Both the position numbers and the translations under genes were made by a program. This document shows, one piece after another, positions 1 through 64,000 of a stretch of DNA of 64,000 bases. The DNA is from Siniperca chuatsi (lineage: Eukaryota > Chordata > Actinopteri > Centrarchiformes > Sinipercidae), in contig NC_058055.1 in assembly GCF_020085105.1 (NCBI RefSeq), positions 29,269,372 to 29,333,371 of the forward strand. Direction: 5' to 3'. The notes beneath the pieces are model-generated. The model worked only from the letters and a program-made list of their open reading frames with translations. It was not told the origin of the DNA and ran no database searches. Within the stretch, counting starts at the first letter, position 1; each line of letters begins with the position of its first letter.

Positions 1-3000
1 TCTCAGGCTCAGACGACTCTGACCACTAATGACATCGTGATCTCGAAGCTGACTCAGATCCTGTCGTACCTCAGACAGGGAACCCGGCACAAGAAGATCA
101 AGAAGAAGGACAAAGGTAACGTTATTTACGGCTGCTGCTGCTTTCATGTCTGCTCAAGTTTTTTTTTTAATGGATCCTGTTTAGTGGTTGTGTGTGGTTG
201 CTATGGTGACCCTGTGGTGTCTCCAGGTGTTTGAGCTCAGCCCCGGCTCTCTGAACAGGAAACGAAGACGTTCGTTACATCACTTGCTGTGTCGTTGTTC
301 GCTCTGTATCGTGGTATTTGTCATCGCATGCCCCACCTTTGACAGTGAAACGCTAATAACTGTGTTTGTGTTTTAGGTAAACTGGATGAGAAGAGGGCTC
401 CTGAGGCTGATCTGAGGTCAGTTCACAACAACACAACATGTAGCTGTAACTCTGTTCTGTGTTTCAGCTTCAGTTAACTGTCACAGACAGAAAAGACACT
501 GTCTCCATCAGAGCGTCTCCGTTTGTGTTTCAGTATCTTTGACGACATCGGGGACTACATCCTGTCCTCCACCTCGTCCTCTAAACCTCCCAAAGACAAA
601 GAGAGACACAGGGAGAGAGACAGGGAGAGAGAGCGAGACAGGGAGAGGGAGAGGGAGAGAGAGGACGACAGCAAGAGCAGGAGACACAGCTACTTTGAGA
701 AACCACGCGGAGACGAACACCAGGTCAGACTGACGAGACGGGCGGGCGGTTGATTGTTGTTGTCGCTGTTCTTACTGTCTGAGACTAACTGACTGTCTCT
801 CTGTGTGTCTGCAGGTTGTGGAGGTGGATACAGGTAAATCAATTTATTGTTAAAAGCACATCAGAACTACAAGCTAAAACAAACTTTATTGACATGGACG
901 GGTACTATCTATTGTTAAAAATGAAAGGAGAAGCGGATCTCCTCTTCTTCCTGCGGTCTAGTCACACATCAGACAACACATCACAGTCCAGCACACCCAA
1001 ACACCAGCTCGCAGCTTAGCAAACCGCTAACAGGCACTTACACAACACGACAGATGGCTCCAAATACATAAACGCCTCACTTAAGGACATCTGTACTTTA
1101 ACTAAACCCAGCTTTACAATTATTACAGCGTTTCATATGAATATATAAAGCCTGAGTACACGTCACAACCTGACGTCACGTCTGTATAACGTCACAACAC
1201 GTCACAACCTGACGTTACGTCTGCATAACGTCACGACCTGACGTTACGTCTGTATAACACTAACCCTCACAACCTGACGTCACGTCTGTATAACGTCACA
1301 TCGTCTGTATAACGTCACATCGTCTGTATAACGTCACATCGTCTGTATAACGTCACATCGTCTGTATAACGTCGTGCCACAACCTGACGTTACGTCTGTA
1401 TTACGTCACATCGTCTGTATAACGTCACATCGTCTGTATAACGTCACATCGTCTGTATAACGTCGCGTCACAACCTGACGTTACGTCTGTATAACGACAC
1501 ATCGTCTGTACAACGTCACATCGTCTGTACAACGTCACATCGTCTGTATAACGTTGCGTCACAACCTGACATTACGTCTGTATAACGACACATCGTCTGT
1601 ACAACGTCACATCGTCTGTACAACGTCACATCGTCTGTACAACGTCACATCGTCTGTACAACGTCACATCGTCTGTACAACGTCACATCGTCTGTATAAC
1701 GTCGCGCCACAACCTGATGTTACGTCTGTATTATGTCACATCGTCTGTATAACGTCGCGTCACAACCTGACGTCACGTCTGTATAATGTCACATTGTCTG
1801 TATAACGTCACATCGTCTGTATAACGTCGCGTCACAACCTGACGTTACGTCTGTATAACGTCACATCGTCTGTATAATGTCACATCGTCTGTATAACGTC
1901 ACAACCTGATGTCACATGTAAAATTATTAAATGAGGAAGGAGATGCTGATTCATCTTGACTTATTTTCTGAATTAGTCACATTTTACTGCATTAAAAAAT
2001 GGGGCAAGATTTACTTTTGGTACATTTGTATTCAGCTTTTAAAAAACATTAAAATGGGGAAAAAGACAAACATTAATATCGGCATGTTAACCGTTAAATA
2101 TGCAGTCATGCTGCAGCCAATGGCGGCTCACATATGTTTCAGTCTGACGCAAAACGCTGTCCGGCTTGTTTTCCAGCTGTAACTGTTTCTGTGAATCAGT
2201 TGAACATTTCTTTAAATCCACACAGAAACATTTCACAGTGGTGGGAAACACGTCTCTGTCTGCGCAGCTCCTCCGACGTGACACTAAAGTCACCTGATGA
2301 ATTCTCTCTCACCTGTCAGGTCCTGGATCAGTCAGAGACCAGATCAAGATGATCACTGAGAAGTTCGCCGGAGCAGCAGGCAGCCAATGGCAGGGCCAGG
2401 AACCATATCCTTCTTTAACAAACACCTGCGGCCGTCAGCGGGCCGAGTGTCACATCTCACCTGTTGATGTCGCCTCAGTGAACAGTCAGGTGTAGTGTCT
2501 GCACACAGGTGAGCAGTGCTGTGCGTTCTGTTACTGCAGTTCTGTTCCTTAACCGGGTTGAACTGGTTCTCAGAGGAGAGACGGCGGCAAAGAACAGCTG
2601 GGAGATTTCTTCGGAGGATCGAACTCGTACGCAGAGTGTTACCCTGCTACGTAAGGCACACACACACACACACACAGAGAGACACACACACACACACATA
2701 CACACACACACACACATATAGACACACATACACACACACATAGACACACACACACACTCACATAGACACACACACACACACAGACACGCACGCACACACA
2801 CACACATAGACACATACACGCGCACACACACACACACACATAGACACACACACACACTCACACACTCACATAGACACACACACACACGCACGCACACACA
2901 CACACGCACACACACATAGACACACAGACACACACTCACACACACACATAGACACATACACACACACACGCACACGCACACACACATAGACACGCATACA

Positions 3001-3353
3001 CACACACACACACACAGACACACAAACACACATAGACACTCACACACACACACACGGACACACGCACACACATAGACACACACACATAGACACACACACA
3101 CACACACATAGACACACACGCACACACACACACATAGACACACACGCACACACACACACACACACACATAGACACACACACACACACATAGACGCACACA
3201 CACACACATAGACGCACACATAGACACACACACATAGACTCACTCACTCACTCACACGCGCACACACACACTCAGTCATAAATGGGTTAGTAGTTCAAAT
3301 CTGTGTGTGTGTGTGTGTGTGTGTGTGACTGTGTGTGTGTCTGTCTGTGTGTG

Positions 3354-3405
<52 letters not shown>

Positions 3406-5449
3406 CTGTGCGTGTGTGTGCAGGATGGACGACCTGGCTGTGGACAGTGATGAGGAAGTGGACTACAGTAAGATGGACCAGGTAACTACAGCTCCCAGCA
3501 TGCATCAGTGCTCTGTGAAATGTTTTCCCACCCAGATTCAACAGATGTGTTTCTGAAGTTGCTGATGAAGATCCTTTAAAACACCCGGAGACCGGCTGAG
3601 TCAGAGACCTGCTCCTCCTCAGAGTCCTAACTCCGTCAGGTCTGAACTCTCGGACAGGAAACTCACATCGAGTCGTTCAGCGCGACTCGCACGTCCAGAG
3701 GACGTCATCGTCTCTGACGTCCGTCCAGAATAAACCTCCAGAAACCAGCTGAGATGCCAGAGAAGAAAGCTGCTGCAGAACCTGCCTGAGAATCCTGCTG
3801 TTTCTAAGTTTCCTTCAGTCTCACAGTGATCCAGAGACAGCTGTCTGTCCGTCCACGGGTCCACTGCAGACAGGAGCTGCTGACTGCTGGTTCGGCTGCT
3901 CTGACGGGACAGACTGACGGCCGTCTGTCCGTCCACGGGTCGCTGTTAATTAAAACAGTAATAATAAGAATGAGCCGGGTTCTGCTTGAAGCCGTGATGT
4001 AACGTGACAGGAAGTGAGCGTTAACCACTTGTTTGTTGTGTTTCAGGGGAACAAGAAGGGGCCGTTGGGTCGGTGGGACTTCGACACGCAGGAGGAATAT
4101 TCAGACTACATGAACAACAAGGAGGCTCTGCCAAAGTACGCATGCTTTCTTTATCCCTCAGCTCTGGCTGGCAGGTTGTGTATTGACTTCCTGTGCAGAC
4201 AGGAAGTTCAGAGACAAAATAAGGGCGTGGCTCTAGCTGCTGGGCAACATGAGAGTGTGTTGGTGATGGAGTTTGTCCCTGCAGGGCTGCCTTCCAGTAC
4301 GGCATCAAGATGTCTGAAGGCAGAAAGACTCGGCGCTTCAAAGAGACCAATGAGAAGGCAGAGCTGGACCGCCAGTGGAAGAAGATCAGCGCGGTGAGAC
4401 GACGAAACATTCAAAGCTTTAGTTTGTTGCTCGCCGTCGGCTGAAACCCGAGTCTGAATCTGTTAAATCTGTTGTCTGACTTCACGAAGCGAACGGCGCT
4501 GACTGACTGACTGTCTGTGTTTCAGATCATCGAGAAGAGGAAGAAGATGGAGGCCGACGGGTGAGTGCTTCCTGTTTCTGTAGCTCATCATCATCTGCTC
4601 GGCCAATCAGGAGACAGCAGGCGCTCCTCGTCTGTTTGTTACCAACGTAAACATGGCGGCGTTCAGCTGATGTACGACTCAGAAGCTGTCTGTAAACAGT
4701 CGGTAAACGACCTGTAAACAGGAAAGTCTGTAAACAGGAAACAGTCTGTAAACGGGAAACAGTTGGTAAACAGCAAACAGTCTGTAAATATTCGGTAAAC
4801 AGGAAACAGTCTGTAAACAGGAAACAGTCAGGAAACATTCGGTAAACGGGAAACGGTCTGTAAACAGTCGGTAAATGGGAAACGGTCGGTAAACAGTCTG
4901 TAAACTGTCTGTAAACAGGAAACAGTCAGGAAACGGGAAACAGTCGGGAAACAGTCTGTAAACGACCTGTAAACAGGAAACGGTCTGTAAACAGGAAACG
5001 GTCTGTAAACAGGAAACGGTCTGTAAACAGTCTGTAAACAGGAAGCGGTCTGTAAACAGTCTAAACAGGAAGCGGTCGGTAAACGGGAAACGGTTGGTAA
5101 ACAGTCGGTAAACAGTAAACAGTCTGTAAACAGTCGGGAAACAGGAAACAGTCGGGAAACAGTAAACAGTCTGTAAACAATCTGTAAACAGTTGGTAAAC
5201 AGTAAACAGTCTGTAAACAGTCGGGAAACAGGAAACAGTCTGTAAACTGTCTGTAAACAGTCAGGAAACAGTCGGTAAACAGTCAGGAAACAGTCGGTAA
5301 ACTGTCTGTAAACTGTAAACAGGAAACAGTCTGTAAACAGGAAACAGTCTGTAAACAGTCGGTAAACAGGAAACAGTCTGTAAACAGGAAACAGTCGGTA
5401 AACTGTGTTTTTGTGTTTCAGGGTCGACGTGAAGAGGCCCAAATACTGA
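1..5449 (+). CDS. ik: IK / RED splicing factor, C-terminal half (11 exons; 5' end outside window)
   Basis: IK (RED) is a nuclear component of the spliceosomal B complex. Exons: 1-115, 377-416, 534-723, 815-833, 2320-2404, 2564-2650, 3424-3481, 4047-4135, 4285-4393, 4526-4560 and 5422-5449. They join in continuous phase to 284 codons plus TGA (5447-5449), about half of the roughly 560-residue family length. Seen in order: a conserved block reading [14 protein letters not shown]; the Arg-Glu/Arg-Asp repeat that names RED (exon 3, about codons 65-90); [42 protein letters not shown]; and the C-terminus VKRPKY. All introns are GT-AG except 2405-2563, which is AT-AC. The short 19-nt exon at 815-833 is supported only by phase. 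Introns hold long repeats, listed separately. Identity is very secure from the conserved C-terminal half; exon edges are my manual calls. Confidence 0.95.
1142..1922. repeat. 19-bp minisatellite in an IK intron, rich in ACGTCA
   Basis: Tandem copies of a unit close to CACATCGTCTGTATAACGT, interrupted by a higher-order variant containing CACAACCTGACGTYACGTCTG. The array lies in the 834-2319 intron. Full TGACGTCA octamers and many ACGTCA half sites recur in it. The remainder of the intron (834-1140, 1923-2310) shows no exon-like sequence. Confidence 0.93.
2405..2563 (+). other. Predicted U12-type AT-AC intron of IK
   Basis: The intron opens with ATATCCTTC at 2405 and closes with AC at 2562-2563. 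A TTCCTTAAC element lies at 2545-2553, putting the branch adenosine about 11 nt from the 3' splice site. These match the known U12 donor, branch point and spacing. No GT donor near 2404 keeps the frame, whereas using AT-AC joins GAA CC to T GGT and continues into the conserved QLGDFFG block. The intron is 159 nt. Confidence 0.88.
2655..3272. repeat. Long interrupted (CA)n tract in an IK intron
   Basis: About 600 bp of CA dinucleotides with recurring CATAGACA interruptions, starting just after the donor at 2651. The open frames across it on both strands are low-complexity Cys-Val or Thr-His strings and are not genes. Confidence 0.97.
3301..3420. repeat. (GT)n tract ending at an IK splice acceptor
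   Basis: About 115 bp of TG repeat in the same intron as the preceding CA tract. It runs directly into the CAG acceptor before exon 3424, where it serves as a pyrimidine-poor acceptor upstream region. Confidence 0.95.
4685..5402. repeat. Minisatellite filling the last IK intron
   Basis: Irregular tandem repeats built from AAACAGTCTGT, AAACAGTCGGT and AAACAGGAAACAGT modules cover most of the final intron (4561-5421). Long minus-strand frames through it are repeat artefacts. Confidence 0.93.
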
Positions 5450-5751
5450 AGACTTCCTTCCTTTGTTGTTTCCTTTTCTCCTTCCTCTGCTGCTGCCCAA
5501 CAGGATCAATATTGATCAGTTATTGACAAAATACAAGAAATATGCATGTATTGATCTGTGAAGTGATTATTAGTTTTTGTCTTATTGAAAACGTTAACGT
5601 GTAAACAGACGGAGGTCAAAGGTCAGACGATTAGTGAGACTTTGTGTCATTTAAACAATTTAAAGTTCAATAACTGGATAGTAACCCGATACCTGATGTT
5701 ATTGATTAGTTTGTGCTTTTGTTTTCTGAGAGGTTTGAAACATGAATCATC

Positions 5752-5757
5752 AATAAA
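5752..5757 (+). terminator. ik: IK polyadenylation signal
   Basis: AATAAA lies about 300 bp after the IK stop codon, giving a plausible 3' UTR of roughly 320 nt that ends before the LINE tail at 5860. Confidence 0.6.
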
Positions 5758-5861
5758 CATGTCAATGAAACGCACTGATCTCTTTGTTTTAATGCTGTTT
5801 GTCATCTTTACTGGATTAGAAGAATTCTATTTATTTATTATTTATAATTATTATTATTTAT

Positions 5862-6260
5862 AATTTATTTATTTATTCATACAGCACCAGTTCACAACAG
5901 AAGTATCTCAGTGCACTTTTCCTACAGAGCAGGTCCGAACTCTATAATATTATTCACAGAGACCCGACACATGCCACCATGAGCACTTGGCCACAGCGGC
6001 AAGGAAAAACTTCCTTTAAGAGGCAGAAACCTCGAGCAGAACCAGACTCGGGGGGGGGGACGGCCATCAGAGAGAGAGGGAGAAATCCACAATCTACCTA
6101 GAATTTTAAAATAATAATTAATGGTCGTGGTAACTAAGTGGAACTTCAACAGCCACATTAAGACCATTAAGTGGTTCAACATCTGATCTGGATCCCACTG
6201 GACACCTGGAGACCCTGGGGCAGACCCAGAACACACTGGAGGGATTCTGTATGTCATCAG
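5862..6260 (-). mobile_element. Tail-only L2-like LINE insertion
   Basis: Read on the minus strand, this carries the terminal module CTCGAGGTTTCTGCCTCTTA, then TTTTTCCTTGCC, then a motif near CATGGTGGCATGTGTCGGG. The same module ends the L2 copy at 63.6 kb and recurs at 45.8 kb. No ORF remains, so it is a severely 5'-truncated copy. 6260-6930 holds nothing further that I recognise. Confidence 0.75.
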
Positions 6261-7022
6261 GTCTGGGAACGTCTCAGGGTTCTCCAGGAAGAGGATGGAT
6301 GGATTTTGTTTATGTTACTGATGTAAATAAAGCTTTAACATACAACATTATACAGGTTTAAGTCTCCTGTTAGTCTCTGTATTAAAAGATCTAACCTGTT
6401 TTGTTGGGTGGGGTTGCAGGTTGGTTTATATTGGTATTGTACCTTTAACCACCTGGGACGGCAGTGATCAGAGGTGAAGAACCAGCCTGTTTTCTTACTT
6501 TTATGGATGAGTTCAACCTTTCAGTTCATACCACATTAAAGTCTGCAGAGCAAACAGAGACAACCGTTATCTGTGGACGTTAAAATTTCACCCTATCATT
6601 AATTTCTTAATGACATTATAAGAAGAAAGACTAAAATCTGTTCAGTGAGCTTTAACTCATTTCACACAAGAAGCGGAACTGTGCACAAAATCAAACAATT
6701 GAACTCTAACCTTATTACTCTAAATGTAAGTTAAAGGGAACTTAATTGTAAAATTGGTTGTTTTAGAGCTTAAACACTGAAATTAAAGAAATAAAGAAAA
6801 TCTAAAATGGCAGAAAGTAAAACTAATCATCTTATTTTAATTATTGAAACTGTGGTAGTTTTTAATTTTGCGGTTACATTATAGCGCCCTCTGCTGGCTC
6901 ATGTGAACATAGTAAATACAGAAATCAATCAGTCAGTCACTCAAAGAGTCAGCTGAGGCTTTAAAGTAAAGTAACAGAGCCAATAACAACAACTGTAGCA
7001 GCAGTTCTCGAGCAGGAACACG

Positions 7023-7408
7023 GGGGCAGCAGGTGGCCCACAACCACAGATCCAGACTCTGCAGGAACACGGGGCCGCAGGTGGCCCACAACCACAGATC
7101 CAGACTCTGCAGGAACACGGTGGCAGCAGGTGGCCCACAACCACAGATCCAGACTCTGCAGGAACACGGGGGCAGCAGGCGGCCAACAACCACAGATCCA
7201 GACTCTGCAGGAACACGGTGGCAGCAGGTGGCCCACAACCACAGATCCAGACTCTGCAGGAACACGGTGGCAGCAGGTGGCCCACAACCACAGATCCAGA
7301 CTCTGCAGGAACACGGGGGCAGCAGGTGGCCCACAACCACAGATCCAGACTCTGCAGGAACACGGGGGCAGCAGGTGGCCCACAACCACAGATCCAGACT
7401 CTGCAGCT
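7023..7408. repeat. Minisatellite of ~48-bp units (about 8 copies)
   Basis: The unit is close to GCAGGTGGCCCACAACCACA followed by GATCCAGACTCTGCAGGAAC and ACGGGGGCA. The last unit runs directly into LINE 3' UTR sequence at 7400. All six-frame ORFs here are unit translations. Confidence 0.95.
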
Positions 7409-8110
7409 CCGGAGGCAGAAATACCTGCTGAAAGCGACAGAAGGAGAGAGGAGAGAAACGAGAAAGCACAGAACTACGGGAGAGAGAAGATGTCGAGTTA
7501 GTAACATGCAGTAATGGGATAAAAATGCAAACAGATGGAGAGGGAGAGGAGGAGAGAGGAAAGAGGTGCATCATGGGAAGTCACCGGGCAGTGTAGGCCT
7601 ATAGCAGCATAACTAAGGAATGGTTCAGGACTCACCCAAGCCAGCCCTAACTATAAGCTTTATCAAAGAGGAAAGACTTAAGCCTACTCTTAAATGTGGA
7701 GATGGTGTCTGCCTCCTGAACCCAAACTGGGACCTGGTTCCACAGGAGAGGAGCTTGATAACTGAAGGCTCTGGCTCCCGGTCTACTTTTGGAGACTCTA
7801 GGAACCACAAGTAACCCTGCATCCTGGGAGCGCAGTGTTCTAGTCGGGTAATAAGGTATTATGAGATCTTTAAGATATGATGGTGCCTGACCATTAAGAG
7901 CTTTGTAGGTGAGGAGAAGGATTTTAAATTCTATTCTGGATTTTACAGGGAGCCAGTGCAGAGAAGCTAATATTGGAGAAATATGATCTCTTTTCCTGGT
8001 TCTTGTCAGTACAAGTTTCTGGATCAACTGGAGAGTCTTAAAACACTTATTTCAGCATAATGGAACTGCAATAGTCCAGCCTAGAAGTAACAAATGCATG
8101 CACACATTGT
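7400..8110 (-). mobile_element. L2-like LINE 3' end (end of ORF2 and 3' UTR)
   Basis: The minus-strand frame 8027-7647 encodes the C-terminus of a non-LTR reverse transcriptase protein, with HISPILASLHWLPVKSRI, ILLLTYKALNG and LLWNQVPVWV. Its 3' UTR (about 7400-7640) matches 55540-55760 in reverse complement. The 5' end is truncated near 8110. It is an inactive fragment lacking RT catalytic motifs. Confidence 0.88.
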
Positions 8111-9376
8111 CAAGTGTCGAGGACCGTCAGATCACAACAATGTATTTTGTAGTTTAATTTGTTAGTTACAGACTATGAGAGGTGATAATAATATAATCAA
8201 TAAAAAAGTCTATTTCTATATAATAAAAAATAAGCTAAACCAAGTGGAGATACATGTTCATGTTTTTTAATCAACAGATTAACAAGATATCAGAATCACG
8301 TCGAACAAATCCACCAATACAATAAAGTTAAACAGGTTCAGAAATCACGTTACTGAATTATTTATCAGAAACATAAACATCTCATCGTCTATCATCATAT
8401 CATATCTATCATGTTTAATCATCAATAATTACCATCTGACATAATTTATTCTCTGCTCATCACTGATGAAAACTGACATCGTTATTTAAAAACATTTATT
8501 TAAACTTCATTCCTGCAGACGTTTTTTAAAATGAGGCAAAATGATTTATAGATACAACAAATTACAAATGACACTGAACATTAACAGCAACCAGTTTAAA
8601 AACTGAAAGACAATTAATCAATTAATTAATTAATTAAGGCTAATTCATTTTCAGTAGAAGCTTGAAATCAAGAATCAATAACTTGCAAATATTCAAAATT
8701 CAATCAATTATGAAAACAAATGAATATATGGGCAGTAAGTAAATAATAAATCAGTATTTTGAGTGTCTTTATGTCTCCTGACTGAAGCTGATTTGACAAA
8801 CACACAAGAGGTCAAAGGTCAAAGAAACTCATAACTACAGAGTGTCGTCTGAAAAGCACAAAACAAGAATATTCAAATTAAAAACAGAACAATCAATTAA
8901 CCCACTCAATAAAAAATCTATATCAACTAAACATCATTACAAAGTTGACTAAAGGACCAACTGTCTCCTGGAAAGGACATTTCTATCTTACTAAAGAAAC
9001 ATAAAGCCGTCTGGATTACCTTTTCTGTCGACATGATGTGGAAACGTTTTTAATGTTTCTGCAAAACGTTCAGTTTTCCTTTAATTTCGACTCCTGATTA
9101 AACGGTTCCTGTTGGTTTCGATCCTCTCAGCTCCTGGTTCAGGTTCAGGACAGATCGACATCTTTATGGTTAAATACTGAAAAAGTCAACGCTGACTTGA
9201 AGCACAAGATTCAAAATCACCATCTCTTCTGAACCTGAACCAAAGAGTTTTAGTATCTAAACCAACAACGAAGTCCAAACATCCACTCTGACCTCTGACT
9301 GCTGCGATGTACAAGAACAAAACACTTTCTGGACTGGAAATAAAACCTGACTCTGACCATAATCCACACATCAAGT
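8110..9376. other. AT-rich spacer, no gene seen
   Basis: No exon chain, RNA gene or clear repeat was recognised here. It probably includes the 3' flank of the GIMAP-like gene on the minus strand. Confidence 0.5.
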
Positions 9377-9626
9377 AAATGGACTGTACTTGTATAGCGC
9401 CTTTCTACCACTCAAAGTGGTACACGTCAAATCACATTCACAGCAGGGTACCAACTGCTCATCAGTACAAAGAAACTAATTTAGTCACACTCTGAGGGCC
9501 CTCGGGATCAATTTGGGGTTCAGTGTCTTGCCCAAGGACGACATGCAGGCTGGGGGAAGCCGAGATCGAACCACCGGCCTTCTCATTAGCTGACGACCCG
9601 CTCTACCTCTAAGCCACAGCCGCCCC
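9377..9626 (-). mobile_element. tRNA-derived SINE
   Basis: On the minus strand it begins GGGGCGGCTGTGGCTTAGAG and has an A-box-like TGGCTTAGAGG and a B-box-like GGTTCGATCTC with tRNA-like spacing. A conserved body (GGGCAAGACACTGAACCCC) follows, then a tail containing GCGCTATACAAGTACAGTCC. This layout is a SINE with an internal pol III promoter; the head shows some decay. Confidence 0.82.
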
Positions 9627-9800
9627 TAAAGTACATTTCCTCTAAAACATATTTGGTGAAACCATTAAGTCGCGTATAAATGTAATTTTCAGGAGACAGT
9701 TGGAAGTGCGACATCATCCCACACAGCTACTGAGCCTTCAGCTCCATTTCATCCATATCATCCATTTCATCCACCCTCTCATACCCACCAGAGCAACGAT

Positions 9801-11627
9801 CTAATTCCTGATTTTACGTATGAACCATTGACCGATTTCATGCCATTTAATGGCAAGTTTAGTTTTATTGGTCTGAGCATTGTAGAACATATCAGAGGTG
9901 TAGAACTCTCCATTATTATCTTTTATCATCTCGTCTATTTTATCCAGAAGGTGTTTAACCTGCACCCTGTTTCCTCTCTTTGTGTTGTCAAACACACAGA
10001 ATCTGTCCCCGCACCTGGAGACCAGATGTGACACATATCTGTTGGACTGGATCAAACTACCCATGGACCGGCCTTTTAGCTCATCTCCATGAGTGAAAAG
10101 GACCATAGTATACTTAGCAGCATCACTGCTGAAGAGTTTTGGCAGCATCTTCAACAGTTTGACTTCTGCTTCAGAGATCCTGTCTATCTTCACCACAATG
10201 ATGAAGGCGTGTGGTCCTGGATCAGCCTTTTCTACGGACTTCATGATCTGTTCAAACAGCTTTCTGGGAGACAGACGTTTTGCAGTGAATCCTGGGGTGT
10301 CCACCACTGTGACCTGACGACCCTCCACTGTGGCTGATTTAGTGACAGTCTTTGGAGTGACTGAATTAAAGCCACAGACTGATTCAAAGCGATCTGATCC
10401 CAGGATGGTGTTTCCTGATGCACTCTTGCCTCCTCCAGGTAGACCGAGCAGCACGATCCTCATGGGATCGTCAGGAGGATCGGACATCACTGAAGGAAAG
10501 AAAACAGAGAGACATCAGAAACATTCATTTTTAAAAATGTTTTTAATAAGTTTGAACGATAAAATATATGTACAATATTTAAATGAGAGAGCAGTTTGTG
10601 CAGGGATGTGCAAAAGTATGAAGAATAAGAATATTTGTAATGTGCAAGATAATCATCCAGAAGCAAAGTGAAGGAGTTTATAAACCTTTTCCTGCGTATG
10701 TGTGTTAATATATCTGCACAAAGGAATATATTAAATGTGTGCAGGAGGCGAAGGAGAGGAACATGTGTTTGGGGTACGGAGGATAAGAGAAGAAAATGGC
10801 ACGAGCAAGTAAAGAAAGGTTGAATAACAACTTGAGTGAAATCATGTACTTCCTGTTGTTTGGCTACAGTTCATGTGTTTGTTGTAAAGTGCTGTAAGAA
10901 CTGAGGGGAGACTGCCTCTCAGTCACATCGGTACAATGCTGATGATGGCTCTTGATTGCAGGCAATAAAAGATCTGCTGAGAATTTTAATATCGTGTCAT
11001 CTGGTATTTGAGTACACTGCTAATGAACTGATGTGCAGTCAGTAAATCTTGTGTATGAGATCATTACTCACCTTTTCTGAGGTGGCCTGACTTCTCCAGC
11101 AGCTCTCTGACTTGTGCCTGTCCACCATCTTTATTGTTGAACACATGATGTCTCCCTTCAAACCTTTCAACGAGTGGTGGAAGTAGACCATCTCGTTTTT
11201 CGTTGATGAAATCATCCAACGACGAGCTATTTAAGTTATCTCCTCCTGTGAAGAGCAGGTAACAGTCGTTGAAACACTGGTCTCCGATGACTTTGATAGC
11301 TGCCTCCACAGCGTTCTTCTGCTCGGTGGTGAATCGATCTATTTTAACCACCACCAGGAACAAACAAGGCCCGGAGGAGTTCAGCTCCTGACACTCGGTC
11401 TGACACGGAATCTCGGATCCAAATATTCCTGGAGTGTCGACCACTGAGATCAATCTCCCGAACACAGTTTCAGTTTCTTTAGCGATCTGTGTTGTCACTG
11501 AGTTGATGGATTGTTTTGACTCAAACGCTGGTCGTCCCAGGATGGTGTTTCCTGTAGCACTTTTACCAACTCCTGAGTTTCCCAGAAGGACGATGTTCAG
11601 ATCTGGATCCATGTTTGAGCAACGCAA
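9801..11627 (-). CDS. GIMAP/AIG1-family GTPase with two tandem AIG1 domains
   Basis: Two exons, 11627-11072 and 10489-9801, join in phase: AAA G at a GTGAGT donor, then TG ATG after a TTCAG acceptor. The product is about 414 residues. Domain 1 (residues ~10-180) has P-loop GNSGVGKSATGN, switch motif DTPGIFG and G4-like LLFTGGDNL. Domain 2 (~190-400) has GLPGGGKSASGN, DTPGFTA and VLFTHGDEL. AIG1/GIMAP proteins are septin-related GTPases of immune cells, often membrane-associated and acting as scaffolds. Tandem domains resemble vertebrate GIMAP8-like proteins. ATG at 11627 gives MRCSNMDPD; an in-frame ATG at 11612 is equally possible. Basic residues near the C-terminus (KWHEIGQWFIRKIRN) may contact membrane, but no transmembrane helix is evident. 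The two exons could also be read as separate genes, but the in-frame splice argues for one. Confidence 0.87.
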
Positions 11628-12009
11628 AACCTGCTGGAGACTGAAAGAGGTTAGAAAGTCTGAAAGGTATCTCTGGAAAAAGCCTGAAAAAAATGAAAAG
11701 TCTATAAAGTCTGACAGGTCATAACAGAGTCAGATGATCAGACCACCTGCTGTATTTACTGTCACAGTTTTCTGGGGCATTGAAGGATCATTGGTGACGT
11801 TTCAGGTTTCTCACTTTCAGTTTATCCTTCAAAATAAAACACGTAAAACACAATGCTCAAATAAATGCAGAGTGATTTGTATCTGTAAATCTGGATCCGT
11901 ATCTGCGCTTCTAATTTACATCACGTACATCATCATTTGTACATCAACTTAGCATTTTTCAATGTAAATGTATTTCTGAATCTCCACCTATTCGTGTGGA
12001 TCCTTTTGA

Positions 12010-12440
12010 GACTGTTTTTCCCGTGAAGGGAAGAGGGAAGTGGTATGAGGGTGAAATGCAGATGACCAGGAAGCGGTAAGAGGGTGAAGTAGCTGGATGG
12101 CTACAGTGTTTATTGGGGTGATGAGGTTTACAGACAGGGACAGACAGGGACAGACCGGTAGGCAGACAGGCAACCAACAGGTAACAGGCCAATGGGCAGA
12201 TAGAAGGTCCAGGTACAAGACTATGGGTTACCGGCTGGCAGTGGTGGAAACAGGGAAGTGAGTCCAATGAGGTTAACCAAATACAATATGGAGCAGGCAA
12301 AGTTCAAAATCCAGAATCCAGACATGGTCCAAGGGAGACAAAGAATCCAAAACAGAACTCACGGTAAGACTGCCGGGGAACTGGGCACGGGAACCAGGTA
12401 CAACGAAAAGTGCACCAAACGGCGACACACACAAATGTCA
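12010..12440. repeat. Unclassified interspersed repeat-like segment
   Basis: G/A-rich, with short internal duplications (GACAGGGACAGACAGGGACAG) and no coding potential. It resembles the non-coding part of a dispersed element, but the family was not recognised. Confidence 0.35.
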
Positions 12441-12461
12441 GGAACACACGCAAGACAGGAG

Positions 12462-12750
<289 letters not shown>

Positions 12751-12879
12751 TCAGGGACAACAATGATCCGACACAAATACCCTTTGGGAGGTGAAACAAC
12801 GAGACACAGGTGCAAACAATCAAGGAAGGGCCAACAATCAAAACTGGAGGGAAAGCAAACACTTTTTCACACCACAGTA

Positions 12880-13075
12880 GATGCAGTGAAACTGTAGATG
12901 CAGTGAAACTGTAGATGCAGCGAAACTGTAGATGAAGCGAAACTGTAGATGCAGCGAAACTGTAGATGCAGCGAAACTGTAGATGCAGCGAAACTGTAGA
13001 TGAAGCGAAACTGTAGATGCAGCGAAACTGTAGATGCAGCGAAACTGTAGATGAAGTGAAACTGTAGATGCTCAC
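12880..13075. repeat. 17-bp minisatellite, unit near GAAACTGTAGATGCAGC
   Basis: About a dozen near-identical units. A single equivalent unit sits at the matching place in the paralogous segment at 37.39 kb, so the array is a local expansion. Confidence 0.93.
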
Positions 13076-13840
13076 AGAGTCTGCATGGTGTTTTTTCTTG
13101 TGTCAAAATTACTGCAACAGGAAATGATTAACAAAGAGTTTCCCTACAGGGATCAATAAAGTATTTCTGATTCTGATTCTGATTAGAAATTGTAAATGTG
13201 GTGAAACAGTCCGCTCATCATCTGCACAAACACTAAACGTGCTGTGAATTCTTCCATCACAGAGACTTTAAATGTATATAGTAACTGGTTGTGTCAATTA
13301 CATAAGTTAATAACTTAAACTCTGTTGTCTTTCTCCTTAATCATCTTATTCATTACCTTCATTGATTAATTACAAAGTTTGTCTCCTGTGCAGTTTTCTC
13401 CCCTCAGTAGATTCATGTGTTCATCTGGAGCTGCTTTTGCTTTGTAACGATGATAACGTGATATAACTTGATGTTTAGTGAAACGTGGAGTTAATGGTGC
13501 TGTGAAATGACACTCGTGTTTCTTCTTGTAGTTAACTGATATTTAAGAGAAGGAATACTGACTCCGACTTTTACTGAAGGATGTCCTGAACACTTTTGTG
13601 ATCCATTCATTTGAACTTTTCCTTCTTCATACAGTTACAGGGAACCCTTTAGGCCTGCAGTAAAAAATGTAGAAGTATTTTACAGCTGAACAGCTCTGCA
13701 TTAAGAAAATATGACCGGCTTGTTTCCTATAATACTTTGTATAGTGTCCAAGTGTTTTCTATAATATCCACACAGAGGATGTGATTCATTTTAATATCTT
13801 TCTACTGAGTAAAGAACCTGAGCTGTATGTGGTGACTCTG
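13045..13840 (+). repeat. Dispersed duplication, copy 1 (partner 37388-38067)
   Basis: From TAAATGTATATAG onward the sequence is nearly identical to 37490-38067 in the same orientation, including the landmarks GATAACGTGATATAACTTGA and ACCCTTTAGGCCTGCAGTAA. No coding potential was found. Copy 1 carries an extra block at about 13105-13260 that includes a retroposon tail with GATCAATAAAGTATTTCTGA. Confidence 0.9.
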
Positions 13841-14638
13841 TGCTGTCTACATAATGTGCATGTAAACACACATCACAACACCATCAACAACTGTACTACT
13901 GCTGGTACTGTTATTAAAATAACATGTCTAGACAGAGAGACGGCGTGAATATGAAAGAGAAAGGAAGCTGCCCGTGTTACTAAAGTTAAAACCAAGCCAA
14001 CAATCTTTGAGCTGATCAGAAACCAGATACACTCATCTAAATGTATGAAATTAAATCTCTATTTGTTGTAGGTGACAAAAATCTTTACAAGAAAAAAGAT
14101 GGTTGACGCAGAGAAAAGAGAATTTAACTTGTTTTAAGCAACTTTTACTCTGATTTTCGCGTATTTTAAGAGATAAAACAAACTCATATGTTTGAATTAT
14201 TTTCATTAGGAATTATTTCCACGCTGTTAGACCTAATTTTGTCAGACTTTATAATAAGTAAAATGGTGGATGTTTGCAGCCATGTTTGGGAATTCTGGAC
14301 CAACAAATAATGAGACAAAAAATATGTGGAATAAGTACTAAATTTAAAATTCACCGCTCTCCTGCCACACAGTTTGTCTCTACTGGAATGAAAACTGAGC
14401 CTGTGGTGACTTTAACTGAAAAAATACATCAAACGCACTGAAACATGAACTAAAAGTAACCAAAACTAAAGAAAGACAATTAAAACTGAATAAGGAAGTG
14501 AAAATACAAAACTTAACAAACTGTAAACTGCAAAACATTTGAAATAAAGAATATTATTTTACTGCTGCAGGCAGAATCACACTTTTATATCAGGAAGGAA
14601 CAAAGTGTATATAAACAGTCAAACAAACAAACACTGAC

Positions 14639-14700
14639 CTGAGAGCGACGCGCTGCTGCTGAGTCCAGAGAATAAATGAATATTTCCGTTGATTTTACAT
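14639..14700 (-). other. Possible 5' non-coding exon of the GIMAP-like gene
   Basis: On the minus strand, CTCTCAG followed by GTCAGTGT at 14638 is a good donor. A TTTCAG acceptor precedes the coding exon near 11640. The link across 3 kb is inferred only from splice signals, and the upstream edge is not defined. Confidence 0.25.
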
Positions 14701-15659
14701 TAAACATATTGTGTTAAGTCACACAGATTCAGCTGCAACACTTCCTGAAGTAGCCTTCAAAATAAAACCCCTGGTTCTTCTTTTTCCACCACAGAGGCCG
14801 TTTGTTTGCTCTAAGATATCACGGATGTGTGTTTGTTGTTTTCATTTTTCTCTATTTGTGACCAATCTCCTGTCAAGGTAAGTTTGTAAGTAGCTAAGTA
14901 AGTGTTGTTTGGATCGGATGTCTTCGCTGTCCTCTGAGAGCTGGACCTGCTGAATAAAGGACAGCAGCGGTGACGGCAGAGAGAGGAGCTTTGATTCATT
15001 ATCACTATTGTTTCTGTCATTGTGCCGATTCTTCTGTATTAAGAGTCGCAGTCACAAGTTGCTGACAGGTTTCATGAGTTTAAAGCGGTGAATGTTTCTT
15101 TTTATGTATTTATTTCTTTCTAAATGTCCCTTTCGTTGCAGACAAGATGGCGACAGAAGTCAGTTAAATGTAATGAATCAGTTCAGATTCTTGTTTAAAG
15201 TCAGTCTGTGATTGTGTGGTCCAGTTAATATAAACATGTGAAATAATTATACAGTTATATGGAAAATATCAAAATTATAAATAATACAGAGGTGTAGAGA
15301 GTCCTAAATCACAAAGGGAAAATTATTATTTAAAATGTGCAACATCCTCATAAAGTTTGTTCAAAGAGTAAAATATGGAGCTTTTAATCATCACGTCAGA
15401 CAACATGTTGATGTTAAGAGATTCTGTTAGTTTAAAAGATCATTCTGGTTTATTACTAGCCAAGTACAGAGAATATGAATAAATATGTACATAAATCACG
15501 TGACGTCAGTTGAAGAATTAGGAAAGAAAGAAAGAAAGTGCAGAAGAAGTGATTTCTCTGAGGTTTCACAGTTAAAGAGGAAGTCTGTGTCACCAGTGTT
15601 CAAAGATCCAGTTCAGTCTGGATCTAATATCTGAAACCACTTGGCCTCCAGCTGAGTGC

Positions 15660-16190
15660 TGCAGACACTAATCTCTGCTTTCTGTCGTGGTTTTGGGTTT
15701 GTGTTCTGTTATTTCCTGTTTTATTTTGGTAAGAGTTCTCCCTCATGTGTCTTGTGTAGTTTTACTTCCTGCTTGTGATTAGTTTGCTTGCCCTGATTGG
15801 TTCCACCTGTGCCTCGTTGTCTCCCCTCACCTAAGTGTATTTATTCTGTGTTCTTCCTTTGTTCTGTGTCAGATCGTCGTTGAACCGGGTGTCGAGCGTC
15901 CCGGTCTTTGTTCCTCGTGTTTTCTTGGACTGTTTCACGTCTTGTGATTTTGTCTTCTACCTTTTGGACTCTTTTACCTGTTCGGACTGCTCACCTGGCC
16001 GGTTCGTCTCTGCCTGCCTTACTTCCCTTGTAAGCAGTTGTGAACTTTATTAAATCATCTGTCTGCACCAGCTCTGCCTCCTTGTCTGCATTTGGGTCCA
16101 CTTCGCATTTCGCCTCCCTGCTGCACGTCACAGCTCTGACGCTTCCAGTATTTAAACGTGATGCTCAGGAAGTGCGTTCAGGCCTGACGC
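15660..16190 (+). repeat. Probable interspersed repeat, family not recognised
   Basis: C/T-rich sequence containing GATTGGTTCCACCTGTGCCT, TATTTATTCTGTGTTCTTCC and CTGCATTTGGGTCC. I believe I have seen similar text repeated in fish genomes, but cannot confirm it. No conserved ORF is present. 16200-17800 shows no recognisable feature. Confidence 0.3.
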
Positions 16191-17814
16191 CGTCCCATAA
16201 TGGACACGTGGAAATTACTTTATTTATTTATTATATATTTTAACTTTTTGTCTGATCGGTGTTCTATTAGCTGCGGCACCGGCAGCAAATCAGGACCAAG
16301 CATTAAAAGCCTCAACCAAGTGGTCTGTAGTTTGTGAACCTCCATTATTCTTAGTGTTGGATGATCCGCTGTGCCGCATTTAAAGTGTTAATATCACCTG
16401 AAGCAAACGGGAAAAACGATTTTCTGCATCACCAACTGAATGCATGTTGGTTCCCATGGCAACGCGATGCGTACAGTTTGTGCTACTGTGATGTCGCTTC
16501 GTCGTACATAAGAGAGAGATGGGGAGCGTCGTGTCACAAACTGGCTCAAGGAATGTGGCAAGAAGGGATTTTTACTTACAAACATAATTTAATAAAAGTA
16601 AAGTAACACAGCTGAACAAGAGAAGGTGGAAATCACCGATGTTAGCCGTGAAAACAGTGCATGGATGTGTCATGAGTGCTGTGGAGGTGATGCAGGGTGG
16701 ACATCAGCTGGAGGAAGGGTCCAGGTCCAGGTAAGCTTCATCAGCTGACGACTCTCACATCTCAACCAACTACCTGCTGAGGTTGAGGACAGCCTGCAAG
16801 ACAGCGGGAGGGGCGTCACACACTTGGAAGAGACTATTTGGCAGATTGCAGCAAGTGAAAGAGAATCGCTTCTGAAGTGATTTCTACCAACTAACAACGT
16901 GTGTCTATGCAGATCATATCGAACATGAAAATCACACCGTAAACAATCATGACGAGCAAAATCACCAGTGAGCATCAGATGTCTGAAGTTACCATCCGTA
17001 CTCCCCCTCCTCCAGGATCTGTGCAGCAGCACCACCTGCTGGGAAAAACACTCACCTGTGGATCAATACTGAGATCAGTTGTTCCTTCAATCAGCAGACG
17101 ACTGAAGTCCACAACACAAACAAGGTGGATAATGTTCTTAAGGTCCAGGACAAAAAGTTTCTCCTCGTGACATTTTCAAGCGCCTCGAATCTGAATGAAT
17201 GCAAAAACTAATAATGACATCAGTGTGTGTCCACATTGAAGTGTAGAAGAAATACTGACAAAACACATGCAGGTTGTTGAAGTGAACTGTTCGGTAGAGT
17301 GAGGACAGTTAATAACAATAATTGTTGTTGAAATGTAAAAGATGTATAATTGTCCCACAGTTCTCCTCTGGGACCATTAAAGGGTTCGAATCAGGTCTTT
17401 GGCTTTACATGAAGCTCTGACAGTTTTGTGTGACTCCGGTGAAGCTTGTTGGATTTGAATGAAGTGTGTGAAAGTGACTCACTGTCAGTCTGATTGAAAG
17501 TGTCTCTGTGGCAACAGATGTAGCTCCATGTGAACCGACTGAAACACAGTGTGGTCTGAGGGGGTGCTGAAGTTTCTGATCTCATTTCCTGCATAACTCT
17601 GTCTGAGGCGCCATCGTTTTACATTTTCTTTCTGATGTCGTCTTTCAGATTTTAGTTTTTCGACGTGTCAGACAGGTAGGACCAAACTCTCTGCACCTGC
17701 ACACTATACTGTATATATCAGAAATACTTTATTTATTATATATACTGAGGGGAAACGCTTTTGTTACAGCTGCTCACTGTCACGTCAGTGCACACAGGAA
17801 TATACATGTATAAA

Positions 17815-17819
<5 letters not shown>

Positions 17820-17857
<38 letters not shown>

Positions 17858-17904
17858 ATATATATCTATATCTATATCTATATATCTATATATATAATCT
17901 ATAT

Positions 17905-17952
<48 letters not shown>

Positions 17953-18190
17953 ATATCTATATATATATATATTATATATATATATATATATCTATATATA
18001 ATCTATGTATATCTATATCTATATCTATATATATATATCTATATATAATCTATATATATCTATATCTATATCTATCTATATATATCTATATATATATATA
18101 TATCTATATATATCTATATCTATATATAATCTATGTATATCTATATATATATATATATATATATCTATATATATCTATATCTATATATAA

Positions 18191-18222
<32 letters not shown>

Positions 18223-18231
18223 ATATATATA

Positions 18232-18312
<81 letters not shown>
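17820..18312. repeat. (TA)n / TATATC microsatellite, ~500 bp
   Basis: Nearly pure TA with periodic TATATCTATATC interruptions. Ile-Tyr frames are artefacts. Such tracts can extrude as cruciforms and break assemblies. Confidence 0.97.
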
Positions 18313-18314
<2 letters not shown>

Positions 18315-18334
18315 TATGTATGTATGTATGTATG

Positions 18335-18500
18335 TATCTGCAGGTGGAAAAAGTATTCAGATCTTTAACTTTAAAGCAGAAATAACATGATTTCAAAATA
18401 CTTTGTTACAAGTAAAAGTCCTGCATCCAAAACTTAAGAAAAACTATTATCAGCAAAATGTGTAAAAGTTAACGTACTCGCTATACAGTCAAACTGAGCT
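18335..18500. mobile_element. MITE-like fragment
   Basis: It carries GGTGGAAAAAGTATTCAGATC and ACAAGTAAAAGTCCTGCATC, motifs of a common non-autonomous (hAT-type) family in fish. Related pieces occur near 53360 and 59265. Confidence 0.5.
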
Positions 18501-18542
18501 GTCAGTGTTACATTTTTGATTTAATGTTGGATTATTATTATA

Positions 18543-18746
18543 GATGCATGAACATGGAAGCACCATTTTAATATTAGCCACCTGCAGTAGAGTAATTTTA
18601 CTCATTTCATATTTTCAACATAATTACTTTATGTTGGAATAAAATAATTGTTCAACAGTAAATTAAAGAAACTGAAAATATAAAATGAGTAAAATTACTC
18701 TACTGCAGGTGGCTAATATTAAAATGGTGCTTCCATGTTCATGCAT
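18543..18746. repeat. Large hairpin: ~75-bp arms, ~54-bp loop
   Basis: 18543-18617 and 18672-18746 are reverse complements with only one or two mismatches. Each arm contains GCCACCTGCAGTAGAGTAAT or its complement. Confidence 0.95.
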
Positions 18747-18883
18747 GTTTTATGCTGAAGTCGCCTGTGTGGTTGACCAGAATAAGATGCACTTTATCAT
18801 GTTTGTCAAGGTGTTACTTACTGCTAGCAGTAAGTAACACCTTATTCTGGTCACCCACACAGGCGACTTCAGTATAAAACATG
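18744..18883. repeat. Second hairpin enclosing a 36-bp perfect palindrome
   Basis: Arms 18744-18786 and 18841-18883 are inverted copies with two mismatches. Between and overlapping them, 18808-18843 is a perfect 36-bp palindrome centred on CTGCTAGCAG. Confidence 0.93.
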
Positions 18884-18909
18884 TAATAGAAAATGTTTGT
18901 TTCTTAAGA

Positions 18910-19029
18910 TGCACGTGTGGAGCTTGTTTTGTCGGGGAAACCAACAGGGAGGCGAAGATCAGGAGACGTAAACATGAAGCGCAGTTAGCGGCGTTAAGTT
19001 GCTATAAGCAGGGGAGTCCGGTGCTCTGA
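18910..19029 (+). pseudogene. Possible GIY-YIG-like coding relic (Penelope-like element)
   Basis: One plus frame reads CTCGACFVGETNREAKIRRR followed by KHEAQL and then a stop. The C-x-C-G spacing, F-V-G-x-T and following R/K...H resemble the GIY-YIG endonuclease of Penelope-like retroelements. No reverse transcriptase was found next to it, so the assignment is tentative. Confidence 0.35.
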
Positions 19030-19320
19030 GGGGTAGAGAGAGAAGCTCTACTTATACTAAAAAAATAAATAGTGGGGTCCCTGATAACCAAAACAAACAG
19101 CTAACAGAAGGAAATACCCAAAATAATAACATAAACAATCTTGTAAATATTAGTTGACGTCTCACACATGGAATATCGCACAAAAACACACACTAAACAT
19201 GAACACATGTACACTGCAGTCAGAGTCTGACTGCGTCGGCTTGATTCCTGCTCATTCACTGTCCATCTGAAGCGCTGTAGCGACGGTGTCGGTGGTTGGT
19301 AATGAACTCGAATGTGGACT

Positions 19321-19930
19321 CTTAAACATCAGATGTTGGCGTTGATGTAGCTCAGCACAAGCACCAGCTGGCAGTTGGTGGAAATGTCAGTCGTCTCGTC
19401 TGCTTGAATGGCGATAAAATCAGCTTCCTCCAGTCCAGCAGCTCGGTTTGTACCGTCTTTGACTGCCTTTACAAACGGTAAGTTAGCAGTTGCTCCTCCA
19501 GCACGCTGTCTAGGGAGGCAACAAAATACACCTAGTCATGCCCGTTATGGCCGACTCAAAGCCCCACAAAACTTCACACAGTCGATTATTTTGGATAAAA
19601 TGTGCCTGGTTTTTATCCTCCTCCTCACTGTTTCCTCACCGCGACCCTGCGGCCGCCGTCCAGCTGCGTAGCGATGTTCATTCTGTCTAATGTGGCTAAC
19701 GTTAGCTGGACAGAATTATCCACGTGTGCCCTGGTGTCCGCATGTGTCCTCACTTTCTCAGACAGGTGCTTCATATCCCTCACTCCCGTAACTGTCCATG
19801 CTGGATCTGTCCCCGTTGTTTAAAAAGCAAGCAGGAAAGCAAAATAAGACATTAGCATGACAGCATCCAGCTATCCAGGCCTTCCTGGTGGACCATGCTG
19901 CTTCCCTTTCTTGCTAACCTGCTGTCTGAC
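19321..19930 (-). pseudogene. hAT-type transposase relic (DUF4371-like)
   Basis: On the minus strand, frames read MKHLSEKVRTHADTRAHVDN, then TQLDGRRRVAVRK, then IIDCVKFCGAL-like text, then AIQADETTDISTNCQLVLVL. The ADETTD block corresponds to the conserved D-E-S/T-T-D of hAT transposases and hAT-derived ZMYM/ZBED-like proteins. Several stops and frame shifts interrupt it, so it is a dead copy. The dimerisation-domain end is absent. Confidence 0.75.
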
Positions 19931-20459
19931 AGCGAGGTCAGGTCGATACAATAATCTCCCTTTTCGGATTAGATTTGAGGACGCTGATTGACAAAATTTT
20001 ATGTCATACATTCATATCTTTAGGTAAACTGCTGCTCAGACCCGCCTCCTGTGGGCGATTCCTCCATCGCTCCAGAGCTGCAGACAGGCGGAGGGGGCGT
20101 GTAGGAAAAGCAAATATGTTGCGCAGATGATTTTCTGTCATATTTTACACAATTACTGGGTGCACTCCATATTTCAAACACACAGATATTGACAACCGCC
20201 ACTGCTTCAGCACCTCCACAGCACATTAACCACACATCCATGCGCTGCTTCCACTGCTCATCTTCACTCCATCGTTCATTTGACTTTAATTAATTACTTA
20301 CTCTTGTGTTAAGTTTAACCTTTGCATGGACTCCTCCGTCACATCACACACACACACCACTGAAAGTGTGTGTTTCTTCCTCACAGTGATTGACAGCTAA
20401 GGGGGCGGAGCCAGCAGAGTCCCGCAGAGCAGCTGCAGAGTCGACTTTAAACGGCGGTC

Positions 20460-21864
20460 ATGTTGGTTCTGGTCTGGTTATTGTTCCTGACGATGACGAC
20501 GATGAAGAGTGACGGTCAGTCGGTTTGATCTGCAGTTTTATTTGAGAAACATTTAGTTTGTCTCCGTCTGTCAATCATATACCGTTTCTATGGTAACAGG
20601 ACTTTCCATTCAGTTACCCTTGAGTCCCTCATTTCAAACCCACCACCGGTCTCCTGGATCCTGTACCTTCTCAAGTCTTTTTACAACTGCTTCCAGTTGC
20701 ACGACCTCACTAAAGGTGAACTTATTAAACCACTTCTAAAGAAATCAAATCTGGACCCTGACATTCCCAGTAACCACAGACCAGTTTCTGACCTGCTGTA
20801 CATCACGTTACAGCCAGACTGTAGAGCTGTAGTCCTCACCCTGACCTATAAAGCATTACATGGACTACCACCATAAAGACCAGCACGCCTCCTGCACTCT
20901 GCAGCTTCTGCAGATTCATTCGCAGTCTTCCCACTTATATTAGAACAATTTCTTCTCTGAAACCTTTAAGGCCAGACTTAAAACTCACCTGTTTTCTTTG
21001 TCCTATAATATTTAAGTTACTGTTGGTTCAACATCTGTTTGTTTTAATCTTCTCACTGCAGTCTGTTGGTTTTATTTCTTTGTTCTCAATCTTTTAGCTC
21101 AACCTTTAATTTGTGTTTCTAAATAATCTATCAGTAGGATTGTTTCTTAGTTCTGCTGTTTTCTTGTTTTTTTGTAAAGTGTGTTGAGACACTTTTGTGA
21201 TAATTCACTTTAAATACATTTTGACCCCAGTCATGTGACACCTGAGCTGATCTGTGTGTGTGACCTTTGGCCTCAGCTGCCTCTGCAGAGATCATCACTG
21301 CACGCAGCGGTGAGGCCGTCCTGCTGACCTCAAGGGCGGTGTTGCAGCGCAGCCAGGACGCCAGATGGACTCACCACCACCTGGCGGTGTCACTGAGGAA
21401 CAACAGGATGAGGTGTCAGCACGGACGCTGCGAGCTGCTGAGTAACGGCTCTCTGAGATTCAGCCGACTTCAGACTGCAGACTCAGGAAACTACACCCTG
21501 GAGGTGTTTGATGAAAGTGGGAAACGACTGATGAAGAAAGACTTCGAGCTCAGGGTGGAGGGTGAGTCCAGAGACATCAACAAGGAAGATCAACCCCCCC
21601 ACGTCCCCTTTTCCCCTCAACATATTGACAGTATACACTTCTAATATTACTGTTTTAGTTTGAATGCATCGTGCAGCGAACTGTGACATTTGGACTTTCT
21701 GTGCTTCGGTTTTCTAATACAGACAAACTGTTGCTGCGTGAAGGTTAAGTTTCACTTGGAAACATTTAGATTTTGTGGTGAACCATAATGGGAATTTATA
21801 TAAATACATATTGAGAAGGAACGTTATTACAATTAGATTCCCCACAGATTTTATGAAATACGTC

Positions 21865-21908
<44 letters not shown>

Positions 21909-21965
21909 TAATGTACTGCTGAGAATACCAGTTAACAGTAGTGTCTGTCTGTCAGCAGATAGCAT

Positions 21966-22009
<44 letters not shown>

Positions 22010-23074
22010 GTGCGGTGGTGTCTGTGTTGATCTGCTGCTTCCTCCTGCTGCTACTCTTCATCATCATCTTCATCTTGAGGAGGAGGAGTCAAAGGATGAG
22101 GACAGCAGGTGCAACAGCCAATCAGAGACAGCCTGAGCTCAGCAGATTAACATTAATGAGAAGTCAGTAGATTATAATCTGCTCTCCTGCTTCAGGTCCT
22201 TTGCAGGAAAATGTCTATATGGTGATGCAACATGGCGGAAAACGGAAAGATGAGGAGGAGAAGCAGGAGAGAGAGGAGGAGTCTATTTATGGTAACACAC
22301 ACACACACGCTAACAGATGCTATTCATCTTATTTTCAACGGAAATACGGACACAGCCAGTTAACGTTTTTTTGTGCGAGTCTTCCGGTCAGGCACTTCCT
22401 GCCATTAGCTAGCTAACACGACAACTCTTTGGACCACTATGGAAAACCGGAATTGTTTGTGCAAAATGACATTTTGTCAAATAACGCAGGTCTCAATTAG
22501 ACACTGGGTCTGTATTAAACCTCTAAGCCCACCAGGTCGCCCGCTTGAGCTACTTCAATTGTCCATAAAAATATAAATGTTTAAACTTTTGTCAATGTGG
22601 ACATGCTAACGTTTCACATCTTTAGATCGGTTAGATTCTCCACAATTCAATCGTTCAGTAAGTGCAAATAAAGGTTGAAATAACTACGGTAACGTTCGGC
22701 TTTTATCCTTTCTAATGTAGGCTACCGGTATTTTGATCTCGCTCTCTCATGAGGCCATTTCTTCATGTCATCCTCCCCCTCGTTAATAGTTTGAGGGTGT
22801 GGCACCAACCTTTTTTGGAGGTGCTCCCATGACATCATTAAATACGCTAGTTAAGTCAACGTTAGTTGGCTCAGGGAAACAATCCAGCAGAAGTGCGGCA
22901 CAAAAAACGGAAGTTCAACCTTCTGTTTACATCTGCATTCAAAAATAAGGTGAATGAGATACTAACAGATGCTAACTTGTTCTACTCTCTACAGTTCCCT
23001 GTAATCCTATTGTTTCCATGGAAACACCAAGCACACAGCAAATGTCTGAGGATTTAGAAGACATCTACGTGTGA
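20460..23074 (+). CDS. CD2/SLAM-like single-Ig-domain transmembrane receptor
   Basis: Five exons in phase: 20460-20514, 21277-21561, 21956(or 21959)-22108, 22196-22291 and 22995-23074; about 220 residues. Exon 1 is a signal peptide (MLVLVWLLFLTMTTMKS). Exon 2 is one Ig V-like domain with DSGNYTLEVF on strand F. The canonical strand B and F cysteines are absent, as in the first domain of CD2/SLAM relatives; a separate CQHGRC pair is present. Exon 3 gives a Ser/Asn stalk, a transmembrane helix (SVLICCFLLLLLFIIIFIL) and RRR stop-transfer. Exons 4-5 form the tail, with NVYMVM (a YxxM motif of the kind bound by PI3K p85), EESIYG and a terminal EDIYV. Likely an immune-cell surface receptor; the exact family was not recognised. 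Intron 1 carries a LINE fragment and intron 2 a short TA run (21868-21905). Confidence 0.82.
20605..21230 (+). mobile_element. LINE 3' fragment in intron 1 of the Ig receptor gene
   Basis: Decayed non-LTR ORF2 text: a block with LLKKSNLDPDIPSNHRPVS is joined directly to a C-terminal block (CRAVVLTLTYKALHGLPP), which implies an internal deletion. It ends before TGTGTTGAGACACTTTTGTG. Confidence 0.75.
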
Positions 23075-23184
23075 CGACCAATCCAAGCTCACCTTGTTTT
23101 CAGAGTGCTTTGTCTTACCTGCACACCACAGCTCACCTTTAGTTTGCCATCCACTATCTCTTACCTGCCTCTTATTTTTATATA

Positions 23185-23190
23185 AATAAA
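23185..23190 (+). terminator. Polyadenylation signal of the Ig receptor gene
   Basis: AATAAA lies 110 bp after the TGA at 23072-23074. Confidence 0.6.
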
Positions 23191-23504
23191 CTTGTACATA
23201 GACCATCCAGATGATTCTGTTTGTTTTGGGGAGTTAGAATCAAAATGTCTGACAATGATTACCACACTCAAATACAAAAAACCTGATAGTTGGTAAAAAG
23301 TGGGGTTAAAACGATTCTGCCTGCTAATGGTGGCAAACGGTCACACCAGTTTCAGAGGTCTGGGGGAAAAATTTCTGCTGTTGCAGGTTTTATAAGCACA
23401 GTTAGTTATTAAAGGGATATTTCACAGCTGGAATGATGGTATTTTTTTTTATAAAACTGGGCTGTCTATGCAGTAGGGAAAAGAAAAAGGGCTGTAGTAT
23501 TCCC

Positions 23505-25145
23505 AAAATTGAATCATTAAAGAAGCTCATGAAGTCGTTGCTACTGAGGGCTATAAGAATACATGGCTCAATAGAGCTGTGACTCTGTCAGCCTGGCTGC
23601 AGAGCTGAAAAGAAACCTGGGGTTGTTCTTATTTTCCTCTATTAATGATGAGTAGTAAGCAGCTCTGGCATTACGGAGGGCCTTCCTGTATCTTTTAAGA
23701 TTATCTTGCCAGACTAAACGAGATTCTTCCAGGTTCTTGGAACGCCATTTCCTTTCAAGATTTCAAGATGTTTGCTTTAATTTGTGGGAAAAGTGTCAGG
23801 TGTGTTGTGTGATAAAAGAGTATCAGCAAGAATGAAAGGAAAGGTGTTGAAGACGGTGGTGAAACCAGCGATGTTGGACAGCTTAGAGACAGCGGCGCTG
23901 AAGGAAAGACAAGAGGCAGAGCTGGAGGCAGCAGAGCTGAAGATGCTGAGGTTCTCTTTGGGAGGGACGAGGACGGACAGGATCAGGAACGAGGACATCA
24001 GAAGGACAGCTCATGTTAGATGTTTCGGAGATAAAGTCAGAGAGGCCAGATTGAGGTGGTTTGGACGTGTTCAGAGGAGAGACTGTGAATATATTGGTAG
24101 AAGGATGCTGAGGCTGGAGCTGCCAGGCAGGAGGTCTAGAGGAAGACCAGAGAGGAGGTTTATGGATGTAGTGAGAGAGGACATGAAGTTAACTGGTGTG
24201 AGTGAAGAGGACGCAGAGGACAGGGTTAGATGGAGGCACATGATTCGCTGTGGCGACCCCTGAAAGGGAACAGCTGAAAGGAAAAGAAGAAGACCATGGA
24301 GCTAACCTTCTTTGTTTTATTATCTTCTTTTTTAGAGAAGCAATAGAGTCAAATGTTGTTTGCAGTGAGCCTGCAGCACTATCAACTAGATGGTCAATTT
24401 GGGAGGGGCTGCGATTTGCACAGAAGACCTCTGTTATTTTGAGACATAACATTGAATTAAATGCAGATGGGATCGCTTCCTTAAATTTAGCCACAGCAAT
24501 ATCAGATAGACATCTAGACCAGGAGTTTTTGTGTTTTATACTCTCATATTAAATCGTTCACTAGTACAGCTTTAGATGACAGTGATCTGATGTTTAAGAG
24601 TCCACATTTAATTCTCCTATTTTGTTGTGCTATTTCAGTGTTTTTGTTTAGGTTTTTATGTACAAGTTTAATTTTATTAATTTAAGTGGTCGGGGGGCAA
24701 ACACCATCATTAAGGAGGTAGGTCCACTAATAAACTCGGTCAGACTTCTGGATATGAGAGATGCTCCATCCAAAGTAGGATAAATACTGTCTCTCCTAAT
24801 CAGACCAGGTCTTCACCAGAAAGTCCGGCACTTATCTCCAAAGCCGACATTGTTTGCTGGACACCACCTCGACAGCCAGCGGCGGCATGAAGACATGCGG
24901 CTAAACATGCCATCACCGGTCAGGTTTGGCAGGGACCCAGAGAAAACTACGGAGTCCGACATTGTCTTTGCATATGTACACACCGACTCAACATTAACTC
25001 TAGTGACCTCCGACTAGCGTAATCGGGAGTCGATACCACTGACGTGAAAGGATTCCAGCATTACACTATTAAAATCGTTTTCTTCCATATCTGCAGGAAC
25101 ATTGCCTTCTGCCTGTGGTTGTTCTAGCCAGTTAATTTTGGACTG
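23505..25145 (-). mobile_element. L2-like LINE, split by a nested element
   Basis: Minus-strand pieces 25145-24291 and 23788-23505 flank a foreign insert. The frame near 24494 reads FKEAIPSAFNSMLCL and IDHLVDSAAGSLQTTFDSI, matching 62260-62410 of the L2 copy at the right end. The 23788 side resumes with the equivalent of 62450-62530. It lacks the RT core. 25145-26260 shows no recognisable feature. Confidence 0.8.
23789..24290 (+). mobile_element. Non-LTR (RTE-like) ORF C-terminus, nested in L2
   Basis: The plus frame from 23784 encodes LRWFGRVQRRDCEYIGRRML, then GRPERRFMDVVREDM and WRHMIRCGDP, followed by a 3' tail with GAAAGGGAACAGCTGAAAGG. This C-terminal signature is widespread in animal non-LTR elements; I favour the RTE clade. 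The copy is strongly 5' truncated. Confidence 0.72.
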
Positions 25146-26274
25146 AATGTTTTCATTTTGGAGCGGTGAGGGGCCGCACCTCTCTTAGTCCAACTGTCTG
25201 TGGAGGCGGGCATACAAAAAATGCGGTATAAGTATAATCTGTAGTTCGAACAACAGCCCTAGAGCCGGCTTTTGTCGGCAAATGAACGGGGAGTTCTGGG
25301 TGCAGGCAACATGGAGGGAAGTTAAACATTGTTCATTTGCATATACTACCAACACTGTATTGATACAAAGCTGGTTAAAATAATAAAGTTTCCCTTTAAT
25401 TATTGCACACATGTAGAGCTTCTTTGTCCTTTTCCTTTTCTCAACAGTGTTCTGAGTATATTCAACATTAATATCAGTATTCATACAGTGCTTTGACAAT
25501 AATCTATCATTTAATTATTAAATATGAATAAAAACTAGCAGCAGGGTCGAACTCCGCTCAACTTTTACTGACAACATTGGTCAAGGAACCGCGTCAGCCA
25601 ATCGGATTTGTGAAAGCTGTCATTCCTGTTAGATGAGTTGGTAAAGTATGTGTGTGTTTAAAAAGATCCAACATGTATTTGTTCTCTTCCTGAGGTTTTA
25701 TCAGTGACAGGAACTGTTGAAAATGTGGTTAGCTAGTTAGTGACCAGAGCAGAAACACAGACGCTTTGTGTCTGATTCATGTCCAAGTCAAATAGTTGCT
25801 TCTTACAATAAAATGCTCAAATGTTGCTGTCATTTTGTTTCTCAGGTTTGTGGTTCAAAAGTTATTTGGTAAAATATAACATTTTCTGTTTAGCGCCACC
25901 ATGTGTTCAGTTGGTGTGGTTTCCATTGTCTCGGTAACAGGTAATTTTTTAAAATGACATTGTAAGAAAAAGGATACAAAGCTGTTGAATGAGATTAAAC
26001 TCATGTAAAAAGCAGAGCTGTGCGCAAAATCAAACTCATCAACTGAACCTTATTTTCTAAATGTTTGAACTTAAAGGGAACTGTTTTAGACAAAATGCAA
26101 GAACAATGAGATAAAAATAATCTTTATCTTTGCATCTAAACTAAAGAGTCAGCTGAGGCTTTAAAGCACATAAAGTTAAGTGATTGTTCCATTCTTGGTT
26201 TTATCTAAAATCTGTTTTTACTACTGCACTACCACCTCAATATGAAATGAGAGGCACCTGAGCAAAATTTCAAG

Positions 26275-26485
26275 TGTCATAGCAAAGGGTCTGAATACTT
26301 GTCAATGTGATATTTAATTTTTTTCTTTTTAGTACATTTGCTAAAATTGCTTTGTCATTATGGGGTATTCCGTGTAGATTGATGGGGGAGAAAATGAATT
26401 TATTTGATTTTAGCAAAAGGCTACAACATAACAAAATGTGAAAAAGTAAAGGGGACTGAATACTTCCTGAATGTACTGTATTTAT
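26275..26485. mobile_element. Tc1/mariner-type terminal fragment
   Basis: It contains TTGTCATTATGGGGTATTCC, GTGTAGATTGATGGGGGAGA and a terminus near GGGGACTGAATACTTCCTGA then ATGTACTGTA, typical of Tc1-like ends in fish. No transposase ORF is present. Confidence 0.75.
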
Positions 26486-26519
26486 GTTCAAAGGCAGATG
26501 CTAATCTGCTTGTGGAGAC

Positions 26520-27100
26520 TTTAAAGGTGCATTGTAGAGTGCAGCCACCTGTTCAAACTCCAAACAAATAGGGGGCAGCATATCACCAGAGTACCCGCTA
26601 ACTGCTGCCAACTGTAGCTGCCGTTAGCTAGTTAGCTCAGTTAGCCATGCAGCTAGTGGTCCTATTGCTCTCTGACTCTGCCCAGACCGGGAGGTCAGAG
26701 CACTGGGGAGTGTTGGTGTTTACACCACTAGCACAGGAGCTTTGGACCGGTGGTCGGAGGAGGTTTTAAGGCCCGGGGCGGGGGGGCCTTACAAGGAATG
26801 CTGGAGTGGAGTGGGCAAGGGGGGGCCGATGGAGACACGGCAGGTTCAGGAGAGGCATGAAGCAGGAGAGGAGCGAGAGGGAGGTCGGGCATCAGTCCGT
26901 GCCCACCTCTGGAAGCCTGAGCGGGGTCAGCCCTGGGGTGCCAGGAGCCAAACCCAGCAAGAAAACCACCTTGGTGTTGTTGAACTAAGGGCAGACTGGA
27001 TGTAACCTTGACTCACTATTGCATCTTGAGGTACAAAGTGTTATTATAAGACAGGATGGGCTGGGGCAAGCTGGTTAGCATGGTAACTTCAGTAAGTAAG
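26520..27100. other. Intergenic segment, probable non-autonomous repeat
   Basis: G/A-rich with repeated GTTAGCTAGTTAGCTCAGTTAG motifs. Two short frames have no recognisable domain. No gene was seen. Confidence 0.3.
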
Positions 27101-29465
27101 TTGTAAGCTTTATTTATATAGCACTTACTGCTATAGCTTCATAGTTAATAAAATTCATAATGGTACAGCATGAAAACACACTCGACAAGAAAAGCAATAT
27201 AACAAGCAAAGCAACTCAGAAATGCATAATAGTACACAGCATAATACAGCAAGTGAAAACTACAATTTATCAAACGAAAACAGATACTCAATGATAAAAG
27301 CAATAATCCAAACAAAACAAAATTAAAAGAGAAATTAAACCAATAGGAATTGCAAGCAGTGAACTTATATAAATGCCAGCCTATACAAGTGGGTTTTTAA
27401 AAGCACGATGCCCCTTTGTTTTTAGCCTGGACTGTGGGACATTTAAGAGCAACTGGTCCACAGATCTTAGTAATCTTGGTGGTGGTCAAATTCAGATTTT
27501 GATCCACCACAAAACCAAGATTTCTAGCAGATGGTTTTATATTCCCTGCTAAATGCCCGAGCAATGGACTAATACTCTTTGACCAAGATTTCTGTTTTGT
27601 CTGTATTCAGGCAACAATCTTAACCTGACGAATAATATGACCAAGGGGGAGAATATACGAGCTGAACAAGATGGGACCAAGGATTGAACCTTGTGGAACC
27701 CCATATGACATATGAGCCAACGATGAGACAAAATCATCAATAGTCACCCTGAAAGATCTCTCTGTAAGATATGAGGAAAACCATCTAAGGGCAGTTCCAT
27801 CTATGCCAACCCAGTGCTTTAGTCTATCCAGCAAGTGGGTATGATCGATGGTGTCTAAGGTGGCAGACAAGTCTAACAATACTAAAATGGAGTGATGGCC
27901 AGAATATCGTTAGTGACTTACAGTAGTAAGCAATACTTTGCAGCTGGTGAAAACCAGATTGAAATGGGTCAAGAATGTTATTAGCTTCAGCTTTTTTCAG
28001 TAGTTTAGCAACAGCCTTTTCAATGATTTTTGAGACAAAGACTTATTTAGATTGGTCTGGAATTATGAGGGAGTGTTGGATCAAAGCCAGGTTTCTTTAA
28101 AAGTGGCTGAATACAGGCTTTGAAATAGTCTGGAAACAAACCGGAGGACAGAGATTCATTTACAATAGAGAGAAGACAAGGGGCAGTGATTTCTAATACC
28201 TCTTTCAAGGCCACAGGAGGATAAGTGCATGTGTGACACAATATCAAGCAGATTATCACATGTATCGGGATAAATTCACATACAATGTGGGGGAGGTATC
28301 TGGAGAATTTATACTTGAGGCAGGGGGGCGTTATAGAGGCTTTAATACCCTTTTTGTTGTTATGATGTTTGTAAAATACTTACGTCTCTCTTTTTTGATT
28401 AAGAAATTATAGGCAGACAATAACTCTCATATTAAGGAGGTGGACTAGTCTGTCTTTCTTCCACCTTCGTTCTGCTCTTCTACATTCTCTTTGTAGTTGG
28501 CGATTATCATCACATGCCAAGGTGATGGATTTGACTGGCGCTTTGACCTTGCCCTAATGGGAGCAATGTAATTTAAAACTGATGAACATTAAACATTGAA
28601 CTGATCAACCAGGTCATTTACACCATGAAACTTAGTTAAGATGCTACACTGGGCAGAGAAAACAGGAAAAATTATCAGCAGATTTCTCATTAAAGATGCA
28701 AGAGTGAACTGTATGTTTTGGGGAGGGAGCAGCTACTAGAAGGAAAATATTGAACATGACAGTTTTGTGATCAGAGACAAATTCTTTCAAGGTGAGGGAG
28801 TTAACAGATAAAACCATAGTAAAAACTAAAGCAAGAGTCTATTTTTGTTCATGTGTGGGATGTGATACATGCTGTTTTAGGTTAAAAGATTCACAAATAC
28901 TTAAAAATTCTGAAGCAAAGCAATTAGTAGGGCTGTCCACATGGATATTAAAATCTCCAATCAATAAGATTTTGTCACAGATTAAATAAAAGCCTATTGT
29001 CATTTGTGCCAACGTGCACAATAATAGTGAGGGCAGTCAGGTGGCAGTCAATGAGGAAAGGGACAAGGTCAATAATGTCCAGTATTTTCGCACATGGTAG
29101 ACAGTGGGTGATTCCATTTGGGACTTCAAATATAATTATGGAATCACCAACCAACTGTAGATGGAGAGAATGGCCGGGCCGAAGTGGGGGGCTGTACTGA
29201 CTGTGACATCATCTGTGTTGCTGACCACAGGTAACCTCAACATCAGGTGGGGGTTTCCCGTGATGAGCAACGGAGGCAGCAGCGAAAACATGGCCTGCAT
29301 CGTGTGCAAATGGTTTAGCGGCAGGGGCTTGCAACCGTAGGTGCTTGCCCTCTGGAGATATGGGCAAGTGGGTCGGCGAGTTAGAGCTTGGAGCCGAACA
29401 TTTCTTGAACTGTGAGTTGAAACTGGGCCACACAAACTTTCCACCTATCAAATTATAGTACACTC
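27100..29465 (-). mobile_element. Degenerate LINE (non-LTR retrotransposon), near full-length order
   Basis: In minus-strand order: an endonuclease-end frame with ILLIGDFNIHVDSPTN (29021-28839); a linker and RT fingers with FKACIQPLLKKPGFDP (28259-28047); and an RT palm with LDLSATLDTIDHTHLLDRL and SYGVPQGSILGPILF (27879-27607). A 3' UTR beginning near 27400 contains TATTTATATAGCACTTACTG. Many frameshifts and deletions make it inactive. The 29463-29136 frame upstream may be the 5' part. Confidence 0.85.
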
Positions 29466-29804
29466 ATCTCACTAATGTAGGAGGCGCTGTCACTTCCTGT
29501 GGTAACCACACAAGAACCAGCAAACACAGAGGAGAGAGATTCTGTATATTGAATTTCACAGTAAATATTTCATTATGAATACAAACTTTTCATTTACATC
29601 TGTATAGGTCAAATAAAAGAGTCTGAAAGAAACACCAGTTTTAAAAGCAGTTCATTAGTAAACTCCACATAAATTTCACCTGAGTTCATCTGCAGGAAAA
29701 TACACAATGTTAGAAATATTTATCTGAGATCTGAACTCAGAGCTGCTGTAAAGACAGAAAGATATCGGTCCAACTGTCTTCTTCTGCTCTTCTTCTTCTC
29801 CTCC

Positions 29805-29858
29805 TCAGAAGACAGTGATCTGTTCTTCCTCCTCCGCTCTCTCCTTTACCTCAGGTGT
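29805..29858 (-). CDS. Candidate terminal coding exon (17 codons plus stop)
   Basis: After a CTCTGCAG acceptor the minus strand reads TPEVKERAEEEEQITVF then TGA. It opens in phase 0, which would let it follow the RhoGAP exon ending at 32593. I do not recognise the sequence as part of any ARAP protein, so it may instead be a chance frame or belong to another gene. 29470-29800 holds nothing else recognisable. Confidence 0.3.
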   Translation of the reverse strand, partial: TPEVKERAEEEEQITVF

Positions 29859-29874
29859 CTGCAGAGAAACAAAT

Positions 29875-32153
29875 CGTATGGTTACATTGTAACCTTGGTT
29901 CTGTGAGTGAAGAGACTATCTCTCCATTCTGTTACATATTTATATGTTCGGATGATCCCCCTGCTTGTCAGGGTACATGGATATTTCTTTAAGACACACT
30001 GGCTTGCCCGGTCACGCCCTGCAGTTTACCTATAAAGCACCTGTGCTGGCGTGGAATCACTGATAGTTTGATCGACATGTGTCGAGCGGCCTAAAAGCTG
30101 GAGAGATAGTATCTTCACTCCGAGAACGTATGATTACAATGTAACCATATGCTCTCTATCATCTCAAGACTATCTCTCCACTTCATTACATATTTCATAT
30201 GTACTGGGTAACTCTTTAAGACACCCCATGAGGAGACGGTGCAGCCCACAAGCCCAATACACCAATATGCAACAAACAAACGTTTTACAAATGAACAGAG
30301 TGGCCACTCAGATCAACCCGCAAGTCGCTAGCTGACCAAGTGAGACAAATGGTGGGAAATAGGCATGACCCAGTTGAGTCACACCCAGCACCCGCTCCCT
30401 GATCGAGAGACTGGCTGCTACTTCCCCGCCTCCAGCTGGAATGGAAGAACAGCAGGATGTCCTGGGCTGTTGCTGAGTAGGGATCCGCCTGGTGAGCCCC
30501 AGACCAAGTGGTAAATATGGTATGAGTAAGCAGCCCTAGAGGATGCTGCCCCAGCCTCCTGCATAGTCCTCACTACAGGCTCTGGCAAACCTAGAGCCTG
30601 TAGTGTGTCCATCTCAGGGGCCAGGCCACCAATCTGAGCCTCAATGGGAAGGGGTGGAACAGGGTCATCTGAGACAGCAGGTCTGAGAGTGGGAGCTCTC
30701 ATGGCATATTGTCCAAGAGAGGCAGAATCGCTGAAAACCATGGCATGTGGCAAAAAGAGGATCCACCTAAATCAGCCTCACTGCTTCCACCTGAATCCTT
30801 AGCTGAGCAGCTGATACTGTGCTGTTGGTCCTGACAATGACATGGTGAGCTCTCAATCTCAGCAAGACCCGAGGAGTGTGAGGCGAACAGCTCCCAACTC
30901 CAGGACTTTTATGTGTTGGGCCACCCAATGACTGGTCCATTGTTCGTTGACCCCACAGTCTTCGTGGACAGCGCCCCAGCCTACTGAGGATGTGTCTGAG
31001 AAGACCAGCTGGCGATAGACCACTGGTCCTAGAGCACTCCACTTTTCTACGTTGGCTGAGTCCCTCCACCAGCTGAGGGCTCTGTGAAGTCCCAAACCAC
31101 TACCTGGGACCCCTGTGGACACAAGGCCAAGCTCAGCAAGCACCACTGGATAGGTCGCATGTACAGGAGGGCAAGAGGGATAACTTGCACCATGGTTGCC
31201 ATTAGGCCCATGAGATGAAGGCAGAGCCCCCAGATGACCCGAGAATGCATCTGGAAGTGGTCAAGGCAGGCTTTGAAGGCCTGCTGCCCCTCTGCAGTTA
31301 GTACAATGGTCATCCTCCTGGAATCCAGAACCATGCCCAGAAATGTTGTCACTTGGGAAGGCTGGTCCTATCCTCCTGTTAGCCAATCTGTCAGAACTCA
31401 TCATGCCCACTGAAATGTTGCTGGCAACTGCAAGCAATACACTTCAGGGGCGCTCATCTCACCCCTAGATATATTGCCTTGACTGGGCTGGGGTAGAGGT
31501 TTCTCACCCGGTGTACACCAACTCAGCACGGGTCCCACAAGCAATTCACTGGTATAAGGAATCACAGTATCAGGGAGTCTCATGGGTGCAAGGACTGCAT
31601 GCAGTAGTCATGGGTCATCGCGAACACAACCCATGGGTCCGCCCCCAAAGCCAACCATGCTGCCTTGCTCTTTAATGGGCTAACAGGGGAGGCTGGCTGG
31701 CCAAGGTTTGAGATTAGTTGTGGGGGGGTTGCTTTGAAGACCTCTGAGCTATAGTAGCTGATCCTCCTTCTCTCCCTTGCCAGTGCCCATACTAGGACTT
31801 CTGGTGTTGGTTGAGGTACAGATGCTCTTGTCCGCCTTGAGCCCCTGGTGTGCCTAGAAAGGCTACCTGACACCTCTTGTGCACAGCGGCACTCTGGCGT
31901 CTAACCACGTCGAGTTTACCCGTAGACAGATGCCCAACTGCTGTATAACAGGTAAGTGGATTCAATGCTGTAACCTACACACACAAACACACTCTTTTGC
32001 TCTTTTCTTTCAAAATCACAACATGGATTGTGACACACTGCACCCTGACTCCGATAGAGATCAAACTATCAGTGATTCCACACCAGCACAGGTGCTTTAT
32101 AGGTAAACCATAGGGCGTGACCGGGCAAGCCAGTGTGTCTTAAAGAAATATCC
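29875..32153 (-). mobile_element. DIRS1-like retrotransposon with inverted termini
   Basis: Minus-strand frames give RT/RNase H text (TTFLGMVLDSRRMTIVLTAE, LHLMGLMATMVQVIPLALL, FSDTSSVGWGAVHED). Downstream is the N-terminal part of a tyrosine recombinase (MDTLQALGLPEPVVRTMQEA, ASSRAAYSYHIYHL). Inverted repeats lie at 29979-30073 and 32059-32153. The outer left segment 29875-29925 is complementary to 30100-30151, matching the internal complementary region unique to DIRS elements. ORFs are broken, the recombinase catalytic part is missing and the right terminus is shortened. It sits in the interval after the last clear ARAP exon, in the same orientation as that gene. Confidence 0.87.
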
Positions 32154-32592
32154 CTTTGAAAACATTCATAGAAACAGTGAGAACTTACATGGATTATATA
32201 CGAATTATAGTGTATTACGTTTTGTTAGTATAAGTACAAAAAGTGAATGAGAACAGTCCTTGGTATAGGTCTGAACCTCTAAATATATCCAGTAGTTTGA
32301 GTATTTCAGGCCGCAGAGTGCAGGACACACTAACATAATATGAGGGTATTGAATGGGAGTAAAGCAATATGCTTCATCATCCTCTCAAAATATGAAGCTG
32401 TAGGCGACATAAAGATAACATAACGAGTCGCGTCAAGTTGCGTCAAGTTGTCCGCATGTGAAGAACCGAGGACCGCTCTCTGACCAGTGAAAACAAACAG
32501 CAGCAGTCTGAGGTTTGTATATAAAACACTACAGCAGGTTTACAGGTGTGTTACAGGTAGAACAGTCAGTGTGTGTTGTGTGACATATTTAC

Positions 32593-33951
32593 CAAAAACA
32601 GAAGTGTGTGGTGAATGATGAACTCTCTGGTGAGTCTGAGCAGATCCTGGTTCAGAGTCTGAAATAGAGTTGGGACCAGAACCAGAGCCAGATTCTGAGC
32701 CGACATCCTGTTCACCTGAGAGAGCACCTGGACCCTGGGGGGGGGGGGTAAACAGGTTAACACTGAAATTATCAAAATCCCCACAGCAGAACTCCACCCA
32801 ACAGAGAACGTTTGATTTATAACAGTTCAATGATAAGTTATGTAAATTTTACTCCCTTATTTAATGGTCTAAGTGTTATTTTTCCACACTGTCTGGCATG
32901 TAGCTCTGGTGTAGAATACGAAATCCCTTTTATTTTTTAATTGTTTTCTGTCCAAAAAGTGCCATTTTTAATATATTTGATCTAAAACACATCAGAATCA
33001 GCCAGAAAAAAATGTGTAATATGTGTGTGATGGTACAACCTAAATTCCACTTCATTAAACTCAATTAAATCCCAAAATCCCAGAAATATGACAGAGGACA
33101 CGGCATGGTGACTGCAGCCTGTAGCGCCGTCAAACTTTGTTTTTAATTTGTTATTTTTTTGCCTTTATTACTAAAGCACGTATTAACTATGACAGAGATA
33201 CATTCATCAGCATCGGAAAAGGAAGCGCAGAGATTTTATTAAGTGCAGCGGACCTTGAGGCAATCACTGCCATAACTTTTTTCCGACCACCCAGCCAGAC
33301 CAAACATCATAGCAAGCAGTGCGATCACGCCAGGGAGAGGGGGAAGAGAGCCGGGATAACCCAGCTTGGACCTAAGGCTGCTCCACTACCCAGCCTACTT
33401 CTGGCTAATGTCCGGAAAATAAAATGGATGAAATAAAACTTGGCTCCACTACAACGTTCCAGATCAAACTATTGCCAACAGAACACAAGACCTTAAAGAC
33501 CATTTACATCAATGATGCTTGGTGCTCAAACATAGTCAAACTGATGGACAATGTTCCGCAGATGTTGAGCTTTTAATGTTAAAGAGTAACTAAACCCCAA
33601 AGTTTTGGCTGAAGTGCCTCTACCCTGGAAAGGAAAAAAATGCCTATAGAAGGCCCAGACCAGACATATTTATAATACAATATGTAGAATTCAAATACTT
33701 CGCTGTAAACTTTCTGTTATGCTGGTTTTGCACATTACCATACCACTACCTTTGAATAGTATATAAGTAACTGTATATATTGTTTTAATTTTAATTCTAC
33801 TCTAAAATATTTGTATATATGTTCTGTGTTAGTAGTATTAAGGGGGCTACCACTTTAATTTGAGTGTACAGCCCTGTGTTGTAGAATGACAAACCTCTGT
33901 GTTGCTCACTGACTCCATCCTCTGGACAAAGGCCGTTACTACAAGAACAAC

Positions 33952-33995
<44 letters not shown>

Positions 33996-34816
33996 TTACA
34001 TGTAGAAGTGTCCAAACAGCGCATTCAATGTTGCTCGGTTATCGTCAGGAAGTTGCCGTAGCAACCGTCGGTAGGCTGAAAACCTGGAGCGTTCATCTGA
34101 AATCACTGAGAGAGAAAAGGTACTGTTAGAGTGAGTACTACTGTAGTATTACTACTACCTGATACTGCTACTACTGCTGATGTTGCTATTACCATAACGC
34201 TTACACAGATACTGACCTGCAGGTACTATTAGTACATATATTTTGTAGTAAAAGTACATATACTACAAGTACTTGAACTACAGTACTGTGTACTAACCTG
34301 CAGCTTGCAGCCACTGCTGTCGGACTCTGTCAGGGATCAAACTCTCCTGCTGGCGGACATATTGTTTGAGGGCGGAGCCAGCATCCAACACACCCTGCTC
34401 GTCACTCTCCAGAGGGGCGGAGCTAGGTGATGTCATCAGAGCCTCCACCAATCGGGTGACTTTGACAGCGAGACCACAGCGCCGGTACACGCCCTCCACC
34501 TTCAGACCTGAAAGAGAGACAGACAGTCTTGGTGTAAATGTATAAATAATAAAATAATAAATATATATTATACTGTATATTATGTATAAATATAAACTGA
34601 CCATAGGTTGTGATGTGGGAGATGCAGCGTTCGATGGCCGGTGGAACTGAACCCGTCGACCCCACATCCATCACCGGGTACAGAGACTGACGAGCTGAGC
34701 TGTGGCTGGCTGCAGGGGGACGCTGTGGAGCTGCTCTCTGATTGGTCAGAGCTCTCTGCAGGTGGTTGAACCAGGACTGACAACTGTGCTGCTCCTCGAA
34801 ACGCAACGACACACTT
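32593..34816 (-). CDS. arap3: arap3 RhoGAP domain exons
   Basis: Exons 34816-34602, 34507-34298, 34096-34000 and 32734-32593. They contain VPPAIERCISHITTYG, then GVYRRCG with the catalytic arginine, then LLRQLPDDNRATLNALFGHF and NRMSAQNLALVLVPTLFQT. The usual V-F-G-P before the last helix reads V-L-V-P, a substitution at a well-conserved glycine. The last exon ends in phase 0 at a GTAAAT donor, so more coding sequence must follow. Confidence 0.9.
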
Positions 34817-37800
34817 CTGATGAGAAAAACAACAAGAGACAACCTGTGATGTCACATGTATACCTGCGGTGAGCTCAGCCAATCAGAAGTCAGGAAATAT
34901 AAAAGTAAAAGTAAACATTTCTGTTATTTTGTAGTTAATTTAATAAAACTACAGCTAATATAAACTGATTAATTTCTAATTTTTCATCTAACATCTTTCA
35001 TTTTGAATTTTAATAGATTATCTTTATTAGGAGGGAAATAAATGTGTGTATGTTGCACACCTGTCTGCAGTCACCATGGTGATGATGTTTTCAGATGGAT
35101 CCATTTCTGAAAGAGAACATGAAACCACATTTGATGTTCAGAGATTTAATTCAGAGTATTAACATCAGCTTTTAAATCAAACTGATTCCAAACTTCAGTT
35201 TAGCCTCTTAAACCCCTGATTTCTCTACACGTCTATGTCCATGTTATAAAAAACATTTTTCCACACTGACCGTAACAGAAATATATTCTGGGTCAGTTAA
35301 TGCAGCGACCAGAACAAACATCAGTTCTCTATATAAAACAATGCTGTTTTCTTAGACTGTGACTGGACACTTAGATGAGAGACAATAATGACCCACACCT
35401 GTGCTGTAACGTGTTGAGATGTTTTACCTGAACTTGGTTTCTCTTTAACAAACTAAACAGAACTTGTTGTTCTGTCCTGTCACATTCTCACATTGATTTC
35501 AGATCCATTTTAATAGCAGTAAACAGGCTCAGATCATCTGCATAGAGACGAACTTGGTTCGTAATATGTTAGTAACGTGTGTGAACAGTAGAGGACCCAG
35601 AGTGGAGACTTGTGGGACTCCATTATCCGGTCTGATGAGAAGCATGTGGATTTTAAATGGGGCCCATATTTCAGCTTATATTAAAATAAAAATTAAAACA
35701 TTTTAGATTTTTAGATGTTTTTCATTATTTAAAAAAACAATAATAAAACAAGTGCAAACACTGTAGTTCGACCTTTTATTTTACAGGGAAACATTCAGCA
35801 CCTCATTTTGTCTCCATTTATCTCTTTAGTTTGAAACCTTTTTGATCCAGTGCTCGTTGTTCTTGCAGCAGTGCTTTACAAACTTGAATATACAGTAAGT
35901 TCGGAAGGATATGTCAGCTGACTCCTGCTGAGATCAGCTTTTATTTGTTATAATTACTCATAATTCTCAGATAGTCTTTAAAATAATAAACTCACACAGT
36001 GAAGCGTGAAGCTGACGTTTGCTTCAGATTTTCACTGAAACATTTCTGTGTATGAGGTGTGAAGAAGAAAAAGACAGTGTTACCGTGGCGACTGAGCGCG
36101 CCCAGTTCCATCCTCAGAGTCTGCTCTGTGTGTCTCTGGATGGGATGAACACTGACTCCGTCCTCCCACAGTAACAACCAGGCATCAGAATAACTAGAGG
36201 CTCCGCCCACTTCAATGACAAACACTTTACTGACAGCGGAAGCACCGCCCACCTCTGCATAGGATACGCCCCCTGGGAGAATCACCTGGAAACATGAACT
36301 CAGGTTATACTGATGACCAGAGCACTCACACGTTTGTACTTAAATACTTGTGAGGACCGTCGCTGGAATAACAACCCTGAACCTGAAACATCACATCCAG
36401 ACAACTCTCTGGATTGGCGAGAGGATGAAGTGCACTATGCAATGGGACTTTAAACAATAATTCTTTCCATGGTGATGAAATAAAACACCTGACCCTGTAA
36501 CCCTCTCAGTTCATAGTGGTGTAATATTGGAAGTTTATGCAATAAATGTGCAGGTCTGCTGAAAACCCACCTTTACCTGTCTGACTGTGCAGATAATAAT
36601 ACTCAAACCATGAAATTGAAGTACTGTTGGACACTGAAGAAGACAAAATGTCTGAATTGACTAAAAGGAACAACTTGATTGATTTGGATGTGCTGTGTTT
36701 TCTTCTAGATTTATTTCATAACAGTCAAATCTGAATGTTTATATTCTGTTTGCGTGATATCAAACTTCCCTACATCAATAATTGTAGAACAGAACTAAAA
36801 AATGCTAATGTATTTAAAATACATATTGTATATTAATATTGTTATTATTATTCATTTATTTTACATTGTGACATCTATATGTGCAAATATGTAATTTTCA
36901 GAATGAAGTCTGGTGATGTCTGCACCCAGGCGAACTAACTAGAAGTCTACAGAGAGTCATCCTCTGGCTCTTTATGGATGAGGACAGACCTCAGGATTTG
37001 CTGTTTTCCTGGAACAGTTGGATTCATTTTAAATGTCGAACCAGGACCCTAAACTGAATCTAAACCTGATTCTAATCTGGACCTTAAAACCAGACCTGAA
37101 CCTTCAAACACACATCTGAAGATGAAGACCGGACAACATGTCCTCACTTCTTTAACGTCAAAAACTCAGAGTGGTCCTCATAGTCCAATAGACACGCACA
37201 CACTCACACACCCGGGTTTACCTTCAGTATGTGGACCAGGTGAGTCAGCAGCCCCTCCTTGTTGTCAGCAGCACAGATCAGCTGATCGCTCAGCGTCACC
37301 ATCTCAAACTCATGAGCTGGTCTGAAAACACGAAGTGGGAAATATAATATTAGAAGTAGTGTTAGTAGTATTTACAGGAAATGAAATTGATGAAGTGAAA
37401 CTGTAGATCCTCACTGAGAGCATCAGTCTTCACACACAGGCTAGAGTCTGCATGGTGTTTGTTTTCTTGTGTCAAAAGACTTTAAAGACTTTAAATGTAT
37501 ATAGAAACTGGTTATGTCAATTACATAAGTTAATAACTTAAACTCTGTTGTATTACTCCTTAATCATCTTAATCATTACCTTCATTGATTAATTACAAAG
37601 TTTGTCTCCTGTGCAGTTTTCTCCCCTCAGTAGATTCATGTGTTCATCTGGAGCTGCTTTTGCTTTGTAACGATGATAACGTGATATAACTTGATGTTTA
37701 GTGAAACGTGGAGTTAATGGTGCTGTGAAATGACACTCGTGTTTCTTCTTGTAGTTAACTGATATTTAAGAGAAGGAATACTGACTCCGACTTTTACTGA

Positions 37801-39189
37801 AGGATGTCCTGAACACTTTTGTGATCCATTTATTTGAACTTTTCCTTCTTCATACAGTTACAGGGAACCCTTTAGGCCTGCAGTAAAAAATGTAGAACTA
37901 TTTTACAGCTGGACAGCTCTGCATTAAGAAAATATGACCGGCTTGTTTCCTATAATACTTTGTATAGTGTCCAAGTGTTTTCTATAATATCCACACAGAG
38001 AGGATGTGATTCATTTTAATGGCTTTTTCTACTGAGTAAAGAACCTGAGCTGTATGTGGTGACTCGTTGCCGTCTGATAGGAGCTCTGTAGATCAATACT
38101 AATCATCAATCATCTAGTCTAAATAACCATTCAACAGTCTTATTCAGTAAATAACAGAACGTAAAGGATAAAAACCTGACTCTCATCATCCCTCTGAGGC
38201 TGCTAAACATCATTTCCTGACTTCTGATCACTTTTAGTGGTTAGCTGATGGCTGTTGTTGGTTAATTATTTAAAATCCTTCACTGTTGTTGCAGTTTGTA
38301 ATTTTCTCTCTGATTTCTTTTGAAATAATGTGTAGTTTCACCTTTTCAGGCCTCCCAGAGATGTTCTCGTCTTGAGTTTAATTTAGAGTCTGTTTTCAAT
38401 AAAGATGTCGATTGAATCAACCTGAACGTCACAAACAGCTTTTCATTCTATCTGCTGCAATAAATGAGATGTTGTCTCTGTTATAAACAGTACAATCAAT
38501 AGTTGTAGAAAAGGTTTCAGTCGTAGTCGTCTGGACTCTGTTTTCAGAATCAAGACGTTTCGGCTCCCATCCGGAAGTCATTCTCAATTGTGAAAATGGT
38601 CTGAGAACTCAGAAATGTAAGCTACTCTGTGTTGCTTAAGCCCCGCCCTCAGGGAGGAGTCTACCTGAGTGTCTGCTGTTTACCTGCCTAGTTTCACCTG
38701 AAACTGACCTAATAGTTTCCATGATGGCCCAGTAATCAGTAATCAGGCCTATTGTTTTCTGGCTGCACCTCCCTCATCACTGTTAAGTACCTGATTAGCA
38801 TGTGATTGGCTTGACCACGGTGTTAATACACTGTGGTAAACGTTGGCAGATTGAATCTCAGACCACCATTTCTGTTCAAAGAGGGGTTTTCTTTTTTCAC
38901 AAAAATGGCTTCTTTGACTCCTCTTTCAAACCAACTCTTCTCTCTACTTAGACTCTTCACCTCGCTGTCTTCGAATGTGCGGTTTGTAGCTTTTAGATGC
39001 AAATCAATACACTAGCAGGAGTATGAGTAGTATAAGTAGTATTAACATTAGTAGTATTTACCCGTCTTTGAGGAAGACAGACAGAACTTCTCGCAGGTCG
39101 AGGACGTCACATGCTGCCGAGTCGTTTTCTAACGAGAAGAGAAAACGATCTTCTTCCAGTTTACCATGAAGCTCCTCCTCTTCCTCACC

Positions 39190-39255
<66 letters not shown>

Positions 39256-39871
39256 CATATTGAATTAATTTTAATGATATTTTAAAGGGTACAGTAGTCA
39301 TTCAAATTGTGGACAGAATGATATCATTTTCAGGACTCGTGTATGGTGGCCTTTTGGTTCAAAACACAACATTTCAGAAAATGTATTAACAAAAAACACT
39401 GTTCAGACGTCCTGCAGGTTTAAACGATTTATAAAAAAAGATTGAACAAACAAATTGAGTGACTTCTGCAAAAAGTTCTAAAATGTTTAAAATAATGTAT
39501 TTTGTGCAGCAGCAACAAAAGAAAAGAGTTTGTTTTGTTTTGTCTCATTTTCTGACAAACTGTCAACATTTGTAATTCTACGAGCTCATTAGTAATTCAT
39601 CCAGGTGATTCATCCTACCTGAGGGGGCAGAGTTAGCTCTCCTATTGGCTGACTGCGGCAGGTAAGGCGGGATCGCTGAATAAAAACAGAATAAAGAATC
39701 ACATCCAGGTGAGTGTTACCTGTGTGTTTGTGCTACCTGTTTGTGTGAGTGTGTTATTGTGTTACCCGTGTGTGTGTGTGTGTGTGTGTGTCACCTGTTT
39801 GTGTGAGTGTGTTATTGTGTTACCTGTGTGTGTGTGTGTGTCACCTGTTTGTGTGAGTGTGTTATTGTGTT

Positions 39872-39906
<35 letters not shown>

Positions 39907-40552
39907 ACCTGTGTACTCGTTGAGGCGGAGCAGCTCAGTCTGCAGAGCCTTACCAGCCCTCTCAGCTAGCAGGATGGGGGAGGGGCTCTGAGGGTCCGAC
40001 TGACACACCTGCACACAGGTAACAATCACTCAGGTACAGGAAGTAGTACTAACTGCTGTTTCTCAGCAAATCGTGTTCAAACCATGACAGTGTGACAGCG
40101 ATCGAGCACCAACAATACCAGGACCCTGAAACCGATCTCATACATTGTTTACTTTTATTATTTACACCTGTGATTTACCTGCTGTCACATGACAACATGT
40201 CCACTGGGAGAAAGGTCTCTTACAGAAAGAGAATGCGTCTGGCCACACCCCTGAAGTAGTAAATTCACAGGTGCTTTTTAAGTATAATCAGTCAGACATG
40301 TTGGAGTCAAGTTGACAAAATAACTTATAACCTACAGTAGATGTAAGCTCCGCTGCTAAAGCTGCCAAACGCAAAACAGTGTGACGTATTTTTGACTTCT
40401 GGGGCAAATAGATGCGTGAAGTAAATAAACCTTTGAATAAAAACACTTTATACTAAATATTCATTAAGACGGATTCTTGAATAATTCAGTTCTGCTGAGC
40501 GAAACTTCCACCACTGTTAGAGGTTGGATTGTTCAGTTATTGACTTCATTCA

Positions 40553-40587
<35 letters not shown>

Positions 40588-43500
40588 CTGTGTAATAAAT
40601 CATTAATGATTTAATGAGAGTTGAGTCATAAATGCACAAAGTGTAAAACCATCAGACCTTTGCTCCTGAACAGATCAGAGACATTGTTTCTTCTACGTCG
40701 TCTCCACAAACCACCTGACGCAGCCTCTGAAACACACACACACACACACGTACAGGTACACACATATTAGTATTGTCTCAAACTTCCAGACAAATAAATA
40801 CAACCTCATATCCAGTCTGTTATGTTTACATATTAAAACTCTTCACGCCCAGGTTCGGTTTGTTTGGGCTCGTTTTAGATGCTGCTCTTATAAAATTCTG
40901 ACTGTACTGAAGTGAACATGAAAACCTCCAACTTCTCTCTACAAATACAATGTCAATACAGTTTTACACAATAAGAGTCCTATTCTGATCACTGAGCCTC
41001 TTCTACTGTCTCACAGAGGGGAGACTTTAACAATAAAAGTTCCATTAAGGGGATTTTAAAGGTTATTAATTATTAATTTGGGCCGTTTTATTCTGGGATT
41101 TTTTAGACACCAAAGATGTCAGAAACTTGCATATAAACACAAAATTCTGATGTTATTATTCAAGATATGGAGGTAAATTTAAAAAAGAGGTTTTGATGTT
41201 CTTAATTTAATTCTAAATTTTGAAGCCATTCAAATGCTACAGAGCCCCCTAAAGGTCATGGCGAGAATTTTTTGAGTACTACTTTTCCATTCCCTTGCAA
41301 TATTTTTTTGCGTTCTTCCATTCCTTCTGAGCCGTATGTCTATTTGTAATGGACGGTAGTGTGGAGATTCTCAAGTTAATGCATGAAGCATTTTTTCAGA
41401 CACCTCACCTTATATGATGTCCATTGCAAAGAAGTTATAAGATAGAACATTATTAAACTTCTGGGTCGGAGCTGTATGTATAAGGGACATCAATTATTGC
41501 TCCACACTAGCAACAGGCCTTCTACTAAAACCTGTTTGAGCACAGAAGGTAACTAATTTGTTTTGTGCAAAGAACAGAGGACCACGTGCAAAAACACTAA
41601 AAACTTTCCAACTTGCGTTGGTGTGCATTCCTGATGTATCTCTGCAAGTGATTCAATGCTGTCTGCTCCTTCTGTGACAGAACCACAGACTCTGCAGCAT
41701 TTCAGTCGCCTTCTTGTTTGTTGCTTTTTTTGACTCATACAAATACAGCACATTAGCTTTATGAGGTAGATTCAACTGCACATTTGTAATTTCACCTCTG
41801 GAGACGTCTCCTCTTCCTCAGTGAAACCCTCTGGGGTCCAGCATAGTACAGAGGACAGTAACTGTTCACAAATGAAACCGACAGCATCCTGCAGATCACA
41901 GGCCTGCTTTCTTCTTGACAGACCTCTTGATCTAAGAATTTGTTTAAGTTTAATTTCATTAATTACGTAACCATGCATGCCTATTGAGCAGCAGTGCTAT
42001 ATCGGCATACTTAATGCCCAGTTCAAAGTAAAATTCAATGAGCTGATGTACTGTTGTGTTGCACTGGGAGCAGCTGAGCAGAAATAGACATATGGCTCTG
42101 AAGGAATGGAAGAAGAAAAGTATTGCGAGGGGAAATGCAAAAGTAGTCCTCAAAAAATGATCACTGTGACCTTTAGGGGGCTCCGTAAAATGCAGTTTGA
42201 AATACATGATACAAAATAAAATTTTGTTTTGGGATGTTTGTCTAATCCACATGCTGGCTGGATGAATGGATGTCTAATTAATATCAGTATCAATATGTCC
42301 ATACCTCATACGCCAGCATTTATTTTTTGTGTATAAAGTATATTGCTCATATATAAAAAATTCTATTTTGCTTACATTCTGAAATACATGTGATAAATAT
42401 GGAAACCAAAACTGCCATCTGTACATTATTACAGTTACCGTGGTAACGTGTCAGAGTCTGTTAGTGTAACTGAGTCAGACCTGATCCATCAGAGAGTGTG
42501 AGGAGGTCAGAGCGTGGACTCGTCTGTAGCGCCCCCTGCTGTATTTATCCTGGATGAACTTTGACCTCTCCTCATCAGATGACTCTGGACGCAGCTGCTC
42601 TGCCGCCGGCACCGCTGGAGCCCACACCTGATTGGCCAACCGGTTACCGTAGGTAACAAACAGCTGAAGAGGAAGGTTTAAAGGTCATGTATGAGTGGTT
42701 CAGTCTATCCCCCTTCACTTGTACGAGCGGTTCAGTCCCCCCTCACTTGTGTGAATGGTTCAGTCCATCCTCACCAGTATGTGTGGATCATTCTCAGATC
42801 AGTCTGTCCCCTCTCACCTGTATGACTGGTTCAGTCCAGACCTTGTTGTCCATCTTCAGACTGCGGACCTTCGACAGGTTGCTCCCCAGACCTCGATGCT
42901 GACCTGAGAACAGTTACTGTTAGCATTCTGCATTTAAACCAATAGATCCGCTAGCAACATTAGCATTCCACACTTAAACTACATTCTTTGTATTTGGGAA
43001 GAAATCTGGTTTAGTTGTCCAACCTTCACAGGAGTATTGGGTACCTGTCCTCAGATTCTTTAGATGACCAGTCATCTGAAAAATCTAATTTATTTCATGA
43101 AGTTTGGGGCCCTTAAGTTTCAGTTTTACTTTTCATTGCTGTGTCACAATTTAAGGTCCAGAAAAGGTTTCAAACCAAAGACGGTGTAGTCCTCATTCGT
43201 CTGTTCTATCGAAAAGGTTTCAGTCGTTTTGGACACTGAGAATCAAGATGTTTCGAGGTTTCACAGTGTATTAGCACCTTGGTCACGCAAATCATATGCT
43301 AATCAGGTACTTAACAGTGATGAGGGAGGTGCAGCCAGAAAACAATAGGCCTGATTACTGATTACTGGGCCATCATGGAAACAATTAGGTCAGTTTCAGG
43401 TGAAACTAGGCAGAGTAATCACCAGATACTCAGGTAGACTCCTCCCTGAGGGCAGGGCTTATGTAACACAGAGTAGCTTAAATGTCTGAGTTTCTGGTCC

Positions 43501-46500
43501 ATTTTTCACAATTGAGAATGACTTCCGGATGGGAGCCGAAACGTCTTGATTCTGAAAACAGTGTCCAGACGACTACGACTGAAACCTTTTCTATTTCAAA
43601 CCAAAGATTTCTAGTTTATCAGCAAGGTATGTTTCCATGAAACAGCATACGAAGAGTTTATTCCCATTGGTATACTTGGACCGGTTCCGTGATTTATTTT
43701 CTTTAGTATCAGACAAACTGGCTGCAGCGTTCTGAATTAACTGTAATTTGGTAAATTGGTAGCCCATTAAAAGTGGATTTACAGTAATCCAAGCGACTTT
43801 TAATGACAGGATGTTTCTGTGTTTCAGCATCAAGATGTTTCTGTGAAGAAATAAAGATGTTTTTGTGACCTTGTTAAAATGATAAAAACATTTATGTCTG
43901 AGTCTAAAATCACCTTTAGATCTGTAATTTATTAATCTGATTGGTCAGACAGTTTCACTTGATCTACTTCCAACCCTGTTTTGTGCTAATTTAGTTTGCT
44001 TTACTCTTCCATTTATTGATATCAGTGAGACAGATAATAATAGTATTTAAATAACTGGCGTTGTCAGGGTAGACAGAGATATACAGTTGTGTATCATCTG
44101 CATATTGGTGTATTTAACATCATGATAACTGACAATGTTGCCCAAAGGGAGCAGGTATAAAGAAAATGGGATGGGGCCCAGAATGCTTACCCAAACCCAA
44201 TGCACATTAATCAACATCACTGTAAATGTGCCAGTGTTAGCCAGAAGGCTCATTTTCAACTGTTTAACAGAGTATAAAGTAAACTACAAAATGATAGATT
44301 GGTAATTTTGATGATGCCTCATAAGTCAAAGTTTGTTGTTCAATGTAACTAAACCCATATTTAGAGTGTATATAATATACACTATAAATGTCACAGAACA
44401 GTATTTTACCACCATCTTTCACTAACAATAGGACTCAGGATGCAAACCTGTCTTTCTGCTGTCAGAAGTCTGAAACTTTGACTGACCTACCAACTCTGAC
44501 CTATTACCTCTAACCTCTGGTTTTATCTAAGCTGCTGTGTGTAGATAAATGTAACGCTTCATTCATCTAAAAAACATTGCCTCTGAACATAATCCTGGCA
44601 GAAATTATGTTTGACACCAAAACTTCATTGGAAAATAAATTAGTGATACATAAACACACATGACGTGAACACAGGATTAGCTTCCGTTAGCTGGTACCTG
44701 CACAGGCCTGACAGATGACCAGCAGCAGGTTGACCGACGCCCACTCAGGATTGGCCGAGCCGCAGTCACCGCACACTTTGTTGTCGGGGTTTTCCCAGAG
44801 ACGCAGTGCCACCTGGCTGCAGGACAGAGCACTGCGAATAGATGAGGACAGAATGTCCAACCAGATGGACAGATCCTTCGAAGAATCAACAGACAGGCTG
44901 CAGACAGGGAGCGGGGCCACAGAGAAAGAGAGGGCGGGGCCAAAAAGGGGAAAAGAGGGAAGAACAGGGAGTGGAAAGACCAAGAAAGAATGAAAGTTAG
45001 GACTTAATGTCACTTTACCAAAGGACAGCAACAGACAGACGGACAGACAGGTGTGTACTTGAAGTTCTTGTATGGAGTGATGAGGGTAAACGAGTGTTTT
45101 CCTGTAGATTTGACTGTGGCCACGTTCAGGGGGACAGAGAAGGAGGCGATGCCCAGCTGGAAGCCCTCCTTGTTGGGGTAAATCCAGAGGTCATGACCCC
45201 AAACCGCGGCATAGGCACGGCTCCGCGGGTCCTTGATGGCGATTTGTCCGTGGAGTTCTGGGGGGGTGGGGCTTGGCTGGCCTCGAGATGCCAGCAGAGA
45301 TGTGACCCAACCTTCACGAACATCTGAGAGATGAAAAATCCATTAAGAAGAATCATCAGATACTGCAGTTACTAGACACAGTTTCAACGTGGAAACTGTT
45401 ATTCACAATTTCATCACCTGTCGATGCGACAGCAGCAGTATTCTTACCATCACTGTGAGCCATGAAGTCATAATGTTTCTTCCTGAAGTAAACAGAGAAT
45501 CTGCCTTTGTCCTGTTTCTTCACGTTGGTGATACTGGAGACATGAAACAGCAACTCACTGAACCGATCCTGGTCAACAAAACAAACACACCCATCACTGT
45601 ACTGACTGACAGACAGACAGAGATAGACACAAACAGGTATATAGAGAGAGACAGGTAGAGAGACACTGACTTACCGTCCGCTTTTTCCACAGAGACATGA
45701 GCTGTCCGTCAAACGTTGCCCATAAAACATTGTGTCTGTTAGAGAGAAAACATGTCATTTGTTTATCTGTCTCTCTGTCTGCCATCAATCCATCCATCCT
45801 TCCACTCATCCATCCATTCAATTCAATTCATTTCAGTTTTATTTATACAGCACCAATTCATAACAGAAGTAATCTCATTGCACTTTTCCTACAGAGCAGG
45901 TCTAGACCGAAGTCTTTATAGTATTATTTACAGAGACCCAACAAATCCCACCATGAGCAAGCATTTGGCCACAGTGGCAAGGAAAAACTTCCTTTGAGAG
46001 GCAGAAACCTCGAGCAGAACCAGACTCGGGGGGTGGGGGGGTGGGTTGTGAAGGAGGGCGAAGCACGATGCAAGTTCCACCTAGATTTTTAAAATAAATC
46101 CATCCATCCATGATGATGATGATGTTACCTGAAGCCCTTCCAGACATCCAGCCAGCTGGATTGGACCACGGCACTCTGCTGAGTTGAACTCCCACTGACC
46201 CCCTTCTTCCTGGACACTCGAATAGTGGCCGCTCTGCAGGACAAACACACTTTAACAGACTGAAGGTGTTTTCTTCCTTATCCCAAATTCAGACTTGCAT
46301 TCTGGGTAAATTTAACTTGTATATTTGAAATCTGGAGTCGAAAATCCTGAGAAGGGGAAGGAAGACTGAGACAAGCAGCGCTGAATCATGAATACAACCT
46401 GTGAGACGAGGTCAACAGAAACACTTGTACACCTGCTATATTCACTTTATTGTAAGTTTAAAACCAAATCTGCCTCCGTTCATTTATGTATATTTATTGA

Positions 46501-49500
46501 TTCTTATGTAAATGTGTTGATATCTGAACATCTGCAGCTCTATTATTAAACTGTCCAATAGAAACATGAAGCTTCATCTTCAGACAAACTAAATATTAGA
46601 TTTACACTGACACCAAACTTTCATCTATCATATATCAAAACTCTACAGAGACATCAGAGCCAAAGAGCTGCTGATATCACACTGTTCTCCACAGGATGAT
46701 GACTATGCACACTGACTGAAAGCTCTCACCGGCTAGCAACTCTTCACATCGCCAAAAACATCAGAGCTAATTTTACAGTAGTCTTTATTTTGATAAATTT
46801 AAACTAATTTAAAATCTAACCGGTTAATTTTTTGCCTAACAATAATAACAACTGTAGACAGAAATGATAACGGCTGTGGATTTCGTCCATATCTATCCAT
46901 CCTCCTCCACCTGGTTGATTTGAAATGCATCCTTGGATACTTGTCTACCCCCAGTCCACCACAGATGGCATTTATTATGTTCTTGTTTAAATCTGGACTT
47001 TGAATGTGACTGATGACATTTCACAAGAACAGACAGGAATACAGATGGAGGAAGATGTTGTGTTTGTATGTGTGTTTGTTGTGTTTGTATGTGTGTTTGT
47101 GTGTGCACTTGTACCTTGGGGTCTTCTGTTTCAGAGGCTTTTCTGATTGGCCAGAAGGACGAGGAGGGGGTGGGGCCGGTCGAGTGGGGATCAGACGACC
47201 TGATGGATTTGACAGGAGGCTGCAAAACACAAACATAAACGCTGTGTTAGCAGCGGATACAGTTGCACCTCTTCCTTCCAGAAGAAGATGGTCAAAGAGT
47301 GACCAGGAGACTATGGTCCAATACAAGCGCTGAGTAAGTGCATTGAATAAATCAACGACTGGATGTGCCAAATTTTCTTCAATTAAATAAAGATAAATCT
47401 GAAGTCATTGTTTTTGGAGCCGAGGAGGAACGATTAAAAGTCAGCGCTCAGCTTCAATCAGTAATGTTAAAAACCACAAGCCAAGCCAGAAATCTTGGTG
47501 CCACATGAAAAAGACAAAGTCGGCCTACTACCACCTGAGGAAGATATCCAGGATTAAAGGATTTATGTCTCAGCAGGATTTGGAAAAACTTGTCAATGCA
47601 TTTATCTTCAGTCAACTTGACTACTGTAATGGTGTCTTTACAGGTCTCTCTAAAAAATCGATCAGACAGCTGCAGCTGATTCAGAACGCTGCTGCTCACG
47701 TCCTCACTAATACCAAGAAAGTGGATCACATCAGTCCAGTTCGGAGGTCTTTACCTTGGCTTCCTGTCTGTCAAAGAATGGTTTAGGGCCAAAGTACATT
47801 TCTGATCTTCTGTTACGCTATGAACCATCCAGACCCCTCAGGTGGTCTGGGATCAGGTCTGCTTTCTGTCCCCAGAGTCAAAACTAAACCTGGAGAAGCA
47901 GCGTTCAGTTTTTATGCTCCACATATCTGGAAGATATGAAAACAGTGTCCAGATGACTACGACTGAAACCTTTTCTACGATATCTGGAACAAACTCCCAG
48001 AAAACTGCAGGTCTGCTGCAACTCTCAGTTTTTTTAAATCAAGGCTAAAGACGTTTCTGTTTGCCACTGCATTTTTTTAAATCAATTCTAGTAGTAGTAG
48101 TTATTATACTACTGTATCCATACTTGTTGGTGTTTAAAGACGGGTTAGAAGCGGAATCTCCTTCCGTTGTTCCATCGGCACCAGAGGGGGCGGGGCTAAC
48201 TCCTGTATCTTCCTCCTCATTGGATGAGTCAGTGTCAGCTTCCTCTTGGCTCGTCCAACAGGCCAACACAGTGATGTAAGGGTTCTCTTCTCTGATGGTG
48301 TGAGGACTCTGTTTTATAACTGGAAGCAGAACAAACAAAGAGGAGTCAGACTGGCAGGAGGGTGAAGACCAGGACAAGACAGGTCAAGGTGAACTCCTTC
48401 AGTACCGTCCTCTGTTGGCTGAGCAGCTCCCTCTAGTGGAGGTAATGTGACTCCTCCATTCTGGTCTAAAGTTGACATCACCAGCTGTGACAACGCCCCA
48501 ACATCTGGACATATTGAATACAGAAACACAGCAAACATCCACCAATCAGAAGGGAGAGTGTCTGTTTGTGTTGAGCTGTTGGGCTTGAGAGCTTGAATCT
48601 TCTGAAACAGTTAAAAACTGTTTTATTAAGCAAGATTACCATTTGAATACCTTCAGACCGTCTGTCCCTCTTTTCAGACTCACCTGTTAAACTGCAATTA
48701 TGGTTTTTCAGGCAGCATGTAGGTGAATGTGTACATGCACAATAAAGTGGCTGTTTATTTCATACCTGTATGAACAACTTGCATGACATTACTGTTTTAT
48801 GCCTCTGTATCAAACCTGCCTCTTGTTGGGTTGAATCAACCAATCAGCTTGCTTGACGCACTTGACACATAGTTGAGATTTTGGAGGTGTGCACATCAGC
48901 GCGTGGTTACCCATAACTCCCTTCTCTGAGAAGGAACTTTTACATGTATCTTTGGAGGAGCATATTGCCTACAGAACACAGGGCAGACTTCACATTGCGG
49001 TTTCATAAACCAATCAGTACGTCTGCTGGGACATTTCACGCTCCAGGTGTACTGAGTGTCAGTTAGTTTGAGGTAATTCGAGTACTCAGTACTTCTGTAT
49101 GAACACAGAAAATTACTTCACAGACGTGTTTAAAATACTCTCTCTAGGAGGCTGATAAACAAAAGCTAAATTTATATATTTTTATAGTGAATGTGGAAGC
49201 ACGTATGTGGACTGAGATCCAGCAGACTGACAAAGGTCTGAGTTCTATGTTTTAATTGGACAATAACTTTATTGATCTGATCTGAGCTCCAGTTTAACTG
49301 CAGTTTTGATTTACTTCTGATTTACTGAAGGAAACCTGGTTTAACTGCTAATCTGCTTTATGAAACATCCTTCTTATAACCTCAATTCAAACCAGACTAA
49401 CAGAAGATAAAACACAAGATAAACAAAACTAAAATAAAATGAGATCCTGGTCTCAGTTCAGATTAATTGATGAATTGATCAGCTAATTGATTAATTGATT

Positions 49501-52442
49501 GCTGTACCTGTGTTAGCATCTCCGATCCTTGGCAGTGAGGGGGGGCAGGGTTTATGAGCAAATGGGGGTGGGGCTGAAGGGGTGTCCGTGGTCGTCATGG
49601 AGCTAACAGCTGGGTAAGGCACACTGCTAACAATGCCTGCTAAACTGGGTATGTTAGCTAATGAGCTAAAAATGCTGTCTAAGCTAGCAGCACCTGTGTT
49701 AGCAGCAGGTGGAGGTGTGGTGGTGGAGGCGGAGTTTAATGTAGTAGCAGCTGGGTTAGCCACAACGCTACCAGTTCCTGCTAAGCTAGGTATGTGGGCG
49801 GCGATGCTGTTAGTCATGCTGTCTATGGAAGGGGGGTCCGAGGGGGCCGGGGGGGCGGGTGTGGTGGGGGTGGAGCCACCAATGGAGGTGGCAAATCCAG
49901 CCAATGACGGGATTTTGGTGGCGATGATGTCAGTGACGCCAGCCAGAGTTGGGAAGACGACGCCACGGTCTGATCCACCAAGAGGAGGAAGAGGAGGAGC
50001 ATTTTCATCTGAGGAGGAGGACACAGTGACATCATCATCAGATATCAGCTGACAGGCTGAGACACCTGTCAATCAAACAAGCACATCTCTGTGTCCAGCT
50101 GCAGTTCCTCTAACGTCCACTAGATGCTGATCAAACTCAAAACCTCCATCTACAAATACAGTCAGTACAGCTTTTACACAGTAAGAGTCCGACTGTAATC
50201 ACTGAGCTTCTTCTACTGTCTGACTGAGGAGAGACTCACAATAAAAGTTACATTGAGGGGGTATTGAAGTTTAAGTCCAGTGTTATATTTTTCTTATCAT
50301 CAACAAATACTTTCTGACTTCCTGTCTGTAGCTGAAGACGTAAATCTTTAAAAACAAAACACAAATATATAGCTTCATTTTTAAACTACACTTACAAGCA
50401 GGTATATCAGGCGCCACGAACATGATGGAACCGATTGGGAAGCTGTGAGTTTTATCATTTAGGAACAATCTAGACGTAAATCTTTAGTTCAAACACGTTA
50501 TGAGCTGATTTTATAGTTTCCTGTTTAAAAAGGCTCAGTCGTTTCCTCCAACAGCTGCTCGCTGTAGTTTCTATCAGACCAACAGGAGGAAACAGAGCAT
50601 CTGTTGGGGACTATTTCCAGCAGCGGATGAATCCACATGTGGTGCTGTAGTGAGTGTTTGGGGCAGCAGGACGGTGTGTGTGGGGCGGAGTCAGAATAAA
50701 CTACAGTGTGTGTGTTCGTGGTGATGAAGCAACATGTCGCCCAGTGCAGCAGAGCGGCTCACTGATGAGTTTTAATAGTTTCTGGACAACGATGGAGGAA
50801 GAAGATCCATCAGCTGTGATTCACTCACACACACCTGTCAGCAGATACGTTCACTGCTGGTTTGAGTCTGAACATGAAATTTGATGACAAGAAGAAAAAT
50901 ATAGAATATCATCAGACTGAAAGGCTGAAAGACGGGAACGTTTGGACGAGTATTTCTATTTTCACACTCAGTCATGGAGAGTTCACCCGATCTCCCGTCA
51001 AGAGGTGGTCAGCTTTTAAGTCTAGCTCCTCTGTAAAAAATCTCCATATTATTATTTATTATACTTTTTTAAATATAACTGAGTACCAAAAATCTTATTT
51101 TCATTAAAACAAGTGAAAGAATCTGGAAGTTCAGTGATATAATTTTCGCCGTCTAATAGAACTCAACCTGTATGAAGAGTTTTCTGTAAATGAGCGTCTT
51201 GTATGTTGAAACGGCAGCAGCATGTGATCTTTACAGTCTGTACTTTCACCTGAGATTATATCGCCACCAGTCAGAAGACAAACTGGTTTGAGATAATCTC
51301 CAGTCTGCTGTTTCCACAAACAGCTACAACAGTTTCAATCTGCTGGAACAAACCGGTTCCACCGTTCAGACTGAAAACACGCTGCAACACGTCAGCAGAG
51401 TAAAGTTAAAGTGAGAGACACAAGAATCTGTTTCACAATCAGTCAGGTTTCATTTCATTAAAGATATCGTTTCAAATATGAGAAAGGTTACATTCACTTC
51501 AGCTTTTAGTTTGACTTTTAATAAGACAAGGCCAGTATGATTTAAAGTGTGATGAGTGGAAAAGCTGCAGTTGAACAAATCAGAATAAACTGTAGAAAAA
51601 CCAAACAGTCAGAGTGTGGAGGCTCGAACAATGTTGGAAAATATGAAGAAAAAGATTTAATATTTATTTATACGTTTATTAAATATATAGTTTGTTCAGG
51701 AGACAGATAGGTTTCATTGTTTAAATGTTAATTTAACTACTTTCAGTGTGAAAATACAAACTGACAACTCATCTTCCTACAGGGCTGTTCTCACACTTCA
51801 ACAGCTTTCAGCTCAAACGCTTCACATTACACTTCAAACTACTTCAGTGTTTCAACTTCAGCTGACACGCAACTCTTTTCACAATATCTCACACGCAAAG
51901 CAGTGACATCTGAAGACATCTGAACCTGTTCAAAGTGTTTTTCTGTGATTTTCAGGTGAGCAAACTTTTGTCATTTAAAAAAAATGTCAGTTGATGAAAT
52001 CAGCTGTTTGATGACACCAGCAGACAGGTGGGACAATCCTGCTGATGTCACTGTGACACCTTCACATGTCTCTCGTCCATTCAGGACACCTGATCACAGT
52101 CAGCTGACATGTCAGTAAATTCCATCAAAGTGACGTTAAATACTGTGTGTGTGTGTGTGTGCGTACCTGTGCTCAGGTGAACTCCATTTGAGAAAAGTGG
52201 TTGCACATCTTCACCAATCAGATCTCTGAAACACAAACTTTAATATTTTATCACACATAAAAGTTTCAGTTTGTTTTCATGTTTAAATCCAATAATCAGC
52301 TCTTAACGTGTGAGCAGATTTAATGGGTTGTTCCGTAGATTTACAGGTGAACGCACCTGTCCAAAGAGGAGGCGGAGCTTAGACTGTCCCTCGTGTAACG
52401 AGCTCGAGGCTTCGGGACAGGAAGTGGAAGAGGCGGAGTCAT
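32593..52442 (-). CDS. arap3: ARAP-family Arf/Rho GAP (probably arap3), 24 exons, C-terminus not seen
   Basis: ARAPs are PI(3,4,5)P3-regulated GAPs for Arf and Rho at the plasma membrane. Exons on the minus strand: 52442-52357, 52225-52167, 50065-49508, 48504-48406, 48319-48124, 47219-47115, 46233-46129, 45735-45675, 45568-45448, 45323-45059, 44897-44698, 42903-42818, 42663-42481, 40726-40658, 40008-39909, 39675-39619, 39188-39062, 37321-37222, 36285-36084, 35106-35061, 34816-34602, 34507-34298, 34096-34000 and 32734-32593. Phase is unbroken for 1163 codons. Pro/Ser-rich residues ~1-370; PH1 ~390-470; PH2 ~490-580; ArfGAP ~580-705 with zinc finger CGDC-x16-CQAC and HRGLG; PH-like ~760-990; RhoGAP ~1000-1163 with GVYRRCG arginine finger. 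The N-terminal SAM and the RA and last PH domains of the ~1500-residue family are not found. The arap3 name rests on linkage to IK; arap1 or arap2 is possible. Confidence 0.9.
33137..33560 (+). mobile_element. LINE 5' fragment (start of endonuclease ORF) in an arap3 intron
   Basis: The plus frame contains RPPSQTKHHSKQCDHARERG and KRAGITQLG then PSLLLANVRKI, the region just before the apurinic endonuclease domain of fish LINEs. The rest of the element is missing. Confidence 0.6.
35400..35690 (-). mobile_element. Short LINE reverse-transcriptase relic in an arap3 intron
   Basis: The minus-strand sequence near 35630 translates to GVPQVSTLGPLLF, a decayed RT motif of the G-V-P-Q-G-S type. No longer ORF exists. 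Confidence 0.55.
37388..38067 (+). repeat. Dispersed duplication, copy 2 (partner 13045-13840)
   Basis: Same orientation as copy 1 and nearly identical from TAAATGTATATAG to CTGTATGTGGTGACTC. It lies in the arap3 intron between exons 39188 and 37321. It keeps a single GATGAAGTGAAACTGTAGAT unit where copy 1 has an array. Confidence 0.9.
38515..38835 (+). repeat. Interspersed repeat, copy A (inverted partner 43180-43600)
   Basis: It carries CCGGAAGTCATTCTCAATTG, GGAGCCGAAACGTCTTGATT (in complement order) and CAGTAATCAGTAATCAGGCC. The same string is found inverted at 43.2-43.6 kb. No ORF. The family was not recognised; the GCCGAAACGTC motif recalls 3' ends of Penelope-like elements. Confidence 0.85.
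39190..39251. repeat. (CA)n tract directly upstream of an arap3 acceptor
   Basis: A perfect CA run (GT on the coding strand) ends two bases before the AAG acceptor of exon 39188, again replacing a normal pyrimidine tract. Confidence 0.93.
39710..39906. repeat. (GT)n-rich minisatellite
   Basis: Units of about 50-65 bp built from TGTGAGTGTGTTATTGTGTT, ACCTGTGTGTG and a TCACCTGTTTG link. It abuts the exon 40008-39909 donor. Confidence 0.9.
41228..42205 (-). mobile_element. DNA transposon relic with ~110-bp inverted termini (IS3EU-like)
   Basis: 41232-41350 and 42085-42200 are inverted copies sharing AGCCCCCTAAAGGTCA-type and CATTCCTTCTGAGCC-type blocks. Minus-strand frames read LIEFYFELGIKYADIALLLN and, after a frameshift, HGYVINEIKLKQILRSRGLS then RRKQACDLQDAVGFICEQL. 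This resembles the helix-turn-helix start of integrase-core (rve) transposases of IS3EU-type fish elements. The catalytic core is deleted. It lies in an arap3 intron. Confidence 0.65.
43180..43600 (-). repeat. Interspersed repeat, copy B (inverted partner 38515-38835)
   Basis: Reverse complement of copy A over about 330 bp with small differences. Both copies lie in arap3 introns, 4.7 kb apart. A ~40-bp tail of the same family is inserted at 47938. Confidence 0.85.
43600..44260 (-). mobile_element. Decayed LINE fragment in an arap3 intron
   Basis: Minus frames give SILGPIPFSLYLLPLGNIVS (RT) and TKLQLIQNAAASLSDTKENK (ORF2 C-terminal part), in the correct order with losses between them. Confidence 0.78.
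44698..46233 (-). CDS. arap3: arap3 PH1, PH2 and start of ArfGAP (exons 7-11)
   Basis: Exons 46233-46129, 45735-45675 and 45568-45448 give PH1 (SSWLDVWKGFR, LWATFDGQLMSLWKKRT, FSVYFRKKHYDFMAH). Exon 45323-45059 gives PH2 (AYAAVWGHDLWIYPN to FTLITPYKNF). Exon 44897-44698 starts ArfGAP with the four zinc cysteines CGDC and CQAC separated by 16 residues. In ARAPs PH1-PH2 bind PI(3,4,5)P3 and place ArfGAP at the membrane. Confidence 0.92.
45820..46115 (-). mobile_element. Tail-only L2-like LINE insertion in an arap3 intron
   Basis: Close match to 5862-6070, with the same tail text (ATGAGCAAGCATTTGGCCAC and AGGCAGAAACCTCGAGCAGA on the plus strand). No ORF. Confidence 0.78.
47330..48118 (+). mobile_element. 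LINE ORF2 C-terminal fragment, ending beside an arap3 donor
   Basis: The plus strand reads FLQLNKDKSEVIVFGAEEER, then AYYHLRKISRIKGFMSQQDL, LDYCNGVFTGLSKKSIRQLQ and HISPVRRSLPWLPVCQRM. It is antisense to arap3. It reaches within about 6 bp of the donor of exon 48319-48124 and carries a ~40-bp foreign insert at 47938-47978. Confidence 0.85.
49508..50065 (-). CDS. arap3: arap3 exon 3: Pro/Ala-rich, PSLAG-repeat low-complexity exon
   Basis: A 186-codon exon encoding a disordered segment with repeated IPSLAG modules (KIPSLAGFA, HIPSLAGTG, NIPSLAGIV), an acidic SDENAPPLPPL stretch and PAPPAPSDPP. No folded domain is visible. Repeats of Pro-Ser-Leu-Ala-Gly spaced about 40-50 residues apart suggest internal duplication and fish-specific growth of the N-terminus. 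Confidence 0.85.
50080..52160. other. arap3 intron without recognised features
   Basis: No exon, repeat array or mobile element recognised. Similar empty intron stretches are 35110-36080, 36290-37220, 46240-47110 and 48510-49500. Confidence 0.5.
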
Positions 52443-53279
52443 CTGGAGGAGAAGAGAGACACTTACTGGATCAGTTCAATCAGCACACCTGAGTGGACAC
52501 CTGGAGACTGAAGGTGAAACCAGGTAAACAACGAGAACGCTGCAAAGCAAAGTAAAAACAAACTTCTGGCATGTTAACTGATTGATTAGTGTGTTAATTT
52601 ATTGATCCAGCATCACTGTGTCAGTGGAAATAACCAATAACTGATGTTGGCTGCTGTGACCAATCAGCTCTTTGGACCAATTAAATCACCTGAGGGGAAG
52701 ATGTCCGACGTGTCTGACTCTAGTCTACCTGGTCAGGATCAGACTGAACTTTTCATTACCCAGCTCCGTCTGGAACGTGGATCCGGCCTGATCGAGTCTT
52801 CAGTCTCATAGTTTCTGTGCTTTTTTCTTTTTTAAGTCATCTTATAATTTTGAGGCTACAGCTGTCGCCATGTTTGATGTGTATGGTTACCATGGTTACA
52901 GGTGTTGTTTACCTGGCTATAGCAGACTATACTGTAGCCTGATATACCTGCTCGCAAGTCTAGTTGATTTACTGTGTTCAATGTCTTTATTTATTGTTTG
53001 GATCTTCTAACAGCAGCTAATGCTAACGCTACAGAGTTTTACTTTATTGTGTATAATGTTTTCAATCTTTTTAACTTTTAATCTCGTACACAGGTCATCA
53101 CATGCTGACATCACATGCTGACATCACATGCTGACATCACATGCTGACATCACATGTCTGAGTCATGAGTCGACACATGACAAACATGTTCAGTAAATAT
53201 TCTGTGAATCTTTCATTAAAGAGTCTCAGTGCTTCTGTTAATAACAAAATCTCTGATCTTCATATAAAAAATGTATTAT

Positions 53280-53500
53280 TATTATTATTTTTAAACTTTA
53301 TTTAACCAGAAAAGTCTTGTCAAAGAGTCACTGACAGAAAACACAAAACACTTCAGAAATCAGAGGTGGAAGTATTCAGTAGTAATACCACAGTGTACAA
53401 ATACTCTGTTACAGAACAAAAGTATGAGCATCAAAATAAACTTAAAGTACCAAAAGTAAAAGTTCTCATTATGCAGAATAATATATATTATTGGATTCTA
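53280..53500. mobile_element. MITE-like fragment
   Basis: GAGGTGGAAGTATTCAGTAG, ACAGTGTACAAATACTCTGT and AAAAGTACCAAAAGT-like text, related to the pieces at 18335 and 59265. Confidence 0.45.
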
Positions 53501-53894
53501 ATGACTGATGCTTTAATGTGTTCATCACATTAATGTTGCAGCAGGTGAAGGTGGAGCGCATGACTTTATATACTTAATGTATGATAATACTTCAGAATTG
53601 ATTAGTTGATTATATTTTGTATTAATAATCTGAATCTGCCAGACAAATGTAGTGAAGTAAAAACAATATTTCCGTCTGCGATGCAGCGGAGTCGCAGTAT
53701 AAAGTGGAAGTAAAGTAAAGTACCGTAACAAATGAAATGCAGCACTCGAGTAAATGTACTGAGTTACTGTAAATGTAAAAATCTGCTACGAAGAAAAGCC
53801 TGAATCCTACAAACTGAAAAACACTTCAAAACGACTTGAAAACATGAATATTAATGAAACAACAATAAAATGTTTCAGCGTGTCGACGTCTTAC

Positions 53895-54000
53895 CGTGTT
53901 GTGAACTCCTCGGTGCTGCTTCACACAGCTGAGATACCTCACCTGTCGTTCTGTTCACCTGTCTGACTGCTTACCTGTCGACGCCCTGCTTCAGATCCAC
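53895..54000 (-). other. arap3: Candidate 5' non-coding exon of arap3
   Basis: On the minus strand CACAACACG is followed by GTAAGACG, a strong donor. The first coding ATG (52442) sits exactly at a CTCCAG acceptor, so an upstream exon must exist. The right edge (transcription start) is a guess. 52450-53880 would be the intron; it has a short CATCACATGCTGA repeat (53095-53160) and nothing coding. Confidence 0.4.
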
Positions 54001-54250
54001 CTGCACTCATAAAAACTGAACCGTCACGTCTGCTCTCTCCAGGTGGGTGTGTGTGTGTGTTTGTCTATCTTTGTGAGGACCTGTTGGAGTGATAAGGTGG
54101 ATTTACAGCTCTGATTAAAAACCTTCTGCTCAATGAACGTAAACATGTTGCTCGTCTTCTGTTCAGACACACGGGGAAATAATAAGTGGCCTGATGTAAC
54201 TGCAGCTCTGTGAAGCAGCACACTGATACAAGACACTCAGCTGCAGCAGG

Positions 54251-54566
54251 TACACACCTGGACACCTGGACACCTGAACACCTGGACACCTGGACACCTG
54301 GACACCTGTACACCTGGACACCTGGACACCTGTACACCTGGACACCTGGACACCTGGACACCTGGACACCTGGACACCTGGACACCTGGACACCTGAACA
54401 CCTGGACACCTGAACACCTGGACACCTGGACACCTGAACACCTGGACACCTGGACACCTGGACACCTGAACACCTGGACACCTGGACACCTGAACACCTG
54501 GACACCTGGACACCTGAACACCTGGACACCTGGACACCTGAACACCTGGACACCTGGACACCTGAA
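54251..54566. repeat. 10-bp minisatellite, unit ACACCTGGAC
   Basis: About 31 tandem units of ACACCTGGAC or ACACCTGAAC, each containing the E-box hexamer CACCTG. It lies a few hundred bp upstream of the candidate arap3 first exon. Confidence 0.95.
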
Positions 54567-54665
54567 CTGTTCACCTGGCAGGAAGCTGATCAGCTGTTTT
54601 AACTGATTAACAGTTTTTACAGTGAAGTCAGTGAAACGTCACCAGTTCAACCTGCTGCAGGAATG

Positions 54666-54895
<230 letters not shown>

Positions 54896-54911
54896 AGGCC
54901 TCAGTCGGGCT

Positions 54912-55765
54912 CACACAGATCAGGATTTATCCTTTAACTCCCACATGAAACAAACTTCAAGGACTGCCTTCTTTCACCTACGCAACATTGCAAAAATCAG
55001 GCACATCCTGTCTCAAAATGATGCTGAAAAATTAGTGCATACATTTGTTACTTCCAGGCTGGATTATTGCAATTCCTTATTATCCGGCTGCCTGAATAAG
55101 TCCCTTAAGACTCTCCAGTTGATCCAGATCGCTGTGACACGTGTACTGACAAGAACTAGGAAATAAGATCATATTTCTCCAATATTAGCTTCTCTGCACT
55201 GGCTCCCTGTAAAATCCAGAATAGAGTTTAAAATCCTTCTCCTCACCTACAAAGCTCTTAATGGTCAGGCACCATCGTATCTTAAAGATCTCATAATACC
55301 TTATTACCCGACTAGAGCACTGCGCTCCCAGGATGCAGGGTTACTGGTGGTTCCTAGATTCTCCAAAAGTAGACCGGGAGCCAGAACCTTCAGGTATCAA
55401 GCTCCCCTCCTGTGGAACCAGGTCCCAGTTTGGGTTCGGGAGGCAGACACCATCTCCACATTTAAGAGTAGGCTTTAGACTTTCCTCTGTGATAAAGCTT
55501 ATAGTTAGGGCTGGCTCAGGTGAGTCCTGAACCATCCCTTAGTTATGCTGCTGTAGGCCTAGACTGCCCGGAGACTTCCCATGATGCACCTCTCTCCTCC
55601 TCTCCCTCTCCGTCTGTGTGCATTTTTATCCCATTACTGCATGTTACTAACTCGACATCTCTCTCCCGTAGTTCTGTGCTTTCTCGTTTCTCTCTTCTCT
55701 CCTTCTGTCACTTTCAGCAGGTATTTCTGCCTCCGGAGCTGCAGAGTCTGGATCTGTGGTGGAAA
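54912..55765 (+). mobile_element. L2-like LINE 3' end
   Basis: The plus strand encodes SRTAFFHLRNIAKIRHILSQ and FVTSRLDYCNSLLSG, then, after a stop at 55164, HISPILASLHWLPVKSRI. The 3' UTR matches the 7400-8110 copy. It begins at GATCAGGATTTATCCTTTAA. Confidence 0.88.
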
Positions 55766-55794
55766 GTAAATACATTTATTCAAGTGCTTTACTT

Positions 55795-56640
55795 AAATAC
55801 AATTTTGTACTGTGACTTTCTAAATAACAATAGTTTATTTGAGGATTTTCAGTCAGGGTTTAGAGTGCATCATAGCACAGAGACAGCACTGGTGAAAATT
55901 ACAAATTACCTTTTAATTGCATCAGACAATGGACTTGTCTCTGTACTTGTCTTGTAAGATCTTAGTGCTGCGTTCGACACCACTGACCATCACATCCTAT
56001 TACAGAGACTGGAACATGTAATTGGCATTAAAGGAGCCACACTAAGCTGGTTTAAATCCTATCTATCAGATCAATCTCAGTTTGCACAAGGTTCTGTGCT
56101 TGGACCGATTCTCTTCACCTTATATATGCTTCCTCTAGGCAATATTATTAGGAAACACTCCATAAACTTTCATTGTTATGCAGATGATACCCAATTATAT
56201 CTATCGATCAAGCCAGATGAAACTAACCAGTTAGCTAAACTTCAAGCATGCCTTAAAGACATAAAGAGTTTCCCTATGGGGATCAATAAAGTATTTCTGA
56301 TTCTGATTCTGATTCTGATGATCTGCAACTTTCTGATGTTAAACTCTGACAAAACTGAAGTTATTGTACTTGGCCCCAAACACCTCCGAGACACATTATC
56401 TAAAGATATAGTTGCTCTAGATGGCATTGCCCTGGCCTCCAGCACCACCGTAAGGAACCTCTGAGTTATCTTTGATCAGGATTTATCCTTTAACTCCCAC
56501 ATGAAACAAACTTCAAGGACTGCCTTCTTTCACCTACGTAATATTGCAAAGATCAGGCACATCCTGTCTCAAAATGCACCCTGCATTTGTTACTTCTAGT
56601 CTGGACTACTGCAATTCCTTATTATCCGGCTGGAGAACAC
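55795..56640 (+). mobile_element. L2-like LINE reverse-transcriptase fragment (rearranged)
   Basis: It matches 62975-63545 ([38 protein letters not shown]) with a deletion after SYLSDQSQ. A ~45-bp retroposon tail is inserted at about 56270-56319. It then continues into the block found at 54912 and ends near 56635. Confidence 0.87.
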
Positions 56641-57259
56641 TGGGACCGTTGTAAATATATGAATATTAAGCATTATGTGTCTTTTTACATGTATAGCAGT
56701 ATATACTTGTTTTCAGCCACTATACACACATTTGGTTCCACAACAATTTATTTATCTGCAGAAATATAAATGCAAGGACCTTTTGGGGGGTAAAGCATGT
56801 CCCTGGTACTTAATTTAGACCCTGGTTCCTCCAAAGGTTCCTGGTCCCTCAAGAAAGTTCTGGTGGAAAGGTGGAAACGCAGCTTTAGTGTTCAGACTTT
56901 GGTTTAGGGAGGGAGAAACTTTTATGTTGCGCTCCTAAAATATCAGAAAAATATTAGTAAAATATCCCAAAATTGTATACCAGTGTAATATATAGGAAAA
57001 ACTCAAAAAATAAAATATCCAACATAGATTAATAATATATCCAAACAAATATCAGTAAAATATCTTAACTTTATTAGTTAAGTATGTACTGATACTATGC
57101 TGATCAATGAATCAGTCCGTCTGCTGATACTAATGTCTCTTGACCCGTCTCTCTCTCTCATCCACACACAGAAAGGTCTTTTCTGTGTTGGACTCAGTTC
57201 ACTTCCTGTCTGCGAGAGAGGGGAGGGAGGGCAAACGACAGAGAGACAGATTGAAAACA

Positions 57260-58966
57260 GACGTTGGCTCTCTCTCTCTGCCCCCCACCTCCACCCCCGC
57301 GCCCCCTCTCTCTGCCTCCCCCTCTATCTGTGCCCCCGCCTTCCCCCTCTCTCTCTTTCTGCCTCCTCTCTCTCTCTCAGCCTGCCCCCCCTCTGCCTTC
57401 CCCTCTCTCTCTCTCTCCCTCTCTCTCTCTCTCAGCCTGCCCCCTCTGCCTTCTCCCTCTCTCTTTCTGCCTCCCTCTCTCTCTCAGCCTGCCCCCTCTG
57501 CCTTCCCCCTCTCTCTCTCTCTCTGCCTCCCTCTCTCTCTCAGCCTGCCCCCTCTCTGCCTTCCCCTCTCTCTCTCTCTGCCTCCCTCTCTCTCTCTCAG
57601 CCTGCCCCCTCTGCCTTCTCCTCTCTCTCTCTCTCTGCCTCCCTCTCTCTCTCAGCCTGCCCCCCTCTGCCTTCTCCCTCTCTCTTTCTGCCTCCCTCTC
57701 TCTCTCAGCCTGCCCCCTTTGCCTTCTCCTCTCTCTCTCTCTGCCTCCCTCTCTCTCTCTCAGCCTGCCCCCCTCTGCCTTCTCCCTCTCTCTCTCTCTG
57801 CCTCCCTCTCTCTCTCTCTCAGCCTGCCCCCTCTGCCTTCTCCCTCTCTCTTTCTGCCTCCTCTCTCTCTCTCCTCAGCCTGCCCCCTCTGCCTTCTCCC
57901 TCTCTCTTTCTGCCTCCCTCTCTCTCTCAGCCTGCCCCCTTTGCCTTCTCCCTCTCTCTCTCAGCCTGCCCCCTCTCTGCCTTCCCCCCTCTCTCTCTCT
58001 CTGCCTCCCTCTCTCTCTCAGCCTGCCCCCTCTGCCTTCCCCTCTCTCTCTCTCTGCCTCCCTCTCTCTCTCAGCCTGCCCCCTCTGCCTTCCCCCTCTC
58101 TCTCTCTCTGCCTCCCTCTCTCTCTCAGCCTGCCCCCCCTCTGCCTTCTCCCTCTCTCTTTCTGCCTCCCTCTCTCTCTCAGCCTGCCCCCCCCTCTGCC
58201 TTCTCCCTCTCTCTTTCTGCCTCCTCTCTCTCTCAGCCTGCCCCCCCTTTGCCTTCTCCCTCTCTCTCTCAGCCTGCCCCCTCTGCCTTCCCCCTCTCTC
58301 TCTCTCTGCCTCCCTCTCTCTCTCAGCCTGCCCCCTTTGCCTTCTCCCTCTCTCTCTCTGCCTCCCTCTCTCTCTCTCAGCCTGCCCCCTCTGCCTTCTC
58401 CCTCTCTCTCTCTGCCTCCCTCTCTCTCTCAGCCTGCCCCCTTTGCCTTCTCCCTCTCTCTCTCTGCCTCCCTCTCTCTCTCAGCCTGCCCCCTCTGCCT
58501 TCCCCCTCTCTCTCTCTCTCTGCCTCCCTCTCTCTCTCAGCCTGCCCCCTCTGCCTTCTCCCTCTCTCTCTCTGCCTCCCTCTCTCTCTCAGCCTGCCCC
58601 CTCTGCCTTCTCCCTCTCTCTTTCTGCCTCCCTCTCTCTCAGCCTGCCCCCTTTGCCTTCTCCCTCTCTCTCTCTGCCTCCCTCTCTCTCTCAGCCTGCC
58701 CCCTCTGCCTTCTCCCTCTCTCTCTCTGCTCCCTCTCTCTCTCAGCCTGCCCCCCCTCTGCCTTCTCCCTCTCTCTTTCTGCCTCCCTCTCTCTCTCCTG
58801 CCTGCCCCCTTTGCCTTCTCCCTCTCTCTCTCTGCCTCCCTCTCTCTCTCAGCCTGCCCCCTCTGCCTTCTCCCCTCTCTCTTTCTGCCTCCGCCCTCTC
58901 AGCCTCCCCCTCTCTCTCAGCCTCCCCCTCTCTCTCAGCCTCCCCCTCTCTCTCTCTGCCCCCCAC
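57260..58966. repeat. Polypyrimidine minisatellite, ~1.7 kb, ~60-bp unit
   Basis: Tandem units like CTCTCTCTCAGCCTGCCCCC then TCTGCCTTCTCCCTCTCTCT and TTCTGCCTCC. Each unit is almost pure C/T with single purines in CAG and TGCC. All three plus frames stay open for 580-650 codons because C/T-only codons cannot be stops, so none is taken as a gene. Confidence 0.96.
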
Positions 58967-58984
58967 TGTGAGTCAGTCTGTTTC

Positions 58985-59854
58985 CATTCGTCGTCCGTTT
59001 GGAATGAACTCAGACTGAAGAGAAGACGAAGAAGAGGAGGAAAGCAAAGCAGAGAGAAAAGCAGTGAGGACGAAGAAGAGGAGTGAAGGAGAAAGAAAGA
59101 AGAGCAGCAGCATCAGAAGGTTTGAACAAACTAAACGTCTCTTTCTCATTGTTCAGTCTGTAACTTTGTCTCCGTGGCAACCAGTGTCCTCTGATTCTGC
59201 TGATTTGACTTGTTTTGGAGACTTTCTGTGGTCCAATCAAATACTGCAGTGAAACTATCGGTACCACAGTGTACAAATCCTCTGTTAGGAGTTACATCAC
59301 TGCATCCAGAATGCTATTTCAGTAAAAGTACTGAATGCAGAATGATTATTTATTATATGATTGATTATTATTAATGATGCATGAATATGAGCTTTTCCTG
59401 TATCAGCTGGAGCTGATTGATCTGTCTCTGTATCTACAGTTATGCAGTTTAATGTATCATATTTTATAAACAGCTGACAGAGAAACGTCATCAGTTTGAG
59501 GAGATTTAAATCTAATCAAACAGTTGTTGTAGTTTAGTTTGACAGAGCTGATACAGTCTGATACTGACTTTATGATCATGTTTTAAAAACACTCGTCTCG
59601 TAATGAGACGTCATTAATGTTAAAGGTTATATTTATTTTTACTAAAGATGATTATTGTAAACTTGTCAGGACAATAAATCTGTTTTTTCTTGTGCATTTG
59701 TTGAAATGATCGCATATAAACCGTTAACAACGATTCAACATTGTTTGATTCTGTCTGTTTCTGAAGGTCAGAGGTCACTGACTTCAGACTGTCATCTGAT
59801 CTGAACCAACCCGGAGACAGAAAACAACTTTCACCATGGAGGCGTGACGGACAG
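58985..59854 (+). other. Tentative 5' UTR exons of a gene to the right
   Basis: 59767-59854 is bounded by CTGAAG and by ACAG then GTGAGA, and contains ACCATGGAGGCGTGA, a four-codon upstream ORF. The purine-rich block 58985-59119 could be an earlier exon. No coding exon follows within the window. Confidence 0.2.
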
Positions 59855-59869
59855 GTGAGACACCTGTAG

Positions 59870-61295
59870 ATCCGAGCTGCTCAGCTGTTAGTTTAAAGAA
59901 ATATCCCACAGATTCTTTATCTCACTTTAACAACTCACTCATGATGGAGATTTAAATATCGATCAAAATCGATGCAGCAGAACCAGAGATATTGTCTTTT
60001 TTATTCCACACATTCTTCTTCCTCATCAAAACATGGCACCTACATTACCCACAATGCAACTCTCCCTCTTATGTGTTATGCTAGTAGCGGCTAATGTAGC
60101 CTGGAGCCTCTACTCATACTGTCATAGTATCTGGAGTAACGATACGTAACTAACGTTCTATATCACATAGGCTTCGCCCTCTGAAGATATCGCTAGTGGG
60201 ATATGGGCGAAGCAGGATGTGGTCCAGGCCCCACTGGGTCTGTCCAGTACCCACAAGCACAAACACACACCCACTTTACAAGAAATCAATAACCAGTCCA
60301 TACCTTCGCCAAAGCCTCACAGTATCATATGTGCACAGAGACACCTGATATTCACCATGAGCGAATGAAACTGGAAAACAACATAAAACCTGCTGCTGTG
60401 AGAAGCAGAGACGGTGGTTCAGACGGTACCAGTCCAGCAGAGAGCAGAGTAGGAGCGAAAACATGAGGGAGAGCGCACAGTCAAAGCACCACGAATAACA
60501 CTCGAGAGACGTCCGGCAGGTAGAAACGAACGAAAGAGCAGGGCAGTTAATAGTTAGAATTAGAATTAGAGTAAGTTCTCTTTCAGATCTTCAGATATTG
60601 ATATAAAGGTTTGTTCTTGCAGCTGCATTGATAAACTTTTTTGCCTACAATGTAGATGAACCATGTCATGTGATATTCCACTTCAGTACACTTGAAGAAC
60701 AAATATTACTGGGACCACTACAGAAAATTGCAGATGAACATTTAATATCCTGGAATTCACATTCTAGACATGGCCACTGACAGTCCGTGTGATGATAAAG
60801 CACATTGACCAGCCATATACGAGGTTTCCACCTAGTCTTGTTTTCATTTTCAAACTTGTAGCCTTCAGCCGACGCTGACTCAAGTGACATCACTTGAGGA
60901 CATTTGTCAGACTTCACACAGTTCCCTCTAGAGACACTACAGGAGGAGTGCAGCAGCTAAGCTAATGCTCATTGGATGTGTTTGGTCAGTCTGTCCCAAG
61001 TCCAGGACTGTTGGACTGAACTACAATTCAATAGAATCTGAGACGGCTGCAGAGCTGTGATTGGCTGAAAACGGTGTGATGAACTGAATTTAAATTCATG
61101 CTGGAAAGTTACCCCTCTGCTGCCCACAGGAAATACTTTCCCGTTTATTTTCTTCTTCGGTGGTCGACTCACATTCCTCCCTCACACAGGATCAGTGAGA
61201 CCTCTGATTGGCCGAGATCCCCAGGGACACATTTTGATTGGATGACTGGACTCAGTCTTCTTTTCTCTGGAAGAAGAAGAAAAACATCCCCCTGA

Positions 61296-61349
<54 letters not shown>

Positions 61350-61930
61350 AATGTGTTCAGGCCTGTTTGAACCATTAGAGCTCAAATGATTCAACAGACT
61401 GTTTAACAGGCGTCTGACTGTTTCTGTGACGTTTAACTGACGCCAGACTGATTTCAGAGTTGAAGCTTCAGTTTTTAATCTTTCTTCATTCCTCAGAGCT
61501 TCAGTCGTCACTAACATACATCAGCATACAAACTAACATGCAATGTAATGTAACATACAGCAGCTGTTAATGCGAGAGACAGATTAAAAACAGAACAGTC
61601 AAAGATATCCTGACTTTTAGTCCAAAAACAGTGGATCCTACATTTCCCATAATGAACCTGGATAGTGTCTTCCTTTAGAGCCTCCCTGCCTAGTCTGTCA
61701 AATTGTACATGCACGCAATGATATTGTCACGTTTTTTATACTGTAGTACAACCTCAGACAAATAGTACATTAATAAAACCACTTCAGAGTTTGTATAAGC
61801 AAGTATTGAAAATCATGGATAAAAAAAACCTAACTCTCATCATTATTGCAATATATATATATATATATATATGTTTACATATGCGATATTGTTGTAGTGT
61901 AATGCGTCCTTATTCTGAATTTTTATGAAT
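59870..61930. other. Intergenic, no gene recognised; contains a (CA)n tract at 61288-61348
   Basis: It includes a short inverted pair around 60172-60212 (GGCTTCGCCC and GGGCGAAGC) and an AT run at 61851-61871. No exon chain was found. Confidence 0.5.
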
Positions 61931-61934
61931 TCTC

Positions 61935-63670
61935 AGTTTTTATCAAGTTTAGTCCTTAAAACAGATGAAGTAATTATTGTAGGTGATTTCAATATTCATG
62001 TGGCCGTTGAAAATGACAGAGTGTCAGAGTGTACATGAAGCCATTCACTGTTTTAACCACACCCTCAACCTTGTTCTGGTATATGGCATTGAAATTGAAC
62101 ATTTAATAGTCTTTACACAGAATCCTTCATTATCGGAGCATTATTTAAAAACTTTTGAACTCCTATTACTGGACTACACGCCATTAGGCAAAAACTCCTA
62201 CTCTAGATGTCTGTCTGATATTGCTGTAGCTAATTTTAGCTAAATTTAAGGAAGCAATTCCATCTGCATTTAATTCAATGCCATGTCTCAATATAACAGA
62301 GGACTCCTGTGCTAATTTCAGCCACTCCCAAATTGATCATCTTGTTGATAGTGCTGCAGGCTCACTGCAAACAACACTAGACTCTATTGCCCCTCTAAAA
62401 AAGAAGATAATAAAACAAAGAAAGTTAGCTCCATGGTATAACCCCCAAACCCACAAATTAAAGCAAACATAATGAAAACTTGAAAGGAAATGGCGTTCCA
62501 ACAACCTGGAAGAATCCCGTTTAGTCTGTCAAGATAGTTCTTTAATGATTCAATTTTGACTATTAGAGAAAAAATTCATCACATCCTGGCCTCAACCAGT
62601 ACCGATTTATCTTCAAACACAGGAACCTTAGAAACAGCTGTAAAACCTGATATATATTTAGACTGCTTTTCTCATATTGATCTTCTTCAGTTGACTTCGA
62701 CGATTAATTCATCTAAGCCATCAACCTGTCTCTTAGACCCCATTCCAACTAGGCTGCTTAAAGACGTTTTACCCTTAGTTAGCACTTCTTTACTGGACAT
62801 GATCAATATGTCTTTATTAACAGGCTATGTACCACAATCCTTTAAAGTAGCTGTAATTAAACCTCTTCTTAAAAAGCCCACTCTTGATCCAGGGGTCTCA
62901 GCCAACTATAGACCTATATCTAACCTTCCCTTTCTCTCTACGATCCTTGAGAAAGCAGTCGCCAATCAGTTGTGTGACTTTCTAAATAACAATAGTTTAT
63001 TTGAGGATTTTCAGTCAGGGTTTAGAGTGCATCATAGCACAGAGACAGCACTGGTGAAAATTACAAATGACGTTTTAATTGCATCAGACAATGGGCTTGT
63101 CTCTGTACTTGTCTTGTTAGATCTTAGTGCTGCGCTCGACACCACTGACCATCACATCCTATTACAGAGACTGGAACATGTAATTGGCATTAAAGGAGCC
63201 GCACTAAGCTGGTTTAAATCCTATCTATCAGATCGATCTCAGGTTGTACATGTTAACGGTGAGTCCTCCGTGCACGCCAAAGTTAGTCACGGAGTTCCAC
63301 AAGGTTCTGTGCTCGGACCGATTCTATTTACCTTATATATGCTTCCTCTAGGCAATATTATTAGGAAACACTCCATAAACTTTCATTGCTATGCAGATGA
63401 TACCCAATTATATCTATCGATCAAGCCAGGTGAAACTAACCAGTTAGCTAAACTTCAAGCATGCCTTAGAGACATAAAGACCTGGATGATCTGCAATTTT
63501 CTGATGTTCAACACTGACAAAACAGAAGTTATTGTACTTGGCCCCACTCTCTCTCTCTGTCTCCCAACCCAACCGGCAGCGGCGGATGGCTGCCCACCCT
63601 GAGTCTGGTTCTTTCCTTGCCACTGTCGCCAAGTGCTTGCTCATGGTGGGATTTGTTGAATTGAATATAG
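61935..63670 (+). mobile_element. L2-like LINE, 5' truncated, internally deleted
   Basis: It starts inside the endonuclease domain (DEVIIVGDFNIHV), passes a linker (IDHLVDSAAGSLQTTLDSIA), then an RT ORF at 62556-63602. RT motifs: [41 protein letters not shown] (usual A-F-D changed to A-L-D), [14 protein letters not shown] and [12 protein letters not shown] with the catalytic YADD. After VIVLGP the sequence jumps straight to the 3' tail (GGTTCTTTCCTTGCCACTGT), losing the C-terminal part. 63670-64000 shows nothing further. Confidence 0.9.
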
Positions 63671-64000
63671 TTAAAAAAATATAATCTTTTGATATTTGAA
63701 AATGTTTTTGGCCAATGTTGGTTTATTATATAAGATCATTCACATCTAGCACCACAACCTCTTAAACAGTTTGTAACAACATGTAGAGCTGGCTCAAGGC
63801 TAACAAGAGCTTCCTCTTGAGGGGACTGTTTTGATTTAGTACAACTGATCTTTTATCTCTGTAACCTGCACATCACTAGTGGCCTCCATCCAGGGACTAC
63901 AGATGAAAATTAGCTATTAGCTATATCTGGTACAATACATGTATTGTGCATCATCGCTGCTAAATAACAATAAAAAATATAATTCAAATATAATATAAAA

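Follow-up and report, generated by a model that had tools for sequence, protein, structure and literature searches.

The fifth intron of the ik (RED) gene in the 64-kb stretch of DNA analysed here (the window), which we, like the sequence-only reading, take to come from a fish, is very probably an ordinary U12-type AT-AC intron, as judged from its splice signals and its position in the reading frame. The 3′ half of the gene lies at the beginning of the window (Table 1). Joining its exons yielded a 283-residue open frame with the C-terminal end ...DVKRPKY followed by the stop codon. The product matched residues 267-557 of the 557 residues of human Protein Red (E 2.1e-135), and Pfam detected RED_C (2.8e-48) together with RED_N (2.1e-9), of which only the end (profile positions 201-234 of 234) falls in the window. 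These matches supported the identification of the gene as IK/RED, to which the sequence-only reading had also assigned it. GT-AG ends were found in nine of the ten ik introns in view, and AT-AC ends only in the fifth one. A search for IK relatives in viral_contigs and genome_contigs with a 66-residue IK query returned 4 and 39 pattern matches, respectively, of which none was confirmed.

Table 1. Features of the ik gene and of its predicted AT-AC intron (positions in the window)
Feature	Position	Strand	Description
3′ half of ik (RED) gene	1-5449	+	11 exons, 10 introns; frame open to the stop codon
ik exons 1-4	1-115, 377-416, 534-723, 815-833	+	exon 1 cut by the window start
ik exons 5-8	2320-2404, 2564-2650, 3424-3481, 4047-4135	+	
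ik exons 9-11	4285-4393, 4526-4560, 5422-5449	+	
Exon 5′ of AT-AC intron	2320-2404	+	ends GAA CC, phase 2; aligned to human IK GPGSTKELIKSINEKFAGSAGWEGTE
Predicted U12-type AT-AC intron	2405-2563	+	159 nt, phase 2; U12 signals and IK frame
U12 5′ splice site ATATCCTT	2405-2412	+	exact, full consensus
U12 branch element TTCCTTAAC	2545-2553	+	exact; branch A 2552 (or 2551)
AC acceptor	2562-2563	+	first AC or AG 3′ of the branch element
Exon 3′ of AT-AC intron	2564-2650	+	starts T GGT TCT CAG; aligned to human IK
Candidate weak in-frame GT-AG alternative, cag/GTGTAG...TCTCAG	2490-2573	+	donor score 0.5; predicted isoform 25 residues longer
Candidate strong U2-type donor, cag/GTGAGC	2509-2514	+	score 7.03; 3′ of the in-frame stop

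The strings ATATCCTT and TTCCTTAAC are the U12 consensus sequences for the donor and the branch element, respectively, and both occur in the fifth intron without a mismatch. The branch A at 2552 is 11 nt from the last base of the intron (11-12 nt if the A at 2551 is counted as an alternative). Thus the near-perfect U12 donor, branch element, and AC acceptor with an 11-nt gap that the sequence-only reading described were all found as stated. Throughout the 64 kb, ATATCCTT occurred once per strand (on the plus strand at this donor and on the minus strand at 35912), and TTCCTTAAC occurred once on the plus strand, at the branch element listed in Table 1, and never on the minus strand. With a spacing of 40-3000 nt, this was the single case on both strands of an exact pair with a fitting AC; once one mismatch per motif was allowed, a second AT-AC pair appeared at 23747-24494. 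In 20,000 first-order Markov surrogates modelled on 2320-2650, the exact pair never arose; it was likewise absent from all 20,000 when up to one mismatch was allowed in the branch element, and was present in one when up to one was allowed in the donor and in two when up to one was allowed in each. It was confirmed that the exact U12 motif pair at 2405-2563 is not due to chance. U12-type introns lack a polypyrimidine tract before the 3′ end; in the ik intron the pyrimidine fraction there (0.62) was inside the 0.50-0.75 range of the nine GT-AG introns, so that such a tract is not clearly missing and this feature did not help in assigning the class. The intron fold was mildly stable (z -1.75), with 12 of 200 shuffles equally stable, and an Rfam scan of the window gave no match at the gathering threshold.

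Removal of 2405-2563 joined GAA CC to T GGT in phase 2 and restored the IK frame. The sequence-only reading had held that no other removal preserves the frame, and this claim was refuted by 82 choices that were stop-free and in frame, had GT-AG, GC-AG, AT-AC, or AT-AG ends, and were at least 59 nt in length; wider limits, with GT-AC ends included, gave still more in-frame choices. When the 82 were aligned to human IK, the AT-AC choice 2405-2563 was the best (score 188), and the runner-up was AT-AG 2405-2575, which uses the same donor (185). Three choices reached 181, namely, AT-AC 2387-2563, AT-AG 2405-2578, and GC-AG 2431-2580, while the best GT-AG choice, 2447-2578, scored 178 and has a very poor donor. 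Protein alignment therefore gave the AT-AC choice only a slight preference, and the decision in its favour came from the two long U12 motifs at their observed spacing rather than from the frame.

Minor introns favour short distances between the branch point and the 3′ end. If the same U12 donor were joined to an AG acceptor, giving an AT-AG minor intron that ends at 2575 or 2578, the distance from the branch A at 2552 would be 23 or 26 nt, versus 11 nt for the AC. Although both ends are in frame, align to human IK with scores close to that of the AT-AC choice, and would belong to a known minor subtype (PMC8280824, partial text), we consider such an intron highly improbable. Removal by the major spliceosome alone, either with GT-AG ends lying within the gap or as a U2-type AT-AC intron, appeared scarcely credible. 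GT-AG pairs that keep the frame do exist within the gap, and the major machinery removes some AT-AC introns (PMC2831892, partial text); nevertheless, the 15 best-aligning in-frame GT-AG choices had donors scoring at most 0.5, on a scale of approximate position frequencies that ranks sites only roughly, and alignments of at most 178. Among the GTs of 2320-2575, only that at 2509 had a U2 donor score above 3, and it is located 3′ of an in-frame stop. Furthermore, the U2-type AT-AC introns of sodium-channel genes carry G at +5 (PMC2831892, partial text), whereas +5 is C at the 2405 donor, which makes a U2-type AT-AC intron unlikely; the exact U12 branch element does not fit such an intron either.

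U2-type sites nevertheless overlap the U12 sites, comprising donors at 2490 and 2509 (scored on the same rough scale) and a TCTCAG acceptor at 2573, whose usable AG at 2572-2573 is 10 nt past the AC. Compatible with the U12-type AT-AC reading, a nested U2-type intron may compete with the AT-AC intron in a twintron, and the IK isoform or level would then be set by how the two machineries are balanced. We regard this as possible, though rather unlikely, and the donor at 2509 might be a chance occurrence. Its score tops those of all nine GT donors of ik in view (0.35 to 6.18); equally strong sites number 10 on the plus and 9 on the minus strand of the 64 kb, that is, 0.024 expected per 159 nt. 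Given this strong donor and the AG at 2572-2573, another ik product may arise alongside, and because the donor follows the in-frame stop, its use would lead to premature termination. The in-frame donor at 2490 is weak, yet not below the weakest GT donor of ik; however, the extra residues of the isoform that it would produce are missing in human IK, and the alignment score was 163 versus 188. The nested intron 2509-2573 is only 65 nt long. Among the 18 human twintron genes in Table 1 of PMC3564746 (partial text), at least three are RNA-processing genes (NCBP2, ESRP1, and HNRPLL), whereas IK is not included in that table; CENATAC and SRSF10 employ competition between U12 and U2 sites, which bears on how much of a splicing factor is made (PMC8329584, partial text).

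The nested 65-nt intron, together with the role of IK in short-intron splicing, also suggests a feedback loop, in which a regulatory twintron would sense IK: a dead-end U2 product would be favoured when IK is high, and the productive AT-AC form when it is low. The minor spliceosome would then set the rate, while removal of 2509-2573 would leave a premature stop. Upon SMU1/RED loss, retained introns peak at a donor-to-branch distance of 50-70 nt, and the shorter the distance, the greater the dependence (PMC6692369, partial text). For 2509-2573 this distance would, by estimate, be near or below 50 nt, and the intron is perhaps too short for splicing. Such regulation seems very improbable.

Taking 2405-2563 as an ordinary U12-type intron, we would expect U11/U12 to bind at ATATCCTT and TTCCTTAAC and the minor spliceosome to ligate position 2404 to 2564; U6atac acts at minor introns after U11/U12. 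Expression of ik would hence need both splicing machineries, because GT-AG ends are seen in the nine other introns in view. Upon retention of the AT-AC intron, an in-frame TAG is encountered at 2493-2495 on the plus strand, 155 nt upstream of the 3′ end of the following exon (2650), and unspliced ik mRNA is therefore expected to be kept in the nucleus or degraded by NMD. Since retention leads to this stop, formation of ik mRNA should require the minor spliceosome. AT-AN introns depend on CENATAC, the depletion of which affected 92% of A-type versus 24% of G-type minor introns (PMC8280824, partial text). In addition, short minor introns are retained to a greater extent (PMC6717393, partial text), as is also the case in zebrafish zrsr2 mutants (PMC9501576, partial text).

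Failure of minor splicing, especially of CENATAC-dependent AT-AN splicing, would accordingly be predicted to lower the amount of IK. IK (RED) and Smu1 promote activation of the B complex, mostly on short introns (PMC6692369, partial text), and a lower IK amount may in turn weaken the splicing of short introns by the major spliceosome. Through this chain, ik could link the two machineries, as the sequence-only reading suggested: if splicing follows the prediction, losing minor splicing, above all through loss of CENATAC, would decrease IK and impair short major introns. Links of a similar sort have already been published for SNRPE, fly SF3A1, and SRSF10. A drop in IK could also contribute to phenotypes that are common to ik and minor-spliceosome loss. 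Ciliary defects have been reported both in zebrafish ik mutants (PMC10612314, partial text) and when ZCRB1, a gene of the minor spliceosome, is lost (PMC13216214, partial text), and the available portions of these two papers do not draw a connection between the ik and minor-splicing phenotypes.

Repeats are present in other ik introns. In the next intron (2651-3423), a (CA)n tract (2657-3271) begins just after the donor and a (TG)n tract (3302-3420) ends just before the acceptor, and the two can pair as a long hairpin, drawing the splice sites closer. Folding of 2564-3481 gave an MFE of -265 kcal/mol (z -6.03), with none of 20 shuffles as stable, and the centroid structure retained the hairpin only partly. 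Zebrafish (AC)m-(GT)n introns are reportedly spliced without U2AF2. With the AT-AC intron on its 5′ side and the CA/TG intron on its 3′ side, exon 2564-2650 would sit between two unusually recognised introns. Minisatellites occupied 621 of 1486 nt of one ik intron (1283-1903; 19/91-nt units) and 692 of 861 nt of another (4712-5403; 11/18/47-nt units), and at least three of the ten ik introns contained repeat arrays in the analysis, which covered 1000-7600. A further tandem repeat with a 49-nt unit (8.1 copies, 96% matches) was located at 7012-7406.

Of 222 open frames in the window, 10 were scanned for domains, and several neighbouring features were identified. Downstream of ik, two AIG1-family GTPase open frames, presumably GIMAP-type, were found on the minus strand at 9804-10514 and 11067-11729, and an open frame carrying the start of an ArfGap domain was found on the same strand at 44690-45190. 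On the plus strand, RVT_1 reverse transcriptase stretches, which we take to be probably of the LINE type, occurred at 55958-56461 and 62538-63599.

The literature searched, available in part, did not name ik as a minor-intron gene; its two-letter symbol is unsearchable, and U12DB, MIDB, or IAOD may well list it. Likewise, the term "U12" was absent from the searched portions of the IK/RED papers PMC6692369, PMC8015194, and PMC10612314. According to Table 2 of PMC7367187, AT-AC introns make up 26% of human U12 introns, 22% of those of zebrafish, and 12% in each of two pufferfish, so that the earlier description of them as a small minority was roughly right, the figure being 12-26% in these species.

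When compared with known U12-type AT-AC (A-type) introns, the ik intron is alike in its donor, branch element, AC end, and branch-to-end distance, and no distinguishing trait was seen, although it is short at 159 nt. SmE is a core Sm protein common to both spliceosomes. Its human gene, SNRPE, likewise has a minor intron within a spliceosomal-protein gene, and that intron has been reported to show higher retention than the major introns on either side of it (PMC6717393, partial text). SmE serves both machineries, whereas IK/RED has been described for major-spliceosome B complexes (PMC6692369, partial text). Drosophila SF3A1 is also a core splicing-factor gene with a minor intron, but the fly intron has GC-AG ends and is absent from the human gene (PMC2831892 Table 2). 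Known twintrons, in prospero and the 18 human genes, have an AT-AC intron with U2-type sites at the same place, as in ik; the prospero forms differ by 29 residues and the ik forms would differ by 25 if the U2 sites of ik are used. Finally, SRSF10 and CENATAC are, like ik, splicing-factor genes that would need the minor machinery to yield their product; a review describes both site sets as being used in them (PMC8329584, partial text), whereas in ik such use would be a prediction. Both this intron class and the occurrence of minor introns in splicing genes, such as SNRPE, fly SF3A1, and SRSF10, are thus already known, and ik would add one example.
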